From assembly GCA_018820765.1 (NCBI GenBank), contig JAHJNN010000015.1:1-64000 (forward strand): 64,000 nt of DNA, given 5' to 3'. Shown in pieces: positions 1 through 64,000 of this stretch. The stretch is from Gammaproteobacteria bacterium. Lineage in GTDB: Bacteria > Pseudomonadota > Gammaproteobacteria > Burkholderiales > Thiobacillaceae. A program made the position numbers and the translations under genes. The notes below the pieces were generated by a model. It worked only from the letters and a program-made list of their open reading frames with translations. It did no database searches and had not been told where the DNA came from. The stretch's first letter is position 1, and the number at the start of each line of letters is the position of its first letter.

Positions 1-99
1 AGCCTGCCGGGCGGATCAGCGGCAAAGGTGTTTGAGCCCCGCTCACCTTCGAAATACAAATAAAGCGGGGCGAGTTCTTTGCCGCCCGCCCGGCAGGCT
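1..99. repeat. Long nested inverted repeat at window edge
   Basis: Three nested complementary blocks are visible: 1-14 pairs with 86-99 (agcctgccgggcgg), 19-27 with 77-85 (gcggcaaag), and 36-43 with 64-71 (gccccgct). Together they could fold into one long hairpin of about 99 nt with small internal loops. The element may extend left of the window. It could be a REP-like or MITE-like element or a strong transcription terminator for a gene outside the window; nothing here decides between these. Confidence 0.6.
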
Positions 100-323
100 C
101 GATTTCCGGGGTTTCGGGAATGAGCGGGGTCGCCTTTTCTTGGGTTACTTCGATGAACATGCCTTGGCATGTTCATTCTTCAAGGCAGCGGCGAGGCAAG
201 CGAGGGAACCGAGCAACTAGCCGCCGGGCTACCCCCGGCCAACAGCCAGTAGTCCAGCGAAGCCAACAACTACTCAGTGGTGCTCGTGCCTCGCAACGAC
301 TTGTTCAGGCCTGACAGGCCGCG
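100..323. other. Intergenic stretch with repeat fragment, no gene seen
   Basis: No supportable gene is present. The short ORFs here lack ribosome binding sites and family features. Positions 286-311 (cctcgcaacgacttgttcagg) match the tail of the dispersed repeat seen at 19966-19990, so part of this stretch is repeat debris. It lies just downstream of the diguanylate cyclase gene, which ends at 324 on the minus strand. Confidence 0.5.
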
Positions 324-1211
324 TCAGGACTCGGCGACGACGTAGCGGTTGCGCCCGTTTTGCTTGCCTTCGTACAGCGCCAGGTCGGCACGCCTGATGG
401 CGCTGGACAGATCCTCCCGCTCGCCGGCCAGCGCCAGTCCCATGGTCACGGTCAGCCTCAGGGTTTCGTCGTCGGCGATCGGCACCGGGGTGGTGCCGAT
501 GGATGCCAGGACGCGGCGCGCGGATTTGCGGGCTTCTTCGGCGGATTTGCATTTCAGCAGCCAGAGAAATTCCTCGCCGCCGTAGCGATACAGCGGTTCG
601 TCGATGCGCAGGCCCTGCTTCAGGGTGTTGGCGACGTGGCGCAAAACCAGGTCGCCCACGAGATGCCCGTAGGTGTCGTTGATCGGCTTGAAATGGTCCA
701 CATCGATCATCACCACGTACAGCAGGCTGCGGTTGCGGCGGGCCTCCTTCTGGTACAGGGCGAAATCGTTCTCGACGCTGTAGCGCAGGGGCAGCCCGGT
801 CAGTGGGTCCTGGCGCACGGCGTTGGACAGGATCAGGGTCTTGAAATTGGCCAGCAGGCTGATCAGCTCGGCCTGCGACGCCTCGAATGCATCCAGATCG
901 CTGTTCAGACCCGGCTGCCCGGCCATGACCTTGGTGCACATCGAGCGGATGGCGTCATGCATGGCCTGCTGGTGCACCGTTTCGACCCGTTGCGCGGCCT
1001 GCGCATCCAGCGCCTCGAAATCTCTCCGGCTTGCCGTGAACCAGGCGCCGAAATGGCACAGGGTATGCGCCATCGGATCGAGCACATCCTCGCCGGGGGT
1101 GGAACGCAGCACGGCGCAGCGCAGAATCCGTCGGGTCCAGTTCAGGTGCGCCTCCACCGCCGCATCGAGTTCGGCGATGAAGGTGTCGGTTTCGACGGGA
1201 AGGTCGAACAT
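324..1211 (-). CDS. dgcZ: Diguanylate cyclase with N-terminal CZB zinc-binding domain (DgcZ-like)
   Basis: Makes the second messenger c-di-GMP from two GTP and is probably cytoplasmic. At 295 aa it is nearly the length of E. coli DgcZ (YdeH, 296 aa) with the same domain order. The N-terminal CZB-like helical domain has candidate zinc ligands H22, C52 (LCHFGAW), H80 and H85. A C-terminal GGDEF domain carries an intact YRYGGEEF active site near residue 205. At the I-site position there is RIDE (RxxE rather than RxxD), so product inhibition may be weak. It begins 6 nt after the stop of the FGE-like gene, so the two are probably co-transcribed. By analogy zinc would repress activity; that is inference. 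Confidence 0.88.
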   Translation of the reverse strand: MFDLPVETDTFIAELDAAVEAHLNWTRRILRCAVLRSTPGEDVLDPMAHTLCHFGAWFTASRRDFEALDAQAAQRVETVHQQAMHDAIRSMCTKVMAGQPGLNSDLDAFEASQAELISLLANFKTLILSNAVRQDPLTGLPLRYSVENDFALYQKEARRNRSLLYVVMIDVDHFKPINDTYGHLVGDLVLRHVANTLKQGLRIDEPLYRYGGEEFLWLLKCKSAEEARKSARRVLASIGTTPVPIADDETLRLTVTMGLALAGEREDLSSAIRRADLALYEGKQNGRNRYVVAES

Positions 1212-1217
1212 GAAACA

Positions 1218-2099
1218 CTACAGTTCGCGCACCACCCGAAAGCCCAGGTTGATGTCCAGTTCGTTTTCCAGCCGGCGGCAGCGGGCGGCGGCACGGCAGT
1301 CGGCGGCGCCGTCGAACCAGGAGCCGCCCTTGGTGACGACGGCCTGCGGGCTGCCGGCCGCCGGGTGTTCCGGCGCGGTGGCATGATCGCGGGTCCAGGG
1401 GCTGGCGGTGAATTCCCACACATTGCCCACCATGTCGAAGAGGCCCCAGCGGTTGGGGCGCAGTCCACCGACTCCCTTGGCGCCGCAGCGGGCAAAGCGG
1501 TCGGCCAGCGGGCGCTGGCATTTGGGCTGGTTCGGATCCAGTCCCTTGTTCGGGTTGTAGACCGCGTCGTCCGGGCCGATCTGGTCGCCGTAGGGGTAGG
1601 CCGTGGCGGCGCCGGCGCGGCAGGCATATTCCCATTCCTGTTCGGTGGGCAGACGATAGCGCTGGCCCGTCTCGCGCGACAGCCAGGCGCAGTAATCCTG
1701 CGCATCGGTCTGCCGGACGTCGATCGCCGGCATGCGGCCCGACAGCCACAGCAATTCCTCGCGCGGCTGCCAGCCGGTGGCGCGGGCGTAGGCTTCGAAC
1801 TCTTCCGTAGTGACCGGATTCACCCCCATCGCAAAATCGCGCTCGATGATTGCGGACCGGCGCGGACGCTCCTGTTCGGGCGCCGCTTCCTCCGGCGCCG
1901 CGCCGTATTCGAACGTGCCCGCCGGAATGACGGCAAGCTCGGGCGCCGCCGCGCCGCTGGACAGACGATCGTGAAAACGGGGATCCGCCAGACCGGAGGC
2001 CTGCGCGGCCTGAACCTGAAGGGCGATCAACTCGCTCTCGCGGAGGGTGAACGTGTCGGGCACTGCAACGGAGCTGGCGTCAGGATTCATCGTGGTCAC
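1218..2099 (-). CDS. Formylglycine-generating enzyme (FGE/SUMF1)-like protein
   Basis: 293 aa with the FGE-sulfatase fold signature: an N-terminal IPAGTFEYGA strand, VTTEEFEAYA, the typical YRLPTEQEWEYACRAG stretch, WGLFDMVGNVWEFT and a terminal LGFRVV. Family members convert cysteine to formylglycine in sulfatases or act as binding modules. No sulfatase gene lies nearby, so the substrate is unknown. There is no clear signal peptide, which suggests a cytoplasmic location. The track start is a GTG; an in-frame ATG at 2090 is equally plausible and neither has a strong ribosome binding site. It heads a two-gene unit with the diguanylate cyclase, so it could act in signalling rather than sulfatase maturation. 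Confidence 0.8.
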   Translation of the reverse strand: MTTMNPDASSVAVPDTFTLRESELIALQVQAAQASGLADPRFHDRLSSGAAAPELAVIPAGTFEYGAAPEEAAPEQERPRRSAIIERDFAMGVNPVTTEEFEAYARATGWQPREELLWLSGRMPAIDVRQTDAQDYCAWLSRETGQRYRLPTEQEWEYACRAGAATAYPYGDQIGPDDAVYNPNKGLDPNQPKCQRPLADRFARCGAKGVGGLRPNRWGLFDMVGNVWEFTASPWTRDHATAPEHPAAGSPQAVVTKGGSWFDGAADCRAAARCRRLENELDINLGFRVVREL

Positions 2100-2239
2100 G
2101 GTCGAGTGGAAGGTTTTTTGATTATGCCACTACCGGCCCGTAGCGAAAGCGGGTGCAGCGCGCGGGCCACGCCGTCGCGCGTGCCGGTTCGCCTTTGTGC
2201 TTTAATCGCAGCGGGATCGGGATCTGAGGGAGACAAGGC

Positions 2240-4066
2240 ATGAGCCCCGAGCAGTTGCTCATCGTCGGCATTCTGTGCGCGACCGTCGGCCTGTTTTTGT
2301 GGGGCCGCTGGCGCCACGACATGGTGGCGGCAGCGGCGCTGCTGGCCTGCGTGTTCACCGGCCTGGTGCCGTATGGAAACGCTTTCGCCGGCTTCGCCCA
2401 TCCGGCCGTCATCACCGTGGCCTGCGTGCTGGTGCTGAGCCACGGCCTGCAGGTCTCGGGCGCGGTTGATGCGCTGACGCGCCGCGTGCTGCCCGCCAAG
2501 TCCGGGCCGACGCTGTCGATTCTCATGCTCACTACGCTGGTGGCGCTGCTGTCCGCCTTCATGAACAACGTCGGCGCGCTGGCGCTGCTGATCCCGGTGG
2601 CGATGCAGCTCGCCACGCGGCTGAACCTGCCGCCCGGCAAGTTGCTGATGCCGCTTGCCTTCGGTTCCATCCTCGGCGGCACCACGACGCTGATCGGCAC
2701 GCCGACCAACCTCATCGTTTCCGGCCTGCGCGACGAGGCCGGGCTTGGCGGCTTCGACATGTTCGACTTCACCCCGGTCGGGCTTGCGCTCACGGCACTG
2801 GGTGTGGTCTTCATCGGCCTTATCGGCTGGCGCCTGGTGCCGGCGCGCGCTCAGGCCGGCACCGAAAGTTTCGATACCGGAGCCTACCTCACCGAGGCGC
2901 GAGTGCCCGAGGGCAGCAAGGCTGCCGGCATGAAACTGCGCGAGATCGAGACGGCGCTGGAGGAAGCGGAGGCGCAGATCGTCGGCTTGGTGCGCAACGA
3001 GGTGCAGATGCTGGCGCCGAATCCCGGTCGCTACGTGCATGCCGGCGATATCCTGATCATCGAGGCCGAGGCCGAGACGCTCGCCAATGCCCTGTCCAGC
3101 CTTGGTCTGGTGCTGGAGCAGGCGCGACACCAGGCGAAAAAGGAGGAAGCCGCAGACCCGGTCGCAGAGGAGGACGCGGAGAAAGAGAAGGAAAAGGCCC
3201 CGCCGTCCGACGAGATCGTGCTGGTGGAACTGGCGATCCTGCCGACCTCCGGGTTGCTCGAACGCACGCCCAGCGATATCCAGCTGCGCAGCCGTTTCGG
3301 CATCAATCTGCTCGCCGTATCGAGCCAGGGGCAGCGCAGCCGGGCCCGTCTGCGTACCTATCGCTTCAAGGCGGGCGACGTGCTGATGATGCAGGGAACA
3401 CCGGAAGCCATTGCCGAATTCGCCGGCGCCGCCAGCTGCGTGCCGCTGGCCGAACGCGCGCTGCGCATTCCCGACCGGCGCAAGGCCATCACCGCGAGCG
3501 TCATCATGGGGCTGGCGGTGGCCGCGGCGGCGGTCGGTCTGCTGCCGATCGCCGTCGCCTTTGCCGCCGGCGTCCTCGCCTCGATGGTGCTGCGCACGGT
3601 GCCGCCGCGTTCGGTGTACGAAGCCGTGGACTGGCCGGTCATCGTGCTGCTCGGCTCGCTGATCCCGGTGGCGGCGGCAATGCAGAGCACCGGCACGGCC
3701 GACCTGATCGCCCGTTTCCTGCTCGAAAGCGTCGCGCAGGGCCATGCGATTCTCGCGCTGGCAGTGATCCTGGTGGTCACGATGACGCTGTCGGACCTGA
3801 TGAACAATGCCGCGACCGCGGCGGTGATGTGCCCGATCGCGCTGGGCGCGGCCGGCCGTTTGGACGCCAACCCGGACACCTTCCTGATGGCGGTGGCGAT
3901 AGGCGCATCCTGCGCGTTTCTCACGCCGATCGGGCACCAGAACAACACCCTGATCCTGGGCCCGGGGGGCTTCCGCTTCGGCGACTACTGGCGGCTCGGC
4001 TTGCCGCTCGAGATCCTGTTGGTGGCGGTCAGCATCCCGATGCTGCTGTGGGTGTGGCCGCTGTGA
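2240..4066 (+). CDS. SLC13-family permease with two RCK_C (TrkA-C) domains
   Basis: 608 aa inner-membrane anion/sodium symporter-type protein. Hydrophobic segments fill residues 1-215 and 410-608. Between them lie two cytoplasmic RCK_C-like domains (about 220-295 and 325-405) separated by a very charged linker (AKKEEAADPVAEEDAEKEKEK). SLC13-like motifs include FMNNVGALALLIPVA and GTPTNLIVSG in the first half and DLMNNAATAAVMCPIA and TPIGHQNNTLILGPGG in the second. Related proteins move sulfate, dicarboxylates or other anions; the substrate cannot be read from sequence. Translation starts at ATG 2240 behind GGGAGAC. It is divergent from the FGE-like gene. A remnant MFS gene follows directly. 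Confidence 0.88.
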   Translation: MSPEQLLIVGILCATVGLFLWGRWRHDMVAAAALLACVFTGLVPYGNAFAGFAHPAVITVACVLVLSHGLQVSGAVDALTRRVLPAKSGPTLSILMLTTLVALLSAFMNNVGALALLIPVAMQLATRLNLPPGKLLMPLAFGSILGGTTTLIGTPTNLIVSGLRDEAGLGGFDMFDFTPVGLALTALGVVFIGLIGWRLVPARAQAGTESFDTGAYLTEARVPEGSKAAGMKLREIETALEEAEAQIVGLVRNEVQMLAPNPGRYVHAGDILIIEAEAETLANALSSLGLVLEQARHQAKKEEAADPVAEEDAEKEKEKAPPSDEIVLVELAILPTSGLLERTPSDIQLRSRFGINLLAVSSQGQRSRARLRTYRFKAGDVLMMQGTPEAIAEFAGAASCVPLAERALRIPDRRKAITASVIMGLAVAAAAVGLLPIAVAFAAGVLASMVLRTVPPRSVYEAVDWPVIVLLGSLIPVAAAMQSTGTADLIARFLLESVAQGHAILALAVILVVTMTLSDLMNNAATAAVMCPIALGAAGRLDANPDTFLMAVAIGASCAFLTPIGHQNNTLILGPGGFRFGDYWRLGLPLEILLVAVSIPMLLWVWPL

Positions 4067-4109
4067 ATCGGCACCGGGCGATGCGGAACCGGCGGAGCCG
4101 CACCCATCC

Positions 4110-4330
4110 GGTCGCCCGCTTCGGCTGCCGCCGGTATCGCTCGTCTGGCTGACCTGGGGCCTGCTCGCCAGCCTGCCGGCGGTGATGATCGACGAGCTGA
4201 TGCGCGACTTCGGCATTGCCGCCACCCTGCTCGGCAATCTCTCCGCCATTTATTTTATTTCTACACCTACGCGAGACCCATTGCCGCCTGCGCTTCGACT
4301 CGGACGGTTGAAGCGATCGTCCGCCGTCTC
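4110..4330 (+). pseudogene. N-terminal remnant of an MFS transporter
   Basis: In one frame the sequence reads VSLVWLTWGLLASLPAVMIDELM then DFGIAATLLGNLSAIYF, which matches the first two transmembrane segments of MFS sugar/metabolite transporters (FGVSATxLGNLSAFYFYTYA). A two-base shift within tattttatttc moves the continuation FYTYAR into another frame, and recognisable homology stops about 20 codons later. No start codon precedes the homologous part in frame. This is a decayed, truncated gene between the SLC13 transporter and the terminator of the CHRD gene. Confidence 0.6.
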
Positions 4331-4382
4331 CGCGCGACGGGTGGCCATGCGCCAATGTCCAATGGGGGTGACTTCGCTTGTC

Positions 4383-4412
4383 CTTAAAAACACACCCTGC
4401 CGAAGCAGGGTG
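4383..4412 (-). terminator. Rho-independent terminator for the CHRD gene
   Basis: Read on the minus strand: a perfect 8-bp stem, CACCCTGC with GCAGGGTG, closed by a TTCG tetraloop and followed by a T-rich tail (TGTTTTTAAGG). It sits about 20 nt past the stop of the CHRD/PEP-CTERM gene, the expected place for its terminator. Confidence 0.85.
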
Positions 4413-4433
4413 GGCTTCGTCAAACGTTTTCAG

Positions 4434-5027
4434 TCAAGCCCGCTTGCGCCGGCTCCAGCCGAGGCCGGCGAGACCGAGACCTGCGAGGGCAAGCGTCGCG
4501 GGCTCGGGGACGGCCGCGAGAAATCCGCGGATTTCGCCGCCCGGCGCAAAGCTGGTGTGAATGTTGAAATAGGCCTGTCCGCCGTCGAGCCCGGCAATCA
4601 GCGCGGACTCCGCGCCTGCCGCGGTGCCGCCGCCAAAGGTGGCGAATGCCCCCGTATAGTTCGCGAGATCGGTGAGGTCGATCACGGCGGCGTACGCGCC
4701 CGCGGTCACGCCGGCCGGGAAGCCGGGGAGGGTGCCGGGGGTGACCGCCACGCCGACAACGCCGTCGTTCGGCAGCGTCGTGCAGCAGTGGATGTGGGCG
4801 GCGGTCGTGGTGCCGATCAGATCCGCCCAGCTGGCCGAGATCGCGAGCGTGTGGGCGAGCGAATCGTAATCGACGGTGGCGAAGCCGGTGGCCGGCGAGG
4901 CGTTGGGCGGATCTTCCGCCGCCCCGCTCAGCGACGCCTGGTAGGTGATGATGCTGGCGTGACTCGGCAACGCGAAGGGGAGCAGTGAGACGGCGGCGAT
5001 TGCAGCCAGGCGGGCAACTCGTGTCAT
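4434..5027 (-). CDS. CHRD domain protein with PEP-CTERM sorting signal
   Basis: 197 aa exported protein. A signal peptide (MTRVARLAAIAAVSLLPFALPSHA) is followed by a CHRD domain, recognisable by ITYQASLSGAAEDPPNASPATGFATVDYD, AHIHCC and FNIHTSFAPGGEIRGFL. The C-terminus is a textbook PEP-CTERM tail: VPEPATLALAGLGLAGLGWSRRKRA (motif, hydrophobic helix, basic end), predicting processing by an exosortase encoded elsewhere and delivery to the surface or extracellular matrix. The ATG at 5027 is preferred over the track start because TAGGAGACC precedes it and the signal peptide begins there. It is monocistronic with its own terminator. The biological role of CHRD in bacteria is not established. Confidence 0.88.
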   Translation of the reverse strand: MTRVARLAAIAAVSLLPFALPSHASIITYQASLSGAAEDPPNASPATGFATVDYDSLAHTLAISASWADLIGTTTAAHIHCCTTLPNDGVVGVAVTPGTLPGFPAGVTAGAYAAVIDLTDLANYTGAFATFGGGTAAGAESALIAGLDGGQAYFNIHTSFAPGGEIRGFLAAVPEPATLALAGLGLAGLGWSRRKRA

Positions 5028-5239
5028 GGCGGGTCTCCTATGACAGGGCAGGGATGAACACCCACCGGCGCATCGACGGCATCGAGCCGGCAGATTGCGG
5101 CCGATGCAAGTTCCGTGCGCATCCCCGGGGCCTTGCTGCATTCAATCAAGAAAACAAAGCCTTATGCTGCGCAACGACGCGGGGCGCGGTCGGCGCCGCC
5201 ATCGAACTGTAAAAGTTTTCGACAACGGGGCGATGCCGT

Positions 5240-7039
5240 TCAGGGCCTGACCCGAATCACCGTTCCCTCGCGCCGCGCGTCCGCCGCCCCAAGGTGTTCG
5301 CCGACCGCGCGATCGATGACGATGCCCTGCACCGAGCCGATCGTTTCCTTGCAGGCGTCGGTTCCCGTTTCACCCAGCCCCGCATGTCCCTGGCTTCGCA
5401 AGGCATCCTGCGCGGCGATGCCGAAACGCGGCCGCATGAAATCCTGTCCCCCTTCGCAGCTCACCTTGCCGGCCGCGTGGGTCACCGACAGGCGTGGCGC
5501 GTCGATCGCCTGCTGCATCGTCATGCCGTGGTCGACGAGGTTGAGCGTGACGTTCAGAACCGAATTGATGATGGTGGCGCCGCCGGGCGAGCCATAGGCG
5601 GCGACGGGCTTGCCGTCCCTGAACAACAGCGTCGGCGCCATGCTGGAGCGCGGGCGTTTTCCGGGGGCGACGTCGTTGGCGCCGGGGTTGCCTGCGGCGG
5701 CGTCGGCGGCGGGCAGGAAGTTGAAATCGGTCAGCTCGTTGTTGAGCAGGAAGCCGTAGCCGGGCACGGTGATGCCCGAGCCCCAGGTGAATTCGATGGT
5801 GCTGGTGACGCTCACCACGTTGCCCCAGCGGTCGACGATGGAGAAGTGGGTGGTGTGCGGGCTTTCTTGCCTGATGCGCGACGGTGCCGGCGGCACGGCG
5901 GCGGGTTCCCAGGGCGCGGGGTCGCCTGCCTGCGGTGTTTCCATGCGTTGGCCGGCTTTGATCAGCGCCGCGCGCGGGGCCAGGTACTCGGGATGCAGCA
6001 GGCCGTGTCGCGGCACCGGCGCGGCATCGTCGTCGCCGATCCACACCGCGCGGTCGGCAAACGCCAGCCGCATCGCCTCGATCATGACGTGCAGGGTTTT
6101 CGGGCTGCCGAAGCCGTAGCCCTGCGCGGCGTCGCCCAGCGGAAAACGCTCCAGCAGGCCCAGCATCTGCAGGAGGGTGAGTCCGCCGGACGAGGGCGGC
6201 GGCATGCCCGCCAGCGTCCAGCCGCGGTAACGGCCGATCAGGGGTTCGCGGAGGGCCACCCGGTATTGCGCAAGATCGGCCAGCGTCATGCGGCCTTTTC
6301 CGGCGTCGCCCAGTTCGCTGCGCGTACGCTGCTGCGCTTTGACGATGGCGCGGGCAATCTCGCCGCGATAGAAAGTGTCCGCGCCCTTCGCTGCAATGCG
6401 TTTGAGGGTTCCGGCGAGTTCGGGCTGCACCAGCCAGTCGCCTTCGGCGAGCGGCACGCCGCCGGGGCGGAAGATCGCGGCGGTCTCGGGATGGCGTTGC
6501 GTGCGCCCGCCGTCGTTGGCGATGTCGGCGGCGAGAAAGCGGTTGACGCGAAAGCCGCGCTCGGCGAGTTCGATCGCCGGTGCCAGCGTGTCGGCCAGCG
6601 TCTTCGTGCCCCAGCGTTTGAGCGCGGTGTCGACGCCGCGCACGGTGCCCGGCACGCCGACTGCAAGCCCGCTGGTCGAGGCGAGAGGAAAGGACATCGG
6701 CAGGCCGTCGGGCGCGAACATGTCGGCGCTGGCTTTCGTCGGCGCGCGTTCGCGCGAATCGACGATGAAGGTCTCATTGGCTTTGGCGAGATGCACCAGC
6801 ATGAAAGCGCCGCCGCCGATGCCGGACGATTGCGGCTCCACCACGTTCAGCGCGAACTGCACCGCGGCGGCGGCATCGATGGCATTGCCGCCCGCCGCCA
6901 GTATGCGCGCGCCGGCGGCGGCCGCGGCCGGATGCGATACCGCCACCACGCCGTCGGGCGAGGCGGCGAGCACCGAGGAGGAAAACAGGCAGAGCGCGAG
7001 CCAGCGCGTGCAGGGCGAGCGGAGGGACATGGACGTCAT
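5240..7039 (-). CDS. ggt: Gamma-glutamyltransferase
   Basis: About 600 aa periplasmic Ntn-hydrolase that cleaves the gamma-glutamyl bond of glutathione and related peptides. A signal peptide (RWLALCLFSSSVLAA) precedes ASPDGVVAVSHPAAAAAGARILAAGGNAIDAAAA, and the large-subunit signature ESQSSGIGGG-like stretch (VEPQSSGIGGGAFMLVH) follows. Autoprocessing should occur before the Thr pair in SPHTTHFSIVDRWGNVVS, giving a large and a small subunit. The C-terminal part contains RPRSSMAPT and GSPGGATIINSV, typical of the family. Length is normal. The track begins at a TTG (7060); ATG 7039 fits the signal peptide better, though neither has a strong ribosome binding site. Neighbours do not suggest an operon. 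Confidence 0.92.
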   Translation of the reverse strand: MTSMSLRSPCTRWLALCLFSSSVLAASPDGVVAVSHPAAAAAGARILAAGGNAIDAAAAVQFALNVVEPQSSGIGGGAFMLVHLAKANETFIVDSRERAPTKASADMFAPDGLPMSFPLASTSGLAVGVPGTVRGVDTALKRWGTKTLADTLAPAIELAERGFRVNRFLAADIANDGGRTQRHPETAAIFRPGGVPLAEGDWLVQPELAGTLKRIAAKGADTFYRGEIARAIVKAQQRTRSELGDAGKGRMTLADLAQYRVALREPLIGRYRGWTLAGMPPPSSGGLTLLQMLGLLERFPLGDAAQGYGFGSPKTLHVMIEAMRLAFADRAVWIGDDDAAPVPRHGLLHPEYLAPRAALIKAGQRMETPQAGDPAPWEPAAVPPAPSRIRQESPHTTHFSIVDRWGNVVSVTSTIEFTWGSGITVPGYGFLLNNELTDFNFLPAADAAAGNPGANDVAPGKRPRSSMAPTLLFRDGKPVAAYGSPGGATIINSVLNVTLNLVDHGMTMQQAIDAPRLSVTHAAGKVSCEGGQDFMRPRFGIAAQDALRSQGHAGLGETGTDACKETIGSVQGIVIDRAVGEHLGAADARREGTVIRVRP

Positions 7040-7105
7040 CGCGAATCGGGTGAGGCCCAAGCCTGCCCCGGTTTGGCCGCGTGCGTCAATGCCGGCGGAT
7101 CAGGT

Positions 7106-7127
7106 GGGCGGGCCGTGCGGCCCGCCC
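7106..7127. terminator. Strong GC hairpin downstream of the OmpA-like gene
   Basis: A perfect 9-bp stem (gggcgggcc / ggcccgccc) with a gtgc loop lies 5 nt past the stop of the OmpA-family gene on the minus strand. No T-run follows, so it may be a transcript-stabilising hairpin or a weak terminator rather than a classical intrinsic terminator. Confidence 0.5.
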
Positions 7128-7132
7128 CGGGC

Positions 7133-8014
7133 TTACTGCTTGAGGATTTGCATCTCGGTGCGGCGGTTGCTTTGGCGGCCTTCGAGGGTGGCGTTGCTCG
7201 TCATCGGCTGCAGTTCGCCATAGCCCTTGGCGGTCAGCTGTTCCGGCGCGACGCCCTTGCCGATCAGGTAATCGCGCACGGCATTCGCGCGCCGTTCGGA
7301 CAGGCCCTGGTTGTATCGCTCGGTGCCGATGTTGCAGGTGTGGCCGGCCATCTCGGCGACCAGCGTGGGATAGCGCGTGAAGATCCGCGCCACCTCGTCG
7401 AGGACGCGGGCCGAGTCCGGGGTGATCACGGACGAGTCGAAGGCGAACCAGACGCCCTTGAGTTCGCTCGCGTCGACCAGCGGGCAGCCGGTATGGTCGA
7501 CCCGGGCGCCGGGCGGGGTGTCCGGACACTTGTCGAGGCGGTCGGGCACGCCGTCGCCGTCGCTGTCGGCATCGACCGGTGCCGCAGGCATGGCTTTGGC
7601 CGGCGGCGTGGCGGGCGGCGGGGGTTCGCAGCCCTGCTCGTCGACCTTGGCGCCCTTGGGCGTGTCGGGGCATTTGTCAAGGTAATCGGGCACGCCGTCG
7701 CCGTCGCTGTCGGGCGGGCAGCCTTTCTCGTCCACCGCAACACCCTTCGGCGTTCCCGGGCAGTCGTCGCGATGGTCCGGCACGCCGTCGCCGTCGGTGT
7801 CGGTCGGCTGGCACAGCAGCGCACCCAGAAGGCCGCCGACCACGGCGCCGGCCCCGGCGGTGGCGGCGTCTGCCGTGGCGCCGATTCCGGCGCCCGCCAC
7901 GGCGCCCACGGCGATGCAGGTTTTCTTGTCTTGCCACCAGTTGCTGTCCGCCATGGCATGGCCGGTAGCAAAGAGGGGAATCAGGAAGGAAAGAATCAGG
8001 CTCCAGCGTCGCAT
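7133..8014 (-). CDS. OmpA-family protein with thrombospondin type 3-like calcium repeats
   Basis: 293 aa envelope protein. A signal peptide (MRRWSLILSFLIPLFATGHAMA) is followed by a glycine-rich glycine-zipper-like stretch (VGAVAGAGIGATADAATAGAGAVVGGLLGALLC). Four DxDGDGVPDxxDxCPGTP repeats come next, with a Pro/Ala linker between the second and third. The C-terminal OmpA/MotB peptidoglycan-binding domain includes VAEMAGHTCNIGTERYNQGLSERRANAVRDYL and SNRRTEMQIL. It likely ties the outer membrane to peptidoglycan, and the aspartate repeats should bind calcium. ATG 8014 is chosen because it starts the signal peptide and is preceded by GGGAG. Length is normal; the zipper may insert in the membrane. 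Confidence 0.9.
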   Translation of the reverse strand: MRRWSLILSFLIPLFATGHAMADSNWWQDKKTCIAVGAVAGAGIGATADAATAGAGAVVGGLLGALLCQPTDTDGDGVPDHRDDCPGTPKGVAVDEKGCPPDSDGDGVPDYLDKCPDTPKGAKVDEQGCEPPPPATPPAKAMPAAPVDADSDGDGVPDRLDKCPDTPPGARVDHTGCPLVDASELKGVWFAFDSSVITPDSARVLDEVARIFTRYPTLVAEMAGHTCNIGTERYNQGLSERRANAVRDYLIGKGVAPEQLTAKGYGELQPMTSNATLEGRQSNRRTEMQILKQ

Positions 8015-8094
8015 GTCGGGCTCCCGGTTTGGATATCGATTTCCACTATAGATAACGCCGTGGATTGTGGGGCGACGCGCAACAGGGCGAGCGG

Positions 8095-8775
8095 TTAATG
8101 TCCGGGTTCGAACACCCGGGCCACATTCTCCACCAGGCTGGCCATGGGGCGCTCGCACCGGGCGTCCTGAACCAGCGCCGCATCCACGCACCCCTGACTC
8201 CGGAATGCCTGGATGACATGGCGTTTCACGCTACGCGCCGACAGCGCTTGTGCAAGGTCCACGACCTCGGCGTCTGCCAGCAGGGCCGGATGCACCGTGG
8301 TGCGGATTTCGTGCTCGACGCCGGACGCCAGCACGGCGTCGAGGCTGGCCAGCGCAGGATCACCGCTGCCGGCGACGCCGGTGATGCGCGCGTAATCGGC
8401 GAACGGTGCTTTCGCATCCAGCCCCACCCAATCGACCAGCGGCAGCAGCTCGGCGAGCCGGCGCGGATAGGCGCCGCCGGTGTGCAGGCCGACCTTGAAG
8501 CCGAGCGCGCGCACCTCGCGCATCGCGTCGGCCAGTTCGGGCTGCAGCGTCGGCTCGCCGCCGGAAAACACCACGCCGTCGAGCAGGCCCCGGCGCCGGC
8601 GCAAGAAGGCCAGCACGTCGTCCCAGGGGATTTCGTTTTCGCTGCGCGGAGGAATCAGGTGCGGGTTGTGGCAATAGCGGCAGCGCCACGGGCAGCCCTG
8701 GCAGAACACCACCGCGGCCAGCATGCCCGGCCAGTCGGCGGTGGACAACGGGGTCAGGCCGCCGACGCGCAGCAT
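8095..8775 (-). CDS. nrdG: Anaerobic ribonucleotide reductase-activating radical SAM protein
   Basis: About 226 aa from ATG 8775. The radical-SAM CX3CX2C motif is CPWRCRYC, followed by [13 protein letters not shown] (the SAM-binding GGE) and GLHTGGAYP. It installs the glycyl radical on class III ribonucleotide reductase, here encoded just upstream. The subtype resembles the longer NrdG/PFL-activase-like form (TIGR02495 type). The track start at 8838 lies inside a dispersed repeat (8777-8834), so [12 protein letters not shown] at 8775 is the better start, behind GGAAGG. Third gene of the nrdD operon. Confidence 0.9.
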
Positions 8776-8776
8776 C

Positions 8777-8834
8777 GTAGGAGCGCCTTCCAAGGCGCGA
8801 TAGCCGGCAATCGCGGCCTGGAGGCCGCTCCTAC
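8777..8834. repeat. REP-like palindromic repeat abutting the nrdG start
   Basis: The sequence is bounded by GTAGGAGCG and CGCTCCTAC, with internal arms ggcgcgat and atcgcggcc, making an imperfect 58-nt palindrome. The outer GTAGGAGCG motif recurs at 11942. It occupies the whole spacer between the small nrdD ORF and nrdG and ends one base before the nrdG ATG, so it would place a hairpin over the nrdG ribosome binding site. Confidence 0.75.
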
Positions 8835-8851
8835 CCATGCCGTTACCGGCA

Positions 8852-9028
8852 TCAGGCCAACCTGCAACGGCCTTCGACGAAGAACTGGCGCTCGCGGTGC
8901 TCGCTCTTCTTACCCTTGTTGAAGCTGGTCACCGGGCGGTGGTAGCCCATCACGCGGGTCCACACTTCGCAGCGGGTGCGTTCCTCGTCCTTGAGGGTCA
9001 GCTGGGTCGGTACGGTCATGTCGTTCAT
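8852..9028 (-). CDS. Split-off glycyl-radical C-terminal segment of class III NrdD
   Basis: 58 aa: [20 protein letters not shown], then [20 protein letters not shown] and an EHRERQFF stretch. RVMGYHRP corresponds to the glycyl-radical loop of NrdD (RVxGY), which normally lies about 30 residues before the end of the one-piece enzyme. The 683-codon upstream gene stops just before this segment, after CPKHGYLAGEHEFCPACD. The ORF has its own ATG with CCAGGAGAC ahead of it, 15 nt after the upstream stop. I therefore read this as the radical-bearing domain supplied as a separate polypeptide, not a sequencing error. C20 could complete the zinc site begun by the three cysteines of the large subunit (inference). 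Too short for the ORF track. Confidence 0.82.
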
Positions 9029-9043
9029 TTGAGTCTCCTGGGT

Positions 9044-11074
9044 TTATGCGGCAACAGCACGTTTGCGGGACAGGGCTTCCTCGTCGCACGCGGGGCAGAA
9101 CTCGTGCTCGCCGGCGAGGTAGCCGTGTTTCGGGCAAATCGAAAAAGTCGGCGTGATGGTGATGTAGGGCAGGCGGAAGCGCGTCAGCGCGCGGCGCACC
9201 AGGTTCTTGCAGGCTTCGGCCGACGAGATGTGCTCCGACATGTAGAGATGCAGCACGGTGCCGCCGGTGTACTTGCGCTGCAGATCGTCCTGCCGCTCCA
9301 GCGCTTCGAAGGCATCGTCGGTGAAGCCCACCGGCAGCTGCGACGAGTTGGTGTAGTAGGGCGCCTCCTCGGTGCCCGCCTGCAGGATGGCCGGATAGCG
9401 CTTGGCGTCTTCCTTGGCAAAGCGGTAGGTGGTGCCTTCGGCCGGCGTGGCTTCCAGGTTGTACATGTGCCCGGTCTCTTCCTGGAAGGCGGCGATGCGG
9501 GTGCGGATGTGGTCGAGCAGGCGCACCGCGAAAGCGTGGCCCCATTCGCTGGTGATGTCGTGTTCGTCTCCGCTGAAGTTGCGGATCATCTCATTGACGC
9601 CGTTCACGCCGATGGTCGAGAAGTGGTTGCGCAGGGTGCCGAGATAGCGCTTGGTGTAGGGGAAAAGGCCGTTGTCCATCAGCCGCTGGATTTCCTTGCG
9701 CTTGATTTCCAGACCATTCCTCGCCATGCCAAGCAAGGCATCGAGGCGGCGCAACAGCCCGGCTTCGTCGCCCTTGTATTCGTAGCCCAGGCGCGCGCAG
9801 TTCACCGTCACCACGCCGACCGATCCGGTCTGCTCGGCCGAGCCGAACAGGCCGTTGCCGCGCTTCAGCAATTCACGCAGATCGAGCTGCAGGCGGCAGC
9901 ACATCGAGCGGATGTGGTTCGGCTTCATCTCCGAATTGATGAAGTTCTGGAAGTAGGGCAGGCCGTAGCGCGCCGTCATGGCGAACAGGCGCTCGGCGTT
10001 TTCCGACTCCCAGGGGAAATCGGGCGTCATGTTGTAGGTGGGGATGGGGAAGGTGAACACGCGGCCCTTGGCGTCGCCGGTGGTCATCACCTCGATGTAG
10101 GCGCGGTTGATCATGTCCATCTCGACCTGCAGCTCGCCGTAGGTGAAGGGCATTTCCTGGCCGCCGATGATGGGAATTTGTTCGCGCAGATCCTCGGGAC
10201 AGGTCCAGTCGAAAGTCAGATTGGTGAACGGCGTCTGCGTGCCCCAGCGCGACGGCACGTTGAGGTTGTAGATCAGTTCCTGGATGCACTGCTTCACTGT
10301 TTCGTAGCTCATTCCATCGTTGCGGATGAACGGCGCCATGTAGGTGTCGAACGACGAGAACGCCTGCGCACCGGCCCATTCGTTCTGCAGCGTGCCGAGG
10401 AAATTGACGATCTGGCCGACCGCACTCGACATGTGTTTCGGCGGCCCCGCCTCGACCTTGCCCGGCACGCCGTTCAGGCCTTCGTGCAGCAGCGTGCGCA
10501 GCGACCAGCCGGCGCAGTAGCCCGCCAGCATGTCGAGGTCGTGGACGTGGATCGAACCGTCGCGGTGCGCTTCGCCGAGTTCGGGCGGATAGACGTGGTT
10601 GAGCCAGTAGTTGGCCACCACCTTGCCCGACACGTTAAGGATCAGGCCGCCCAAGCTGTAGCCCTGGTTGGCGTTGGCGTTTACGCGCCAGTCCTGGCGG
10701 CTCAGGTATTCGTTGACCGAGGCTTCCACGTCGACCAGCGTCTTGCGGTCTTCGCGCAGCTTTTTGTGGTGTTCGCGATAGGCGATGTAGGCGCGCGCGG
10801 TGGCCAGATGGTTGGCGGCGATCAGGCTCTGTTCGACGATGTCCTGGATGCGCTCGATGTCGGGCGGCGCGCCGCGCAGGCTGTGGATCAGCACCTTCGC
10901 CACCTGGGCGGTCAGCAAATCCGCTTCCGCCTCGCCGTATTCTCCGGTGGCCTGGCCCGCGCGCAGCAGCGCCGAGCGTATCTTGCCCGCGTCGAAAGCC
11001 GTGCGGCTTCCGTCGCGCTTGAACACCTCGCGCGGCAGCATCGTCAGCACCGTGTTCATCCCCGCATTCGCCAT
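9044..11074 (-). CDS. nrdD: Anaerobic (class III) ribonucleoside-triphosphate reductase, large part
   Basis: 676 aa from ATG 11074 (GAGGAGGC ribosome binding site; the track start at 11095 lacks one). Reduces NTPs to dNTPs without oxygen. The N-terminal ATP-cone (about residues 12-105, VFKRDGSRTAFDAGKIRSALLRA) gives allosteric control. The barrel contains NVPSRWGTQTPFTN and GSVGVVTVNCARLGYE, and the C-terminal zinc motif begins SICPKHGYL...CPAC. The protein ends right after this motif, and the glycyl-radical loop is on the next ORF. Operon nrdD, radical-domain ORF, nrdG, transcribed from a promoter with a candidate NrdR double box. Confidence 0.93.
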   Translation of the reverse strand: MANAGMNTVLTMLPREVFKRDGSRTAFDAGKIRSALLRAGQATGEYGEAEADLLTAQVAKVLIHSLRGAPPDIERIQDIVEQSLIAANHLATARAYIAYREHHKKLREDRKTLVDVEASVNEYLSRQDWRVNANANQGYSLGGLILNVSGKVVANYWLNHVYPPELGEAHRDGSIHVHDLDMLAGYCAGWSLRTLLHEGLNGVPGKVEAGPPKHMSSAVGQIVNFLGTLQNEWAGAQAFSSFDTYMAPFIRNDGMSYETVKQCIQELIYNLNVPSRWGTQTPFTNLTFDWTCPEDLREQIPIIGGQEMPFTYGELQVEMDMINRAYIEVMTTGDAKGRVFTFPIPTYNMTPDFPWESENAERLFAMTARYGLPYFQNFINSEMKPNHIRSMCCRLQLDLRELLKRGNGLFGSAEQTGSVGVVTVNCARLGYEYKGDEAGLLRRLDALLGMARNGLEIKRKEIQRLMDNGLFPYTKRYLGTLRNHFSTIGVNGVNEMIRNFSGDEHDITSEWGHAFAVRLLDHIRTRIAAFQEETGHMYNLEATPAEGTTYRFAKEDAKRYPAILQAGTEEAPYYTNSSQLPVGFTDDAFEALERQDDLQRKYTGGTVLHLYMSEHISSAEACKNLVRRALTRFRLPYITITPTFSICPKHGYLAGEHEFCPACDEEALSRKRAVAA

Positions 11075-11089
11075 GATTGCCTCCTCGAA

Positions 11090-11137
11090 TATCAATATGT
11101 TGTGTTAGCCACCAGCTAACCATACGACATGTTGTTT
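11090..11137 (-). promoter_or_regulatory. Candidate tandem NrdR boxes upstream of nrdD
   Basis: Minus-strand ACACAACATATTGATA (11105-11090) matches about 13 of 16 positions of the NrdR-box consensus ACACWATATMTWGTGT. A second, weaker copy, AAACAACATGTCGTAT, lies at 11137-11122, exactly 32 bp away. NrdR boxes typically come in pairs three helical turns (31-32 bp) apart. The upstream box overlaps the -10 region, as expected for a repressor. Confidence 0.6.
11104..11120. repeat. Inverted repeat in the nrdD leader
   Basis: gttagc-cacca-gctaac is a perfect 6-bp inverted repeat. It overlaps the predicted transcription start of nrdD, between the two candidate NrdR boxes. It could be an extra operator or a small leader hairpin. 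Confidence 0.4.
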
Positions 11138-11146
11138 AAAGGTCAA
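11119..11146 (-). promoter_or_regulatory. Predicted sigma-70 promoter of the nrdD operon
   Basis: Minus strand -35 TTGACC (11146-11141) and -10 TATGGT (11124-11119) with a 16-bp spacer. It sits about 45 nt upstream of the nrdD ATG. I looked for an FNR site (TTGAT-N4-ATCAA) and found only a poor partial match. Confidence 0.55.
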
Positions 11147-11151
11147 GATGA

Positions 11152-11179
11152 TTTTCAGATGTGCTTGTCCTGCTACACT
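11152..11179 (+). promoter_or_regulatory. Predicted promoter of the hemerythrin operon
   Basis: -35-like TTTTCA (11152-11157), a 16-bp spacer and -10 TACACT (11174-11179), about 30 nt upstream of the hemerythrin ATG. The nrdD and hemerythrin promoters are back to back within 60 bp. Confidence 0.4.
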
Positions 11180-11208
11180 GCAAACTCAACAAAGTCAGGA
11201 GCTTAGCG

Positions 11209-11649
11209 ATGGGCACGATTCTGGAATTTCTGGGCAGCGACCACCACGCTTGCGACAATGTGTTCGCTTCCGCCGAGGAAGCCGTGGCAAGAAAAGAGTG
11301 GGACAGCGCGCGCAGCCTGTTCGACCGGTTCCAGGCGGCGATGGCCCGCCACCTGGCGATGGAGGAAGACGTCCTGTTCCCCGCCTTCGAATCCCGCACC
11401 GGCATGAGCGGCGGCCCCACCGAGGTCATGCGCATAGAGCACGCGCAGCTGCGCGACCTGCTGCAGGCCATGGCCGACGCCGTTGCGGCGGGCAATCGGG
11501 ATAGCTACCTCGGCCTGTCGGAAACGCTCAACATGTTGATGCAGCAGCACAACCTGAAGGAAGAGAACATGCTGTATCCCATGTCCGACCGCGTGCTGGG
11601 CGCCGAGCGCGACAGCGTGATCCGCGAGATGGATGCCCACGCGATCTAG
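11209..11649 (+). CDS. Hemerythrin HHE domain protein
   Basis: 146 aa, cytoplasmic, four-helix bundle with the diiron ligand pattern: LGSDHHACDNVF, ARHLAMEEDVLFPAFE, EHAQLRDLL and QQHNLKEENMLYPMSD. Family members bind O2 or NO or sense iron and redox state. The ATG at 11209 has CAGGAG ahead of it; the longer track ORF lacks one. Divergent from nrdD and followed after 6 nt by a DUF2249 gene. This pairing recurs in denitrifiers, so a role in nitrosative or oxygen stress is likely but inferred. Confidence 0.9.
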   Translation: MGTILEFLGSDHHACDNVFASAEEAVARKEWDSARSLFDRFQAAMARHLAMEEDVLFPAFESRTGMSGGPTEVMRIEHAQLRDLLQAMADAVAAGNRDSYLGLSETLNMLMQQHNLKEENMLYPMSDRVLGAERDSVIREMDAHAI

Positions 11650-11655
11650 GTCCGC

Positions 11656-11913
11656 ATGCGTACACCACGACACGAAATCCTCGTCGACGCGCGCGGGCTG
11701 GAGCCGCCGGAGCCGATGGAAAAGGTGATGCAGACGCTGGCCCTGCTGCGCCCCGGCCAGACGATCCGGATGCTGCTGCACCGCGAACCGTTTCCGCTTT
11801 ACGCCATCCTGGAAGAACGCGGCTATCGCCACGACACGCATATGGAAGCCGACGGCAGCTACGTCATCCTGATCACGCAAGCCGGACCGGCAACGGGCAA
11901 TGCCACCGAATGA
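11656..11913 (+). CDS. DUF2249 domain protein
   Basis: 85 aa with the DUF2249 (TusA-like fold) signature: ILVDARGLEPPEPMEKVMQTLALLRPGQTIRMLLHREPFPLYAILEERGY. The usual TusA cysteine is absent, as in most DUF2249 proteins. It lies 6 nt downstream of the hemerythrin gene and is surely co-transcribed. Partners of this type often accompany hemerythrins and NnrS in denitrifying bacteria. The function is unknown; small-molecule or redox binding is a guess. Confidence 0.85.
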   Translation: MRTPRHEILVDARGLEPPEPMEKVMQTLALLRPGQTIRMLLHREPFPLYAILEERGYRHDTHMEADGSYVILITQAGPATGNATE

Positions 11914-11941
11914 CATCCCCCGCAACCCGTCATGCCCTCTC

Positions 11942-12016
11942 GTAGGAGCGGCGCCCTCGCCGCGATTTTTCGTGCCGTCGCGATCACCACGGCATCGGCC
12001 CGAGGGCGGGCCTGCT
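11942..12016. repeat. Dispersed repeat, single unit
   Basis: The sequence GTAGGAGCGGCGCCCTCGCCGCGATTTTT... ends ATCGGCCCGAGGGCGGGCCTGCT. The core matches the two tandem units at 59572-59712 almost base for base. The arms cgccctcg and cgagggcg are inverted, so the unit can fold. It lies between the DUF2249 gene and the next membrane-protein gene. Confidence 0.8.
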
Positions 12017-12110
12017 CGGTTGTTGAGTTGGCACTCAGGGTTTTAACCGGGACAGCAGTGGGCGGACGCCGGAATGACGAGCCCCTGTATGCCAGGGCAA
12101 TCGCCACGCC

Positions 12111-13391
12111 ATGAGCCAGCAAGCCGGCCTTTCTTTCGAACAGGCACCGCCGTTCTCGCTGCCGCTGCGCTTCTTCCTCACCGCGCCGCTGTTTCTGCTT
12201 GCCGCCGCGATTCTCATCGCGCTGTCGCCCGACGCGCTGGCCTCGCGCTGGACGCCGCAGGCGCTGGCGCTGACCCACGCATTCACGCTGGGCTTTCTCG
12301 CCATGGTCATGCTGGGCGCCTTGATGCAGATGCTGCCGGTGGTGGCGGGCTCGCCGATGCCTGCGCCGCGCCTCGTCGCCCGGGTCAGCCACGTCTCGCT
12401 GGTGCTGGGAACCGTCGCCCTGATGGCGGGATTCCTGACCGCCGAACCGGCCGCCTACGGCAGCGGTGTCGTTCTGCTGGGCGTGGGCTTCGCCGTCTTT
12501 CTCGCCGCTGCCGTCATCGGCCTTGCGCGCGCCGCGGCCGGCGTCACCGTCAACGGCATCCGCTTCGCGGTGACGAGCCTTGCGCTGACCCTCCTGCTCG
12601 GGCTGGCGCTGGCGCTGTTGCGCGCAGGCTGGTGGGTGCCGCCTGCCATCGAGTCCGCCATCGCCGCGCACGTGAGCTTCGGCCTCATCGGCTGGGTGCT
12701 GCTGCTGGTGATCGGCGTCGCCTATCAGGTGGTGCCGATGTTCCAGCTCACGCCGCCGTATCCGCCCCGGCTCAGCCGCTGGCTGGCCGCCGTGGTGTTC
12801 GCCTTGCTGCTGCTTCACGCCGCTGCACCGCTGCTGCCGCCGGCTGCCGTCCATCTCGTCGACGCCGCGCTTGCCGCCGGCATCCTGCTGTTCGCCGTTG
12901 CCACCCTGCGCCTGCAATCCCGCCGCCGCAGAAAACTGCCCGACGTCACCCTCGAGTATTGGCGCCTGGGCATGGCCAGCCTCATCGCCTGCGTCGCCGT
13001 CTGGCTCGTCGCCCAGTTCAGCCCGGCCTGGGCCGACAGCGAGGCCTATCCGCTGCTGCTGGGGATTTTGTTCATCGGCGGTTTCGCAGTCAGCGTGGTG
13101 AACGGCATGCTCTACAAGATCGTGCCCTTCCTCGCCTGGTTTCATCTGCAGTCGCAACTGCAGGCCAAGGCGGGCAGCATCCCCACCATGAAGGACATGA
13201 TTGCCGAACGCCGGATGCGCGGGCAGTTCCGCCTTCACCTCGCGGCCTGCGCGCTGCTGGCCGCCGTGCCGTTCTGGCCGCAGCTGGGCATGGCAGCGGG
13301 CAGCGTGCTGGGGTTGTCGGCACTGCTGTTGTGGATCAACCTGCTGTCAGCGGTGCGCCGGTTCACCCGTCACGGCGGCGGCTTTTCCTAG
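12111..13391 (+). CDS. Polytopic membrane protein, NnrS-related
   Basis: 426 aa with about 11-12 hydrophobic segments. Conserved-looking positions include [61 protein letters not shown] and [19 protein letters not shown]. These membrane histidines (H after LT, AH, FH) could bind heme or metal, as in NnrS and heme-copper oxidase relatives. It resembles uncharacterised proteins found with hemerythrin genes in denitrifiers; I am not sure it belongs to NnrS proper (compare the clear NnrS at 58246-59448). The ATG has only a weak ribosome binding site. Its 3' end overlaps the convergent cusA gene by 29 bp. Confidence 0.65.
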
Positions 13392-16300
13392 GGCGGCGCA
13401 TCAGCAGGTAGGCCGCCGGCACGACAAACAGCGACAGCAGCGGCGCGCTCACCATGCCGCCCACCATGGGGGCGGCGATGCGGCTCATCACTTCGCTGCC
13501 GGTGCCGCTGTCCAGCAGGATGGGCAGCAGGCCGGCGACGATCACCGCCACCGTCATCGCCTTGGGGCGCACGCGCTGCACCGCGCCTTCGCGGATGGCG
13601 TCGACGAGGTCGGCCTCGCCGGTCTTGCCGGACTCTTTTTTCGCTTCCCAGGCGTTTTTCAGATAGAGCAGCATGATGACGCCGAACTCGGCCGACACCC
13701 CGGCCAGCGCGATGAAGCCGACGCCGGTAGCGACCGACAGCTGGTAGTCCAGGGCGTATAGAAACCACACGCCGCCGGTCAGCGCGAACGGCAGCGTGGC
13801 CATGATGAGCACGGCCTCGTCGAAACGGCTGAAGGTGAGATAGAGCAGCACGAAGATGATGAGCAGCGTGGCGGGCACGACGAGCTTGAGCCGTGCATTG
13901 GCGCGTTCCATGAACTCGAACTGGCCGGAGTAGGCCAGGCTCATGCCGGGTTCGAGCCTGACCTGGGCGGACACCGCAGCCTGCAGGTCGGCCACGGTGG
14001 ACGCCAGATCGCGCCCGCGCACGTCCACATACACCCAGCCCGAAGGCCGCGCATTCTCGCTTTTGAGCATGGGCGGGCCGTCGGTGATCTTGACGGTTGC
14101 CACCGTGCCCAGCGTGATCTGGCTGCCGTTCGGCGTGAGGATGGGCAGCGCGGCGAGCTTGGCGGGCGTGTCGCGCCATTCGCGCGGGTAGCGCACGTTG
14201 ATCGGATAGCGCGCCAGGCCTTCGACCGTTTCGCCGATGTTCTCGCCGCCGATGAGGTTGGCCACCGCCGACTGCACGTCGCCGATGTTCATGCCATAGC
14301 GCGCCGCGGTTGCACGATCGATGTCGACGTCGATGTAGCGGCCGCCGGTGAGCCGCTCGGCCAGCGCGGACGACACGCCGGGCACGGTCTTGGCGATGCG
14401 CTCGACGTCCTGGGCGATGCGGTCGATATCGGCCAGATTGCTGCCGGCGACCTTGACCCCGACCGGGCTCTTGATGCCGGTGGCGAGCATGTCGATGCGG
14501 TTGCGGATGGGCGGAATCCAGATGTTGGCGAGTCCCGGCACCCTGACCGCGCGATCCAGTTCCTCGACCAGCTTGTCCGGCGTCATGCCCGGCCGCCATT
14601 CTTCACGTGGCTTGAACTGGATGGTGGTCTCGAACATTTCCAGCGGCGCCGGATCGGTGGCGGTTTCGGCGCGCCCGGCCTTGCCGTGGACGCTGGCCAC
14701 CTCGGGCACGCTCCGGATCAGCCGGTTGGTCTGCTGCAGCAGCTCGGAGGCCTTTTGCGCCGACAGCCCCGGCAAGGCCGACGGCATGTAGAGCAGGTCG
14801 CCCTCGTCCAGCGGCGGCAGGAATTCGCCGCCGAGGCGGCTCATGGGCCACAGCGCAGTGAGGAAAATCAGCGCGGCCGCGGCCATCGTGATCTGGGGAT
14901 GCCTGAGCACGGCATCCAGCAGCGGCTGGTAGGCGCGAATCAGCCAGCGATTGAGCGGGTTCTTCGTCTCGTCGGGAATCCGGCCGCGGATCCAGTAGCC
15001 CATCAGTACCGGAATCAGCGTCACCGAGAGGCCGGCCGCCGCCGCCATGGCGTAGGTCTTGGTGAAGGCCAGCGGGCCGAACAAACGTCCTTCCTGCGCT
15101 TCCAGCGTGAACACCGGAATGAAGGAGAGCGTGATGATCAGCAGCGAGAAGAACAGCGCCGGGCCGACCTCGCAGGCCGCGTCGGTCACGACTTTCCAGC
15201 GCGTCTCGCCTTCCAGCGTTGCACCGGGATGCGCATGGTTCCAGAGCTCGATTTTCTTGTGGGCGTTTTCGATCATCACCACCGCCGCATCGACCATGGC
15301 GCCGATGGCGATGGCAATGCCGCCGAGCGACATGATGTTCGCGTTGACACCCTGTTGACGCATGATGATGAAGGCGATCAGCACGCCCAGCGGCAGCGAA
15401 ACGATCGCCACCAGCGACGAGCGCAGATGCCACAGGAACACCACGCAGACCAGCGCCACCACGATGAATTCCTCGATCAGCTTGTGGGTCAGGTTGTCGA
15501 TCGCGCGGTCGATCAGCTTGCTGCGGTCGTAGGTCGGCACGATTTCGACGCCGGGCGGCAGGCTGGCCTTGAGCGTGTCGAGCTTGGTTTTCACGGCCGC
15601 GATGGTCTCGCGCGCGTTCTTGCCCGAGCGCAGCACCACAATGCCGCCCACGGCTTCGCCTTCGCCGTTGAGTTCGGCAATGCCGCGCCGCATTTCGGGG
15701 CCGAGCTGGATGTGCGCCACGTCGCCCAGGCTGACCGGCGTGGTGCCGGCCAGCCGCAGCGGAATGTCGCGAAAGTCGGCGACGTTCGCGAGATAGCCGC
15801 TGGCGCGCACCATGAATTCGGTTTCGGCGAGCTCCAGCACGGCGCCGCCGGTTTCCTGGTTGGCCGAGCGGATCGCCGCGATCACCTGCTCGTGGGTGAT
15901 GCCGAAGCTGGCGAGTTTCACCGGATCGAGCACCACCTGATATTGCTTGACCATGCCGCCGACGGTGGCCACTTCGGCCACGTTGGGCAGGGTTTTCAGC
16001 TCGTACTTGAGAAACCAGTCCTGCAGGGTGCGCAATTGCGCCAGGTCGTGCTTGCCTGTGCGGTCGACCAATGCGTACTGATAAATCCAGCCCACCCCGG
16101 TGGCGTCCGGGCCCAGCGCCGGTACGGCGGTTTCAGGCATCCGGTTCTGCACCTGGCTGAGATATTCCAGCACCCGCGAACGCGCCCAGTAGAGATCGGT
16201 GCCGTCTTCGAAAATGACGTACACGAAGCTGTCGCCGAAAAAGGAAAACCCGCGCACCGTCTTCGCGCCCGGCACCGACAGCATGGTGGTGGCGAGCGGA

Positions 16301-16500
16301 TAGGTCACCTGGTTTTCGACGATCTGCGGCGCCTGCCCCGGATATGCGGTGCGGATGATGACCTGCACGTCGGACAGGTCGGGCAACGCGTCGATGGGCG
16401 TGGTCTTCACCGACCAGATGCCCCAGGCCACGGTGAACAGCGTCGCCAGCAGGACCAGGAAGCGGTTGGCCACCGACCAGTGGATGAGCCCGGCGATCAT
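13363..16500 (-). CDS. cusA: CusA/CzcA-type heavy-metal efflux RND pump
   Basis: 1045 aa inner-membrane proton-driven pump, normal length. HME-RND features include the N-terminal helix ([44 protein letters not shown]), [26 protein letters not shown] in TM4 and [17 protein letters not shown] late. [21 protein letters not shown] and [14 protein letters not shown] closely resemble E. coli CusA around its methionine copper-relay residues, so Cu(I)/Ag(I) is the likely substrate rather than Co/Zn/Cd (inference). The ATG overlaps the cusB stop (ATGA). Last gene of the operon. Confidence 0.93.
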
Positions 16501-17987
16501 TGTGCGCCCCCGGTCTTGACGAGCTTCTCGATCACCAGCCCGTCGTCGGTCTCGCGCGCGCCAACCCGCACCCGGTCGCCCGCCTTCAGCCCCTTGGCGA
16601 GTTCGGGTCGGGCCAGCGGAAACTCCATGGTCATGCCGGGCATCGACAGCGTTTTGAAGGGGCCGTGGGAAAGCGTCACGTAGGCATCGGACACCTCATC
16701 GATCACGGCGTCCGCCTCGTGCAGCGCAACCGGGGCGGGCATGGCGGCGGCCGAGTCGGATCCTCGCGCAACAATCCCCTGCAGGCTGGCTTCGGAATCG
16801 ATCAGGAACTGGCCGCTGGCCACGATGTTCTGGCCTTCGTCGAGGCCGGAGAGGATGACGGTGTCGTTGCCGGACTCGGGGCCGAGGATGACTTCGACCG
16901 GGCGATAGCGTCCCTCCGCCTCTGCCACGATGACGAGCGCGCGGCGACCGGTGCGGATCACCGCTTCGGTCGGCACGCGCAGCGCCGATTCGCCGCCGCT
17001 GCCCGTGAGACTGACCTGGGCGGACAAGCCCGGCCGCAGGCGTCCGTCCTTGTTGGGCAGCTCGACCCGCACCCTCAGCGCACGCGCAGCGTCGTTCAGC
17101 GTCGGCAGCAGGGCAGTGACACGACCCTGCACCGGCTTGCCCGGAAACGCGGCAAAGGCCGCCTCGGCGGACTGGCCCACCCGCACCGCGCCGGCCTGGG
17201 ATTCCGGCACCGCCACATCCAGCCATACCGTGCCGATGCCGTTGATGCGCGCCAAGGTCTGGCCGGCCATGAGCGTCATGCCGGGGCGCACGTCGAGCGA
17301 CTGGATCACCCCGCCGCGCGGGGTGGTGATCGCGATGCGGTTTCTGATCCTGCCGCTTGCGGCCACCTCCCGGATCAGGCTTTCGGGCATGCCGCCCAGA
17401 CGCATGCGCGCGCGCGCCGCCTCTTCCAGCGCGGGGTCGCCCAGCGCCTTGAGCGCCAGATACTCCTCCTGCAGCGCAGCCCATTCCGGCACCAGCAGTT
17501 CGGCGATGAAGGCACCCGAGCCGATCACGTCGTTGGGCGCCAGCCGGGCCACGCGTTCCACAAATCCCCCGCTGCGCGCCTGCACGATGGCGACATCGCG
17601 TTCGTTGAAATCGACAACCCCGGTTGCCGTCACCTTCGAGTCCAGCGTTGCGCGCGTGACGGTCGCCAGACGCACGCCCAGATTCTGCGATACCCCGGGA
17701 CTGATTTTTACGCTCGCGTCATCGCCGCCTTCGTCGGCGTATTTCGGCACCAGTTCCATGTCCATGAAGGGCGACTTGCCGGGCTTGTCGAACTTCTGGG
17801 TTGGGACCATAGGGTCGTACCAATACAGCACGGCGGGTCCGCCTGGTGCGGCGTCGGCAGAGGTTTCCATCCCGTCGCCCGGTGCCTGGTTTCGTTCCCA
17901 CCACAGGCCAGCCGCCACGCCCACCGCGAGCAGCGCAACGACGACGACGAAACCCGACACTGTTTTTTTGATCGTTTGGCGGCTCAT
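16497..17987 (-). CDS. cusB: CusB-type periplasmic adaptor with N-terminal HMBD and fused CusF-like domain
   Basis: 496 aa membrane fusion protein joining the pump to the outer-membrane channel. Order: N-terminal membrane anchor ([21 protein letters not shown]); heavy-metal-binding domain near residues 54-85 ([29 protein letters not shown]); lipoyl/hairpin/beta-barrel core; and a C-terminal CusF-like domain (about 420-496, [28 protein letters not shown]). The C-terminal fusion means metal hand-over is built into the adaptor here. Its start overlaps the outer-membrane gene stop by one base (TAATG). Confidence 0.93.
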
Positions 17988-19288
17988 TATTTTTCTCCAG
18001 ACAAATTGGGTTCGCTATTGGCATAGTCGCCGTAGGCGTAATGCAGCCGGGCGGCCATCTGCCGGCGCTCGCCTTCGAGCGCGATGGCCATCAGTCCGGC
18101 GTCGATGCGTTCGCGCCGCGCCATCACCAGATCGGCCAGTTCGCCCTTGCCGCCGCGCCAAGCGGCCAGCGCCAGCGCCGCTTTTTCGTCGGCCAGCGGC
18201 AGCAGCACGTTGCGCTGGCGCGTAACGGCCCGGGCGAGGCGCTGGTATTCGGCAAAATCCGTCTCCAGCATCGCCGCGTGTTCGCGCAGCACGGCTTCGC
18301 GTTCCGCGTCGAGCGCCGCCCGCTCGGCCTGCCTGGCCGCAATTTGCGGGTTCTGGCGTGAACCGGTAAACACGGGCAAATCGAACGTGACGTTCACCAT
18401 GGCCATATCGCTGAACTGCGAGCCGCGTTTCTGGTAAGCCAGTTCCAGCGCCCAGTCCGGCTTCTTCCCGGCCTGGGCTTCGGCCACTTCCGCGTCGAGC
18501 ACGCGCGCCTTCGGATCGAACACCGTCAGCTCCGGGTGTCCATGCAGCGCATGCGCGAGCGCGTCGCGGTCGATCGGCCAGTCGGGCGCGCTGCCGGCCA
18601 GCGGCGCTTGCGCGCGCGGACCGACCCAGCGTTCAAGTGCGGCGACGGCCTGCCTGCGGCGCGCGTCGAGTTCGTCGCGGCGCGCCTCGATCATTGCGGC
18701 CTCCTGCCGCGGCGCAACGACCTCCAGCGCATTGCCCTTGCCGCCGGCGATGCGGGCGCGCACGCTGGCTTCGAACACGCGATTCTCCTCGACCAGCGCA
18801 TCGATGCCGGCAAGCTGGCGCTCGACGGCGTCGCGCGCAATCCAGGCCACCGCCGTTTCCCGCAGCACGGCCAGCCGGGTGATGCGGGTTTGCGCTTCCG
18901 CCTGGGCAACGCGTCCGCGCGCCGCCGCGACGCGGGCATCGCGCTTGGCCGCATTGGGGAATTCCTGCATCAGGCCGATGCGCCGCATGGTCATGAAATC
19001 GCGGGTCAGGCTGTAGCGGTCGGGCCCCTCGATGGGCAGGTTGTCGATCCCGAGTGCCAGTTTCGGATCGGGCAATTCGCCGGCCGGGATCGCCGCCTGG
19101 CGGGCCGCATCGATCTGCGCCGACTCCGCGCGCAGCACCGGGGTTTCGCTCACAGCGAGCGTCAGCGCGTCATCGAATGAAAGCGACTCGGCGCAGACCG
19201 ATCCGGCGAGGCCCGCCAGCACGAGCAGCACAGCCGTGCGGCAAACCGGGGGCCGCCACAGGCGGACGGCAGACAGGGGAATGACCAT
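17987..19288 (-). CDS. cusC: TolC/CusC-family outer-membrane efflux protein
   Basis: 433 aa. A signal peptide (TAVLLVLAGLAGSVCA) precedes two OEP repeats (SLSFDDALTLAVSETPVLRAESAQIDAARQ and the second half from ELTVFDPKARVLDAEVAEAQAGKKPDW). The long helices form the trans-periplasmic channel of the tripartite pump. ATG 19288 is preferred to the track start because AAGGAGTTGGAAC precedes it. Slightly shorter than E. coli CusC, and the mature N-terminus shows no lipobox cysteine. First of the three pump genes, 113 nt after the small Cys/Met-rich gene. Confidence 0.9.
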   Translation of the reverse strand: MVIPLSAVRLWRPPVCRTAVLLVLAGLAGSVCAESLSFDDALTLAVSETPVLRAESAQIDAARQAAIPAGELPDPKLALGIDNLPIEGPDRYSLTRDFMTMRRIGLMQEFPNAAKRDARVAAARGRVAQAEAQTRITRLAVLRETAVAWIARDAVERQLAGIDALVEENRVFEASVRARIAGGKGNALEVVAPRQEAAMIEARRDELDARRRQAVAALERWVGPRAQAPLAGSAPDWPIDRDALAHALHGHPELTVFDPKARVLDAEVAEAQAGKKPDWALELAYQKRGSQFSDMAMVNVTFDLPVFTGSRQNPQIAARQAERAALDAEREAVLREHAAMLETDFAEYQRLARAVTRQRNVLLPLADEKAALALAAWRGGKGELADLVMARRERIDAGLMAIALEGERRQMAARLHYAYGDYANSEPNLSGEK

Positions 19289-19401
19289 GTTCCAACTCCT
19301 TGCGAGAACGGCGACCATAGGACCGGCAGCGGCGCGATGGCGCGAAATGGCCGCAGCGGCGCCCGCTCGGGCGGACGCAGTGCAGCGCTCGGATCAGGGA
19401 G

Positions 19402-19752
19402 TCAGCGTTGAGCCGGCGGTCGCCAGGCGGCGGCCGGGTCGAAGGAGAACATGTCCGCCGCGACGCGCGGGAAGCGGGTGGCCGGAACCGGCTCCTGCGG
19501 CAGCACGTCGAGCGTGGAAAAAACCGAAAAATGCTGGCCGCCGGACTGGCAGGGCTGGCCGGACTTGCAGGCCTTTCCGGTCTGCGAGCCGGATTCGTCG
19601 CAGCAATCGTGCGCGGCATCGGCATCCACCATCGCCATCATGGCGGCGGCTTCCATCGGGCAGGGCACCAGCGGCTGCGCGAAGTGCGCGTAGCCCTGCA
19701 GCGGAACCGCAATGGAAAGCAGCAGGAAGAGGAATACCCGGAGTCGGCGCAT
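19402..19752 (-). CDS. Small secreted Cys/Met/His-rich protein leading the cus operon
   Basis: 116 aa. The signal peptide MRRLRVFLFLLLSIAVPLQGYA is followed by PCPMEAAAMMAMVDADAAHDCCDESG and then GKACKSGQPCQSGGQHFSVF: six cysteines, several methionines and histidines in about 45 residues. This composition suggests Cu/Ag binding in the periplasm, though there is no family I can name. Similar short ORFs precede CusCBA-like operons in other betaproteobacteria. The start is supported by the signal peptide but has no ribosome binding site; the promoter below would give an almost leaderless mRNA. Confidence 0.75.
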   Translation of the reverse strand: MRRLRVFLFLLLSIAVPLQGYAHFAQPLVPCPMEAAAMMAMVDADAAHDCCDESGSQTGKACKSGQPCQSGGQHFSVFSTLDVLPQEPVPATRFPRVAADMFSFDPAAAWRPPAQR

Positions 19753-19758
19753 GGCCCG

Positions 19759-19787
19759 ACTGTAGCGCGTGCGGCCGGGTCAGGCAA
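19759..19787 (-). promoter_or_regulatory. Predicted promoter of the first cus operon
   Basis: Minus strand -35 TTGCCT (19787-19782), 17-bp spacer, -10 TACAGT (19764-19759). The -10 ends 6 nt before the ATG at 19752, so transcription would start at or within a few bases of the start codon. No copy of the copper box found in the second island is present here. Confidence 0.5.
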
Positions 19788-19890
19788 GCCGTAGCCTGCT
19801 CGGGGTCCGGCTCCCGAATGCGTTGCCGCCATAAACGGCCGTGGTCAACGTTGCGGTTAATAAACAAACCCCGAACAAGCCTAATTGCCC

Positions 19891-20095
19891 GTCATTGCGA
19901 GCGAAGCGAAGCAATCCAGTGCTTTGATTGGCAAGCAATTCCTGGATTGCCGCGTCGCTGCGCTCCTCGCAACGACGACTTGTTCAGGTCTTCCCTAAAG
20001 CACATCTGAAATCGTATGTCGCGTCCCGCCACGCTGGGGCGCTCGCGGTAAAGGCACGCTCCTCGCAAAGACGACTTGTTCATGACTTCCTTGGA
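19891..20095. repeat. Dispersed REP-like repeat with second partial copy
   Basis: Positions 19891-19979 form an imperfect palindrome: gtcattgcgagcgaagcgaagcaatcc at one end and ggattgccgcgtcgctgcgctcctcgcaacgac at the other. The tail gctcctcgcaa-gacgacttgttca-g-cttcc appears again at about 20064-20093. A related full copy is at 61851-61941. The rest of 19753-20203 shows no gene. Confidence 0.75.
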
Positions 20096-20127
20096 AAACC
20101 CCGGAATGGAACGATTTGATATCTGAT

Positions 20128-20147
20128 GCCACCTTGTTTAAGGTGGC
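20128..20147 (+). promoter_or_regulatory. Perfect hairpin upstream of the secreted-protein cluster
   Basis: gccacctt-gttt-aaggtggc is a perfect 8-bp stem with a 4-nt loop, 56 nt before the ATG at 20204. No T-run follows, so it is not a classical terminator. It may be an operator dyad or a leader structure. Confidence 0.4.
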
Positions 20148-20203
20148 AAACAGCGCCGATCAACAGGGGGGCGCATATACATAATTTTCTGGCGCTTCAA
20201 CCA

Positions 20204-21292
20204 ATGAGAACAATCACCGCACGCTGTCTCCTGCTTGCCGCTCTGCTGCTTCCCGGCTTCGCCGTTTCGGACGAACTGACCGATCTGCTGGATATGTCGG
20301 AACAATTGGACAAACAGGATCGACAGGACTTTACCGCCCTGATCGAACAAGCCGAATCCTGTACGCGGGCGAGGGATTTCCGCTGTTCCGACAACGCACT
20401 CGCGAAAGCCGGGAAACTCCCCACCAACAACAAAGACCGCAAACGTTTGCAGCTTGCCACGGCCAATCTGCAGGCCGCGCGGCAACAGGTGCAACAGGAG
20501 GAGTACGCCGCGGTGAAAAAGCGCGAAGCCGAAAAAACCGCCGCGCTTGAGCAGCAGCAAGCCGAGCGCAAGCGCCGCCGAAGAGAAGAAGAAGCCGCCT
20601 GGGACCGGGAACGGCAAGCGGATGCGGCCAGGAGCAGTCGTGAAATAGCCCATGCCTTCGACAAGATGAACCGAGATTTGTCCGGCTTTACTGCGCAGCA
20701 AAACCGCCAGATGCAGCGCACGGGCGATCTCATCGCCCAAAACGAACGCAGCAAGCGCGAAGCGCGCGAGCAGGAGCAGGCGCGCGCAGAGCGTGATCGC
20801 CAGGCGGCGCGCGCAGAGGCCGACCGCGCCCAGGCGCACCGCGACGCCCAACTGCGCGCGGATACGGACCGGCGCGAAAGCGAAGCGCGGGAACGCGAAC
20901 GGCAACAACAAGCCGACGCCACGCGCCAGGAAGCCGACGCCCGCCGGGCGCAACAGGAATCGGACCGCCTGGCAGAGGCAAAAGCCAGGGCCGGCGCCAG
21001 AGACGATTACTTGAGCCGGGTCGCCGGCGGCACGCGCCTGATGGGCAAGACCTGTTTCGGCGAACAGCATGTGCTGGGCACCTTGCCGCAGATCACGCCG
21101 CGCGCCGTCGCCTGCGTCGATGTGCATTTCCGCGCCTACTGCCCGGGCAGCAGCGCGGCCATTTCCGGCGTCATCAGGAACATGCAGGGCATGAAGACCG
21201 GCTGCTATGGCGACACCGCGCGGATCGGCCATGTCGCCTGCCAGGCCGAGGCGCTGCGTGTCGAGGTGGTCGCGGCACGCGCTTGCGAATAA
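20204..21292 (+). CDS. Secreted coiled-coil protein of unknown function
   Basis: 362 aa. A signal peptide (MRTITARCLLLAALLLPGFAVS) precedes a short Cys-containing segment (AESCTRARDFRCSDNALAKAGK), then a very long charged helix rich in Glu, Arg, Gln and Ala (about residues 85-270, for example REQEQARAERDRQAARAEADRAQAH). A compact C-terminal domain with five cysteines (KTCFGE, VACVDVHF, AYCPG, TGCYGD, VACQAE) ends the protein. The spaced cysteines suggest disulfides in the periplasm. No family recognised. First of three similarly oriented secreted genes. Confidence 0.72.
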   Translation: MRTITARCLLLAALLLPGFAVSDELTDLLDMSEQLDKQDRQDFTALIEQAESCTRARDFRCSDNALAKAGKLPTNNKDRKRLQLATANLQAARQQVQQEEYAAVKKREAEKTAALEQQQAERKRRRREEEAAWDRERQADAARSSREIAHAFDKMNRDLSGFTAQQNRQMQRTGDLIAQNERSKREAREQEQARAERDRQAARAEADRAQAHRDAQLRADTDRRESEARERERQQQADATRQEADARRAQQESDRLAEAKARAGARDDYLSRVAGGTRLMGKTCFGEQHVLGTLPQITPRAVACVDVHFRAYCPGSSAAISGVIRNMQGMKTGCYGDTARIGHVACQAEALRVEVVAARACE

Positions 21293-21339
21293 TCATTCCG
21301 ATTTCACACCCATTGCAATTTTCTGGTCTGGGAGCCCCC

Positions 21340-22875
21340 ATGAAAAGCCTGTTGTTCGTATTCGCCGTGTTGTTTGTCCTGCCGGCCCATGCCGACTCCA
21401 TGCTGCGCATCAGTTGTGAAGAGCAGGACCTCGGCGCGGAAATCACCCTCAACGGCGAATTCAAGGGTGAATGCCCGTTGGATTTGAAGGTCAAGCCGGG
21501 CAAATTGATTATCGATTTGAAAAAACCGATCAATGAAGACTACGAAAAACACTTCATAAAAGAAATGCGCATCGGCGATGGCGTGGTGCAGAAAATTGAA
21601 GCGAAATTTTATGTATTCGTAACGCCCGCCCGTGCAGAGCGCATCCAGAAAGAAAAATCGGCCTCCGCAGCGCGATTTAACGAGCGGGTGTATGTGATTG
21701 CGCCGGTGCTGGCGGAGTATCAGCAGAACGACATCAAGCCGGGCAACGGAAAAACCTTCAAGGACTGTGACACCTGTCCGGAGATGCTGCTGATTCCCAG
21801 CACCGGGGGCGTATGGATCGGAGACGGTACTAAGAGTAATCATTATGTGCATATCGTCGCCTTCGCCCTGGCCAGAACCGAGGTCACGCAGGCGCAGTGG
21901 CAGGTGCTCATGGGGAACAACCCCAGCCGCTTCAAAGAGTGTGGCGGCGACTGCCCGGTGGAAAATGTCAGTTGGCACGATGCGCAGGCCTACGTGAAGA
22001 AGCTCGCCGAGGTAACCGGCAAGCCCTACCGGCTGCCCTCCGAATCGGAGTGGGAATACGCCTGCGGTGCCGGCAAGGACGATAAATACTGCGGCGGCAA
22101 TGATCTTGACGCCGTCGTCGCAAAGATAGAGGGATACAACGCTAAAACCTCCACCAGTGATGACAAAACGAAAACCGTCGGGCAGAAGGCGCCCAACGCC
22201 TGGGGCCTGTTCGACATGAGCGGCAATGTGAGCGAGTGGGTCGAAGACTGCTTACACTACAACTATTTCGCGAACAATGGCGCGCCAGATGACGGTTCGG
22301 CATGGACCAGCTATCCCCGGGACCTCAATCCCAATGCAATAAAAGGGTGGTGGGGTAGCTGCGACAAAGCGCGCGTGCTTCGCGGCGGCGGGGGCATGGT
22401 CAGCCGCTATGTCGACGGCTCAACAAACATGGAGCGAACGCGTCAAGAAAGCAGGAAGCCGGAAGACAGATACCACTATCGCGGCTTCCGTGTCGCCATG
22501 ACCCTGGACATGACGGAGCAGGACATGCCCCGATATGTCGAGCGGGATTGCAAACGCAAAGCCGATGCGCATGCGAAATCGCGATTGGGTGAAGTAGTCA
22601 GCGTGGATCGCAACGCACAGCGTCTTGAGCTCAAGCTCGATGCGCCTGCCGCTAAAGACGGAAACTTGTACGGCTATGTGCTCACCAAGGAACACACCCG
22701 GCTTTACCCGAAGCTAAACGTTACGGCTGGCGCCACCAATTTCGTGCTGACGGAAAAATCGCTTGATGGCGTGTCTATGGGCGACGTTTATTATGCAACC
22801 AGATATACCAGCGGGTGCTGGGGCAGCACTGCCTACTGCGCATTGGCGAAACAAACTTGCCCGACGTATTGGTGA
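21340..22875 (+). CDS. Secreted FGE/SUMF1-domain protein with extra N- and C-terminal domains
   Basis: 511 aa. A signal peptide (MKSLLFVFAVLFVLPAHA) is followed by a PEGA-like beta domain (ISCEEQDLGAEITLNGEFKGECPLDLKVKPGKLII), a helical linker, and an FGE-sulfatase domain from about residue 140 to 385 (ARTEVTQAQWQVLMGNNPSRFK, YRLPSESEWEYACGAGKD, WGLFDMSGNVSEWVEDC). A C-terminal domain of about 120 residues has four cysteines. PEGA plus FGE architecture occurs in bacterial envelope proteins of unclear role, often as binding modules. ATG 21340 follows GGGAGCC. The middle region is visibly AT-richer than surrounding genes, hinting at transfer. Confidence 0.82.
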   Translation: MKSLLFVFAVLFVLPAHADSMLRISCEEQDLGAEITLNGEFKGECPLDLKVKPGKLIIDLKKPINEDYEKHFIKEMRIGDGVVQKIEAKFYVFVTPARAERIQKEKSASAARFNERVYVIAPVLAEYQQNDIKPGNGKTFKDCDTCPEMLLIPSTGGVWIGDGTKSNHYVHIVAFALARTEVTQAQWQVLMGNNPSRFKECGGDCPVENVSWHDAQAYVKKLAEVTGKPYRLPSESEWEYACGAGKDDKYCGGNDLDAVVAKIEGYNAKTSTSDDKTKTVGQKAPNAWGLFDMSGNVSEWVEDCLHYNYFANNGAPDDGSAWTSYPRDLNPNAIKGWWGSCDKARVLRGGGGMVSRYVDGSTNMERTRQESRKPEDRYHYRGFRVAMTLDMTEQDMPRYVERDCKRKADAHAKSRLGEVVSVDRNAQRLELKLDAPAAKDGNLYGYVLTKEHTRLYPKLNVTAGATNFVLTEKSLDGVSMGDVYYATRYTSGCWGSTAYCALAKQTCPTYW

Positions 22876-22894
22876 AAACTTGCTCAAATCGACA

Positions 22895-23737
22895 ATGACG
22901 CAATCACGGGCGGCGAAAATCGACACCCCAGCTATTCACGATGGCGCGCGGCAATCCTGCACGCCGGTAATGGTGGCGGTGATGGCACTGGCCCTCACCG
23001 GGTTTGCTTCGCAGTCCCTCGCCGGCGACATGAAAGATTGCATCAGTCTCGCCACCGAAAACGTTCCCGGTCAGACCACCACGCGTCAGGTGTTCATCAA
23101 CACCTGCGGCTGGCGCGTATATGCGTTCTGGTGCCATGTCAGCGGCGGGCAGTTACCCTGCAAGGCGCCCAAACATTTCCGTCAGGGACGCTATTTCTCG
23201 TCGGGCGAGCGCTACCACAACAGCTACACGCTGCCGAATGGCGTCAACGTCGATTACGGCGCCTGCTCGGGGATGAGCACGCGCATCGAGTTCGGTGCCA
23301 ACGGCAGCTACAGCTGCCCTGTCGAAGGCCTGAGTCTCGAGGGCAAAGGCCCCACGCGCAGCCGTGCGCTGTGCGACGACGGACATAAAGTCGATTTCGA
23401 CTGGCAGTTGAAGGACGAGAACGGGCATGGCGCGGTGGTGCAACTGAAAGATGGCGCCGTTTTCGTGCCGCTGGCGGAATACCGCGCCTTCGAAAAAAAG
23501 CCCGATGGCCAACCGCCGGGCGTGCTGGTCGATCGCCTGTGCAAATCCGCCCCGTCCCCGGGTTCCAGCCCAACGCTGCTCAACGGCATGAAAGACTGGA
23601 CGCGGCAGAAGACCGACACAATGGAGAACGAGGCCCGCGAGCAATGTGCGCGCCAGGACAACGCAGGCGACGCGTGCCAGCGCTTCCGCAATCCGCCCAG
23701 CCCCCCGCGCAATGCCGGGCCCGGCGTTCGGGGTTAA
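22895..23737 (+). CDS. Secreted cysteine-rich protein of unknown function
   Basis: 280 aa from ATG 22895; a later start at MVAVMALALTGFASQSLAGD is also possible and would give a cleaner signal peptide. The mature part starts DMKDCISLATENVPGQTTTRQVFINTCGWRVYAFWCHVSGGQLPCKA, a cysteine-spaced beta-rich domain, with further Cys pairs (GACSGM, YSCPVEG, ALCDDG, RLCKSA). The tail is Pro/Gly-rich (NPPSPPRNAGPGVRG). It follows the FGE-like gene by 19 nt. The two unknown secreted proteins and the FGE protein probably function together; no substrate or pathway can be read. Confidence 0.7.
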   Translation: MTQSRAAKIDTPAIHDGARQSCTPVMVAVMALALTGFASQSLAGDMKDCISLATENVPGQTTTRQVFINTCGWRVYAFWCHVSGGQLPCKAPKHFRQGRYFSSGERYHNSYTLPNGVNVDYGACSGMSTRIEFGANGSYSCPVEGLSLEGKGPTRSRALCDDGHKVDFDWQLKDENGHGAVVQLKDGAVFVPLAEYRAFEKKPDGQPPGVLVDRLCKSAPSPGSSPTLLNGMKDWTRQKTDTMENEAREQCARQDNAGDACQRFRNPPSPPRNAGPGVRG

Positions 23738-23842
23738 TCACTGCACGGATTCGACCGTCGCAGTTTGAACGCAAGTTTCGGATTGCAGCCTGCGGCAAGG
23801 CGGTGAACACTGTACCTGTTCCCGGTCAAACTGGATGCCGCC

Positions 23843-24937
23843 ATGGATACCGAACTTCTCGCCACCCTGCCGAACGCTGCCCCGATGGAGGCCGCGAAGC
23901 TTGCCGAGCAGCGCTGGCAGGCGGTCGTCCGCCGCGACGCGCAGGCGGATGGCGAATTCGTCTACGCGGTCCGGACCACTGGCGTGTACTGCCGGCCTTC
24001 GTGCCCGTCGCGCGCCGCCAAGCGGCAGAACGTGGAATTCTTCGAGTCGCCCGAGCTTGCCGTCGCGGCGGGCTACCGCTCGTGCAAACGCTGCCGGCCG
24101 GATGCGCCTTCGCTGCAGCAGCAACGCAACGCGCTGGTGCGCCAGGCCTGCCAGGCCATCGAGCACGCCGCATCAGCACCGACGCTCGCCCAGCTGGCGC
24201 AGCAGGCCGGGCTGAGCCCGTTTCACTTCCACCGCATTTTCAAGGCCGCCACCGGCCTGACGCCCAAGGCTTTCCACCAGGCCGTCCTCGCCAAGCGGGT
24301 GGCGGCGTCGCTGCAGTCGGCGCAATCGGTGACTGCGGCCCTCTATGACGCTGGCTTCAGCTCGGCCGGGCGCTTTTACGAGGCCGCGCCCGCCCTGCTT
24401 GGCATGTCGCCCGGCAGCTATCGCAAGGGCGGTGCGGGCGAGCACATCCGCTATGCCGTCGAGCCCTGTACGCTGGGCTGGATCATCGTCGCTGCCACCC
24501 GCAAGGGGATATGCGCGATCGAGTTCGGCGATGCGGCGCCGACGCTGGCCGACCGGGTGCGCGCGCGTTTCCCGCAGGCGCAGTTCGAAGCAGCCGATGG
24601 CGAATTCACGCGCTGGGTCGCCCGTGTGCTCGCGTATGTCGAGCAGCCGCGCGGCGTTCTCGATCTGCCGCTGGACGTGCAGGGCACGGTCTTCCAGCGC
24701 CGCGTCTGGCAGGCCTTGCAGGCGATTCCCGCGGGGCAGACGGCGAGCTACGCCGAGATTGCCGGACGCATCGGCCAGCCCCATGCCTGGCGCGCCGTGG
24801 CCCATGCCTGTGCCGGCAATCCGGTGGCGGTGGCGATTCCGTGCCACCGTGCCGTGCGCGCCGATGGAAGTCTGGCGGGGTACCGCTGGGGGATCGCGCG
24901 CAAGGCGGAATTGCTGCGGCGGGAGAACGAAGAATGA
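23843..24937 (+). CDS. ada: Ada: methylated-DNA repair protein and transcriptional activator
   Basis: 364 aa, bifunctional. The N-terminal Ada zinc domain has C50, C54, C81 and C84 in the same spacing as E. coli (VYCRPSC, CKRC); C50 would accept methyl from phosphotriesters. An AraC-type HTH follows (LAQLAQQAGLSPFHFHRIFKAATGLTPKAFHQ). The C-terminal O6-alkylguanine methyltransferase has the AIPCHRAVRADGSLAGYRWG active site near residue 333. Normal length. Monocistronic and separated from the convergent SRPBCC gene by a hairpin. Confidence 0.95.
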   Translation: MDTELLATLPNAAPMEAAKLAEQRWQAVVRRDAQADGEFVYAVRTTGVYCRPSCPSRAAKRQNVEFFESPELAVAAGYRSCKRCRPDAPSLQQQRNALVRQACQAIEHAASAPTLAQLAQQAGLSPFHFHRIFKAATGLTPKAFHQAVLAKRVAASLQSAQSVTAALYDAGFSSAGRFYEAAPALLGMSPGSYRKGGAGEHIRYAVEPCTLGWIIVAATRKGICAIEFGDAAPTLADRVRARFPQAQFEAADGEFTRWVARVLAYVEQPRGVLDLPLDVQGTVFQRRVWQALQAIPAGQTASYAEIAGRIGQPHAWRAVAHACAGNPVAVAIPCHRAVRADGSLAGYRWGIARKAELLRRENEE

Positions 24938-24946
24938 CCAGATCGG

Positions 24947-24980
24947 CAGAGCCCGCGCGGCGCAGGCGGCACGGGCTCTG
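24947..24980. terminator. Hairpin between convergent ada and SRPBCC genes
   Basis: A perfect 9-bp stem (cagagcccg / cgggctctg) encloses a 16-nt loop, placed between two converging stop codons 54 nt apart. It likely serves both directions. There is no clear T-run on either side. Confidence 0.55.
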
Positions 24981-24991
24981 ACGCAAAGCCG

Positions 24992-25438
24992 CTACTCGCG
25001 GATCTCGGCCTCGACAAGCTTCGCGAGCAGCACAAGGGATTCCTGCCACCCGAGATAACAGGCCTCGACGGGTATCGCCTCGGGTATCCCTTCCTGCACG
25101 ATGTTCAACTCGGTTCCGAGCGACACCGCCCTCAGCGAAACCGTCGTCTTCATGGTGCCCGGCAGGTTCGGGTCGTCGAACGTGTCCGTATAGGAAATCC
25201 GCTCGTTCGGGACGAGTTCAAGATACTCGCCGCCGAACGCATGGCTTTGTTGCGTCGTGAAGTTCATGAAGGACATCCTGAAGCTGCCGCCCACCGTGGC
25301 ATCCATGTGGTGAACGTTGCCCGTGAAACCGTTCGGCGGGAGCCACTTGACCATCGCATCCGCATTCAGGAAAGCGCGATAGACGCGCTCAGGAGGAGCC
25401 CGCAGTACGCGGTGAAGGCGAACGGTGCCCGTAGCCAT
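24992..25438 (-). CDS. SRPBCC (AHSA1-like) domain protein
   Basis: 148 aa, cytoplasmic. The START-like fold begins [52 protein letters not shown] and ends with helix [17 protein letters not shown]. This is the polyketide-cyclase/AHSA1 type, which binds hydrophobic ligands; the ligand is unknown. GGAGAGCG precedes the ATG. Convergent with ada and divergent from the merR-type gene. Confidence 0.88.
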
Positions 25439-25579
25439 GGTGACGCTCTCCTTTCGTTTCCGGTTTCCCGGGGTTTGGCCTTCAGTCGGTCCTTCAATAT
25501 AGGTGCAGTCCCGCGCGTCACTTTATGCCACGGGCCAGTTCCTGCGCGCGAGTGCCTGGAACACCATCGGATCTTCCTC

Positions 25580-25611
25580 TTGACCATGGTCCCGACTCCA
25601 GAGTTTAGACT
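25580..25611 (+). promoter_or_regulatory. MerR-type promoter with 20-bp spacer and operator dyad
   Basis: -35 TTGACC (25580-25585) and -10 TAGACT (25606-25611) are separated by 20 bp, the over-long spacing typical of promoters activated by MerR-family DNA distortion. The spacer holds ACTCCAGAGT, a dyad like the ZntR/CadR/PbrR operators. It lies upstream of the regulator gene itself, so the whole operon is predicted to be autoregulated by metal. Confidence 0.75.
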
Positions 25612-25633
25612 CCGGTCAATGAAGGAGTCAGCC

Positions 25634-26062
25634 ATGCGCACCATCGGAAAACTTGCGACCGAAACCGACGTCACGACCGACACGGTTCGTTATTACGAGA
25701 AGGAGGGCCTGCTCGCGCCGGCCACCAAGACCGTGGCCGGCTATCGTCTCTATGACGAGGATGCCGTGCGGCGTCTGCGTTTCATCAGACAGGCGCAGCA
25801 GTGCGGCTTCAGCCTGTCGGAAATCCGGGAACTGCTGACCCTGAAAAATAGCGACGCGGCCTGCTGCAGGGACGTCAAAAGCGTGGCCATCGCCAAGAAG
25901 CTGCAACTGGAACACAAGATCCGCGCGCTGCAGACCATGTCCGGCGCGCTTTCCGGGCTGATCGCCATCTGCGATGACGAGACCCGCCCGCTGGACGAGT
26001 GCCCCATCCTCGGGGCGCTGGAAAACAGCATGGCCAGACAAAGCAAAGGAGGAAAGCGATGA
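25634..26062 (+). CDS. MerR-family metal-responsive regulator (CadR/PbrR/ZntR-like)
   Basis: 142 aa. The N-terminal winged HTH is [48 protein letters not shown], followed by the dimerisation helix. The metal-site cysteines are CC near residues 79-80 and the C-terminal loop [18 protein letters not shown]. The CPIL ending resembles Cd/Pb/Zn sensors, and Hg remains possible. ATG 25634 is preceded by GAAGGAGTC; the longer track ORF has no support. It is translationally coupled (ATGA) to the thioredoxin-like gene downstream. Confidence 0.9.
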
Positions 26063-26331
26063 TCAAGGTGGACGTGTTTTCCTCGCCGGGCTGCGGCAAA
26101 TGCGGCCAGGCCAGGACCATGCTCAAGGCGGTCGCGGAAGAATTGGGCGCGGATAAGGTGCAGTGGCGCGACGTGAACATCCTGGAGGAAATGGATTACG
26201 CCGTGGACCTCGGCGTGATGGTGTCGCCCTCCATCGCCATCGACGGAGAACTCGTGTTTGCGTCGCTGCCCAGTGCCGGCAAACTGCGGGCGGAACTCGA
26301 AAAGCGGCTGCAACAGGGACATGCAGCATGA
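26059..26331 (+). CDS. Thioredoxin-like protein (CGKC)
   Basis: 90 aa, cytoplasmic. [30 protein letters not shown] shows a CGKC active site after beta-1, and the cis-proline loop is [15 protein letters not shown]. It resembles TM0996/MTH895-type small thioredoxins, which often travel with metal resistance or CcdA genes. Overlaps the MerR gene and the next gene by ATGA at both ends, so it is tightly coupled. It may pass electrons to the two CcdA-like membrane proteins or help release metal from thiols (inference). Confidence 0.88.
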
Positions 26332-26942
26332 GCACCTTGCTGCTCGTGACGGCGGCGGGGCTGGGTCTGCTGGCCTTTTTTGAGCCCTGCACCATCGCCA
26401 CGCATACCCTGTTCGCCGCCCGCAGCAGCCATGACGTGGCGCGCCAGCGTCGCGCGGCGCTCGCCCAGCTGGTTCTTTCGCGCAGCGCCTTGCTGGCAGG
26501 ACTCTTCGGCACCGCTGCCGCCATCGGTCTCGATGGGCTCTCCGCGTCACAGGCGGCGCTCATGCTCGGCATCATCGGCGCGGTCTATCTGGTGACCCGC
26601 CGGGTTTATCTGCCGGTTCCCCATCTCGAATTCTTTCGCCTCATCCCGGGCGGGCGCCGCCTGCCGCAGGCGCTCAAGCTGGGCCTGACGCTGCCCGCCT
26701 GCACCCTGCCGCTGGTGGCCGTGGTCGGCGCCATCGCCGCCCTGGGTCAGCGCATCGACCTCGCGGTGTTGGCGGGACTGGCCTTCGCCGGGATGTTCTC
26801 GCTGCCCACGGTGTGGGACAGCCTGCATGGCTTGAATGCGTCGCATCTGGCATTCCTGGGCAAGGCCGCCGGCGCGAGCCCCTACGTGACGGCCCTGTTG
26901 CTGTGGGGCGGCGCTTTTCTGATCTGGCAGACAGGCAGCTGA
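26328..26942 (+). CDS. CcdA/DsbD-like transmembrane protein, first copy
   Basis: 204 aa, about six membrane helices. FFEPCTIATHTLFAARS in TM1 and LTLPACTLPLVAVVGAI in the fourth helix give one cysteine per half, the CcdA arrangement for carrying electrons from cytoplasmic thioredoxin across the membrane. It is translationally coupled to the upstream thioredoxin-like gene. The sequence is divergent from standard CcdA, and the second copy follows 3 nt later; the two could form a heterodimer. Confidence 0.75.
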   Translation: MSTLLLVTAAGLGLLAFFEPCTIATHTLFAARSSHDVARQRRAALAQLVLSRSALLAGLFGTAAAIGLDGLSASQAALMLGIIGAVYLVTRRVYLPVPHLEFFRLIPGGRRLPQALKLGLTLPACTLPLVAVVGAIAALGQRIDLAVLAGLAFAGMFSLPTVWDSLHGLNASHLAFLGKAAGASPYVTALLLWGGAFLIWQTGS

Positions 26943-26945
26943 AAC

Positions 26946-27641
26946 ATGGACATGACCGCATTGCAAACGACACTGGAACAGGCCAGCCTCGCATCGCTCG
27001 GGGTCGGTTTTGCCGCAGGCTTTATCTTCAGTTTCAACCCGGTGGCGCTGGCCGCCATTCCGGTTTCGCTCGCCTATGTGACCAAGGCCCATGAGACGAA
27101 GCGTGCCGTGCGCTTCGGCGCCATGTTCATCGCCGGCATGGTCCTGACGCATGTGTTCCTGGGTGCGGCGGCCGGCCTGGGCGGGATGTGGGTGCAAAAA
27201 CTCCTGGGCCGGGAATGGGGGCTGCTGCTGGGGCCGCTCCTGATCCTGCTGGGCCTGATGTGGCCGGGGTGGATCAGGCTGCCGCTTCCCGTCATCCGGT
27301 TTCGCGCCAAGCGCGCCGAGAACGGCTGGGGCGCGTTCGCGCTGGGCATTCCGTTTTCAGTGGCGATCTGTCCATTCTGCGCGCCAGCCCTGGTGATCTT
27401 GCTGGGCGTGGCCACCGGCATCGGCTCGCCGCTGTTCGGCGCCACGCTGCTGCTGGCGTTCGCCCTTGGGCGCGCGGTGCCGATCCTGCTGGGCGCGTGG
27501 GCGGTGGGCTGGCTGGAAAGCCTGCAGCCGCTGCGGCATGCGCAGAGAAGCTTCGAAATTGTCGGCGCGCTGCTCCTGATCCTCTCCGGGCTTTACATGC
27601 TGAATGCCTATTTCTTTTTCATCCCCGGTCTTGCCGCGTAG
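26946..27641 (+). CDS. CcdA/DsbD-like transmembrane protein, second copy
   Basis: 231 aa, about six membrane helices. It begins with a FAAGFIFSFNPVALAAIPVSLAYV stretch where CcdA usually has a Pro-Cys; that cysteine is missing here (NPVALA). The second-half motif FSVAICPFCAPALVILLGVATGI retains CPFC. So this copy lacks the first-half cysteine, while the upstream copy has one in each half. Last gene of the MerR operon; it converges on the FeoB-like gene with a 21-nt gap. Confidence 0.78.
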   Translation: MDMTALQTTLEQASLASLGVGFAAGFIFSFNPVALAAIPVSLAYVTKAHETKRAVRFGAMFIAGMVLTHVFLGAAAGLGGMWVQKLLGREWGLLLGPLLILLGLMWPGWIRLPLPVIRFRAKRAENGWGAFALGIPFSVAICPFCAPALVILLGVATGIGSPLFGATLLLAFALGRAVPILLGAWAVGWLESLQPLRHAQRSFEIVGALLLILSGLYMLNAYFFFIPGLAA

Positions 27642-27662
27642 AGGGTTGCTGAACCGCCGCCG

Positions 27663-29720
27663 CTACAGCGCCCATCCCGCCACCTCCATCGGCCAGCGCA
27701 CCGCAGCCGCCACGGCGAGTGCCACGCCGATGGAGAGGACCACCGAATAGAGTGCTTCGCGTCGGCCCAGCAGCTTCAGCATCATGGCGAAGGTGGATAC
27801 GCAGGGCACATAAAAGGTGAGGAAAACCAGGAAGGTGGCGATCTGCGTGGTGTCGAGCACGCCGGCCAGTTCCTGCGTGCCGAGTGCCTGGAACACCATC
27901 AGCAGGGACAGCTCCTTGCGCAGCACGCCGAACAGGATCGGCACGCCCAGCACCACCGGCAGCCCCAGCCACCACGACGTCACCGGTGTGAGCGCGAGGT
28001 TGATCCAGGCGTCGGCGCCGTAGTGACCCAATAGCGCCAGCACCACGCTGCCCGCCACCAGCAGCGGCAGCACGATGGTGACGATGTCGCGGCTGCGCGC
28101 CCAGGTGTTGGACAGCAGGGCGTGCAGGGTGGGCACGGCGTAGGCGGGGATCTCCTGGATCATGCCGGGCGTGGTTTCGGGATAGCGGCGCTTCAGGAGC
28201 TTGCCGACCAGGCTGACGACGATGGGGGCGAGCATGAAGAGCGCGAACACGCCGAAGCCGCCGAGGTACTTGCCGCCCACTGCCAGGATGATGGCCGAAC
28301 GCGCCGAGCACGGCAGGAAGGTGATCAAGAGCGAAGCCACGGTGCGGTCGCGGCCGTGGGTGACGGCGGCGGTGGCGGCCAGCGCCGGCACGTTGCAGCC
28401 CAGCCCCATCAGGAAGGGCAGGGCGACGCCGCCGTGCAGGCCCAGGCGATGGAAGCCGCGGTCCACCACGAAGGCGACGCGGTGCATGATGCCGGATTCT
28501 TCCAGCCAAACCAGCAGCAGCACCAGCGGGATCATGTAGGGGATGACGATGCCGGCCAGGCCGATGAAGCCGTCCAGCACGGCGCGCGCGACGACGCCCA
28601 TCAGGTCGGTCGGTTGCCACGGCTCGGCCCATTCGATCAGGCGCGCGACGGTAAGCGCGTCGAGAAACGCGCTGACCTCGAACACGAAGAACAGCACCAG
28701 CGCAAACACCGCCAGCGAGCCGGCGAATCCCCATTTCGGATGCAGGAAGAGATCGTCCGCCCAGCGTTGCCAGCGCGGCTGTTCGCCTTCCTGGCCGGGG
28801 CGGGTCACGTCCTCGAAGCACTGCGCGGCGCGGTGATGGCGGTCGGCGTGGATTTCCTCCGCCAGCGGGCGCGGCAAGGCCGCGTCGGCGCGGGCACGCG
28901 CGGCGAGCAGGGCGTCGTACTGGTCTGGAAAATGCGCCTGCAATTCCTGCGCGAAGTAGTCGTCGTTTTCCGCGAGCTGCAGGGTCAGCAGGGCCTCGGG
29001 CGCGGCGAACGCGGCGGCCACATCGGGCTGCCGGGCGATGCCGGCGATCGCCTGCAATTGCGCTTCGATGTGCGGGCTGACCGGGCAGGCAGGGTGACGC
29101 GCGAGGACCGAGTGCGCCTCCCGCGCAACCCGCACCGCGGTGGTGAACAGGTCGGCCAGACCGATGCCCATGTGCGCCACGGTGGGCACCACCGGCGCGC
29201 CCAGTTTGGCCGACAGCGCGCGCACGTTGATGAAGCGCCGCCTGGCGCGCGCCTCGTCCATGCGGTTCAGGGCAAACACCATCGGCCTGCCCAGCTGCAT
29301 CAGTTCCAGGGCGAATTCGAGATCGCGCTCCAGCGCCGTGGCGTCCATCACCATCAGCAGCACGTCGGGGGCGGCGAAGGCGCTTTCCGGCTGGTGCACC
29401 TCGTGCTGCGCGATGGCCGGCCAGCGGTCGCCCCACAGCAGGTACTTCAGCGTGACGCGGGAGTCGTCGTCCAGCCGGTGAAAGCCGTCGAAGGCGGGCA
29501 GCGCGACGAGCGAAATCTGGTCGATGCCCACCTCGACCACGCATTCCTCGTACGCGGGGCCGACGCCGGCCAGGCGTTCGTGGTGCGTGGCGGTGCTGGC
29601 GGCCGCGCGGAAGATGCTGTGACGGCCGCTGCCCGCGCGCCCGACGATGGCCACGCGCGGCCGCCGTGCGCCGCGCAATCCGGGGCCGTGGAGGGGAAAG
29701 CTGTGCGCGGGCGAAGTCAT
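27663..29720 (-). CDS. feoB: FeoB-like transporter with degenerate G domain
   Basis: 685 aa inner-membrane protein. The transport half is clearly FeoB: two Gate-type repeats with GLGCNVPALAATAAV, FLPCSARSAIIL, VLRKELSLLMVFQALGT and FYVPCVSTFAMMLK. The N-terminal G domain is eroded: the P-loop reads GRAGSGRHS instead of GxPNxGK(S/T), and the G3 DLPG is ALPA. Only NRMD resembles G4. GTP hydrolysis should therefore be weak or lost. Iron is the expected cargo, but another metal is possible. No feoA is adjacent. It stands between a metal/thiol operon and the copper regulators. Confidence 0.8.
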   Translation of the reverse strand: MTSPAHSFPLHGPGLRGARRPRVAIVGRAGSGRHSIFRAAASTATHHERLAGVGPAYEECVVEVGIDQISLVALPAFDGFHRLDDDSRVTLKYLLWGDRWPAIAQHEVHQPESAFAAPDVLLMVMDATALERDLEFALELMQLGRPMVFALNRMDEARARRRFINVRALSAKLGAPVVPTVAHMGIGLADLFTTAVRVAREAHSVLARHPACPVSPHIEAQLQAIAGIARQPDVAAAFAAPEALLTLQLAENDDYFAQELQAHFPDQYDALLAARARADAALPRPLAEEIHADRHHRAAQCFEDVTRPGQEGEQPRWQRWADDLFLHPKWGFAGSLAVFALVLFFVFEVSAFLDALTVARLIEWAEPWQPTDLMGVVARAVLDGFIGLAGIVIPYMIPLVLLLVWLEESGIMHRVAFVVDRGFHRLGLHGGVALPFLMGLGCNVPALAATAAVTHGRDRTVASLLITFLPCSARSAIILAVGGKYLGGFGVFALFMLAPIVVSLVGKLLKRRYPETTPGMIQEIPAYAVPTLHALLSNTWARSRDIVTIVLPLLVAGSVVLALLGHYGADAWINLALTPVTSWWLGLPVVLGVPILFGVLRKELSLLMVFQALGTQELAGVLDTTQIATFLVFLTFYVPCVSTFAMMLKLLGRREALYSVVLSIGVALAVAAAVRWPMEVAGWAL

Positions 29721-29793
29721 TGAGTGCGATGCCTGACATGAGAGCGCTTCTCATGTGTAGGGACCGCCCATTCTGTTCGGGCGCGGGACGGCA

Positions 29794-31188
29794 TCATTCA
29801 GCCAACGCAGGCAAGGTGAGCTGGAACCGCGTCGCTTGATCGGCGGATGCGACTTTGATCGAACCGCCATGTGCGTCGATGATGGATTTGACGATGGCAA
29901 GCCCGAGCCCGGCGCCATCGCCTTTGCGTTGACGCGAAGGGTCGACGCGGTAGAAACGGTCGAAGAGCCGGGGGAGGTGCTCGGCCGGGATTTCGGGGCC
30001 GGGATTCTCGACGGCAACGACGGCCTTGTCGTCGTGCATCGCCAGCGATACGCGCACGGTCTGGCCGGGTGGCGTATGCCGAATGGCGTTCGATAGGAGG
30101 TTGCTGAGCGCACGCCGCAGCATCAGCCGGTCGCCAGGTACGGTGGCCGATCCCGCCAGGGCCAGCGCAACGCCGCGTTCCTCCGCCCACGCCTCAAAAT
30201 AATCGAACAGGCCATGTGTTTCATCGGCCAGGTTGACGCTTTCCCGGCCGGGTGAGAGGAGGCCGTTGTCGGCCTGGGCCAGATAGAGCATGTCGCCGAC
30301 CATCTGGGCCATGCGTTCGTATTCTTCCAGGCTGGAGTACAGGACTTCTTTGTATTCGTTGTTGTCGCGCGCACCGGAAAGCGCCACCTGGGTCTGGGTC
30401 ATGAGGTTGGAGATGGGGGTGCGCAGTTCGTGCGCGATGTTGGAGGAAAATTCCGACAGCCGCCGGAATGAATCGTCCAGACGGGCCAGCATGGCGTTAA
30501 AAGCGGCAGTGAGCGGCATGAGTTCGACCGGAAGTCCCGAAGCCGGAAGGCGCGCGCCGAGACGTTCGGCGGAAATGCCGGCCACGGTGTCGGTGACCTG
30601 GCGCAAGGGCAAGAGCCCCCATCGGGTCACGATCCAGCCCAGGCCGGCCATGGCCAGGGCGGCCAGGGCAATGGCGATTCCCAGCACCGAGCGGAACGTG
30701 TCCATGAAAAGCTCATGGTGCTCGATGTCCTGTGCCACGGCCACGGTGTAAGGCCCGCCGCTGCCTGCCGTGATTGACACGGCCATGCCCCGATGGCTGA
30801 CGCCGTTTTGCACCCATTGATGCAAGCTCCCATCCGTACACGCTGCTGGCCGGGCCTGGCAGGCTTGCAGCAGCGTGCCCGGAAAATCCGCGCCCGAGGT
30901 GGCAAACCAGATATTCCCCGTCGCATCGGTCACGACGACGGCGAGCCCATGATGGCCAACCAGGGCGTCGTCCAGTTGCTGAGGCAGACGGTCAAGCGTT
31001 TTGCTGTTTGAGGCTTGCGTGAACAGGTTCCGGACGAGCTCCAGCTTGCCATTGAGCTCGATCCGATCCTCCTCTTCAAAATGAGTCTCCACCTTTTGCG
31101 TCAGGAAATAGCTCGTTACAAGCAGGACCAGCGCAGCGGCCACAGCAAAAAGCAGGCTGATCCGGGTGGTCAGTGAGAGGGATTTCAT
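29794..31188 (-). CDS. cusS: CusS-type heavy-metal sensor histidine kinase
   Basis: 464 aa. TM1 ([20 protein letters not shown]), a periplasmic sensor of about 130 residues, TM2 ([20 protein letters not shown]), a HAMP domain, the H-box [16 protein letters not shown], then N-box [11 protein letters not shown] and ATP-binding [14 protein letters not shown]. This matches the heavy-metal sensor kinase family (TIGR01386 type) for Cu/Ag. It overlaps the response-regulator gene by 4 nt. It should phosphorylate the CusR-type regulator when periplasmic copper rises. Confidence 0.92.
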
Positions 31189-31877
31189 GGGGCCGCGCCT
31201 TCCGGGCCAGCTTCCAGTACATAGCCCATCCCCCGCACGGTATGGATGAGCTTGAATTCAAAGCCATCGTCGATCTTGACCCGCAGCCGGCGCACTGCCA
31301 CGTCGATGACGTTGGTGTCGGAATCGAAGTTCATGTCCCAGACCTGCGAGGCGATCAGGCTGCGCGGCAGCACTTCGCCCTGGCGGCGCAGAAGCAGCTC
31401 CAGCAGGGCGAACTCCTTGGCCGTCAGTTCGATCTTGCGTCCCGCCCGCATGGCGCGTCGCCGCAGCAGGTCCAGTTCTAGGTCGGCCGCCTTGAGGACG
31501 GCGGATTCCAGGCTGTTATGCCCGCGGCGCACCAGGCTGCGCACCCGGGCCAGCAGTTCGGCGAAGGCGAAGGGCTTCACCAGATAATCGTCGGCACCCA
31601 ATTCCAGCCCCTTGACCCGGTCCTCCACCCGATCGCGGGCGGTCAGGAACAGCACCGGCATGTCGACCCCGGCCCGGCGCACGCCTTCGAGCACCTGCCA
31701 GCCGTTGATACCGGGCAGCATCACATCCAGGATCATCAGGTCGTAGTGGCCGGTTTTGGCCAGATCCAGCCCATCCCATCCCTCACGCGCCAGGTCCGTG
31801 ACGAACCCGGCTTCGGTGAGCCCCTGCTTCAGGTAATCGCCCGTCTTGGGCTCGTCTTCGACGATCAGGATTTTCAT
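31185..31877 (-). CDS. cusR: CusR-type response regulator (OmpR family)
   Basis: 230 aa from ATG 31877. The receiver domain has acidic pair ED, phospho-acceptor Asp in [17 protein letters not shown] in FLTARD and K in YLVKPFAF. The OmpR-type winged helix carries the CusR/CopR family signature ([30 protein letters not shown]). It should bind the copper boxes proposed at 31938, 32581 and 35959. No good ribosome binding site precedes the ATG. Divergent from the cupredoxin gene, so box 1 may also act in autoregulation. Confidence 0.93.
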
Positions 31878-31937
31878 GTCCGGGAGACTAACTTGGATGG
31901 GCGCATCCTGCCACAGCACGCGCCTGGAGAGGTGCGA

Positions 31938-31964
31938 ATTACAGATTTGTAATTCGCCCGTCAG
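31938..31964 (+). promoter_or_regulatory. Proposed CusR site 1
   Basis: ATTAC-agatt-TGTAAT, then 5 nt, then CGTCAG. The first part lies inside the larger palindrome gcgaattacagatttgtaattcgc (31934-31957). Placed between divergent cusR and the cupredoxin gene. Two more sites with identical internal spacing occur at 32581 and 35959. Confidence 0.75.
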
Positions 31965-32083
31965 ATTCATGTTGGGTACACCCCTGCAGGATGCGGCCAC
32001 AGATACGACGTCCAGGGAGTGGATCGAGTCCCGATTCGCTGCAACGACTTCCGATTCACTCAACCCAAAGGAGAGCTTTAATT

Positions 32084-32584
32084 ATGAAGAAGGCACTTTC
32101 GATTCTGATCCTCGGCGCACTGCCGGCTATTGCCCTGGCGGCAGGGGACCACGCCGGTGGTCACGGCCACCAGAGCCATGACATGTCCGGTATGCACAAG
32201 GCAGCGCCTGCGTCGATGGTGGGCGAGCCCGGCGATCTGTCCAAGGTCAGCCGTACCATCGAAATCGCGATGGACGACTCCATGCGCTACACGCCGGGAA
32301 AAATAGACGTCAAGGCTGGCGAGACCATCCGCTTCTTCGTCAAGAACACCGGCAAGATCCAGCACGAAATGGTGATCGGTTCCATGGATGAACTCAAGGA
32401 ACACGCCGAAATGATGCGCAAGATGCCCGGCATGGAGCATGCCGAGCCGAACATGATTACGCTCAAGCCCGGTCAGCGAGGCGGCATCGTCTGGAAGTTC
32501 GACAAGCCCGGGGCAGTGGATTTTGCCTGCCTGATGCCCGGCCATATGGAGGCCGGCATGGTGGGCAAGGTGATGATCGAATGA
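32084..32584 (+). CDS. Periplasmic cupredoxin-like copper protein
   Basis: 166 aa. Signal peptide MKKALSILILGALPAIALA, His/Met-rich N-terminus (GDHAGGHGHQSHDMSGMHK), then a cupredoxin domain. Blue-copper-type ligands are visible: KIQHEMVIG for the first His, and FACLMPGHMEAGM giving Cys, His and Met. It may buffer or oxidise periplasmic copper, as CopI-like cupredoxins do in other proteobacteria (inference). Start at 32084 behind AAAGGAG. First gene of the copper island and downstream of CusR site 1. Confidence 0.88.
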   Translation: MKKALSILILGALPAIALAAGDHAGGHGHQSHDMSGMHKAAPASMVGEPGDLSKVSRTIEIAMDDSMRYTPGKIDVKAGETIRFFVKNTGKIQHEMVIGSMDELKEHAEMMRKMPGMEHAEPNMITLKPGQRGGIVWKFDKPGAVDFACLMPGHMEAGMVGKVMIE

Positions 32585-32607
32585 CGCAAATGTAATCCCG
32601 CTGTCAG
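32581..32607 (+). promoter_or_regulatory. Proposed CusR site 2
   Basis: ATGAC-gcaaa-TGTAAT, 5 nt, TGTCAG. It overlaps the stop codon of the cupredoxin gene, and a CATACT -10-like hexamer follows 22 nt after the GTCAG. It drives the Met-rich protein gene. Confidence 0.72.
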
Positions 32608-32754
32608 TTTGGTGTGGCGAACCCCATTCCATACTGACCCCAATCCTGAGCCTCGTATGAAAACCTTGTTGCCACTTCTCAGTCTATGCATCGGCAGTCT
32701 TGCCCAAGCACCCCAAACCGTAATGCTCATTTTTCTCACGCAAAGGAGCTAACC

Positions 32755-33243
32755 ATGAAACGCCACGCGCTGTTTGCCACGCTGATGCTTTCCACCCTGG
32801 CGGTGCAGCCCGTCCTCGCGGATGACGCGCACCACCCCGATCAAAAGGCCGGCGCGGTAACGCCCGCTGCCGATCAGACAATTCAGAAGATGCAGGCCAA
32901 TACCAAACGAATGCAAAGCCAGCTGGAGCAGATGGCCAGGTCCAAAGATCCGGCTCAGCGCCAGAAACTGATGCAGGAGCATTTGCAGACCATGCAGGAA
33001 AACATGACGGCGGGGAAAAGCATGATGGGCGGCATGATGGACTGTCCGATGATGAAGGGCGGAATGATGGGCGGTGGCATGGGCATGATGGGAGGCCAAG
33101 GCATGCAAGGCGGCGTGGCAGGGCAGGATGACATGATGGCCAGGCGCATGGAGATGATGGAGAAGCGCATGGACATGATGCAGATGATGATCCAGTCGAA
33201 TATGGACAAGCCTCAGGGTGAGCAGGGAAAACCGGCCAAGTGA
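32755..33243 (+). CDS. Methionine-rich periplasmic protein
   Basis: 162 aa. Signal peptide MKRHALFATLMLSTLAVQPVLA, a helical middle (IQKMQANTKRMQSQLEQMAR) and a strikingly Met/Gly-rich second half (MMGGMMDCPMMKGGMMGGGMGMMGG, then MMARRMEMMEKRMDMMQMM). Clustered thioethers in the periplasm bind Cu(I)/Ag(I). No named family. AAAGGAGC precedes ATG 32755. Own CusR site upstream, so probably copper-induced. Confidence 0.8.
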   Translation: MKRHALFATLMLSTLAVQPVLADDAHHPDQKAGAVTPAADQTIQKMQANTKRMQSQLEQMARSKDPAQRQKLMQEHLQTMQENMTAGKSMMGGMMDCPMMKGGMMGGGMGMMGGQGMQGGVAGQDDMMARRMEMMEKRMDMMQMMIQSNMDKPQGEQGKPAK

Positions 33244-33300
33244 TGGCTGTCACGGCGGAATGTTCGTCGTACCCACGTAACTGAAGAAAAGGAGTCAATC

Positions 33301-33591
33301 ATGAAATCCGCAATAGCATTCACCGCTCTAGCCTTGCTGGCTGCCCCGGTTTGGGCTTACCACCAGGACAGCGACCCCGATCTGAAACAGGGCATTACCA
33401 ACGTGCACGGCGGCCATTTCCCTCACGTCGCCGGGGACAGCCATGAACCGGAAAGGGGGCGCGGTGACACGTACGGTTCGGTCATCGCTGATATCCAGGC
33501 CGGTGAGCAACATGTGCCCCACAAGCCGGGCGATACCCATGCACCCGAGAAAGGTGTGGGGGATGATTATGGTTCGGTACATAACAACTAA
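33301..33591 (+). CDS. Small secreted His-rich protein with tandem HxxGDxHxPE repeats
   Basis: 96 aa. Signal peptide MKSAIAFTALALLAAPVWA, then two near-identical 20-residue units: HVAGDSHEPERGRGDTYGSV and HKPGDTHAPEKGVGDDYGSV. Each carries two His, several acidic residues and a closing YGSV. The repeats suggest a metal-binding or protein-docking motif; I know no family for it. AAAGGAG precedes the ATG. It lies 57 nt after the Met-rich gene and is likely in the same transcript. Confidence 0.78.
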   Translation: MKSAIAFTALALLAAPVWAYHQDSDPDLKQGITNVHGGHFPHVAGDSHEPERGRGDTYGSVIADIQAGEQHVPHKPGDTHAPEKGVGDDYGSVHNN

Positions 33592-33763
33592 GCTGTAAAC
33601 GAGCAGTTGAATTACGTCCCGGTAGGGCAACCTCCCGGGGCGCAGGTATGAGTTTCTGAAACGGCGTGCCGATCGCTCGATGGATGAGTCGCATCCACCC
33701 TGCACATATACCGGCTGGCGCTACGTTCCTCGCAATGACAGCTTGCTCTCTGAAAGTGACGCC

Positions 33764-34003
33764 ATGAAACGCCATCTTTCAACACCGATTCGGCACGCGG
33801 GCGCCATTCAGGTCAACCTGGCCGTGCTGGCTTTTTTCGCCATCGCTGCTTTTCTTCTGCTGACCGAACACCGCGCCCACGTGTTCGGGCCGCTGCTCTT
33901 CCTGCTGCTTGCCTGTCTGCCGCTGCATTTTTTCATGCATCGCGGGCATGGCGGAAAGGGCGGGCACCAGGCTCCGCATGACAAGGACGGGGGCAAGACA
34001 TGA
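33764..34003 (+). CDS. DUF2933 small membrane protein
   Basis: 79 aa: one or two membrane helices (IQVNLAVLAFFAIAAFLLLTEHRAHVFGPLLFLLLACLPLHFFMHRGHGG) and a His/Lys-rich tail. The HxH-FGPLLFLLLxxCPLHFFMHRGHGGH pattern is DUF2933, a family found in copper-resistance clusters. The ATG at 33764 follows a repeat-rich 172-nt spacer without a good ribosome binding site. Coupled to the next gene by ATGA. Confidence 0.85.
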   Translation: MKRHLSTPIRHAGAIQVNLAVLAFFAIAAFLLLTEHRAHVFGPLLFLLLACLPLHFFMHRGHGGKGGHQAPHDKDGGKT

Positions 34004-34656
34004 ACGACACTGCGCCTGCCTATGGCTTGTGGCTGTTGGTGCTGGTCAATTCCGCCGTGTTCATCCTGTTCGCGTTCAGCTTCGCCAAGCCGGCAACGAA
34101 GCGCGACTGGCGTTCGTTCGGCGCGTTCTCGGCCTTCATCGTCGCGCTGTTCACCGAGATGTACGGTTTTCCGCTGACGATTTACCTGCTCTCCGGCTGG
34201 TTGCAGAGCCGCTATCCGGGCGTGGATTTTTTATCGCACGACGCCGGCCATCTGCTTGAAATCATGTTCGGCTGGCGCACCAACCCGCACTTCGGACCGT
34301 TCCATTTGCTGAGCTTCGTCTTCATCGGCAGCGGCTTCTGGCTGCTGTCCTCGGCCTGGAAGGTGCTGTATGCGGCGCAACACAGCCAAACCCTGGCGGT
34401 GACCGGGCCGTATGCAACGATCCGTCATCCGCAGTACGCGGGCTTTGTGCTCATCATGCTGGGCTTCCTGGTGCAGTGGCCGACGATCCTGACGCTCGCC
34501 ATGTTCCCGGTGCTGGTGCTCATGTACGTGCGCCTGGCGCGGCGCGAGGAGCGCGAAGTGGCGGCCGAGTTCGGCGAGGCGTACGCGCGCTACGCGGCAC
34601 GCGTGCCGGCGTTCTTTCCACGGCCCGGCACCCAGGGCCGGAATGCCACGGGCTAA
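34000..34656 (+). CDS. ICMT/PEMT-like membrane methyltransferase family protein
   Basis: 218 aa with about five membrane helices. The C-terminal part holds the isoprenylcysteine carboxyl-methyltransferase-like signature VTGPYATIRHPQYAGFVLIMLGFLVQWPT and RREEREVAAEFGEAYARYAARVPAFFP, which binds SAM in family members. The substrate is unknown; such genes accompany copper-resistance islands repeatedly. The start overlaps the DUF2933 stop. Confidence 0.85.
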   Translation: MNDTAPAYGLWLLVLVNSAVFILFAFSFAKPATKRDWRSFGAFSAFIVALFTEMYGFPLTIYLLSGWLQSRYPGVDFLSHDAGHLLEIMFGWRTNPHFGPFHLLSFVFIGSGFWLLSSAWKVLYAAQHSQTLAVTGPYATIRHPQYAGFVLIMLGFLVQWPTILTLAMFPVLVLMYVRLARREEREVAAEFGEAYARYAARVPAFFPRPGTQGRNATG

Positions 34657-34685
34657 AACCAGGGCACGCCCCAAGGAGATGATCC

Positions 34686-34955
34686 ATGACGCAGGCTGAG
34701 GGGGTGTTTATGAGCGATAACGCGAATTGGACGCTGCCCCACGCGCTGCGCCTCAGGCGTCTGGGCATCAACACCTACCAGGAGCCCGTGATCTATATGC
34801 GCAGCGATTGTCATGTGTGCCGTGCCGAGGGCTTCGAGGCGCAGTCGCGCGTACAGGTGACGCACAACGGCCATGCCATCGTCGCCACGCTGAATGTCGT
34901 CACCGGCGACCTGCCGGCGCCGGACGAGGTGGGGCTCTCGGAGGCGGGACACTAG
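34686..34955 (+). CDS. Stand-alone homologue of the thymidine phosphorylase N-terminal domain
   Basis: 89 aa. LRLRRLGINTYQEPVIYMRSDCHVCRAEGFEAQSRVQVTHNGHAIVATLNVVTGDLPAPDEVGLSEAGH closely follows the N-terminal beta-domain of the long (archaeal AMP-phosphorylase-type) thymidine phosphorylases, which then continue with the catalytic domains; here it stops after GLSEAGH. CHVC could bind metal. CAAGGAGATG precedes the start. Either a domesticated fragment or a degraded phosphorylase; its clean start and position inside the copper operon favour a maintained gene. Confidence 0.75.
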   Translation: MTQAEGVFMSDNANWTLPHALRLRRLGINTYQEPVIYMRSDCHVCRAEGFEAQSRVQVTHNGHAIVATLNVVTGDLPAPDEVGLSEAGH

Positions 34956-34969
34956 CCAAGGAGATATCG

Positions 34970-35455
34970 ATGAATGCCACGGTCAAGGATCCGGTCTGCG
35001 GAATGGAGGTCGCCCCGCCGCAGCTCGAAACGGTCTACGAGGGGCTTCACTATGCCTTCTGCTCGGAGCAATGCCGGCAGCGCTTCGCCGCCAATCCACA
35101 CCTTTACATCGGGGTGCCCGGCGAGAAGGCGCCCGGGCAGAAGGGCGTTGAACTGTTCAAGCGAAGACGCTTTCAACTCGATACGCCGCTCGCCGCGCAA
35201 GACGCCGCCATCCTGACCGAGGCGTTGGGCGCCATGATGGGGGTGAAGGCCATCGAGATCGAGAACGGCAACACGGTGACCCTCACCTACGACTTGATCC
35301 AGGCAACGGCGGATCAGCTCGAAGCGAAGATGGTGGAGGTGGGCGCAAAGCTCGGCGCAGGCTGGGCGGAGCGATTGCGTCGCGGCTTCGTGCATTACAT
35401 GGAGGAATGCGAGGTGGGGAACCTGGAAGTGCATCCGCGTCATGGGCACGGTTAA
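34970..35455 (+). CDS. YHS-domain protein
   Basis: 161 aa. The N-terminal YHS domain (KDPVCGMEV, YAFCSEQCRQRFAANPHLYIG) is a TRASH-like copper/metal-binding fold common in copper ATPases. Its C-terminal 100 residues (LTEALGAMMGVKAIEIENGNTVTLTYDLIQATADQLEAKMVEVG) resemble an HMA-like ferredoxin fold without the CXXC. ATG 34970 has AAGGAGATATCG ahead. Probably a soluble copper carrier within the island (inference). Confidence 0.85.
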   Translation: MNATVKDPVCGMEVAPPQLETVYEGLHYAFCSEQCRQRFAANPHLYIGVPGEKAPGQKGVELFKRRRFQLDTPLAAQDAAILTEALGAMMGVKAIEIENGNTVTLTYDLIQATADQLEAKMVEVGAKLGAGWAERLRRGFVHYMEECEVGNLEVHPRHGHG

Positions 35456-35476
35456 CGGCACGCGAGGAGATCAATC

Positions 35477-35644
35477 ATGGACTGGTTAGCGCAGAACTGG
35501 ATTTGGGTTGTGTTTTTCGTCCTGTTCGTCGGCATGCATCTGTTCGGCCACGGGGGCCACGGGGGCTACGGCGGCGGGGACGAGCAAGGGCCTACGGGCG
35601 GAGAGCAACCGGGCAAGGACAAATCGCAAGGCCATCAACATTGA
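35477..35644 (+). CDS. Small His/Gly-rich membrane protein (DUF2933-like)
   Basis: 55 aa, absent from the ORF track because of length. MDWLAQNWIWVVFFVLFVGMHLFGHGGHGGYGGGDEQGPTGG plus a hydrophilic tail ending GHQH. One membrane helix followed by HLFGHGGHGG, similar to short DUF2933 proteins. GAGGAGATCAATC precedes the ATG, and the stop is 11 nt from the next start. Metal-binding at the membrane surface is likely by composition only. Confidence 0.75.
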   Translation: MDWLAQNWIWVVFFVLFVGMHLFGHGGHGGYGGGDEQGPTGGEQPGKDKSQGHQH

Positions 35645-35655
35645 GGAGGACCGTC

Positions 35656-35916
35656 ATGCTGAACATCAAGCTCGTTTCCTGGGCGCTCGGGTTATGGGGC
35701 GCGGTCACTTTCGTGGTGTGCGTGATCTACGGCCTGGTCACACCGCAGAGCCTGCACATGCACGCGTTTCTTGAGCAGATACTGCCGGCATTCAAATGGC
35801 TCACCTGGTGGGGCTTCCTGCTCGGTCTGGCCGAGAGTTTCCTTTACGGCGTATACGCCGGGATGGTGTATGTACCGATCTACAACGCGCTCAAGCGCCG
35901 CTGGACGGAGGGGTAA
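35656..35916 (+). CDS. DUF5676 small membrane protein
   Basis: 86 aa with two membrane helices (VSWALGLWGAVTFVVCVIYGLVTP and FKWLTWWGFLLGLAESFLYGVYAGMVYVPIYNAL). The GLWGAVTFVxCVxYGLVTP / WWGFxLGLxESFLYGxYxGxVYVPxYN pattern fits DUF5676, common beside DUF2933 and YHS genes in copper islands. TGAGGAGGACC precedes ATG 35656. Function unknown. Confidence 0.85.
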   Translation: MLNIKLVSWALGLWGAVTFVVCVIYGLVTPQSLHMHAFLEQILPAFKWLTWWGFLLGLAESFLYGVYAGMVYVPIYNALKRRWTEG

Positions 35917-35958
35917 CGCGATGCGCCACGGCCGGATTGCTCTCGCCGGATGGTGTAG

Positions 35959-35985
35959 ATGACGTAATTGTCATCGTTCTGTCAG
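35959..35985 (+). promoter_or_regulatory. Proposed CusR site 3
   Basis: ATGAC-gtaat-TGTCAT, 5 nt, TGTCAG. The first part is nested in the perfect palindrome gatgacgtaattgtcatc apart from the central pair. As at site 2, a -10-like CACACT lies 22 nt after the GTCAG. It starts a second transcription unit within the island at the DUF411 gene. Confidence 0.75.
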
Positions 35986-36042
35986 CTTGTTGTGTGGCGC
36001 CACGAAGCACACTGGATTCAATCTCGAACAAAGGAGCTACGT

Positions 36043-36483
36043 ATGAAGCGCGCCGTCTTTAATGCCTTGTTGATCGGCATTGTCGCACCGTCTGTGTGGG
36101 CAGCGCCTGATGCCCTCGTTGTCGATGTCTACAAAAGTCCGACTTGCGGCTGCTGCAGCAAGTGGGTCGACCACCTCAAGGCCAATGGCTTCACGGTCAG
36201 AGGCCACGACACCGAAAACGTGGTGGCGCACAAAATCCGTTTGGGCGTGCCAGCCGGTTACGGCTCCTGCCATACCGCCGAAGTGGGTGGATACGTAGTC
36301 GAAGGCCATGTCCCCGCGAAAGAAATCAAGCAAATGCTGAAGGAAAAGCCGCGTGCCCGCGGCCTGGTCGTGCCGGCCATGCCAATGGGGTCGCCTGGAA
36401 TGGAAACAGCGGGACGCAAGGAGGCTTATGACGTTTTTCTCGTGAACCGGGATGGGTCCACAAAGACCTACGCCCACTATTAA
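36043..36483 (+). CDS. DUF411 periplasmic metal-binding protein
   Basis: 146 aa. Signal peptide MKRAVFNALLIGIVAPSVWA, then VDVYKSPTCGCCSKWVDHLKANGF with a TCGCC thioredoxin-like metal site, GYGSCHTAEVGGYVVEGHVP and a PMGSPGM loop. DUF411 proteins (CopG-like) are oxidoreductase or copper-binding factors in the periplasm of copper-resistant bacteria. AAAGGAGC precedes ATG 36043, and the gene directly follows CusR site 3. Confidence 0.92.
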   Translation: MKRAVFNALLIGIVAPSVWAAPDALVVDVYKSPTCGCCSKWVDHLKANGFTVRGHDTENVVAHKIRLGVPAGYGSCHTAEVGGYVVEGHVPAKEIKQMLKEKPRARGLVVPAMPMGSPGMETAGRKEAYDVFLVNRDGSTKTYAHY

Positions 36484-36501
36484 CTTTTAAAAGGAATGAA
36501 T

Positions 36502-36843
36502 ATGAAACTGATGTTGACCACACTTGCCGTTGGCACGAGCCTGTCTTTCGCGATGCCGGCCTGGGCAGAGGCCTCGCATATGGAGCACGGCAGGGCGACA
36601 AACCCTGCCGCCATGAACGCCATGCTCAGTGAAGGGCTGGTGAAGAAGGTGGACAAGGCTCAGGGCAAGATCACGCTCAAGCATGGACCCTTGCAAAACA
36701 TGGATATGCCGGGCATGACCATGGTGTTTCGCGTCCAGGATGTCGGTTGGCTTGACCAGGTCCAACCCGGCGACAAGGTTCGCTTTGTCGCTGACAGAGT
36801 GAATGGGGCGTTGACCGTGACCAAACTCGAAATGGTGAGGTGA
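36502..36843 (+). CDS. cusF: CusF-like periplasmic copper chaperone
   Basis: 113 aa from ATG 36502 (a second ATG at 36496 sits too close to AAAGGA). Signal peptide MKLMLTTLAVGTSLSFAMPAWA. The OB-fold CusF domain shows KKVDKAQGKITLKHGPLQNMDMPGMTMVFRVQD, which carries the His, Trp-region and two-Met ligand pattern (HGPL, MPGMTM). It passes Cu(I)/Ag(I) to efflux systems. 18 nt after the DUF411 gene. The same domain is fused to CusB at 16497-17987. Confidence 0.92.
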   Translation: MKLMLTTLAVGTSLSFAMPAWAEASHMEHGRATNPAAMNAMLSEGLVKKVDKAQGKITLKHGPLQNMDMPGMTMVFRVQDVGWLDQVQPGDKVRFVADRVNGALTVTKLEMVR

Positions 36844-36904
36844 CATGCCATGCACGCTTGCCGCAGGGGAGCAAGCGGGTTGCCGGATGCGCGCGATTAC
36901 CCTG

Positions 36905-37045
36905 GTTGAAATTAGCCGGCGATTTCCGGCAGGGCGAAGTGGTCTATAACGAGACTTGCATCGCGTGGGTGGTCCTGCCTTGACGGACGCGGACTTGAAC
37001 GCGGTATTGCAATCCATACGAAAAGGCATTTCAAGCGCCCCGTAA
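36905..37045 (+). pseudogene. Remnant of a c-type cytochrome
   Basis: One frame reads GEVVYNETCIAW, matching the start of a heme site GExVYxxxCxxCH, and the next frame continues GGPALTDADLNAVLQSIRKGISSAP*, a typical cytochrome c C-terminal helix. A few bases that would encode the second Cys and His seem deleted, which also shifts the frame. The gene is thus inactive. It fills most of the 230-nt gap between cusF and the YVTN gene. Confidence 0.5.
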
Positions 37046-37074
37046 TTCCGACGTCTTCAGGCAGGAGAAAACAG

Positions 37075-38058
37075 ATGGGATTCAAAGCATGCATCGCCGG
37101 GCTGATCTGCCTGAGCGGCGGAACCATCGCATACGCAGCGCCAACTGCGTACATTCCGCTCGGTTCGGGCAATGCAGTGATCGCGGTTGATGCTGCCAAC
37201 GGGAAAATCATCAAACGCTACGACGGGGTGGAAAACCCCCACGGCCTGGTCGCCACGCCGGACGGCGAATACCTGATTGCGGGAAGCCTCAAGGAGACCC
37301 GGGTGCCGGAAGGCGCACCGGCAGACACCCCCAACAGCAAGCTGTATGTCTTCCATCCCGAGCATGGCCATGTCATGGCCGAAATCCCAGTCTCCGGCTG
37401 GACCCATCACCAGGCGATTACGCCGGACGGGAAATACGTCCTGTCAACTCATCCGACACGGGGCGGCATCAGCGTTGTCGACTTCGTCGGCAACACGGTA
37501 TTCAAAACCATCAAAACCGGGCCGGCGCCCAATTACACCCTGGTCACGAAGGATGGAAAGCATGCCTATGTGAGCAACAGCGGCAATGGGACCATCAGCG
37601 AGATCGATCTGGGTTCGTGGACCGTGGCGCGCTCACTGGAGGCCGGACCCTCACCCGAGCATCTGGCCTTTTCGCCGGACGAAAAAACCCTCTACGTGGC
37701 GAATGACCGGGCCGGAACGGTTTCCGTCGTATCGGTCAAGGAAGGCAAGGTCAAAACGACCTACACGATCGGCAAACGCCTGCACGGACTGGATATCGGC
37801 GACGACGGAAAAACGCTTTTTGTCAGTAGCCGGTCGGATGACAAATTGGTGGCGCTGGACACCGAAACCGGCAAGCGGCGCGTCCTGATGCTTTCACCCG
37901 AGCCCTACCACCTCGACAAGATCCCGGGAACCGGAAAAGTCTATGTCTCCAGCAGCAAGGCGCCAAAGATATGGGTCGTGGACCAGAACACGCTCACCGT
38001 TACGGGCACGATCCAGCTGCCGGCGGGCGAAGGACATCAGATTGCGGTGATCAAGTGA
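37075..38058 (+). CDS. YVTN-family beta-propeller protein
   Basis: 327 aa. Signal peptide (GFKACIAGLICLSGGTIAYA) and about seven YVTN-type blades (TAYIPLGSGNAVIAVDAANGKIIKRYDG, HAYVSNSGNGTISEIDLGSWTVARSL, TLYVANDRAGTVSVVSVKEGKV, KVYVSSSKAPKIWVVDQNTLTVTGTI). Periplasmic. Homologues occur with multicopper oxidases and nitrite reductases, but their activity is unknown; a scaffold or substrate-binding role is likely. GGCAGGAGAAAACAG precedes the ATG. Confidence 0.88.
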   Translation: MGFKACIAGLICLSGGTIAYAAPTAYIPLGSGNAVIAVDAANGKIIKRYDGVENPHGLVATPDGEYLIAGSLKETRVPEGAPADTPNSKLYVFHPEHGHVMAEIPVSGWTHHQAITPDGKYVLSTHPTRGGISVVDFVGNTVFKTIKTGPAPNYTLVTKDGKHAYVSNSGNGTISEIDLGSWTVARSLEAGPSPEHLAFSPDEKTLYVANDRAGTVSVVSVKEGKVKTTYTIGKRLHGLDIGDDGKTLFVSSRSDDKLVALDTETGKRRVLMLSPEPYHLDKIPGTGKVYVSSSKAPKIWVVDQNTLTVTGTIQLPAGEGHQIAVIK

Positions 38059-38150
38059 TGCAGTCATATCGCAACCTGGGACAGCGTCAGAGAAAAAGCC
38101 GCAGTCTTTTTCAAAGACTTTCACAGCAACAGCATGAAAAGGAGCCTCAA

Positions 38151-38894
38151 ATGAACACCTCAATGAAAACCCTGGTGGCATCTTCCGTCGCGGCCTTCGC
38201 GCTGGTGGGAACCGCCGTGCCTGCCTCGGCGGCAGATCCCGCGATGCCTGATCAGCAAATGATGCAAGGCCAGGCGCAGGGAAGCGGCGCATTCGCCGCG
38301 ATGCCGGGCTACGGCATGGGCATGATGGGCGGCGGCATGGGACCGGGCTACGGCATGGGATCAGGCTACGGCATGGGATCAGGCATGGGCATGATGGGGG
38401 GAATGATGAACATGATGGGCGGGGGGTGTCCCATGATGGGGGGCGGCATGGGGCCGGGAATGGGCATGATGGGCGGCGGTATGGGTGGCTATGGTTCCGG
38501 TGCGGGAATGATGATGGGCCCGGGCATGATGGGGGGAATGGGCGCGGGCTATGGCATGGGCCCCGGAATGGGTGGGGGCATGGGACCGATGGCCATGCTC
38601 AACCTTAGCGAAGCGCAGACCGCTCAATTGAAAAAGGTCCAGACCGAGTCGATGAAGAAGCAGCGTGCGCTCATGCTTCAGATGTGGGAGGCGCAGGCCA
38701 ACCTGGGCGATTTGGTGAATGCGGAGAAGCGCGACCCGGCGGCGATCGGCAAGGCCTACGACAAGCTCGCGGACGTGCAGCGCCAGGCGTTGGAAGCGCA
38801 CATCGATGCGGAAAACAAAGCCGCCGCCGTACTCACCAAAGAGCAAATGATGCAAATGCGCCGCGGCTATGGCAGGAACATGATGGGTTACTGA
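38151..38894 (+). CDS. Spy/CpxP-like periplasmic protein with Gly/Met-rich region
   Basis: 247 aa. Signal peptide (MKTLVASSVAAFALVGTAVPASA), a 110-residue stretch made almost only of Gly, Met, Tyr and Pro (MGMMGGGMGPGYGMGSGYGMGSG), then a Spy/ZraP-type helical domain (LNLSEAQTAQLKKVQTESMKKQRALMLQMWEAQANLGDLVNAEKRDPAAIGKAYDKL). Such proteins bind metals and chaperone envelope proteins. The Gly-Met tract is probably a flexible Cu(I) sponge (inference). AAAGGAGCCTCAA precedes ATG 38151. Confidence 0.85.
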   Translation: MNTSMKTLVASSVAAFALVGTAVPASAADPAMPDQQMMQGQAQGSGAFAAMPGYGMGMMGGGMGPGYGMGSGYGMGSGMGMMGGMMNMMGGGCPMMGGGMGPGMGMMGGGMGGYGSGAGMMMGPGMMGGMGAGYGMGPGMGGGMGPMAMLNLSEAQTAQLKKVQTESMKKQRALMLQMWEAQANLGDLVNAEKRDPAAIGKAYDKLADVQRQALEAHIDAENKAAAVLTKEQMMQMRRGYGRNMMGY

Positions 38895-38919
38895 GGGAAG
38901 CCATGAACAAGTCCACAAT

Positions 38920-39054
38920 CGTCATTCCGGCGGTGCGCGGTTGTTACAGCTTTAGCTGTTTACAACCGCGGCCTGCCCCTTGCGGGTGAAAGCCGGAATC
39001 CAGTTAAATCAAGCGCCTGGACCCCGGCCTCCGCCGGGGTGACGACTTGTTCAG
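38920..39054. repeat. Dispersed repeat containing a conserved hairpin
   Basis: cgtcattccgg... and ...ccgccggggtgacgac form the outer part of a common dispersed palindromic repeat. Inside, 38935-38988 (minus strand) holds CACCCGCAAGGGGCAGGCCGCGGTTGTAAA-CAGC-TAAA-GCTG-TAACAACCGCGC. This inner element recurs at 59516-59570 with a different but still paired stem. The last bases (gacgacttgttca) match the repeats at 280 and 19980. Confidence 0.75.
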
Positions 39055-39119
39055 TGCTTTCTGAGCGTATTGCAATCGAGCAGCCGGAAACGGCCGGAAG
39101 TGATGACAGGAGAACGACA

Positions 39120-39359
39120 ATGATGGACGGTTATGGCATGGCAGGCGGTTTCGGATTCGGCGGGATTTTCATGATCCTGTGGTGGGTGCTCATCATCGTC
39201 GGCGTTGTCGCGCTGGTGAAATGGGTGGCCACTTCTTCCGGTGGGGACGGGCGCAGTGGCGGCGACAGCAAGGCGCTGGACATACTCAAGCAACGGTATG
39301 CGCGCGGCGAGATCGACGAACAGGAGTTTCAGAAGAGAAAGCGCGATTTGACCGAGTAG
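39120..39359 (+). CDS. SHOCT-domain small membrane protein
   Basis: 79 aa. A membrane helix (FGFGGIFMILWWVLIIVGVVALVKWV) and a C-terminal SHOCT motif (ALDILKQRYARGEIDEQEFQKRKRDLTE). Common in copper islands next to Spy-like proteins; the role is unknown. Start at 39120 (ATGATGGAC) behind CAGGAGAACGAC. Preceded by a dispersed repeat that may separate it from the Spy-like gene. Confidence 0.88.
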   Translation: MMDGYGMAGGFGFGGIFMILWWVLIIVGVVALVKWVATSSGGDGRSGGDSKALDILKQRYARGEIDEQEFQKRKRDLTE

Positions 39360-39423
39360 CCAGGCAACCCCCGGGCGTGCGCGCCGCGTGGGCTGTGCAT
39401 CCTGTTTGCAGAAAGGAAAATAA

Positions 39424-40032
39424 ATGAATCGGAAGCGTGGATTCTGGATCGCTTTGTGGGTGATTCTCGTCGTCGTTACGGGATTGCTCGCATTCGGCTA
39501 TGGCAGCATGGGCTACGGGCCGCGGCATGGCTGGGGACGAATGGGCGCCTGGGACGACGGCTATCGCGCAGACGGCGCCCAAGGCTGGTACGGCATGGGA
39601 CCCGGAATGATGGGGGGCGCGGTGCCGGGCCAGGGATGGGGCATGGGCAGATTCCACGGGATGATGGGCCAGTATGGCGCCGGGATGCCGGGGATGGGCG
39701 CAGGGATGATGGGCTTCGGCACGGCGCTCCCTGACCTGACACCCGACCAGGCGCAGAAGATCGGCCAGCTGCAACAAGAGGCACTGGCGCGCAACCGCGG
39801 CCTGGCACAGCAGCTTTGGGCTGCGCAGGACGCACTCAACCGTTTGCATATGAACGAGAAGCGGGACTGGGACGCGATTCGCGCCGCCTCGCAAAAATTA
39901 TTCGATCTTCAGCGCCAGCAACTCGACGCAGCGATCGACATGCAGCAAAAAATCGATGGCGTGCTGACGGATAGCCAGCGACGGGACATGGCGCGTTCCT
40001 GGCAGGGACATGGATGGATGGGCGCGCAATAA
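39424..40032 (+). CDS. Spy-like periplasmic protein with N-terminal anchor
   Basis: 202 aa. An N-terminal helix (GFWIALWVILVVVTGLLAFGYGSMGYG) is likely an uncleaved anchor. Then a Gly/Met/Trp-rich stretch and a ZraP/Spy-type helical domain (LPDLTPDQAQKIGQLQQEALARNRGLAQQLWAAQDALNRLHMNEKRDWDAI). Related to the protein at 38151 by arrangement. Its stop codon abuts the GTG start of the multicopper oxidase with no gap, so the two are translated together. Confidence 0.85.
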   Translation: MNRKRGFWIALWVILVVVTGLLAFGYGSMGYGPRHGWGRMGAWDDGYRADGAQGWYGMGPGMMGGAVPGQGWGMGRFHGMMGQYGAGMPGMGAGMMGFGTALPDLTPDQAQKIGQLQQEALARNRGLAQQLWAAQDALNRLHMNEKRDWDAIRAASQKLFDLQRQQLDAAIDMQQKIDGVLTDSQRRDMARSWQGHGWMGAQ

Positions 40033-41601
40033 GTGAATTTTTTGAAACAGATAGGCCGCAGAGGTTTTCTCGGCATGCTGGGCGGGACCGCCCTGATGGG
40101 TGCCGTGCCGGGCACGTTGCCGTCAGTGCAAGCTGCCTCGACGGCGACGGCCGCGTTCACGCCTGACCTGGAAATCGAGTTGCGCGCGGTGCATGAGAGC
40201 ATTCCGCTGTTGCCGGGTGCGCCGACCAGCGTCTGGCGCTACCGTGGCAAGGTGCTGAATGGCGATGCCTGGGCGGTCACGCATCATCCGGACAGTCCCT
40301 TGGGACCGGTGATCCGTGTCCATCGCGGCATGCGCGTGCGCATCCATTTCATCAACGAGTTGCCTCAGCCCAGCGTGGTGCACTGGCATGGCCTGATCGT
40401 GCCGGAAGCGGCGGATGGCCATCCGCGTTTCGCCGTCGGTCCGGGCGGGCGCTATGTGTACGAGTTCGAAGTGATCAACCGCGCCGGCACCTACTGGTTC
40501 CATCCGCATCCGCACGGCATGACCGGCCCCCAAGTGTATGCCGGCCTCACGGGACTCTTCATCGTGAGCGATGACGAAGAGCAGGCACTGGGCCTGCCGG
40601 CCGGCGAGCGCGATGTCAGTCTGGTGATCCAGGACCGCAGCTTCACCCGCGACAACCAGCTGCAGTACATCGGCAGCGGCCCGGGAATGATGGGCATGAT
40701 GTCGAGCATGACCGGTTTTCTGGGCGACCGCATCCACATGAACGGCCGCCCCGACTACATGCTCGCAGCCGAGCGCAGGCCTTATCGACTGCGCCTGGTG
40801 AACGGATCGAATTCCCGCATCTACAAACTGGCCTGGTACGACGGCACGCCGCTGACCGTGATCGGCACCGACGGCGGCCTGCTTGCCGCACCGGTGAGCC
40901 GGCCGTACGTGACGCTCGCACCGTCGGAGCGGATCGAACTGTGGGTCGATTTTTCGAGCCGAGCCGCAGGCGAGGAATTGAATCTGGTCAGCCTGCCCTT
41001 CGTCGCGTCAAGCGGCGGCGGAATGATGGGGCGAGGCATGATGGGCGGCGGCCCGGCCCAAGGTTCTGCATTCCCTGTGCTCAAAGTGCGCATGGGGCAG
41101 GGCGCTGCAGTTTCGGAAAAGCTGCCCGGGAAGCTGGCGAGCATTCCCGCCTTGCGCCCGGAGCAAGCCCACAATCTGAACAACCCCCGGCCCATACGCG
41201 TCACCGCAAGCGGCATGCGCTGGAGCCTGAACGGGCGCATGTTCGAGATGGAGGGCGTGGCGAACGATGAAGTGGTGCGCCTCGGGACGACCGAAGTGTG
41301 GGAATTCATCAACGAAGCCGGCATGGGCATGATGGGCAGCATGCCGCACCCCATGCATGTGCATGGGGTGCAGTTCCGCGTCATCGATCGACGGGCTCAT
41401 CCCAGTGCGATGGCCGCTTGGCGCAGCGTGAGCGAGGGCTATGTGGACGAGGGCTGGAAAGATACGGCGCTGGTCATGCCGGGCGAGCGGGTCCGGGTGC
41501 TGATCCGCTTCGACCATTACCCGGGACTGTTCCTCTACCACTGCCACACCCTGGAACACGAGGACATGGGAATGATGCGGAATTACCTGATCAAGGCCTG
41601 A
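40033..41601 (+). CDS. Multicopper oxidase (CueO/CopA-like)
   Basis: 522 aa, GTG start. A Tat-like signal (QIGRRGFLGMLGGTALMGAVPG) sends it folded to the periplasm. All four copper-ligand motifs are present: HWHG, HPHPHG, HPMHVHGVQF and HCHTLEHEDMGMM, the last with type 1 Cys and Met. A Met-rich insert (GGGMMGRGMMGGGP) sits where CueO has its Cu(I)-binding segment. It should oxidise Cu(I) to the less toxic Cu(II). The start touches the upstream stop (TAAGTG). Confidence 0.93.
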   Translation: MNFLKQIGRRGFLGMLGGTALMGAVPGTLPSVQAASTATAAFTPDLEIELRAVHESIPLLPGAPTSVWRYRGKVLNGDAWAVTHHPDSPLGPVIRVHRGMRVRIHFINELPQPSVVHWHGLIVPEAADGHPRFAVGPGGRYVYEFEVINRAGTYWFHPHPHGMTGPQVYAGLTGLFIVSDDEEQALGLPAGERDVSLVIQDRSFTRDNQLQYIGSGPGMMGMMSSMTGFLGDRIHMNGRPDYMLAAERRPYRLRLVNGSNSRIYKLAWYDGTPLTVIGTDGGLLAAPVSRPYVTLAPSERIELWVDFSSRAAGEELNLVSLPFVASSGGGMMGRGMMGGGPAQGSAFPVLKVRMGQGAAVSEKLPGKLASIPALRPEQAHNLNNPRPIRVTASGMRWSLNGRMFEMEGVANDEVVRLGTTEVWEFINEAGMGMMGSMPHPMHVHGVQFRVIDRRAHPSAMAAWRSVSEGYVDEGWKDTALVMPGERVRVLIRFDHYPGLFLYHCHTLEHEDMGMMRNYLIKA

Positions 41602-41677
41602 TCAGGAGAGCGACCGATGCAGGGCATCGCGCCCTGATGTGATCGCTGATCGGGTTGGCAGATGACGGGAGAAGCGA

Positions 41678-43753
41678 ATGGACGAGCACGCTGAACACGC
41701 ACACGCCAAGGGCGCCATGCCTGCCGGTCATGACAAGCACACTACCGCGCAGGCGGGGCAGGACAAGCACGGCGCCCACGACCATCACGCCCACATGGTG
41801 GCGGATTTCAGGCAACGCTTCTGGATTTCGCTGGCGCTGACGGTTCCCATTCTGGCCTTGTCCCCCGGTCTGTGGGACATACTCGGCCTGGCGGCGCCGG
41901 TGACGTTTCGCGGCGACGCCTATGTGCTGTTCGGCTTCTCCAGCATCGTGTTCTTCTATGGTGGCTGGCCGTTCCTGAAGGGCTTCGGCGAAGAACTCCG
42001 GCAACGGCAGCCGGGCATGATGACGCTGATCGCGGTGGCCATCAGCGCGGCCTACTTCTATTCCAGCGCGGTCACCTTCGGCCTGGCCGGCATGGGTTTC
42101 TACTGGGAACTCGCGACCCTGATCGACATCATGCTGCTCGGCCACTGGATCGAGATGAAGTCGGTGCTCGGCGCCTCCGGCGCGCTCGAAGCGCTGGTGC
42201 GGCTGTTGCCTTCCGAAGCGCACCGCCTGCAGCCGGACGGCAACACGGAGGACATACCCGTCAGCGACGTCGCACCCGGCGACCGCATACTGGTGAAGCC
42301 GGGCGAACGCGTGCCCACCGACGGCATCATCGTTTCCGGCCAGACCAGCCTGGATGAATCCATGCTCACCGGGGAATCGAAGCCGGTGGAAAAAGGCGAG
42401 GGCGCCGAGGCCATCGGCGGGTCGGTCAACGGCGAAGGCGCGATTACCCTCGAAGTCAAAAAGACCGGCGGGCAGACCTATCTGGCGCAGGTCATGGAAA
42501 TGGTGCGCCAGGCCCAGGCGTCGCGCTCGCGCACCCAGGACCTGGCCAACCGGGCGGCGGTGTGGCTGACCGCCATTGCGCTCGGCGGCGGCTTCGCCAC
42601 GCTGTTCGTGTGGCTGACGCTGGGTCGCGATTTCGCCTTCGCCATGGAGCGCGCCGTCACCGTGATGGTGATTGCCTGTCCCCATGCACTCGGCCTCGCC
42701 GTGCCGCTGGTCGTTGCGGTGAGTACCAGCATGTCCGCCTCGCATGGCCTGCTCATCCGCGACCGCGCGGCATTCGAGCGGGCCCGCAACCTGGGGGCCG
42801 TGGTGTTCGACAAAACCGGCACCCTGACCGAAGGCCGCTTCGGCGTGAGCGACATCGTGCCGCTGGGCGAGTTGGACGAGGCGGCCTGCCTGCGCCTGGC
42901 CGCTGCGCTGGAGAGCCAGTCGGAACATCCCATCGCCGCCGGTATCGTGCGCTCGGCAAAGGAACGCCAGCTGGAATGGCCGCAAGCAAGCGATTTCAAG
43001 AACCTGACCGGACGCGGCGCACAGGCCGTGGTCGAAGGCCGGGAAATCAAGATGGTGAGCCCGGGCTATCTGCGGGAACAGGGCATCCAGGTCCAGCACC
43101 CCAAGCTGGAAGCGCTCGCCGCCGAGGGCAAGACCACCATCTTCCTGCTGGTGGACGGCAGCGCTGCCGCCGTGTTCGGACTGGCCGACGTGGTGCGCCC
43201 GGAATCGAAAGCGGCCATCGCGCGGCTCAAGGCCATGGGCATCCAATGCATGATGCTCACCGGCGACTCGCAAGCGGTGGCGCAAACGGTTTCAAGGCAA
43301 CTGGATCTGGACGACTACTTCGCCGAAGTGCTGCCGGAGCAAAAGGCGGAGAAGATCCGCGAAGTGAAGCGCCGCGGCCTCACCGTGGCGATGGTCGGAG
43401 ACGGCGTGAACGATGCGCCGGCACTGGTGGAGTCCGATCTGGGCGTGGCCATCGGCGCCGGGACCGACGTCGCGATCGAAGCGGCCGACATCGTGCTGGT
43501 GAGCAACAACCCGGAAGACGTGGCAGCGATTCTGGGGCTGTCGCGCAAGACCTACGGCAAGATGGTCCAGAACCTGATCTGGGCCACCGGCTACAACGCC
43601 TTTGCGATTCCGCTCGCGGCCGGCGTGGCCGCCTATTGGGGCCTGCTTCTGACCCCCGCAGTGGGAGCCGTGTTGATGTCGGCGAGCACCGTGATCGTGG
43701 CGATCAATGCCAAGCTGCTGGGGAGGGGCGGGATCGAGGTCACCGAGCGGTAA
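41678..43753 (+). CDS. copB: CopB-type copper P1B-ATPase (CPH motif)
   Basis: 691 aa inner-membrane pump. In place of CXXC metal domains the N-terminus is His-rich (MDEHAEHAHAKGAMPAGHDKHTTAQAGQ then DKHGAHDHHAH). TM6 has ACPHALGLA, marking the CopB group (P1B-3). Actuator TGES, phosphorylation DKTGTLTEG, HP motif (SEHPIAAG) and GDGVNDAPAL are intact. This group exports Cu(I)/Cu(II)/Ag(I). Last gene of the copper island and 76 nt after the oxidase. Confidence 0.94.
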   Translation: MDEHAEHAHAKGAMPAGHDKHTTAQAGQDKHGAHDHHAHMVADFRQRFWISLALTVPILALSPGLWDILGLAAPVTFRGDAYVLFGFSSIVFFYGGWPFLKGFGEELRQRQPGMMTLIAVAISAAYFYSSAVTFGLAGMGFYWELATLIDIMLLGHWIEMKSVLGASGALEALVRLLPSEAHRLQPDGNTEDIPVSDVAPGDRILVKPGERVPTDGIIVSGQTSLDESMLTGESKPVEKGEGAEAIGGSVNGEGAITLEVKKTGGQTYLAQVMEMVRQAQASRSRTQDLANRAAVWLTAIALGGGFATLFVWLTLGRDFAFAMERAVTVMVIACPHALGLAVPLVVAVSTSMSASHGLLIRDRAAFERARNLGAVVFDKTGTLTEGRFGVSDIVPLGELDEAACLRLAAALESQSEHPIAAGIVRSAKERQLEWPQASDFKNLTGRGAQAVVEGREIKMVSPGYLREQGIQVQHPKLEALAAEGKTTIFLLVDGSAAAVFGLADVVRPESKAAIARLKAMGIQCMMLTGDSQAVAQTVSRQLDLDDYFAEVLPEQKAEKIREVKRRGLTVAMVGDGVNDAPALVESDLGVAIGAGTDVAIEAADIVLVSNNPEDVAAILGLSRKTYGKMVQNLIWATGYNAFAIPLAAGVAAYWGLLLTPAVGAVLMSASTVIVAINAKLLGRGGIEVTER

Positions 43754-44011
43754 CGCTGATCCGCATCGGTGTGGTGCAGTGTGGGGCTTTGGTCATCCGC
43801 TATTGTCCGTAACGAACACCGGATATTCTTCATGATCACCTCGGCCGTCTCTTCCTGGTCGAGTGCATGCATGGGGCAACGCAACCGCGCTCACTTTAAA
43901 AATTGGCGCAAGAGGTTATGCTACTGCCTCACAAGGAGTACAACCGAATCCTTCCATGAAGAAAATAACTTTGTGAAGGCAATTCGTTAAACACCAATAA
44001 AGGGGGGCACC

Positions 44012-45082
44012 ATGGACTTTATCGATCAAATCCGATCGCTGGCATCGCGTATCGCCAATACGAAAGACGTGATCCAAACCGAAGAGGCAACCAAGAATGC
44101 AATGGTCATGCCGTTTATCCAGTTACTCGGATACAACGTGTTTGACCCGCTGGAGGTTACCCCCGAACTGGTCGCGGATGTCGGGATCAAGAAGGGAGAG
44201 AAGGTCGATTACGCAATTCTCAGAGAGGGAAAGCCGATCATCCTTTTCGAGTGCAAGAAGTCCGGCGGCGACCTCAGCATCAACCATGCCTCCCAACTCT
44301 TTCGGTATTTTCATGTCACTGAAGCGCGTTTCGGTGTTCTGACCAATGGGCTGGTGTATCGCTTCTTCACAGACCTTGAACAACCGAACAAGATGGACGA
44401 GAAGCCGTTCCTTGAGTTCAACGTCCTGGACTTCAAGGAACAGGATGTAGAGGAGTTGAAGAAATTTGCAAAGGTGACTTTTGACGTCGATGAAATCCTG
44501 GCGACTGCGAACGAACTCAAGTACACCCGTGCAATCCAGAACCTGCTGGCTGACTGGATGGAGAACCCATCTGAAGATTTTGTCCGCTGTGTTACCTCCG
44601 ACCTGCTGAACGGAAGACGATTTACGCCAGCAGTAAAAGAGCAGTTCACGCAAATCACGAAACGTGCCTTCAAGCAGTTGATTGGATCACGCATCAATGA
44701 AAGGCTTCGTGTCGCAATGACACCCGATGTCCCAGCGGCCAAGGAAACTATCCAAGAACCCACAGTGGCCGAGGCCGAATCAGAGGCAGCGTCTGTTGAG
44801 ACCACCCTTCATGAAATAGAAGGATTTCATATCGTCCGCGCAATCCTTCGCGATCTGGTGCCGACTCGCCGTATCTTTATGCGTGACGCCCAGTCTTATT
44901 GCGCGGTCTTGTTTGATGACAACAATCGGAAGCCTATCTGCCGCCTCCGTTTCAACAATCCGGAGCGTCTCGTTCTTGGATTGATGAACGGTAAAGATGA
45001 AGAGAAGGTCGTCATTGCTGACCTAGACGAACTTTACAGCTATGCGGATCGCATCAAGAGTGCTGCGGCTGCCTATTTGTAA
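44012..45082 (+). CDS. Orphan HsdR N-terminal-domain nuclease-like protein
   Basis: 356 aa, cytoplasmic. Its first 160 residues match the type I restriction HsdR_N fold: EEATKNAMVMPFIQLLGYNVFDPLEVTPELVADVGIKKGEKVDYAILREGKPIILFECKKSGGDLS, with a PD-(D/E)XK site (E, VDYAIL, ECKK). No HsdR helicase, HsdM or HsdS is nearby. The C-terminus is an uncharacterised domain also seen in stand-alone members. Start ATG 44012 behind AAAGGGGGGCACC. Base composition is AT-richer than the copper genes, marking the left edge of the defence-like region. Confidence 0.85.
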   Translation: MDFIDQIRSLASRIANTKDVIQTEEATKNAMVMPFIQLLGYNVFDPLEVTPELVADVGIKKGEKVDYAILREGKPIILFECKKSGGDLSINHASQLFRYFHVTEARFGVLTNGLVYRFFTDLEQPNKMDEKPFLEFNVLDFKEQDVEELKKFAKVTFDVDEILATANELKYTRAIQNLLADWMENPSEDFVRCVTSDLLNGRRFTPAVKEQFTQITKRAFKQLIGSRINERLRVAMTPDVPAAKETIQEPTVAEAESEAASVETTLHEIEGFHIVRAILRDLVPTRRIFMRDAQSYCAVLFDDNNRKPICRLRFNNPERLVLGLMNGKDEEKVVIADLDELYSYADRIKSAAAAYL

Positions 45083-45372
45083 TACCGAACACAGCCATGG
45101 CAGGCAGGTCATCGCTCTTTGCAGTCGTCGGGAATCTGCGTTTCCTGTTGTGGCTAGCCATCGGACTGGTTTGGTCGGCAAGTTATCGTCTTGAATGACG
45201 ACTGGCTCATGCGGCTCATGCCATTAGATATCGGATCAGAAATCGGCTTCTGAGCGGTAGACCAGGCGTGACACTTTGCGTTCGTGGATGCTATTGCAAA
45301 AATGGGTGCCGACATTTTCCAGAATGAGCCATGGTTACCATGCCTAATTCTGGTTCAAACAGGGATACGAAA

Positions 45373-48300
45373 ATGAACGACACCGAGCCGCTTGAGGAAT
45401 CAGAATCTAAGAAGCCACTTCTGACCATAACCGCCGCATTGGGCGCGAAGCTCAATCTGGCTGATTTTCAGAATGCTGTCCCGATACTGCGGGAGTTGAG
45501 CGTCATCAACGATACGTCCGAGAGCTTGGCTGAACTCGATCTCCGTATTGAATCAACCCCCGCCTTCCTGAAAACCAGGCACTGGCATATCGATTCCGTC
45601 AATGCCGGCCAAAGCTGCCATATCCCCGATCTCGATGTACAGCTCGATGGCAGTTTGCTGTCACGGCTGACGGAGGCTGAAATCGCAACGGTTTCCCTGG
45701 TGTTGCGGCAGCGTGGCGAAGCCGGCGATGAGCTGGCCCGGCACGAACAAACCGTGGAGCTCCTGCCGCGTAATCAATGGGGTGGCTTATCTCACCTTCC
45801 TGACATGGTCGCCGCTTTCGTGCAGCCCAATGAGCCCGCTGTCGAACGGGTACTAAAGCAGACGGCCGAGGTTCTACGCAAGCATGGCAAGAACCCGGCA
45901 CTGGATGGCTACAGGGGTGGTTCGAAGCGTGCCTGGGAATTGACTTCCGGACTCTGGAGCGCGGTGGTGGCGATGGGCCTGGACTATGCGCTGCCGCCGG
46001 CCAGCTTCGAGCATGCCGGACAAAAGGTGCGCGGGCCGGGGCAAATTGCCGAGTCTGGCCTGGCGACCTGCCTCGATCTTGCGCTGCTCTTTTGCTCGGC
46101 GATCGAACAGGCAGGGTTGAATCCGCTGCTGGTCTTCACCAAGGGTCATGCGTTTGCTGGCGTGTGGCTCAAGAACGAAGAATTCTCCACCTCGGTGGTG
46201 GACGACATCACCGCCTTGCGCAAGCGGATCAAACTCAAGGAACTGGTGCTCTTCGAAACCACCGTGGCCACGCACCGGCCGGTGCCAAGTTTCTCCTACG
46301 CAATACAACTCGGCGCACAGCAGATTGCCGAGGAGAACGAAGAGGCTTTCGAGCTGGCCGTGGACATACGCCGGGCACGCTTGCAGCGGATCAAGCCGCT
46401 TGCCAGCGCGGAAGCGCCTTCGACGTCTCAAACTGCAGAGCCCACTCCAGTAATCGAGCCGGTATTCGACGAAGCGCCCGATCTACCCGAGGACGATGTC
46501 GTAGCCGAGCAGGATCCCGCTACGTTGAATCCAAAAGACCGGCTGGCACGTTGGCAACGAAAATTGCTGGACCTCTCTCTGCGCAACAATCTCTTGAGCT
46601 TTCGCGGAGGGAAGAAGGCGATCAAGCTGGAGGCGCCAGACCCGGGCGCTCTGGAAGACATGCTGTCCGAGGGGCAGACGGTGCGCCTGCTCGCCCGACC
46701 CGAGTTGATGGACGGTGCCGACCCCCGGAATCAGGCGATTCATGAAAATCGCGAGCGCGAGAACGTGCGGAGGGAACATGCGCGCGAGGCTTTGCAGCGT
46801 CGTGAAGTGTTCGTGGATTTGCCACAAGACGAGCTGGATGCACGGTTCGTGGAACTGTATCGCGCAGCCCGCGCCACCTTGCAGGAAGGCGGTGCGAATA
46901 CTCTGTTTCTGGCCCTCGGCTTTCTTACCTGGACGCGCGATGACAAGTCCGGGAAACGGTATCGTGCACCGCTGATTCTGGTTCCGGTGAACCTGACCCG
47001 CCAGAGCGTGCGTTCTGGCTTCACCCTGACCCTCCATGACGACGAACCCCGCTTCAATCCCACGCTGATCGAGATGCTGCGCCAGGATTTCAAGCTGAAT
47101 CTGGGCGTGGCCGATGGAGAGCTTCCCAAGGACGATGCCGGGCTGGACGTAGCCGGCATCTGGAAGCGGGTCTCCCACGCCATCAAGGACATCGAGGGCT
47201 GGGAGGTCACGGAAGATGTTGTACTGGCCATGTTCTCCTTCGCCAAATACCTGATGTGGAAGGACTTGACCGAGCGCACCGAGCAATTGCGCGAAAACCC
47301 GGTGGTTCGTCACCTGATTGACACGCCGCGCGAAAGTTATCCTTCCGAACTTGCATTTCCGAATCTGAGGCGGCTCGATAGTGAACTGCCGCCCGAGCGG
47401 ACCTTCTGCCCCCTGCCTGCGGACTCATCCCAACTCTCGGCGGTCATGGCCGCTGCGCGCGGCAAGGATTTCGTCCTTGTCGGGCCGCCCGGCACGGGCA
47501 AGAGCCAGACAATTTCCAACCTCATCGCCCAATGCCTTGCCGAAGACAAACGGGTGTTGTTCGTTTCGGAAAAGATCGCGGCGCTGGATGTCGTTTACCG
47601 CCGGCTTCGCGAAGTCGGCCTGGGCGAATTCTGTCTTGAGCTTCACTCCAGCAAAGCCCGCAAACTTGATGTGCTGGCGCAACTGGAAAAAGCTTGGGAG
47701 GCGAGCGGGGCGGTCGATCCGGAGGCTTGGCGCATGGAGGCGAAGCGTTTACGAATTCTGCGTGACCAACTCAACGGCTACGTCGAACGCCTACACCAAC
47801 GTCATAGCAACGGCATGACCATCTTCGAAGCCATCGGGCGTGTCGTCGATGGCGAGGATATGCCGGCCTTGGGGCTGTCCTGGAGCGGGCCGAATATCCA
47901 TGATGCCGCCGCCATGGAAGCGCTGCGCGAAGTAGTCGACCGGCTGGAGGTCAACGCCCAGGCCGTGGGGCGGGATGCGCTACAGACGCATCCGCTCGCC
48001 GCCGTTGGCCACGACGACTGGTCCCCAAGCTGGCAGCAGGCCCTGATCGACGCCGCGAGAAAAGCGATTCCTGCCGTACAAGTCGTGGCGCAGGCCAGCG
48101 ATCGCTTCTCGGAGGCTGTCGGATTGCCGGGGCTGGCGCTCAACCGGCGCACTCGCGGTGCGTTGGCTGTTCTGGCTAAAACCTTACCCCAGACCGCCGG
48201 GCGGGATTGGCGATTCGTACTGCGGCCCGACGCAAAAACCCTGGCTGACCGATTGCAAGAAGCGCTGGCCCTATTGGCCGAGCATCAGGGGCATAGCGCG

Positions 48301-51300
48301 GAGCTTTCGCCACCCTGGCCGGATTCGGCGCTTGCAGCTTGCAAGCGTGGTCTGCAGTGGCTGGCAAGCCGTCAGGAAACGTTTGGCCAACTGGGGCAAC
48401 CCTGGCCCATGGCGATGGTGCAGGAACTCGAAAAGGGTTTGGCGCTTCTGGAAGGCATCGACCGGGTGACGAAACAGCTTTCCGTGCGCTACAGCGAGCA
48501 GGTCGAACAACTGAACGTGAACCAGCTCCAGCGTGACTGGGCCAAGGCTGAGAAGGCCATCTGGCCGCTCTCCTGGTTGGCGAAACACAAGATCCGCAAG
48601 GAACTCGACGCCGTGGTGACCGGGGAAGGCGAGCCGGATGTCGCCGGGGATCTGCGCGCCTGGGTCGAAATCCGCGCCTTGCGTGTGCAAGTTGCGGCGC
48701 TGGAGCCGGGCGCTGATACGGAGGGCATCTGGGCCGGCCTGAAGACCAAACCTGATCTGGTTCGTTGTGCCCTGCGTTTCCAGTCGGCGCTCGGCGCTGC
48801 GAAAAACGAACAGCCGTGGGAAGACAGCGGCTTCGAACCGATTGCCGACAGGCGTTGCGGCGAGCGCCTCGCCACGGAATTGGCGAGACTCCGGACGCTG
48901 CGCGCGCTGGGCAGCCAACTGGCGGAGTTGGAATACCTCGGCGCAGCTACCGAATCGCTATGGGCTGGCCGGGCGACGCGATCCGAGGCACTGGCTGCGG
49001 CATTGCGTTTCCAGGAGACCATGCAAACCCTGCGAGAGTCCGGCGCGCTGACCGGCGAACACGACACCGTGGCGGCGGGGGATTGCGGCCACACTCTGGC
49101 TGCGGATTACCAGCGCTTGCGTCAGCGCACCATGGTCGAGCAACGGCTCGTTGCCTACGCCGACCTGCCGGACATCACGGCGGGACTGTGGAATGGCTTG
49201 AAGACTCGTGCCACGGAAGTGGACAAGGCATTGAAGTTTCAGTCCGCCATGGCCGCCGCCGTTTCGAACCTCGCCAGCACACCGGAAGAAATCGGGACCA
49301 TCAAGGTTGCGCTGGATCGGCTCATCGGTGCTGGCAACTCGCTACTGGAACCCAGCGGCCCCATTGCGGCGGCCGGCGACACCTATCTACAGGCCTGGGG
49401 CGCCCTGCAACCGGCCATCGACCGCCTGGCCTCGGCGGGCGGGTTTTCCGAGGTGGCCAAGACTGAGTTCGGCGAGCAGACCCTCGACGATCTCATGCAG
49501 CGCTGCGAGGCGATCATCCGTGCCGAAAGCCGGCTGCACGCTTGGTGTGCCTGGCGCAAGGTCAGCGGCCAGGCCATGGTGCTGGGTTTGGGTGCATTGG
49601 TTTCCGGCATCGAGAACGGAACGGTAGTCGAAGGCAAAGTGCGCCGCGCGTTTGAAACCGATTACAGCCGCTGGTGGCTTAATGCCGTGGTGGATGTGGA
49701 ACCCGTCATCCGTACCTTCGTATCGGCCGAGCACGAAAAGCGCATCGCTGACTTCCGGGCGCTGGACGAGCGCTTCACCGCGCTGACCCGCGATTGGATC
49801 CGGGCGCGACTCTGTGCCGACATGCCGAGTCAGGACGATGTCACCCGCAACTCCGAGTGGGGCATCCTGCGCCACGAGATGAATAAAAAGAAGCGCCACA
49901 TGCCGTTGCGCGAACTGATGACCAATATTCCAGGTGCGTTGTCCAAGCTGACGCCCTGCCTACTCATGAGTCCCTTGTCGATCGCACAGTATCTGGCCGC
50001 CGACAGCACGAGTTTCGATGTGGTGGTCTTCGACGAAGCTTCCCAGATACCGGTTTGGGACGCCGTCGGCGCCATCGCGCGCGGCAAACAGGTCGTCATG
50101 GTGGGCGACCCCAAGCAACTGCCTCCCACCAATTTCTTCGACCGGGCCGAATCCGACCTGGACGACGAAGATGTCGAAAGCGACCTGGAAAGTATTCTCG
50201 ACGAATGCCTGGGCGCCAGCCTGCCCACCATGAATCTGACCTGGCACTACCGCAGCCGCAACGAAAGCCTGATCGCCTTTTCCAACCATCGTTATTACGG
50301 CGGCTCGCTGGTGACTTTCCCATCCCCCGTCACCGAAGACCGGGCAGTCAGCTTCCACCCCGTTAATGGCGTCTACGAAAAAGGCGGCGCGCGCATCAAC
50401 AAAGCCGAAGCCCGCGCACTGGTCGCCGACCTGGTCGGTCGCCTCAAGTCGCCGGGCTTTCGCGAGTCGAAACTGACCATCGGCGTGGTCACCTTCAACA
50501 CCGAACAACAGGGGCTCATCGAAGACTTACTGGACGAAGAACGGCGCAAGGATCCGGCCATCGAACCCTGGTTCTCAGATATCGAACTGGAGCCCGTGTT
50601 CGTAAAGAACCTGGAAAGCGTTCAGGGCGACGAGCGCGACATCATGTACTTCTCCATCACCTACGGCCCTGATTTGCACGGCGCGGTATCGATGAATTTC
50701 GGCCCCATGAACCGCACCGGCGGAGAACGCCGCCTGAACGTCGCGATCACCCGTGCCCGCCACGAACTGCGCGTATTCTCCAGCCTCAAGGCCGAGCAAA
50801 TGGACCTTGCGCGCACCCAGGCCATGGGCGTGCGCGATCTCAAACTCTTCCTCGAATTCGCCGAACGCGGCACGCGCGCCCTGGCCGAAGCCCATTCAGG
50901 CAGCCGGGGTGGTTTCGACAGTCCGTTCGAAGAGGCGGTTGCCGCAGCCCTCGCCAGGAAGGGTTGGCAACTGCACACCCAGATCGGCGCGTCCGCCTTC
51001 CGCATCGACTTGGCCGTCGTCCACCCGGACGCCCAGGGCGTGTATCTGTGCGGCATCGAATGCGACGGCGCCACCTACCACCGCTCGGCCACGGCTCGCG
51101 ACCGCGACAAACTTCGGGAACAGGTATTGCGCGGTCTGGGCTGGGACATCCTGCGGGTCTGGTCGACAGACTGGTGGATCGATGCCGCCGGCACCCTGGA
51201 AAAACTCGACGCTAAGCTGCGGGTCTTGCTGGAAACGAGCCGGGTGAAACGTGCCGAAGCAGCCGAGAAGGAAACCGCCCGTCTGGCGGCAGAAGAAGCC

Positions 51301-51978
51301 ATCGCCAAGGCCATGGCTGAAGAGGCCGCGACGCAACAACTCAACGAAGACAGCAGCGACCACGCCGCCAATTCATCGCCAGTCGGACTGCAATCCGGCG
51401 AGGTCCAGTCCCAGGAAACCACCGAGGTCTACGCCAGGAATATTCCCGACGCCTCAGCCATGTCGACTGGGGTCTTCATCGAAGCCGATCCCCTGTCCGT
51501 AGTGGATGGCGTGAACGCCGATGCCTTTTTCGATGCGGCCTACGACCCAACCCTTGCTCGCATGATCGCCCATGTGGTCGAGATCGAAGGCCCGGTACTG
51601 GATGGGGTTCTCGCTCGCCGCATTGCAAGAGCGCATGGCTGGCAACGTACTGGCTCGCGCATACGGGAGCGGGTCGAAGCGCTGGCCTCCAGGCAATTCA
51701 AAACGACCCAGGAGGATGTCGGGGCGTTCTACTGGCAGGCGGGGCAAAACCCGGATGGACCTATCGCGTTCAGGCGGCCGGCTGAGGATGCGGCCAGGGC
51801 GGTGGATGAAATCTGCATGGCGGAACTGGGGGCGCTGGCGAAGAAGGTGATGTCGGACGGCTCTTTGGGAGAGGGTGTAATTACTGCCATGGCGCGGGAA
51901 ATTGGGCTGCATCAGATCAGAGCTGCCAGCCGTGGTCGGCTTGAGAAAGTAATGCAGATGGTTATGGGAGTGTCCTGA
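45373..51978 (+). CDS. Giant DUF4011-helicase-Vsr/DUF3320 protein (Hhe-family anti-phage candidate)
   Basis: About 2200 aa; ATG 45373 (AGGGATACGAAA ahead) is chosen over 45331. Domains, numbered from 45373: N-terminal transglutaminase-like region (about 120-330, with SGLATCLDLALLFCSAIEQAGL and GHAFAGVW); DUF4011 (about 390-520, RLARWQRKLLDLSLRNNLLSF); superfamily-1 helicase with Walker A GPPGTGKSQT near 705, a long helical insert 740-1500, DEASQ near 1555, GDPKQLPP near 1577, SVQGDERD and ITRAR near 1795; a Vsr-like endonuclease (about 1848-1940, FRIDLAVV, GIECDGATYH, LRVWSTDWW); and DUF3320 (about 2060-2110). From memory this architecture was reported as the single-gene Hhe defence system. 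It probably attacks foreign DNA. Confidence 0.88.
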   Translation: MNDTEPLEESESKKPLLTITAALGAKLNLADFQNAVPILRELSVINDTSESLAELDLRIESTPAFLKTRHWHIDSVNAGQSCHIPDLDVQLDGSLLSRLTEAEIATVSLVLRQRGEAGDELARHEQTVELLPRNQWGGLSHLPDMVAAFVQPNEPAVERVLKQTAEVLRKHGKNPALDGYRGGSKRAWELTSGLWSAVVAMGLDYALPPASFEHAGQKVRGPGQIAESGLATCLDLALLFCSAIEQAGLNPLLVFTKGHAFAGVWLKNEEFSTSVVDDITALRKRIKLKELVLFETTVATHRPVPSFSYAIQLGAQQIAEENEEAFELAVDIRRARLQRIKPLASAEAPSTSQTAEPTPVIEPVFDEAPDLPEDDVVAEQDPATLNPKDRLARWQRKLLDLSLRNNLLSFRGGKKAIKLEAPDPGALEDMLSEGQTVRLLARPELMDGADPRNQAIHENRERENVRREHAREALQRREVFVDLPQDELDARFVELYRAARATLQEGGANTLFLALGFLTWTRDDKSGKRYRAPLILVPVNLTRQSVRSGFTLTLHDDEPRFNPTLIEMLRQDFKLNLGVADGELPKDDAGLDVAGIWKRVSHAIKDIEGWEVTEDVVLAMFSFAKYLMWKDLTERTEQLRENPVVRHLIDTPRESYPSELAFPNLRRLDSELPPERTFCPLPADSSQLSAVMAAARGKDFVLVGPPGTGKSQTISNLIAQCLAEDKRVLFVSEKIAALDVVYRRLREVGLGEFCLELHSSKARKLDVLAQLEKAWEASGAVDPEAWRMEAKRLRILRDQLNGYVERLHQRHSNGMTIFEAIGRVVDGEDMPALGLSWSGPNIHDAAAMEALREVVDRLEVNAQAVGRDALQTHPLAAVGHDDWSPSWQQALIDAARKAIPAVQVVAQASDRFSEAVGLPGLALNRRTRGALAVLAKTLPQTAGRDWRFVLRPDAKTLADRLQEALALLAEHQGHSAELSPPWPDSALAACKRGLQWLASRQETFGQLGQPWPMAMVQELEKGLALLEGIDRVTKQLSVRYSEQVEQLNVNQLQRDWAKAEKAIWPLSWLAKHKIRKELDAVVTGEGEPDVAGDLRAWVEIRALRVQVAALEPGADTEGIWAGLKTKPDLVRCALRFQSALGAAKNEQPWEDSGFEPIADRRCGERLATELARLRTLRALGSQLAELEYLGAATESLWAGRATRSEALAAALRFQETMQTLRESGALTGEHDTVAAGDCGHTLAADYQRLRQRTMVEQRLVAYADLPDITAGLWNGLKTRATEVDKALKFQSAMAAAVSNLASTPEEIGTIKVALDRLIGAGNSLLEPSGPIAAAGDTYLQAWGALQPAIDRLASAGGFSEVAKTEFGEQTLDDLMQRCEAIIRAESRLHAWCAWRKVSGQAMVLGLGALVSGIENGTVVEGKVRRAFETDYSRWWLNAVVDVEPVIRTFVSAEHEKRIADFRALDERFTALTRDWIRARLCADMPSQDDVTRNSEWGILRHEMNKKKRHMPLRELMTNIPGALSKLTPCLLMSPLSIAQYLAADSTSFDVVVFDEASQIPVWDAVGAIARGKQVVMVGDPKQLPPTNFFDRAESDLDDEDVESDLESILDECLGASLPTMNLTWHYRSRNESLIAFSNHRYYGGSLVTFPSPVTEDRAVSFHPVNGVYEKGGARINKAEARALVADLVGRLKSPGFRESKLTIGVVTFNTEQQGLIEDLLDEERRKDPAIEPWFSDIELEPVFVKNLESVQGDERDIMYFSITYGPDLHGAVSMNFGPMNRTGGERRLNVAITRARHELRVFSSLKAEQMDLARTQAMGVRDLKLFLEFAERGTRALAEAHSGSRGGFDSPFEEAVAAALARKGWQLHTQIGASAFRIDLAVVHPDAQGVYLCGIECDGATYHRSATARDRDKLREQVLRGLGWDILRVWSTDWWIDAAGTLEKLDAKLRVLLETSRVKRAEAAEKETARLAAEEAIAKAMAEEAATQQLNEDSSDHAANSSPVGLQSGEVQSQETTEVYARNIPDASAMSTGVFIEADPLSVVDGVNADAFFDAAYDPTLARMIAHVVEIEGPVLDGVLARRIARAHGWQRTGSRIRERVEALASRQFKTTQEDVGAFYWQAGQNPDGPIAFRRPAEDAARAVDEICMAELGALAKKVMSDGSLGEGVITAMAREIGLHQIRAASRGRLEKVMQMVMGVS

Positions 51979-52094
51979 TGGCTGTAAACCTAGTGCACAT
52001 GACTAAGCGTTTGCAGCAAATTCGTGTTGCGCTTGCCAACACAGTCGAAGAAGCCTGTGGGGCTATGATCCAGGCCAAGGCGGGGGGAAAGTAG
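51978..52094 (+). CDS. 38-codon micro-ORF coupled to the giant helicase gene
   Basis: [38 protein letters not shown], stop TAG at 52094. Its ATG overlaps the TGA of the helicase gene (TGATG), and DUF2130 starts 2 nt after its stop, so all three should be translationally coupled. It has the look of an amphipathic helix with a basic tail. Too short for the track and not assignable; it could be a leader for DUF2130 or simply a spacer ORF. Confidence 0.4.
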
Positions 52095-52096
52095 TC

Positions 52097-53506
52097 ATGC
52101 AAGAAATCATCTGCCCGCACTGCGGGGAGGCATTTAAGATCGACGAGGCCGGGTACGCGGACATCCTGAAGCAGGTTCGCGACAGCGAGTTCGAGCAGCA
52201 GTTGCACGAGCGACTTGAACTGGCCGAGCAGGATAAGCGGAATGCTGTCGAGCTCGCCAAGGCCAAGGTTGCCAACGACTTGCAGAAAGCTGCTGCAGCC
52301 AAGGACGCTGAAATCCAGGATCTGAAGGCTAGGCTCGATGCAGGCGAAGTCGCACAGAAGCTCGCCGTGACCGAGGCACTACGCGCCATGGAGAAAGAGC
52401 GTGACACGCTCGCTAACGAACTTGAGCGGGCGAAGCATGAAAAGCAAGCCGCTTCCGATCTAGCAGAGGCGAAGCTCGTGAATGAACTACAAATGGCCGC
52501 CGCAACGAGGGACGCGGAGATTCAGGGCCTGAAGGCTACGCTCGACGCCATCGAGGTTGCTCAGAAGCTCGCGATCACCGAAGCAGTCAGTGCGGTCGAG
52601 AAGGAGCGCGACGAACTGAAGAGCGGCCTGAATAGAGCTGAGCTTGAGAAGCAGCTCGCCGAGAAGGCGCTCAAGGACAAGTACGAGACGCAAATAAAGG
52701 ATCGCGATGACGCGATCGAGCGGCTCCGGGACATGAAGGCCCGTCTGTCGACCAAGATGGTTGGTGAAACCCTTGAGCAGCACTGCGAGACCGAGTTCAA
52801 CCGCATTCGAGCGATGGCGTTTCCAAGGGCATATTTCGAGAAGGACAACGACGCGCGCACTGGCAGCAAGGGCGACTACCTCTTTCGCGACTCAGTTGAG
52901 GCTGGCACCGAGATTGTCTCGATCATGTTCGAGATGAAGAACGAGAGCGACGAAACAGCGACCAAGAAAAGGAACGAAGACTTTCTCAAAGAGCTCGACA
53001 AGGACCGCACTGAGAAGGGCTGCGAGTATGCAGTGTTAGTTTCCCTGCTTGAGCCCGACAGCGAGCTTTACAACTCCGGCATTGTCGATGTGTCCCACCG
53101 TTATCCGAAGATGTATGTCGTCCGACCGCAATTTTTCATCCCGATCATTACTCTGCTGCGAAACGCCGCCCAAAACTCACTACAGTACAAAACCGAGCTC
53201 GCGTTGATGAAAGCACAGAACATTGATATCACAAACTTCGAGAACGAACTCGATGCGTTCAAGACTGGCTTCGCCCGGAACTACGAGCTGGCGTCCAAAA
53301 AATTTAAGACGGCTATTGAAGAGATCGACAAGACCATCGACCATCTTCAGAAGACCAAGGACGCTCTGCTCGGTTCAGAAAACAACCTCCGCCTTGCCAA
53401 CAACAAGGCCGACGACTTGACCGTCAAGAAGCTAACCAAGGGTAATCCCACAATGGCCGCAAAGTTTGCCGAACTCAAGAGTCGTGGCTCTTCCGATGCC
53501 GAATGA
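52097..53506 (+). CDS. DUF2130 coiled-coil protein with nuclease-like domain
   Basis: 469 aa. A zinc-finger-like start ([13 protein letters not shown]), a long coiled coil (about 25-215) containing two 64-residue tandem copies ([46 protein letters not shown] / [45 protein letters not shown]), then the DUF2130 domain (about 215-380) with [29 protein letters not shown], a layout like a PD-(D/E)XK nuclease (D then E-K), and a C-terminal helix pair. Known family, unknown function. It is coupled to the helicase through the micro-ORF. A role in the same defence unit is inferred. Confidence 0.85.
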
Positions 53507-53724
53507 GTTCGGTCAGTGATCTTATGTTCGGCAGCGAATAGCCTTAAGGTCAGTTGTCCCCCTCATTGCTGCCGTCTAATCTGACACTCCTGAACGACAG
53601 CAATGGCCGAACTCCGGTCGGATAGGTGAGCCTGCTTCTGGCCGTATCCGGCCTTTAACCTCCTTGTTGCAGCAGTTCAAGCGTAAGGAGAATGAAACGG
53701 TGGATCAAATCTGGCTGACAACGC

Positions 53725-54081
53725 TTAAGCCGCCTCCCGCAACGCCACCCTGATATCGATCTCATCAAACGGCACCACCAGCTTCCCGTCCGTCCGTTCC
53801 AGCAACCCCAGTTCTTCCAGTGCCTTCACGTCGGTGTGGACGTTTTTGTAGTCGCGCCCCAGCGCCTGGGCGAGTTGGTGGATGTTGAGCGCCTCATGGC
53901 TGGCGACGTGGCGCAGCAATTCCAGGCGTCGGTCGGTGATGGCGGCGAACAGTTCCGAAGGCGAGCCGAAGCTGATGGTGGGCACGATGGTCTCATCGCC
54001 TGCTTCGATGCGCCGCCAGACCGATGCGGCGTCTTTCAACGCCTGGGCTGGCGTGGTGATGGTGATTTCAACCTTGCTCAT
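53725..54081 (-). CDS. HVO_A0114-like winged-helix regulator / antitoxin
   Basis: 118 aa. MSKVEITITTPAQALKDAASVWRRIEAGDE then a winged HTH (LLRHVASHEALNIHQLAQALGRDYKNVHTDVKALEELGLLERTDGKLVVPFDEIDI). It resembles the HVO_A0114 family of DNA-binding proteins, often paired with a DUF6516 toxin gene. No such partner sits on either side. The ATG at 54081 is preceded by GGGAGTGGGACAC, and a palindrome lies 34 nt upstream, so it should be autorepressed. Confidence 0.78.
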   Translation of the reverse strand: MSKVEITITTPAQALKDAASVWRRIEAGDETIVPTISFGSPSELFAAITDRRLELLRHVASHEALNIHQLAQALGRDYKNVHTDVKALEELGLLERTDGKLVVPFDEIDIRVALREAA

Positions 54082-54114
54082 GTGTCCCACTCCCAGCCCG
54101 CGAGGATGGCGTTC

Positions 54115-54137
54115 ATTATGGTTCAACGCACCATAAT
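54115..54137. promoter_or_regulatory. Operator-like inverted repeat for the HVO_A0114-like gene
   Basis: attatggt-tcaacgc-accataat: perfect 8-bp arms and a 7-bp centre, directly upstream of the regulator gene. It lies in the 88-bp gap to the MOSC gene stop, so it probably concerns the regulator only. Confidence 0.65.
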
Positions 54138-54169
54138 TAGCCAGCTCTGTTGCTGGTGCGGAGGGTCGC

Positions 54170-54889
54170 TTATGGCGGGGTCTCGGCAACCGGCCCATTC
54201 AGCCGGCGCGACCAGTCCTCGACCTGGCTGGATTGCAGGCGCTTTTCGGCCAGTTGTCGGAAGGAAGTGGGCAGCACGGCAAGCGCGGCGATGGCATGGA
54301 GGGCGTCGGCGTTCATGCGGTCGACATACAGGTGGTGCAGCAGCCGGGCCAGGGGCCAGTCCGGGTGCGGGCGGTCGATCAGGCGAAGTTCGTCCCCGGG
54401 CGTGACCACACCCGGCTCCAGCACGCGGTAGTACCAGCCGGTGCGGGCGCTGGCCTGGACGCGCCGGGGCATGTCCGGGATGCCGAAGCGCACGCCGAGT
54501 TTCCAGCAGGGCTGGCGGGCCTGGGCGACCTGGATGCGCGCGGTGCCGAGACTGAACTGGTCGCCCACGCAGACGTTCTGCTCAGTGAGGCCGACGGTGG
54601 AGATGTTCTCGCCGAACCCGCCGGCGCGGAAGCGTTCCGCCAGGTCGGGAAGCTCGCGGCACCAGGCCGCGTAATGCTCGAACGGGTAATGGTGCACGGC
54701 CTTGTCCGGCCCGCCATGGCGGCTGGGATCGCCTTGCTCGTCGCCGACAAAGCCTGTCACGGACAGCCGCAGGGGCGTGGTGATAGGTTGTTTGTCGATG
54801 GCGCTGGGTTCGCCGTTCGGCCCGAAGGGGCGCGCTTGGCCGATCAGAAGTTGTACGGCGGCGTTCGGTAGTGGTTGGTCCATTCGCAA
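54170..54889 (-). CDS. MOSC-domain protein (YiiM-like)
   Basis: 239 aa. The MOSC (molybdenum cofactor sulfurase C-terminal) fold shows GDPSRHGGPDKAVHHYPFEHYAAW, RAGGFGENISTVGLTEQNVCVGDQF, and ARQPCWKLGVRFG with the conserved Cys. E. coli YiiM reduces N-hydroxylated compounds with molybdopterin; a similar role here is inferred. The C-terminal 40 residues are a 3-alpha-like extension. It ends the ubi operon, 14 nt after the UbiT stop. An in-frame ATG at 54883 is also possible. Confidence 0.88.
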   Translation of the reverse strand: MRMDQPLPNAAVQLLIGQARPFGPNGEPSAIDKQPITTPLRLSVTGFVGDEQGDPSRHGGPDKAVHHYPFEHYAAWCRELPDLAERFRAGGFGENISTVGLTEQNVCVGDQFSLGTARIQVAQARQPCWKLGVRFGIPDMPRRVQASARTGWYYRVLEPGVVTPGDELRLIDRPHPDWPLARLLHHLYVDRMNADALHAIAALAVLPTSFRQLAEKRLQSSQVEDWSRRLNGPVAETPP

Positions 54890-54903
54890 ATCATCCTGGT
54901 TTT

Positions 54904-55356
54904 TTAGGCTGCCATCCAGCGCTGCGCCGCGCGCGCCAGCGGGGCGGGCAGCTGGCGCAGCACGGTGTCGGGGTCGAGGGCATCGAGCAGATTCTTGACG
55001 GTGAGGCCGAGTTCGGTGTCGCCTTCGCTGACCAGACGGCGGCTGAAGAAGAGGGTGTCGGGGTCTTCGCGGCGGGCGAGCAGCAGCAGGAAATCGCGGG
55101 CGGTGGCGCTGATGGTGAGATCGGGCGCGCCGCTGTCCGCCGCGAATCCGCTTTGGGTGACGGTGAAGCGCAGGTTGAGCCCGAGGTCCTTGACGCGGAT
55201 GGCGTAGCGGCGGCCGGCCAGCGCTTGCCAGTCGAGGGTTTTAAGCGCGGGCCACAGCAGGCGGTTCGCCACGGCTGAAAACGCCAGGCTGGGCGGCGCG
55301 GCGGGGAGCCGGGTGACGACGTTGGCGAGTTGCGGGGGCAGGGCAAGGTTCAGCAT
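54904..55356 (-). CDS. ubiT: UbiT-like SCP2 protein for O2-independent ubiquinone synthesis
   Basis: 150 aa. SCP2 lipid-binding domain: LPPQLANVVTRLPAAPPSLAFSAVANRLLWPALK, LAGRRYAIRVKDLGLNLRFTV, DLTISATARDFLLLLARREDPDTLFFSRRLVSEGDTELGLTVKNLLDALD. In E. coli UbiT carries prenyl intermediates to UbiU-UbiV under anoxia. ATG 55356 overlaps the UbiV stop (55350) by 7 nt; the longer track ORF extends into the antisense of UbiV and is not real. Confidence 0.92.
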   Translation of the reverse strand: MLNLALPPQLANVVTRLPAAPPSLAFSAVANRLLWPALKTLDWQALAGRRYAIRVKDLGLNLRFTVTQSGFAADSGAPDLTISATARDFLLLLARREDPDTLFFSRRLVSEGDTELGLTVKNLLDALDPDTVLRQLPAPLARAAQRWMAA

Positions 55357-56243
55357 GAGCGCTCCATTCCATATTCGAGTCCGGCACGACCATGCCAGTA
55401 ACCGTCGACGGGCGGGCCGGGCAGGATGTGCGTCAGCGTGTCCGCCGCGCGGGTGTCTCCCGCCAGCGCCGCCTGGAAGGCTTCGGCCACGCGCCCCATG
55501 TGGCGCGACTGCGGCGACAGGCGCAGGCTGGCGATGCCGAGTTTGCGCAGCGCGGGCAGCTCGCCAATCAGGTTGTAGACGCCGGCGGACTGGGTCTGGA
55601 TGCCGTTGAGCGTGAGGAAGGGTTCGCCCTCGCGGGTGGACAGCGGCAGCCCGTCCGGATGGTCGAGGCAGCGGAACTGGCAGTCGTCCTTGGGCAGGTT
55701 GTAATGGCGCGCGGTGAAGCAGCGCGCGGAGTACGCCAGCGGCAATTTGCCGTAGGCGAACACTTCGGTTTCCATGCTGGCCGGCGCGCGTTGGAGCAGC
55801 GACGCCAGGGCGTCGCGCGACATTTCCACCGGCGGCAGCCAGCGCGTCGCGCCCAGCCCGGCGAGCACGTCGAGCGTCTCGGGGTTGTAGACATTGAGCG
55901 TGGGCCCGGCGACGAAAGGCACGCCGGCTTCGGACAGCAGCCGCACCGCGCCCCATTCGTTGGCCTCGACCCGGAAACGGCCGTCGCCCACGATGCGGCG
56001 CAAGGTCTTGAGGTCGGATTCGGATTCGATCAGCGTCTGGCTGGACAGCACCACCTCCTTGCCGGCGGCGGCGAGGTGTTCCGCCAGCTCCAGCCAGTCG
56101 GGCAGGCGCAGCAGGTGGCGGCGCGAACAGACGCTCTCGCCCAGATACACGCGCGCCACCGGCCAGCGTTTCGCTTCGTCATAGAAGGCGAGCACGTCGT
56201 CGCGCGACCAGTAGTAGAGGAGGGGGCCGAGGGAGAGGTTCAT
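55350..56243 (-). CDS. ubiV: UbiV, U32-family O2-independent ubiquinone hydroxylase subunit
   Basis: 297 aa. The four Fe-S cysteines sit at exactly the E. coli positions and spacings: C39 (GESVCSRRHL) and the C-x12-C-x3-C set in SARCFTARHYNLPKDDCQFRCLDH. UbiU-UbiV hydroxylates ubiquinone precursors without O2. Length is normal. It follows UbiU after 60 nt and is coupled to UbiT. Confidence 0.95.
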   Translation of the reverse strand: MNLSLGPLLYYWSRDDVLAFYDEAKRWPVARVYLGESVCSRRHLLRLPDWLELAEHLAAAGKEVVLSSQTLIESESDLKTLRRIVGDGRFRVEANEWGAVRLLSEAGVPFVAGPTLNVYNPETLDVLAGLGATRWLPPVEMSRDALASLLQRAPASMETEVFAYGKLPLAYSARCFTARHYNLPKDDCQFRCLDHPDGLPLSTREGEPFLTLNGIQTQSAGVYNLIGELPALRKLGIASLRLSPQSRHMGRVAEAFQAALAGDTRAADTLTHILPGPPVDGYWHGRAGLEYGMERSC

Positions 56244-56303
56244 TTCACAGGGGCAAGGTTCAAGTTACAAGATTCAAGGGAAAAGCGGAGGCTTCTTCAC
56301 TGC

Positions 56304-57341
56304 TTACTTCCATGGGCGGTGGTAGGCGCCGAGCGTGTGGCTCTGGCCTTCGGACAGCTTGTTGAGCTCGGCCTGCCAGGCGGGCGTGGGCTTGAAGGCG
56401 TCGGCGTTTTTCTTCACCGCGTCGATGGCGGCGCGCCACACTTTCGTTACCTGGGTGACATAGGCGGGGCTGCGCTGGCGGCCTTCGATCTTGATGGCGG
56501 CGACGCCGATCTTCAGCATGTCGGGCAAGAGGTCGAGGGTGTTGAGGCTGGTGGGTTCCTCGATGGCGTAGTAGGTTTCGCCGCCGACGTTGAAGCGGCC
56601 CTTGCACAGGGTCGGATAGCCGGCCTTTTCGTTCTTGCCGTAGCGGTCGAGCAGCACGCCGTTGAGGCGCGACTCCAGGCCGGCCGGCGTCTCGGTCCAC
56701 TGCACGGCTTTCGCCGGCGAGCACACGCCCGCCGAATTGGGCGATTCGCCGGTGCAGTACGACGACAGCAGGCAGCGCCCCTCGACCATCACGCACAGGC
56801 CGCCGAAGCCGAACAGCTCGATCTCGACGTCGGTGTGCTTCACCACGTTTTCCACCTGCGGCAGCGACAGCACGCGCGGCAGCACGGCGCGCTGGATGCC
56901 GAAGTGCTCGCGGTAGAAATTCACCGCTTCGTAGCTGGTGGCCGAGCCCTGCACCGACAGGTGCAGGCGAAGCTGCGGATGCTGTTTGACCGCGTAGCGC
57001 ATCAGCCCGGCGTCGGCGAGGATGACCGCGTCCATGCCGAGCTTCGCCGCGCGATCGACCGCGCCGGTCCAGCGGCTCCAGGTGTCGGCCTGCGGATAGG
57101 TGTTGAGTGCGAGCAGTACCTTGCGGCCGCGGTCGTGCGCGTAGCGCAGGCCCTCGGCCGCCTGCGCCTCGTCGAAGTTGAGGCCGGGGAAGGCGCGCGC
57201 GTTGGTGTTGTCGCGAAAGCCCATGTAGACCGCGTCGGCGCCGTGGTCGATGGCCGCCTTGAGCGAAACGAGACTACCCGCCGGGCAGATCAGATCAAGC
57301 GCTATGGTTGTGCTCCTTTCGAATTCGGCCGGCACGCGCAC
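56304..57341 (-). CDS. ubiU: UbiU, U32-family O2-independent ubiquinone hydroxylase subunit
   Basis: 333-345 aa depending on start. ALDLICPAGSLVSLKAAIDHGADAVYMGFRDNTNARAFPGLNF is a typical UbiU start. The Fe-S cysteines match E. coli spacing: GLCVMVEGRC (7 apart), then 17 residues to SAGVC and TLCKGRF. The coordinates use the GTG at 57341. Homology and a strong GAAAGGAGCACAACC site, however, point to initiation at an ATA codon (57305), which gives 333 aa against 331 in E. coli. It overlaps the 3' end of the YhcC gene. Confidence 0.92.
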   Translation of the reverse strand: MRVPAEFERSTTIALDLICPAGSLVSLKAAIDHGADAVYMGFRDNTNARAFPGLNFDEAQAAEGLRYAHDRGRKVLLALNTYPQADTWSRWTGAVDRAAKLGMDAVILADAGLMRYAVKQHPQLRLHLSVQGSATSYEAVNFYREHFGIQRAVLPRVLSLPQVENVVKHTDVEIELFGFGGLCVMVEGRCLLSSYCTGESPNSAGVCSPAKAVQWTETPAGLESRLNGVLLDRYGKNEKAGYPTLCKGRFNVGGETYYAIEEPTSLNTLDLLPDMLKIGVAAIKIEGRQRSPAYVTQVTKVWRAAIDAVKKNADAFKPTPAWQAELNKLSEGQSHTLGAYHRPWK

Positions 57342-58245
57342 CCTGGCGGCTGTCGCGCCGTTCCAGTTCGTCGGCGATGCCGTTCAGAATGTCCCATTTC
57401 TTCGCGCACCATGCAGGCGCCAAAAGAATGTCGGGCGAGGCGGTGCCGGTAACGCGATGGTATACCACCTCCCATGGCGTGCGCTCGATCAGGTCGGCGG
57501 CGATGCGCACGTAGTCGGCCTCGGCCATAGGTGCGTACTCGTCGCGCTTCCATTCGATGGCGAGCCGGGTGTGCTTCACCACGTGCAGCGGGTGCAGTTT
57601 CAGGCCATCGACGCCGACGTCGAGCACGCGGTCAAGGCTGGCGTGGCTATGCGAGGCATCTTCGCCCGGCAGGCCGACGATGAGGTGGCAGCACACCGGG
57701 ATGCCGCGCGAGCGCGCGGCGCGGGTGGCGGTTTCGTATTCGGCGAAGCCGTGGCCGCGGTTGACGCGCGCGAGCGTGGCGTCGAAGGCGGATTGCAGAC
57801 CCAGCTCCAGCCACACTTCGTGGCCGCGGTCGCGGTATTCCGCCAGCAGGTCGAGCACCGGCGGCGGCACGCAGTCGGGCCGGGTGCCGATCGACAGCCC
57901 GATCACGTCGGGCGCTTGCAGCGCGGCGTCGTACAGCGCGCGCAGTTCGTCCACGTGGGCATAGGTGTTGGTGTAGGCCTGGAAATAGGCGATGAAGCGG
58001 CGCGCGCCGGTGCCCTTTGCGATACGGCCGCGCGCGCGGTCGAACTGCGCGGCGAGCGGCATCGGGTCGCGTGCGCCGGGGGCGAAGGACTTGTTGTTGC
58101 AGAAGCTGCAGCCGCCGATGCCTTTGCTGCCGTCGCGGTTGGGGCAGGTGAAGCCGGCGTCGAGCGCGATCTTGTGCACCCGCTCGCCGTGGCGCGCCCG
58201 CATGGCGCGGCCGAAGGTGTGGATGCGTGACGAGAGATCGGTCAC
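57295..58245 (-). CDS. yhcC: YhcC-like radical SAM protein (TIGR01212)
   Basis: 316 aa. Radical-SAM cluster site FTCPNRDGSKGIGGCSFC, with DVIGLSIGTRPDCVPPPVLDLL and ELGLQSAFDATLARVNRGHGF typical of YhcC. The exact reaction is unknown. Zero-nucleotide spacing to the nnrS stop (58246) and overlap with UbiU imply one operon. Fe-S and anoxic context fit its neighbours. It is adjacent to ubiUV here; a functional link to them is untested. Confidence 0.9.
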   Translation of the reverse strand: MTDLSSRIHTFGRAMRARHGERVHKIALDAGFTCPNRDGSKGIGGCSFCNNKSFAPGARDPMPLAAQFDRARGRIAKGTGARRFIAYFQAYTNTYAHVDELRALYDAALQAPDVIGLSIGTRPDCVPPPVLDLLAEYRDRGHEVWLELGLQSAFDATLARVNRGHGFAEYETATRAARSRGIPVCCHLIVGLPGEDASHSHASLDRVLDVGVDGLKLHPLHVVKHTRLAIEWKRDEYAPMAEADYVRIAADLIERTPWEVVYHRVTGTASPDILLAPAWCAKKWDILNGIADELERRDSRQGARAGRIRKEHNHSA

Positions 58246-59448
58246 TTAGCCGGGTTTGCCGTCGACCCGCGGGCGCAGCAGGATGGGGGTATAGATCGCG
58301 GCGAACAGGCCGAACGCGGCGATCCACAGCACGCCGGCCACAATCATGCCTTGCGCATACAGGCCGGGGAAAAGCAGCGGCTGGATGACGCGGATCAGCG
58401 CGGCAAGATTGACCGCGACGAAGGCCCACGTCATCAGCGGGGCCGGCTCCAGCATGCGGCCGCTGTGGCCGAGCGAGACGCGCGCCATCATGCCCAGGGT
58501 CAGCACGCCGATGCCGCCGGCGGTGAAGGCATGCAGCGCGCTGCCGGCCGCCGCGCCCAGCCCGGACGCCGACAGGGCAAGCAGGGCGAAGCCGACGGCG
58601 ATCCAGGCGTAGCCCAGGTGCAGGATCCACAACAGCGGCACCGACCAGTATTTGCTCGTGTACCAGCCCGCCAGGCGGACCGCATGCGCGACTGCGGCAA
58701 GTGCCGCGAGCAGCGCGGTGACGATCGAGAAGGGCGCGACCAGGGCGGCAATCAGTGCAGCGATGGTGGCGGCCGGCACCAGGATTTCGATGGCTTTCCA
58801 GCGCCGTGCGCGGGTGCGCAGCTTGTTGTCGGTGAAGCTGGGAATCACCCGGCCGCCCATCACGGTCATCATCGCGACGATGACGTAGGTCGCCAGATGC
58901 AGGCCCAGGCTGGCGCTGACGGCGTCCCACACCAGCGCGTCTGCATGCACCAGCGCATTGGCGGCAGCCAGCGCCAGCAGCATGAAGGGGAAGGGATAGT
59001 TGTGCAGCTGCTTGGCCTTGAGGATGGGCAGGGCGAGCACGATGGCGAGCACCGGCAGGAAGGCGAAGTCGACGGCCGCGACCAGCACCGGCGGCAGGCC
59101 CGGCACCAGAAAGCTCACGCGGCCCGCCAGCCACAGCACGAACAGCGCGGCCAGCGGCGCGCCGGACGGGGTGGGAATCCCGGTCCAGTTTTGCGCCGCG
59201 GTGAGCAGGAAGCCGGCGATCACCGCGACGGCAAAGCCGAACAGCATTTCGTGGCCATGCCAGACAAACGGCGACAGGCTGCCGAGCGAGAGGTCGCCGC
59301 GCAGCACCAGCAGCCACAGCGCCATCATCAGCACGGCATAGAGGCCGGCGAACAGGAAAAACGGCCGGAAGCCCAGCGCGAAGGGCGCCCAGCCGACGGG
59401 CGGCAGAGGTTTGTTCGCGTTCTCGATGCGGTGCAAGGAAATTCCCAT
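58246..59448 (-). CDS. nnrS: NnrS family heme-copper membrane protein
   Basis: 400 aa, about 12 membrane helices. Signature stretches: FALGFRPFFLFAGLYAVL, WHGHEMLFGFAVAVIAGFLLTAAQNWTG, MGGRVIPSFTDNKL and HAFTAGGIGVLTLGMMARVSLGHSGR. NnrS proteins protect denitrifiers from NO stress and bind heme/copper. First gene of the operon nnrS-yhcC-ubiU-ubiV-ubiT-MOSC. Starts at 59448; preceded by a repeat-rich spacer. Confidence 0.94.
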   Translation of the reverse strand: MGISLHRIENANKPLPPVGWAPFALGFRPFFLFAGLYAVLMMALWLLVLRGDLSLGSLSPFVWHGHEMLFGFAVAVIAGFLLTAAQNWTGIPTPSGAPLAALFVLWLAGRVSFLVPGLPPVLVAAVDFAFLPVLAIVLALPILKAKQLHNYPFPFMLLALAAANALVHADALVWDAVSASLGLHLATYVIVAMMTVMGGRVIPSFTDNKLRTRARRWKAIEILVPAATIAALIAALVAPFSIVTALLAALAAVAHAVRLAGWYTSKYWSVPLLWILHLGYAWIAVGFALLALSASGLGAAAGSALHAFTAGGIGVLTLGMMARVSLGHSGRMLEPAPLMTWAFVAVNLAALIRVIQPLLFPGLYAQGMIVAGVLWIAAFGLFAAIYTPILLRPRVDGKPG

Positions 59449-59515
59449 CAGTCTCTTTCAAAAGGTGAATCTGAAAAGCGTATTTGAATCACAGATGCAA
59501 CCCCACCTATAGGAG

Positions 59516-59712
59516 CACCCGCAAGGGGTAGGCCGTGGTTGTAAAGCCGCTGAAGCGGCAACAACCACGCACCGTCGCCCTCGCCGCGATTGTCGCGCCG
59601 TCGCAACCACCACGACATCGGCCCGGGGGCGGGCCTCCTACATCCACCGTCGCCCTCGCCGCGATTTTCATGCCGTCGCGACGTCCACAACATCGGCCGC
59701 GAGGGCGGGCAG
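59516..59712. repeat. Repeat array: hairpin element plus two tandem dispersed units
   Basis: 59516-59570 is CACCCGCAAGGGGTAGGCCGTGGTTGTAAA-GCCGC-TGAA-GCGGC-AACAACCACGC, matching the element at 38935-38988 with a changed but paired stem. Two tandem units follow (about 59572-59641 and 59648-59712), each beginning CGCCCTCGCCGCGATT and ending CGGCC...GGGCGGGC, matching the single unit at 11942-12016. The whole sits between nnrS and norB; no gene is seen. Confidence 0.8.
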
Positions 59713-59721
59713 GTTAAACGA

Positions 59722-61170
59722 TCAATGCACCCCCGGCTCACTGTGAACCTGCGCCGGGCGCCGTTCGCTGCGGCCGAGGGTCAGCAGGTCCCACACCAGC
59801 AGCACGAAGCCGGCGGCGAACATCCAGCCGAAGACCTGGCGCCACCACATGCCCTGCGCGAACCACGGGTGGGCCTGGGCGACGAAGTAGCCGACCCAGG
59901 ACGAGCCTTCGATGGCGCGCTCGATCTGCGACTGTTCGTAGCCCGATACCAGCATCGCCATGACCATGCCGATCATACCGAGGTTGAGCAGCCCCAGCGC
60001 CCACTTCCATTTCCAGGCGCCGGCCAGCCCGCCGCTCATCCACACGTTGCCGCGCCATTTCTGCAGGGCCAGATAGAAGAAGGCGATGACCAGCGTGGCA
60101 TAGGCGCCGAAGAAGGCGAAGTGGCCGTGCGAGGCGGACCACTGGGTGCCGTGGGTGTAGAGGTTGATCTGCGGCAGCGTGTGCATGAAGCCCCACACGC
60201 CGGCGCCGAAGAAGTTGCCGAAGGCGTGGGCGATGATCCAGGCGAGCGCCGGATGGTTGTTGTTCTTCATGTTGTGGGTGCCGGAGTCGAACACCGAATG
60301 CACCACCATGGCCACCAGCGGAATCGGTTCCAGCGCGGAGAAGAAGCCGCCGATGGTGAACCAGTATTCCGGCGTGCCGATCCAGAAGTAGTGGTGGCCG
60401 AGCCCGAGAATGCCGGAGCCGAACATCAGCGCGACTTCGATGTAGAGCCAGGTCTCGACGATCTTGCGGCGCACGCCCAGGGTCTGCATCAGTCCGTAGG
60501 CCATCAGGCAGCCGACCAGCACTTCCCAGGTCGCCTCCACCCACAGGTGGATCACCCACCACCACCAGTACTGGTCGACCGAGATGTTGGGGGTGTAGAA
60601 CATGCCGGCCAGATAGATGCCGAACAGGGCGATCAGGTCCAGCGTCAGCACGCCGCCGATGCCGGTGTAGCGGCCCTTGGCGAAGGTGGCGGCGACGTTG
60701 AAGAAGAACACCAGCACGCACACGACGATGCCGATGTCGGCCCAGCGCGGCGCCTCGATGTACTCGCGGCCCTCGTTGATGAGCCAGATCGAGCTCTGGT
60801 CGCCGGGGCCGACCTGCACCAGCAGATAGACCACCACCACGACCGCGACGGCCAGCGTGAAGACCCAGAAGATCAGGTTGCCGAGCTTGAGCCCCACCAC
60901 CGGGATGCCGGCTTCGTCTTCCAGCAGCCAGTAGCTCGAACCGATGAAGCCGAACAGCAGCCACACGATCATGGCGTTGATGTGCACCATGCGGTTGACG
61001 CTGAAATCGAGCACGCCGTAGAGGAAGTCCGGATTCAGGTACTGGAGGCCGGCCAGGAGGCCGAACACGATCTGCGCGCCGAACAGGGCCACTGCGACGC
61101 TGAAGTATTTGACCGCCAGCTTCTGGCCGCCGTTGAGGTTTGCGCTGTCGAGCGTTCCGGGCATCGCCAT
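59722..61170 (-). CDS. norB: Nitric oxide reductase subunit B
   Basis: 482 aa, 12 membrane helices, heme-copper oxidase superfamily. It reduces 2 NO to N2O at a heme b3-FeB centre. Markers include MVHINAMIVWLLFGFIGSSYWLLEDE, the FeB ligand helix WVIHLWVEATWEVLVG with its glutamate, LGLGHHYFWIGTPEYW (FeB His pair), and late histidines (AFGNFFGAGVWGFMHTLPQ, ASHGHFAFFGAYATLVIAF). Length fits cytochrome c-dependent NorB. ATG 61170 lies one nucleotide after the NorC stop. Confidence 0.95.
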   Translation of the reverse strand: MAMPGTLDSANLNGGQKLAVKYFSVAVALFGAQIVFGLLAGLQYLNPDFLYGVLDFSVNRMVHINAMIVWLLFGFIGSSYWLLEDEAGIPVVGLKLGNLIFWVFTLAVAVVVVVYLLVQVGPGDQSSIWLINEGREYIEAPRWADIGIVVCVLVFFFNVAATFAKGRYTGIGGVLTLDLIALFGIYLAGMFYTPNISVDQYWWWWVIHLWVEATWEVLVGCLMAYGLMQTLGVRRKIVETWLYIEVALMFGSGILGLGHHYFWIGTPEYWFTIGGFFSALEPIPLVAMVVHSVFDSGTHNMKNNNHPALAWIIAHAFGNFFGAGVWGFMHTLPQINLYTHGTQWSASHGHFAFFGAYATLVIAFFYLALQKWRGNVWMSGGLAGAWKWKWALGLLNLGMIGMVMAMLVSGYEQSQIERAIEGSSWVGYFVAQAHPWFAQGMWWRQVFGWMFAAGFVLLVWDLLTLGRSERRPAQVHSEPGVH

Positions 61171-61171
61171 G

Positions 61172-61828
61172 TCAGCCTCCTTGCTGTTGGGTCGGGGAAC
61201 CGCTGTCTGCGGGCGCTTCGGCCGGAGGCGGGTCGGATTGGTCGATCGGCGTGAAGTTGGCGGGGAAGCCGTTGGTGTCGATGGAGGCCATCCACTTCAG
61301 GAAGGCCACGGTCGCGCGCGCCTCGTCCCCGGTGATGCCCAGGTTCGGCATGCGGCGGCCGAGGCCGTTGTGCAGCCGGTCCTGCGGGTTCATCAGGAAG
61401 TCGACCATCTGCTGCTCGCGCACCTCCTTCGAACCCCAGGACGGATCGAGCCAGGATTTGGTGAGGTCGGGGGCGTAGTAGGCGCCGTTGCCGAGCAGGG
61501 TGTGGCAGTTCATGCAGTTCTTCGCCTGGGTGGTCAGCTTGCCGCGGCTGACCAGCGCTTTGGCTTCGGCCTCGGTGAGCGTCTTGCCGAACAGCGGCTC
61601 CTCGACGCCGATGACCGGCACCTGGAAGTTGCGCTTCTCGTCGAAGACGTAGTCGATGCGGTGGTTGATCACAGAATAGGCGGGCACCCGCGTGCCGCCC
61701 GCGGTGATCGCGGACATGCTGTCCAGGGTGAGAACGATGAGTACGACGAAGGAGCCTGCCGTGACCCAGATGGCGGTTTTGCGCCAAAAGGATTCGGAGG
61801 CCCACCACTGAAGCTGCGACATGGCCAA
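61172..61828 (-). CDS. norC: Nitric oxide reductase subunit C (cytochrome c)
   Basis: 218 aa. An N-terminal membrane anchor (IWVTAGSFVVLIVLTLDSMSA) and a cytochrome c domain with CMNCH (AKNCMNCHTLLGNGAYYAPDLTKSW) and distal Met (RRMPNLGIT). It feeds electrons to NorB. A Pro/Asp-rich C-terminal tail is longer than usual. An AGGGAGGG site precedes the ATG (61828 or 61822). Upstream is a dispersed repeat, which may hold or displace regulatory sites; no NnrR/DNR box was found. Confidence 0.94.
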   Translation of the reverse strand: MAMSQLQWWASESFWRKTAIWVTAGSFVVLIVLTLDSMSAITAGGTRVPAYSVINHRIDYVFDEKRNFQVPVIGVEEPLFGKTLTEAEAKALVSRGKLTTQAKNCMNCHTLLGNGAYYAPDLTKSWLDPSWGSKEVREQQMVDFLMNPQDRLHNGLGRRMPNLGITGDEARATVAFLKWMASIDTNGFPANFTPIDQSDPPPAEAPADSGSPTQQQGG

Positions 61829-61850
61829 CCCTCCCTAGGTGTGAACAATT

Positions 61851-61941
61851 CCGTCATCGCGAGGAGCGAAGCGACGCGGCGATCCAGAGGCCTTTGATTT
61901 GGCTGAGACTCTGGGTTGCTTCGCTTCGCTCGCAATGACAC
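61851..61941. repeat. Dispersed REP-like repeat upstream of norC
   Basis: cgtcatcgcgaggagcgaagcgacgcggcgatcc at one end pairs with the inverted gggttgcttcgcttcgctcgcaatgac at the other. Second full member of the family at 19891. It fills almost the whole spacer between norC and the upstream gene. Confidence 0.75.
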
Positions 61942-61949
61942 CTTCTTCT

Positions 61950-62294
61950 TCATGAATGTTGTCGAAAAGCTCGGGGTTCCTCATCCGCGTGCTCGTCCGC
62001 GTGGGTGCCGACGCACAGATGCCAGATGGCATGCGGCGCGAGCAGATAGCCGATGAGCATGAGCGCGACGATGAGCGTCCAGAAGCCGGTTGCGAACAGA
62101 TTGGCCACCGTCGCCAGCACCAGCACCGACGCCACCAGTCCGAGGTAGGCGAGGTAGGCGACCGGCATCAGCCGCGGCTGCCGGCGCACGCGCGCATAGG
62201 CGAACAGCAGCGCATACAGCGCCCCGCACAGGATCACCATGGCGGCCGAGAAAAAGCTCAGAAAGAAATCCTGCAGCGCGACGGGTTCGATCAT
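61950..62294 (-). CDS. Small membrane protein in the nor cluster
   Basis: 114 aa with three hydrophobic segments (LQDFFLSFFSAAMVILCGALYALLFAYARV, YLAYLGLVASVLVLATVANLFATGFWTLIVALMLIGYLLAP) and an AIWHLCVGTHADEHADEE tail. No domain recognised, but small polytopic proteins occupy this place beside norCB in related denitrifiers. The ATG at 62294 begins a hydrophobic protein; the longer track ORF runs through antisense DNA. The repeat at 61851 lies between it and norC. Confidence 0.7.
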   Translation of the reverse strand: MIEPVALQDFFLSFFSAAMVILCGALYALLFAYARVRRQPRLMPVAYLAYLGLVASVLVLATVANLFATGFWTLIVALMLIGYLLAPHAIWHLCVGTHADEHADEEPRAFRQHS

Positions 62295-62329
62295 CGGACG
62301 TTTTCGAAACGGGACGGAAGCGCCGAGCT

Positions 62330-62650
62330 TCAGCCTGTGCTCCAGGCACGTGGCCGCCGCATGCCGGCGATCTTGCAGGCCTGCTTCACGTAGCCGTAGG
62401 GATACAGTTCGAACAGCTTTTTCTGCGCGTCCTTTCCCACGCGTTCGGCCAGGTGCTTGATGACGAAGCGGGCATCGGCGATGACCTGGTGTTCGTCGAA
62501 GTAGTCGCGCATGAAGCGGAGGGTGTCCCAGTGGTCGTCGCTGAGTTCGATGTTCTCCTCCTGGGCCAGGGCGCGGGCGATGTCCTCGCTCCAATCGCCG
62601 GGCTCGATCAAATAGCCTTCTGCATCGCGTTCGGGCAACTCGGTCACCAT
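62330..62650 (-). CDS. DsrC/TusE-family protein lacking the terminal cysteine
   Basis: 106 aa. The DsrC/TusE fold is clear: DAEGYLIEPGDWSEDIARALAQEENIELSDDHWDTLRFMRDYFDEHQVIADARFVIKHL, then YPYGYVKQACKIAGMRRPRAWSTG. True DsrC and TusE carry a penultimate Cys at the end of the C-terminal arm; here the arm ends RAWSTG, so that cysteine is gone while the inner one (QACKIAG) is kept. It therefore cannot make the DsrC trisulfide and is not a normal TusE. A regulatory or sulfur-carrier variant is plausible. 94 nt after the SQR-like gene. Confidence 0.85.
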   Translation of the reverse strand: MVTELPERDAEGYLIEPGDWSEDIARALAQEENIELSDDHWDTLRFMRDYFDEHQVIADARFVIKHLAERVGKDAQKKLFELYPYGYVKQACKIAGMRRPRAWSTG

Positions 62651-62743
62651 GCTTGCGTCCTCCTTTTTAACTGAAAATTCTGAGATTCGTTTTCACGTTC
62701 GGCCGCTGCCATCAGCATAGGCCATGAAAGCGGGCGTGTCGCA

Positions 62744-64000
62744 TCACGTCCCGCCGCCGTGGAACTCGACCCCCGGCTGGTGTTCCGGCAGTTCCTCCAC
62801 CAGCAGTTCGCGCCGCGAGAGCGCCATCGCCTCGACCGCGGCCTCGTTCAGATAGGACTTGGCGTCGGACACCGCGGCGGCCAGCAAGTCGGCCGCCAGC
62901 GCATCGGGCGCGCGCCCCAGCGACTTGGCGAGCGCCCGCAACTCGACGCAGGGCTCCGGCGGCAGCCGGATTTCCAGCGGCGTGCCGGCACCTGCCGGGA
63001 CCGGCGCCGGCACCGGGCGGGCGGAGCCGCCTGCCTCGGCCAGCACCTGGCTCATCACGCTGGCAACCTTCGAGGCGGACGAAGGCGCCTGGCCCGCCGG
63101 CTGCAGACGGACCTTGTTGACGAAATACTTCTCGAAATCGACCTTGGCCTGATGCACCCAGCGGCCCTGGCGCATCCAGTTGATGTCGCGCAGCGGCACC
63201 TGCGGTTCCGACAGGTAGGCCGCGCCGTTATTGCCCATGTCGGAGAGCCATTTGGCGCGCTGCGGCACATGGCTTTCCAGCGGTGCGTCGCTGAGCTGGG
63301 CGAGGATGTTGCGCACCACGATCTCGCCCGCCTTCTGGATCGAATACACCGAGTCGGGCGCGCCCACCGGCACCGGCGTCCTGACCACCGCCGGCTGCGC
63401 AACGCAGGCGCCCAAGGCGAATACATTGGGGTAGTCCGGGTTGCGCAGGTAGTCGTCCACGATCACCAGGCCGCGCTCGTCGACCAGCCCGGGCGAGTTG
63501 CGCAGCCCCGGCACGCCGCCGAAGGCCGGCCAGTAGACCGAGTAGGCATAGGGCAGGGCGTGGGTCTGCATGACGGTGCCGGCGGCGTTCAGCTCGGCCA
63601 CGTGGATGGTGTCCTTGTCGATGCGGGTCGTGAAGGCATTGCAGATCACGCTGATCCTGGTGTCGACCAGCGCGGCGGTCACCGCGCCGCGGCTGGCGCC
63701 TTCGCCGCCGAGGCCGAGGTGGCCGGGCCAGGGTTCGGGCGTCACCAGGGTGATCGTTACCCGATCGCGGATGTTGCGCCGCTTGAGGTCGGCGTCGATC
63801 AGGAAGGCATATTCGTAAATCGGCCCCAGCACGCTGGCGCCCGCCGCCGCGCCGACCACGATGGGGCCGGGATGGCGCACGAATTCCCGGTACGCGGCGA
63901 ACGCCCGCTCGGCCTGGTCGACGTGGATCACAGACTGGGTGTGCTCGGCCATCCCGGGGACGTCGTCGGTGAGGCCGGCCGCGCCGGTGGCGATCAGCAG
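62744..64000 (-). CDS. SQR-like FAD-dependent oxidoreductase, N-terminus outside window
   Basis: Open to the window edge; the track ORF's M at 63952 is internal, as LLIATGAAGLTDDVPG continues upstream in frame. 418 residues are seen. Pyridine-nucleotide-disulfide oxidoreductase fold: the middle domain, then NVFALGACVAQPAV, the FAD-binding segment near the C-terminus of sulfide:quinone reductases and flavocytochrome c. Its C-terminal tail of about 110 residues is longer than usual. Sulfide oxidation is plausible, but the active-site cysteines in the missing part cannot be checked. Confidence 0.75.
   Translation of the reverse strand: MLIATGAAGLTDDVPGMAEHTQSVIHVDQAERAFAAYREFVRHPGPIVVGAAAGASVLGPIYEYAFLIDADLKRRNIRDRVTITLVTPEPWPGHLGLGGEGASRGAVTAALVDTRISVICNAFTTRIDKDTIHVAELNAAGTVMQTHALPYAYSVYWPAFGGVPGLRNSPGLVDERGLVIVDDYLRNPDYPNVFALGACVAQPAVVRTPVPVGAPDSVYSIQKAGEIVVRNILAQLSDAPLESHVPQRAKWLSDMGNNGAAYLSEPQVPLRDINWMRQGRWVHQAKVDFEKYFVNKVRLQPAGQAPSSASKVASVMSQVLAEAGGSARPVPAPVPAGAGTPLEIRLPPEPCVELRALAKSLGRAPDALAADLLAAAVSDAKSYLNEAAVEAMALSRRELLVEELPEHQPGVEFHGGGT

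Follow-up and report, generated by a model that had tools for sequence, protein, structure and literature searches.

A tryptophan-tailed relative of DsrC that keeps only the inner cysteine, accompanies dsrA and may act as a regulated mimic of DsrC

Between the nar and nor genes of a 64,000-nucleotide stretch of Thiobacillaceae DNA (the whole of which is referred to here as the window) lies a gene for a DsrC-superfamily protein in which the inner cysteine of DsrC is retained and the penultimate cysteine is replaced by tryptophan. We use the name DsrC-W for this tryptophan-tailed, inner-Cys-only DsrC relative, which proved to belong to a family with a fixed C-terminal tail that occurs almost exclusively in genomes carrying dsrA. 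Our current working hypothesis is that DsrC-W is a regulated protein that mimics DsrC or competes with it and would modulate the partners of DsrC under nitrate/NO stress or thiol stress; we infer the mechanism, and regard this reading as a serious possibility that nevertheless falls somewhat short of an even chance.

The DsrC-W open reading frame starts with ATG, and its product is placed in the DsrC/TusE superfamily by its predicted fold and by profile matches above the curated cut-offs (Pfam DsrC, PF04358, 107.7 bits, 5e-31, cut-off 24.9; NCBIfam TIGR03342, 94.3 bits, cut-off 53.5), while the TusE model NF008562 reached 79.8 bits, below its cut-off of 191. The tail reads YGYVKQACKIAGMRRPRAWSTG, with the inner cysteine C92 present and W103 at +11, at the exact position of the penultimate cysteine of DsrC, followed by STG. 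In the true DsrC encoded by this genome the end reads CKIAGLPKPTGCI (longer stretch YGPAKQACKIAGLPKPTGCI), and the inner cysteine aligns with C92. The preliminary description of a DsrC-like protein that has lost the penultimate cysteine and kept the inner one was thus correct. The pattern is also distinct, as had been claimed, from those of DsrC (both cysteines) and TusE (penultimate cysteine only), but it is no isolated case and not especially rare. The coordinates of the gene and its neighbours are collected in Table 1.

Table 1. Position of DsrC-W, its key codons and neighbouring genes in the window
Feature	Position	Strand	Evidence
DsrC-W, inner-Cys-only DsrC-superfamily protein, 106 aa, end RPRAWSTG	62330..62650	-	ORF and profile matches
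C92 codon TGC, invariant inner cysteine (CysB position of DsrC)	62375..62377	-	sequence; 28/28 and 43/43
W103 codon TGG, at penultimate CysA position of DsrC	62342..62344	-	sequence; invariant in alignment
Ribosome-binding site AAGGAGG, 9 nt 5' of ATG	62659..62665	-	sequence
SQR-like flavoprotein, 518 aa, 5' end outside the window (to contig position 64300)	62744..64000	-	
Small membrane protein, 114 aa, no family match	61950..62294	-	
norC-like cytochrome c	61172..61822	-	
norB-like heme-copper oxidase family subunit	59722..61170	-	
nnrS	58246..59436	-	
Radical SAM protein, MnmL/YtqA type	57295..58245	-	354.6 bits, cut-off 180
ubiU (O2-independent ubiquinone synthesis)	56304..57341	-	559.5 bits, cut-off 440
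ubiV	55350..56243	-	396.5 bits, cut-off 275

Structure prediction with AlphaFold2 on a 28-row alignment gave a model with pLDDT 87 and pTM 0.76, the last three residues scoring below 50, and all seven significant Foldseek matches to this model in the PDB were DsrC/TusE proteins (TM 0.74-0.83), 1yx3 being the best and 1sau and 2v4j being included. The predicted fold is common to DsrC-W and to DsrC itself (A. vinosum, 1yx3; D. vulgaris, 2v4j chain C), as is the arm LFELFPYG..KQACKIAG with its inner cysteine, and both occur in dsrAB organisms. DsrC sensu stricto is recognized by two C-terminal cysteines 11 residues apart, by presence in a dsrAB organism and by location in the dsr cluster; DsrC-W shares the second of these features only, having tryptophan for the penultimate cysteine, two extra C-terminal residues (WSTG compared with CI or CV) and a position outside the dsr cluster, on contig C14 between nar and nor. 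TusE (E. coli YccK) is of the same superfamily and fold, but has the penultimate cysteine and lacks the inner one (KQATKIAGLPKPVKCI), the reverse of DsrC-W. The penultimate cysteine of TusE accepts sulfur from TusBCD, whereas DsrC-W has tryptophan there.

Eight DsrC-superfamily genes were found in a family scan of the 3.44-Mb assembly, whose named close relatives are Thiobacillus and Thiobacillaceae, including T. denitrificans RG and T. thioparus DSM 505. One is the DsrC with both cysteines, inside the dsr cluster on contig C11; one has the penultimate cysteine only (tail GCV); three have neither cysteine; one further inner-Cys-only protein with another tail lies on contig C5; and two are of WSTG type, namely DsrC-W in the window and a copy at C11:108899 that is 75% identical to it. 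The two WSTG copies have identical tail letters but synonymous codon differences. Loss of the catalytic cysteine is the sole hint that DsrC-W might be a sequencing error, a pseudogene or a decaying copy of DsrC, and we give this explanation next to no probability, as the tail letters are kept in different orders despite synonymous codon changes, a ribosome-binding site is present and promoter palindromes are shared in other families (see below). Indeed, the WS(T/S/V)G tail is common to 89 sequences collected from Beta- and Gammaproteobacteria, and such conservation refutes a frameshift, artefact or decaying copy, including the frameshift named at the outset as a possible refutation.

Several other features of this genome were observed in passing. 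dsrA is present twice, the second gene lying on the window's own contig (G000 contig C14:119538-120791) besides the dsr cluster on C11. The divergent inner-Cys-only protein on contig C5 (L013:9523-9894) has the tail QSCRLSGLKAPFIAADRSFGSVA, and its gene adjoins a GGDEF gene. Next to the dsr cluster on contig C11, a Cas6 gene (L010:12213-12821) directly precedes a DsrC-like gene (12847-13179) whose product has neither cysteine and the tail LTKPYGKGGY.

Carriers of DsrC-W made up 43 of 369 sampled genomes of the class and 45 of 300 genomes of the order, the genome of the window not being counted in the latter. In the order sample a carrier was defined by a full-length match to the last residue of at least 127 bits, true DsrC scoring about 100 bits or less, and one divergent extra copy scored between the two; Thiobacillus often has two copies. 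Across an alignment of 28 sequences, C92, G96, M97, P100, R101, W103, S104 and G106 were invariant, giving the motif PYG..Q.C...GM..PR.WS.G, and C92 was present in 28/28 and 43/43 family sequences. For a tree of the core, the tail and the column of the inner cysteine were removed; all 43 sampled WSTG rows formed one cluster, joined by four rows bearing a second inner-Cys-only tail (..GMRKPLKLMLDV) and by a single divergent copy. Support of the cluster was 84/83, not starred, in this tree of few columns; the result suggests a single origin, as far as so short a core can indicate. When the tail pattern was sought in phylum-wide DNA, hits beyond the family looked mostly chance-like, though the backwards control gave fewer.

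Two variants were noted among the collected loci. At L267, L283, L285 and L286, from Thiobacillus and distant Gammaproteobacteria, there is a second inner-Cys-only type, whose tail is fixed as ..QQAC(K/R)IAGMRKP(L/R)KLMLD(V/I). At L047, L048 and L174, all from one bacterial family, the proteins are of WSTG type and keep the full tail, with several residues missing in the loop before the C-terminal helix.

The strongest statistical association of DsrC-W is with dsrAB. In the class sample, dsrA was present in 41/43 carriers compared with 117/369 genomes overall (Fisher p = 6e-21, shared ancestry uncorrected), the two carriers without it being draft genomes that are 79% and 90% complete, and in the order sample it was present in all 45 carriers. 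DsrC-W tracks dsrA in this way and TusE does not. Conversely, DsrC-W was found in 41 of the 117 dsrA genomes of the class and in 45 of the 62 DsrC-bearing genomes of the order. Links to genes of N-oxide metabolism were less uniform. Among carriers, narG was enriched in the class sample (14/38 vs 5/42, p = 0.016, shared ancestry uncorrected) but not in the order sample (18/45 vs 7/17, p = 1), and presence or absence of norB in the class sample was unlinked to DsrC-W (13/38 vs 18/42). As the narG link is inconsistent and the norB link absent, nitrate cannot be the sole trigger of DsrC-W.

The gene order here, on one strand, is narG-narH-narJ-narI-SQR-like-DsrC-W-membrane protein-norC-norB, followed by nnrS, the MnmL-type radical SAM gene, ubiU and ubiV; narGHJI and the SQR-like gene lie directly upstream of DsrC-W, partly beyond the window end. 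No sigma-70 promoters or terminators above chance were detected within the nar-nor stretch and, with no promoter-like site found between them, the DsrC-W gene of the window is presumably read together with nar. A short palindromic repeat-like element (gtcatcgcgaggagcgaagcgacgcggcgatcc...ggttgcttcgcttcgctcgcaatgac) occupies 61850-61945, between norC and the gene for the 114-aa membrane protein. Gene neighbourhoods were called with our own codon model, retrained for lower-GC loci. The 79 Thiobacillaceae loci included 37 of a nar/SQR-like/nnrS type and 38 of a LysR/HPP type. In the former, the SQR-like gene was directly upstream in 36 and nar genes were present in 33, nnrS was found within 10 kb in 33 and norB in only 5, so that the constant frame is narGHJI - SQR-like - DsrC-W - nnrS and nor is incidental. 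The nor genes named in the preliminary description do lie downstream here (norC at 0.5 kb, norB at 1.2 kb), but they are no constant neighbour elsewhere; what recurs is a nar/nnrS, HPP/LysR or MarR setting. The LysR/HPP type, which is where the second copy lies, has a divergent LysR gene, with an HPP membrane protein downstream in 36/38; other families have a MarR gene in divergent orientation (often 0.5 kb off), a LysR gene or, rarely, a Crp/Fnr-like gene. In two genomes of distant families (L227, L228) narGHJI precedes DsrC-W directly or with one small gene between, and in three further distant genomes narGH lies farther off, within 5-9 kb.

Outside Thiobacillaceae, N-oxide genes, counted as nar, nnrS and HPP (the functions of the HPP and NnrS proteins being poorly known), lay within 7 kb in 19/53 loci and in 0/20 regions taken from these genomes as controls (p = 0.0009); in 34 of 62 inspected loci there was no N-oxide or CBS-domain gene within that distance. 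That HPP, nar and nnrS genes recur nearby in different families would be expected if DsrC-W were a sensor or scavenger of NO, nitrite or redox state, with a nitrosated C92 signalling to, or joining, an NnrS/HPP/NorCB NO defence. A pure NO role does not, however, predict the near-strict co-occurrence with dsrA, nor is there an association with norB, and we consider such a role improbable. The same surroundings, with narGHJI encoding a molybdoenzyme and an MnmL-type radical SAM gene nearby, together with the invariance of C92, could fit a sulfur carrier that works through the inner cysteine alone, for tRNA thiolation or molybdenum-cofactor maturation in anaerobic growth. A general carrier should not be restricted to dsrA genomes, though, and in TusE the penultimate cysteine alone suffices; moreover, A. 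vinosum DsrC took up sulfur at the penultimate cysteine only, the inner one being irrelevant there (PMC3397948). This function seems to us doubtful, if a little easier to entertain than NO sensing.

The SQR-like neighbour is homologous to A. ferrooxidans SQR (3kpk, 3t2y) over residues 1-399 (362 bits), but differs from it in a C-terminal extension and in its cysteines. The catalytic residues C128, C160 and C356 are all replaced in 37/37 orthologues (C128 by I/L/V/M/T, C160 by V/I and C356 by W throughout), while another cysteine, C299, is invariant. Judged by its sequence, the mechanism known for SQR is not available to this protein, because the three catalytic cysteines are replaced, so that DsrC-W does adjoin a close SQR homologue, as the preliminary description had it, but this is a flavoprotein without catalytic cysteines and no working SQR. 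It is striking that both proteins lack sulfur-handling cysteines and that each has tryptophan at one such site (C356 of SQR, CysA of DsrC). This parallel, and the position of the SQR-like gene directly upstream in nearly all nar-type loci, might indicate that DsrC-W of Thiobacillaceae is the private partner of the flavoprotein, the two forming a single unit within the nar operon that transfers electrons or is linked to quinones. The chance of this appears slim, since the SQR-like gene was found in Thiobacillaceae loci only and most families have DsrC-W without it.

The loci with a divergent MarR gene provide a further indication of dedicated control. In the MarR/DsrC-W intergenic regions the words ATATCA and GTGATA were present in 13-14 of 16, more often than in any of 100 shuffles, and form palindromes of the form TATCA-N5-TGATA (TATCAYNNNRTGATA-like) near a TATAAT-like box. 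An exact palindrome search of 22 genomes gave matches in 13 and none in the backwards control; in 11 of these 13 genomes at least one match is at the DsrC-W promoter, which in six (G182, G206, G145, G236, G028 and G213) is the sole place of the palindrome. One cysteine is invariant in 16/16 of the MarR proteins. These data support a mainly local role for MarR, with a possible thiol switch, and the palindrome as its putative operator.

Venceslau et al. (2014) reportedly proposed that DsrC-family proteins lacking the cysteines (RspA) have a regulatory role; in these proteins the conserved cysteines are said to be dispensable. DsrC-W resembles them in that the penultimate, sulfur-carrying cysteine is lost and the gene lies outside dsr clusters, so that a regulatory role is plausible, and regulators (MarR, LysR, Crp/Fnr) stand in many of its neighbourhoods. 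It could thus be an RspA-like DNA-binding regulator whose helix-turn-helix-like part binds promoters, with the lone cysteine tuning the binding. Against this, C92 is invariant in all members examined, which speaks against its being dispensable, and the tail is a fixed motif, whereas RspA is said to need no cysteines; DNA-binding folds of LexA type were reached by the predicted DsrC-W structure only at E > 1 in Foldseek; and the DsrC-W gene seems to be controlled by regulators of its own, as would suit an effector better. We therefore consider an RspA-like function unlikely, although it is the alternative that we would take most seriously.

Apart from the superfamily itself, which is known, and the RspA regulators, which have reportedly been proposed, comparable cases come from viruses. 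Some viral DsrC proteins lack the second C-terminal cysteine (viral dsrC_1; PMC4164917), and among DsrC/TusE-like auxiliary genes of phages the first cysteine alone was found in 1 and the second alone in 112 (PMC8190135). The first-Cys-only type is therefore known from one phage sequence, but the WSTG family had no viral relative in IMG/VR. In the literature searched, which included few subscription journals, we found no description of the tail motif or its distribution, of the dsrA link, or of the nar context and the MarR operator, and for T. denitrificans no published expression data or naming of the family.

We hypothesize that DsrC-W acts on the machinery of DsrC as a mimic or competitor rather than as a sulfur carrier. 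Because the arm up to the inner cysteine is kept together with the DsrC fold, and because the link to dsrA is near-strict, DsrC-W would share partners with DsrC, and docking on some of them (DsrEFH, DsrAB, DsrMK or DsrL) is probable by homology. With the penultimate acceptor cysteine replaced by an invariant tryptophan, it can neither carry a persulfide at that site nor form the intramolecular disulfide of DsrC, and would not be a carrier; the lone inner cysteine would be free for a mixed disulfide, a persulfide or S-nitroso modification. The dedicated regulators and N-oxide neighbours suggest conditional expression, which in Thiobacillus would be tied through the nar operon to nitrate respiration or NO handling, and in other families would be governed by a dedicated thiol-bearing MarR or by a LysR regulator. 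Shared partners and conditional expression together would make regulated mimicry of DsrC, or competition with it, its most likely role, one that would adjust sulfur oxidation by reverse Dsr when nitrate/NO or thiol stress arises. A more specific and somewhat more tentative proposal is that DsrC-W represents a fourth functional class of the DsrC family, a regulatory decoy of reverse Dsr that would sit with its tryptophan plug on the partners of DsrC and throttle sulfur oxidation under such stress, being wired in Thiobacillus into the nar operon with the Cys-less SQR-like flavoprotein.

Sulfur oxidizers carry many DsrC-like copies without an assigned role, A. vinosum having four besides dsrC (PMC3368242) and the present genome eight in all. 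The tail motif, the near-strict co-occurrence with dsrAB and the shared promoter palindrome turn one type of copy into a defined and testable family. If DsrC-W regulates reverse Dsr in nitrate respiration, the sulfur and nitrogen cycles would be joined through it at the molecular level, for example in sulfur-based denitrification by Thiobacillus.
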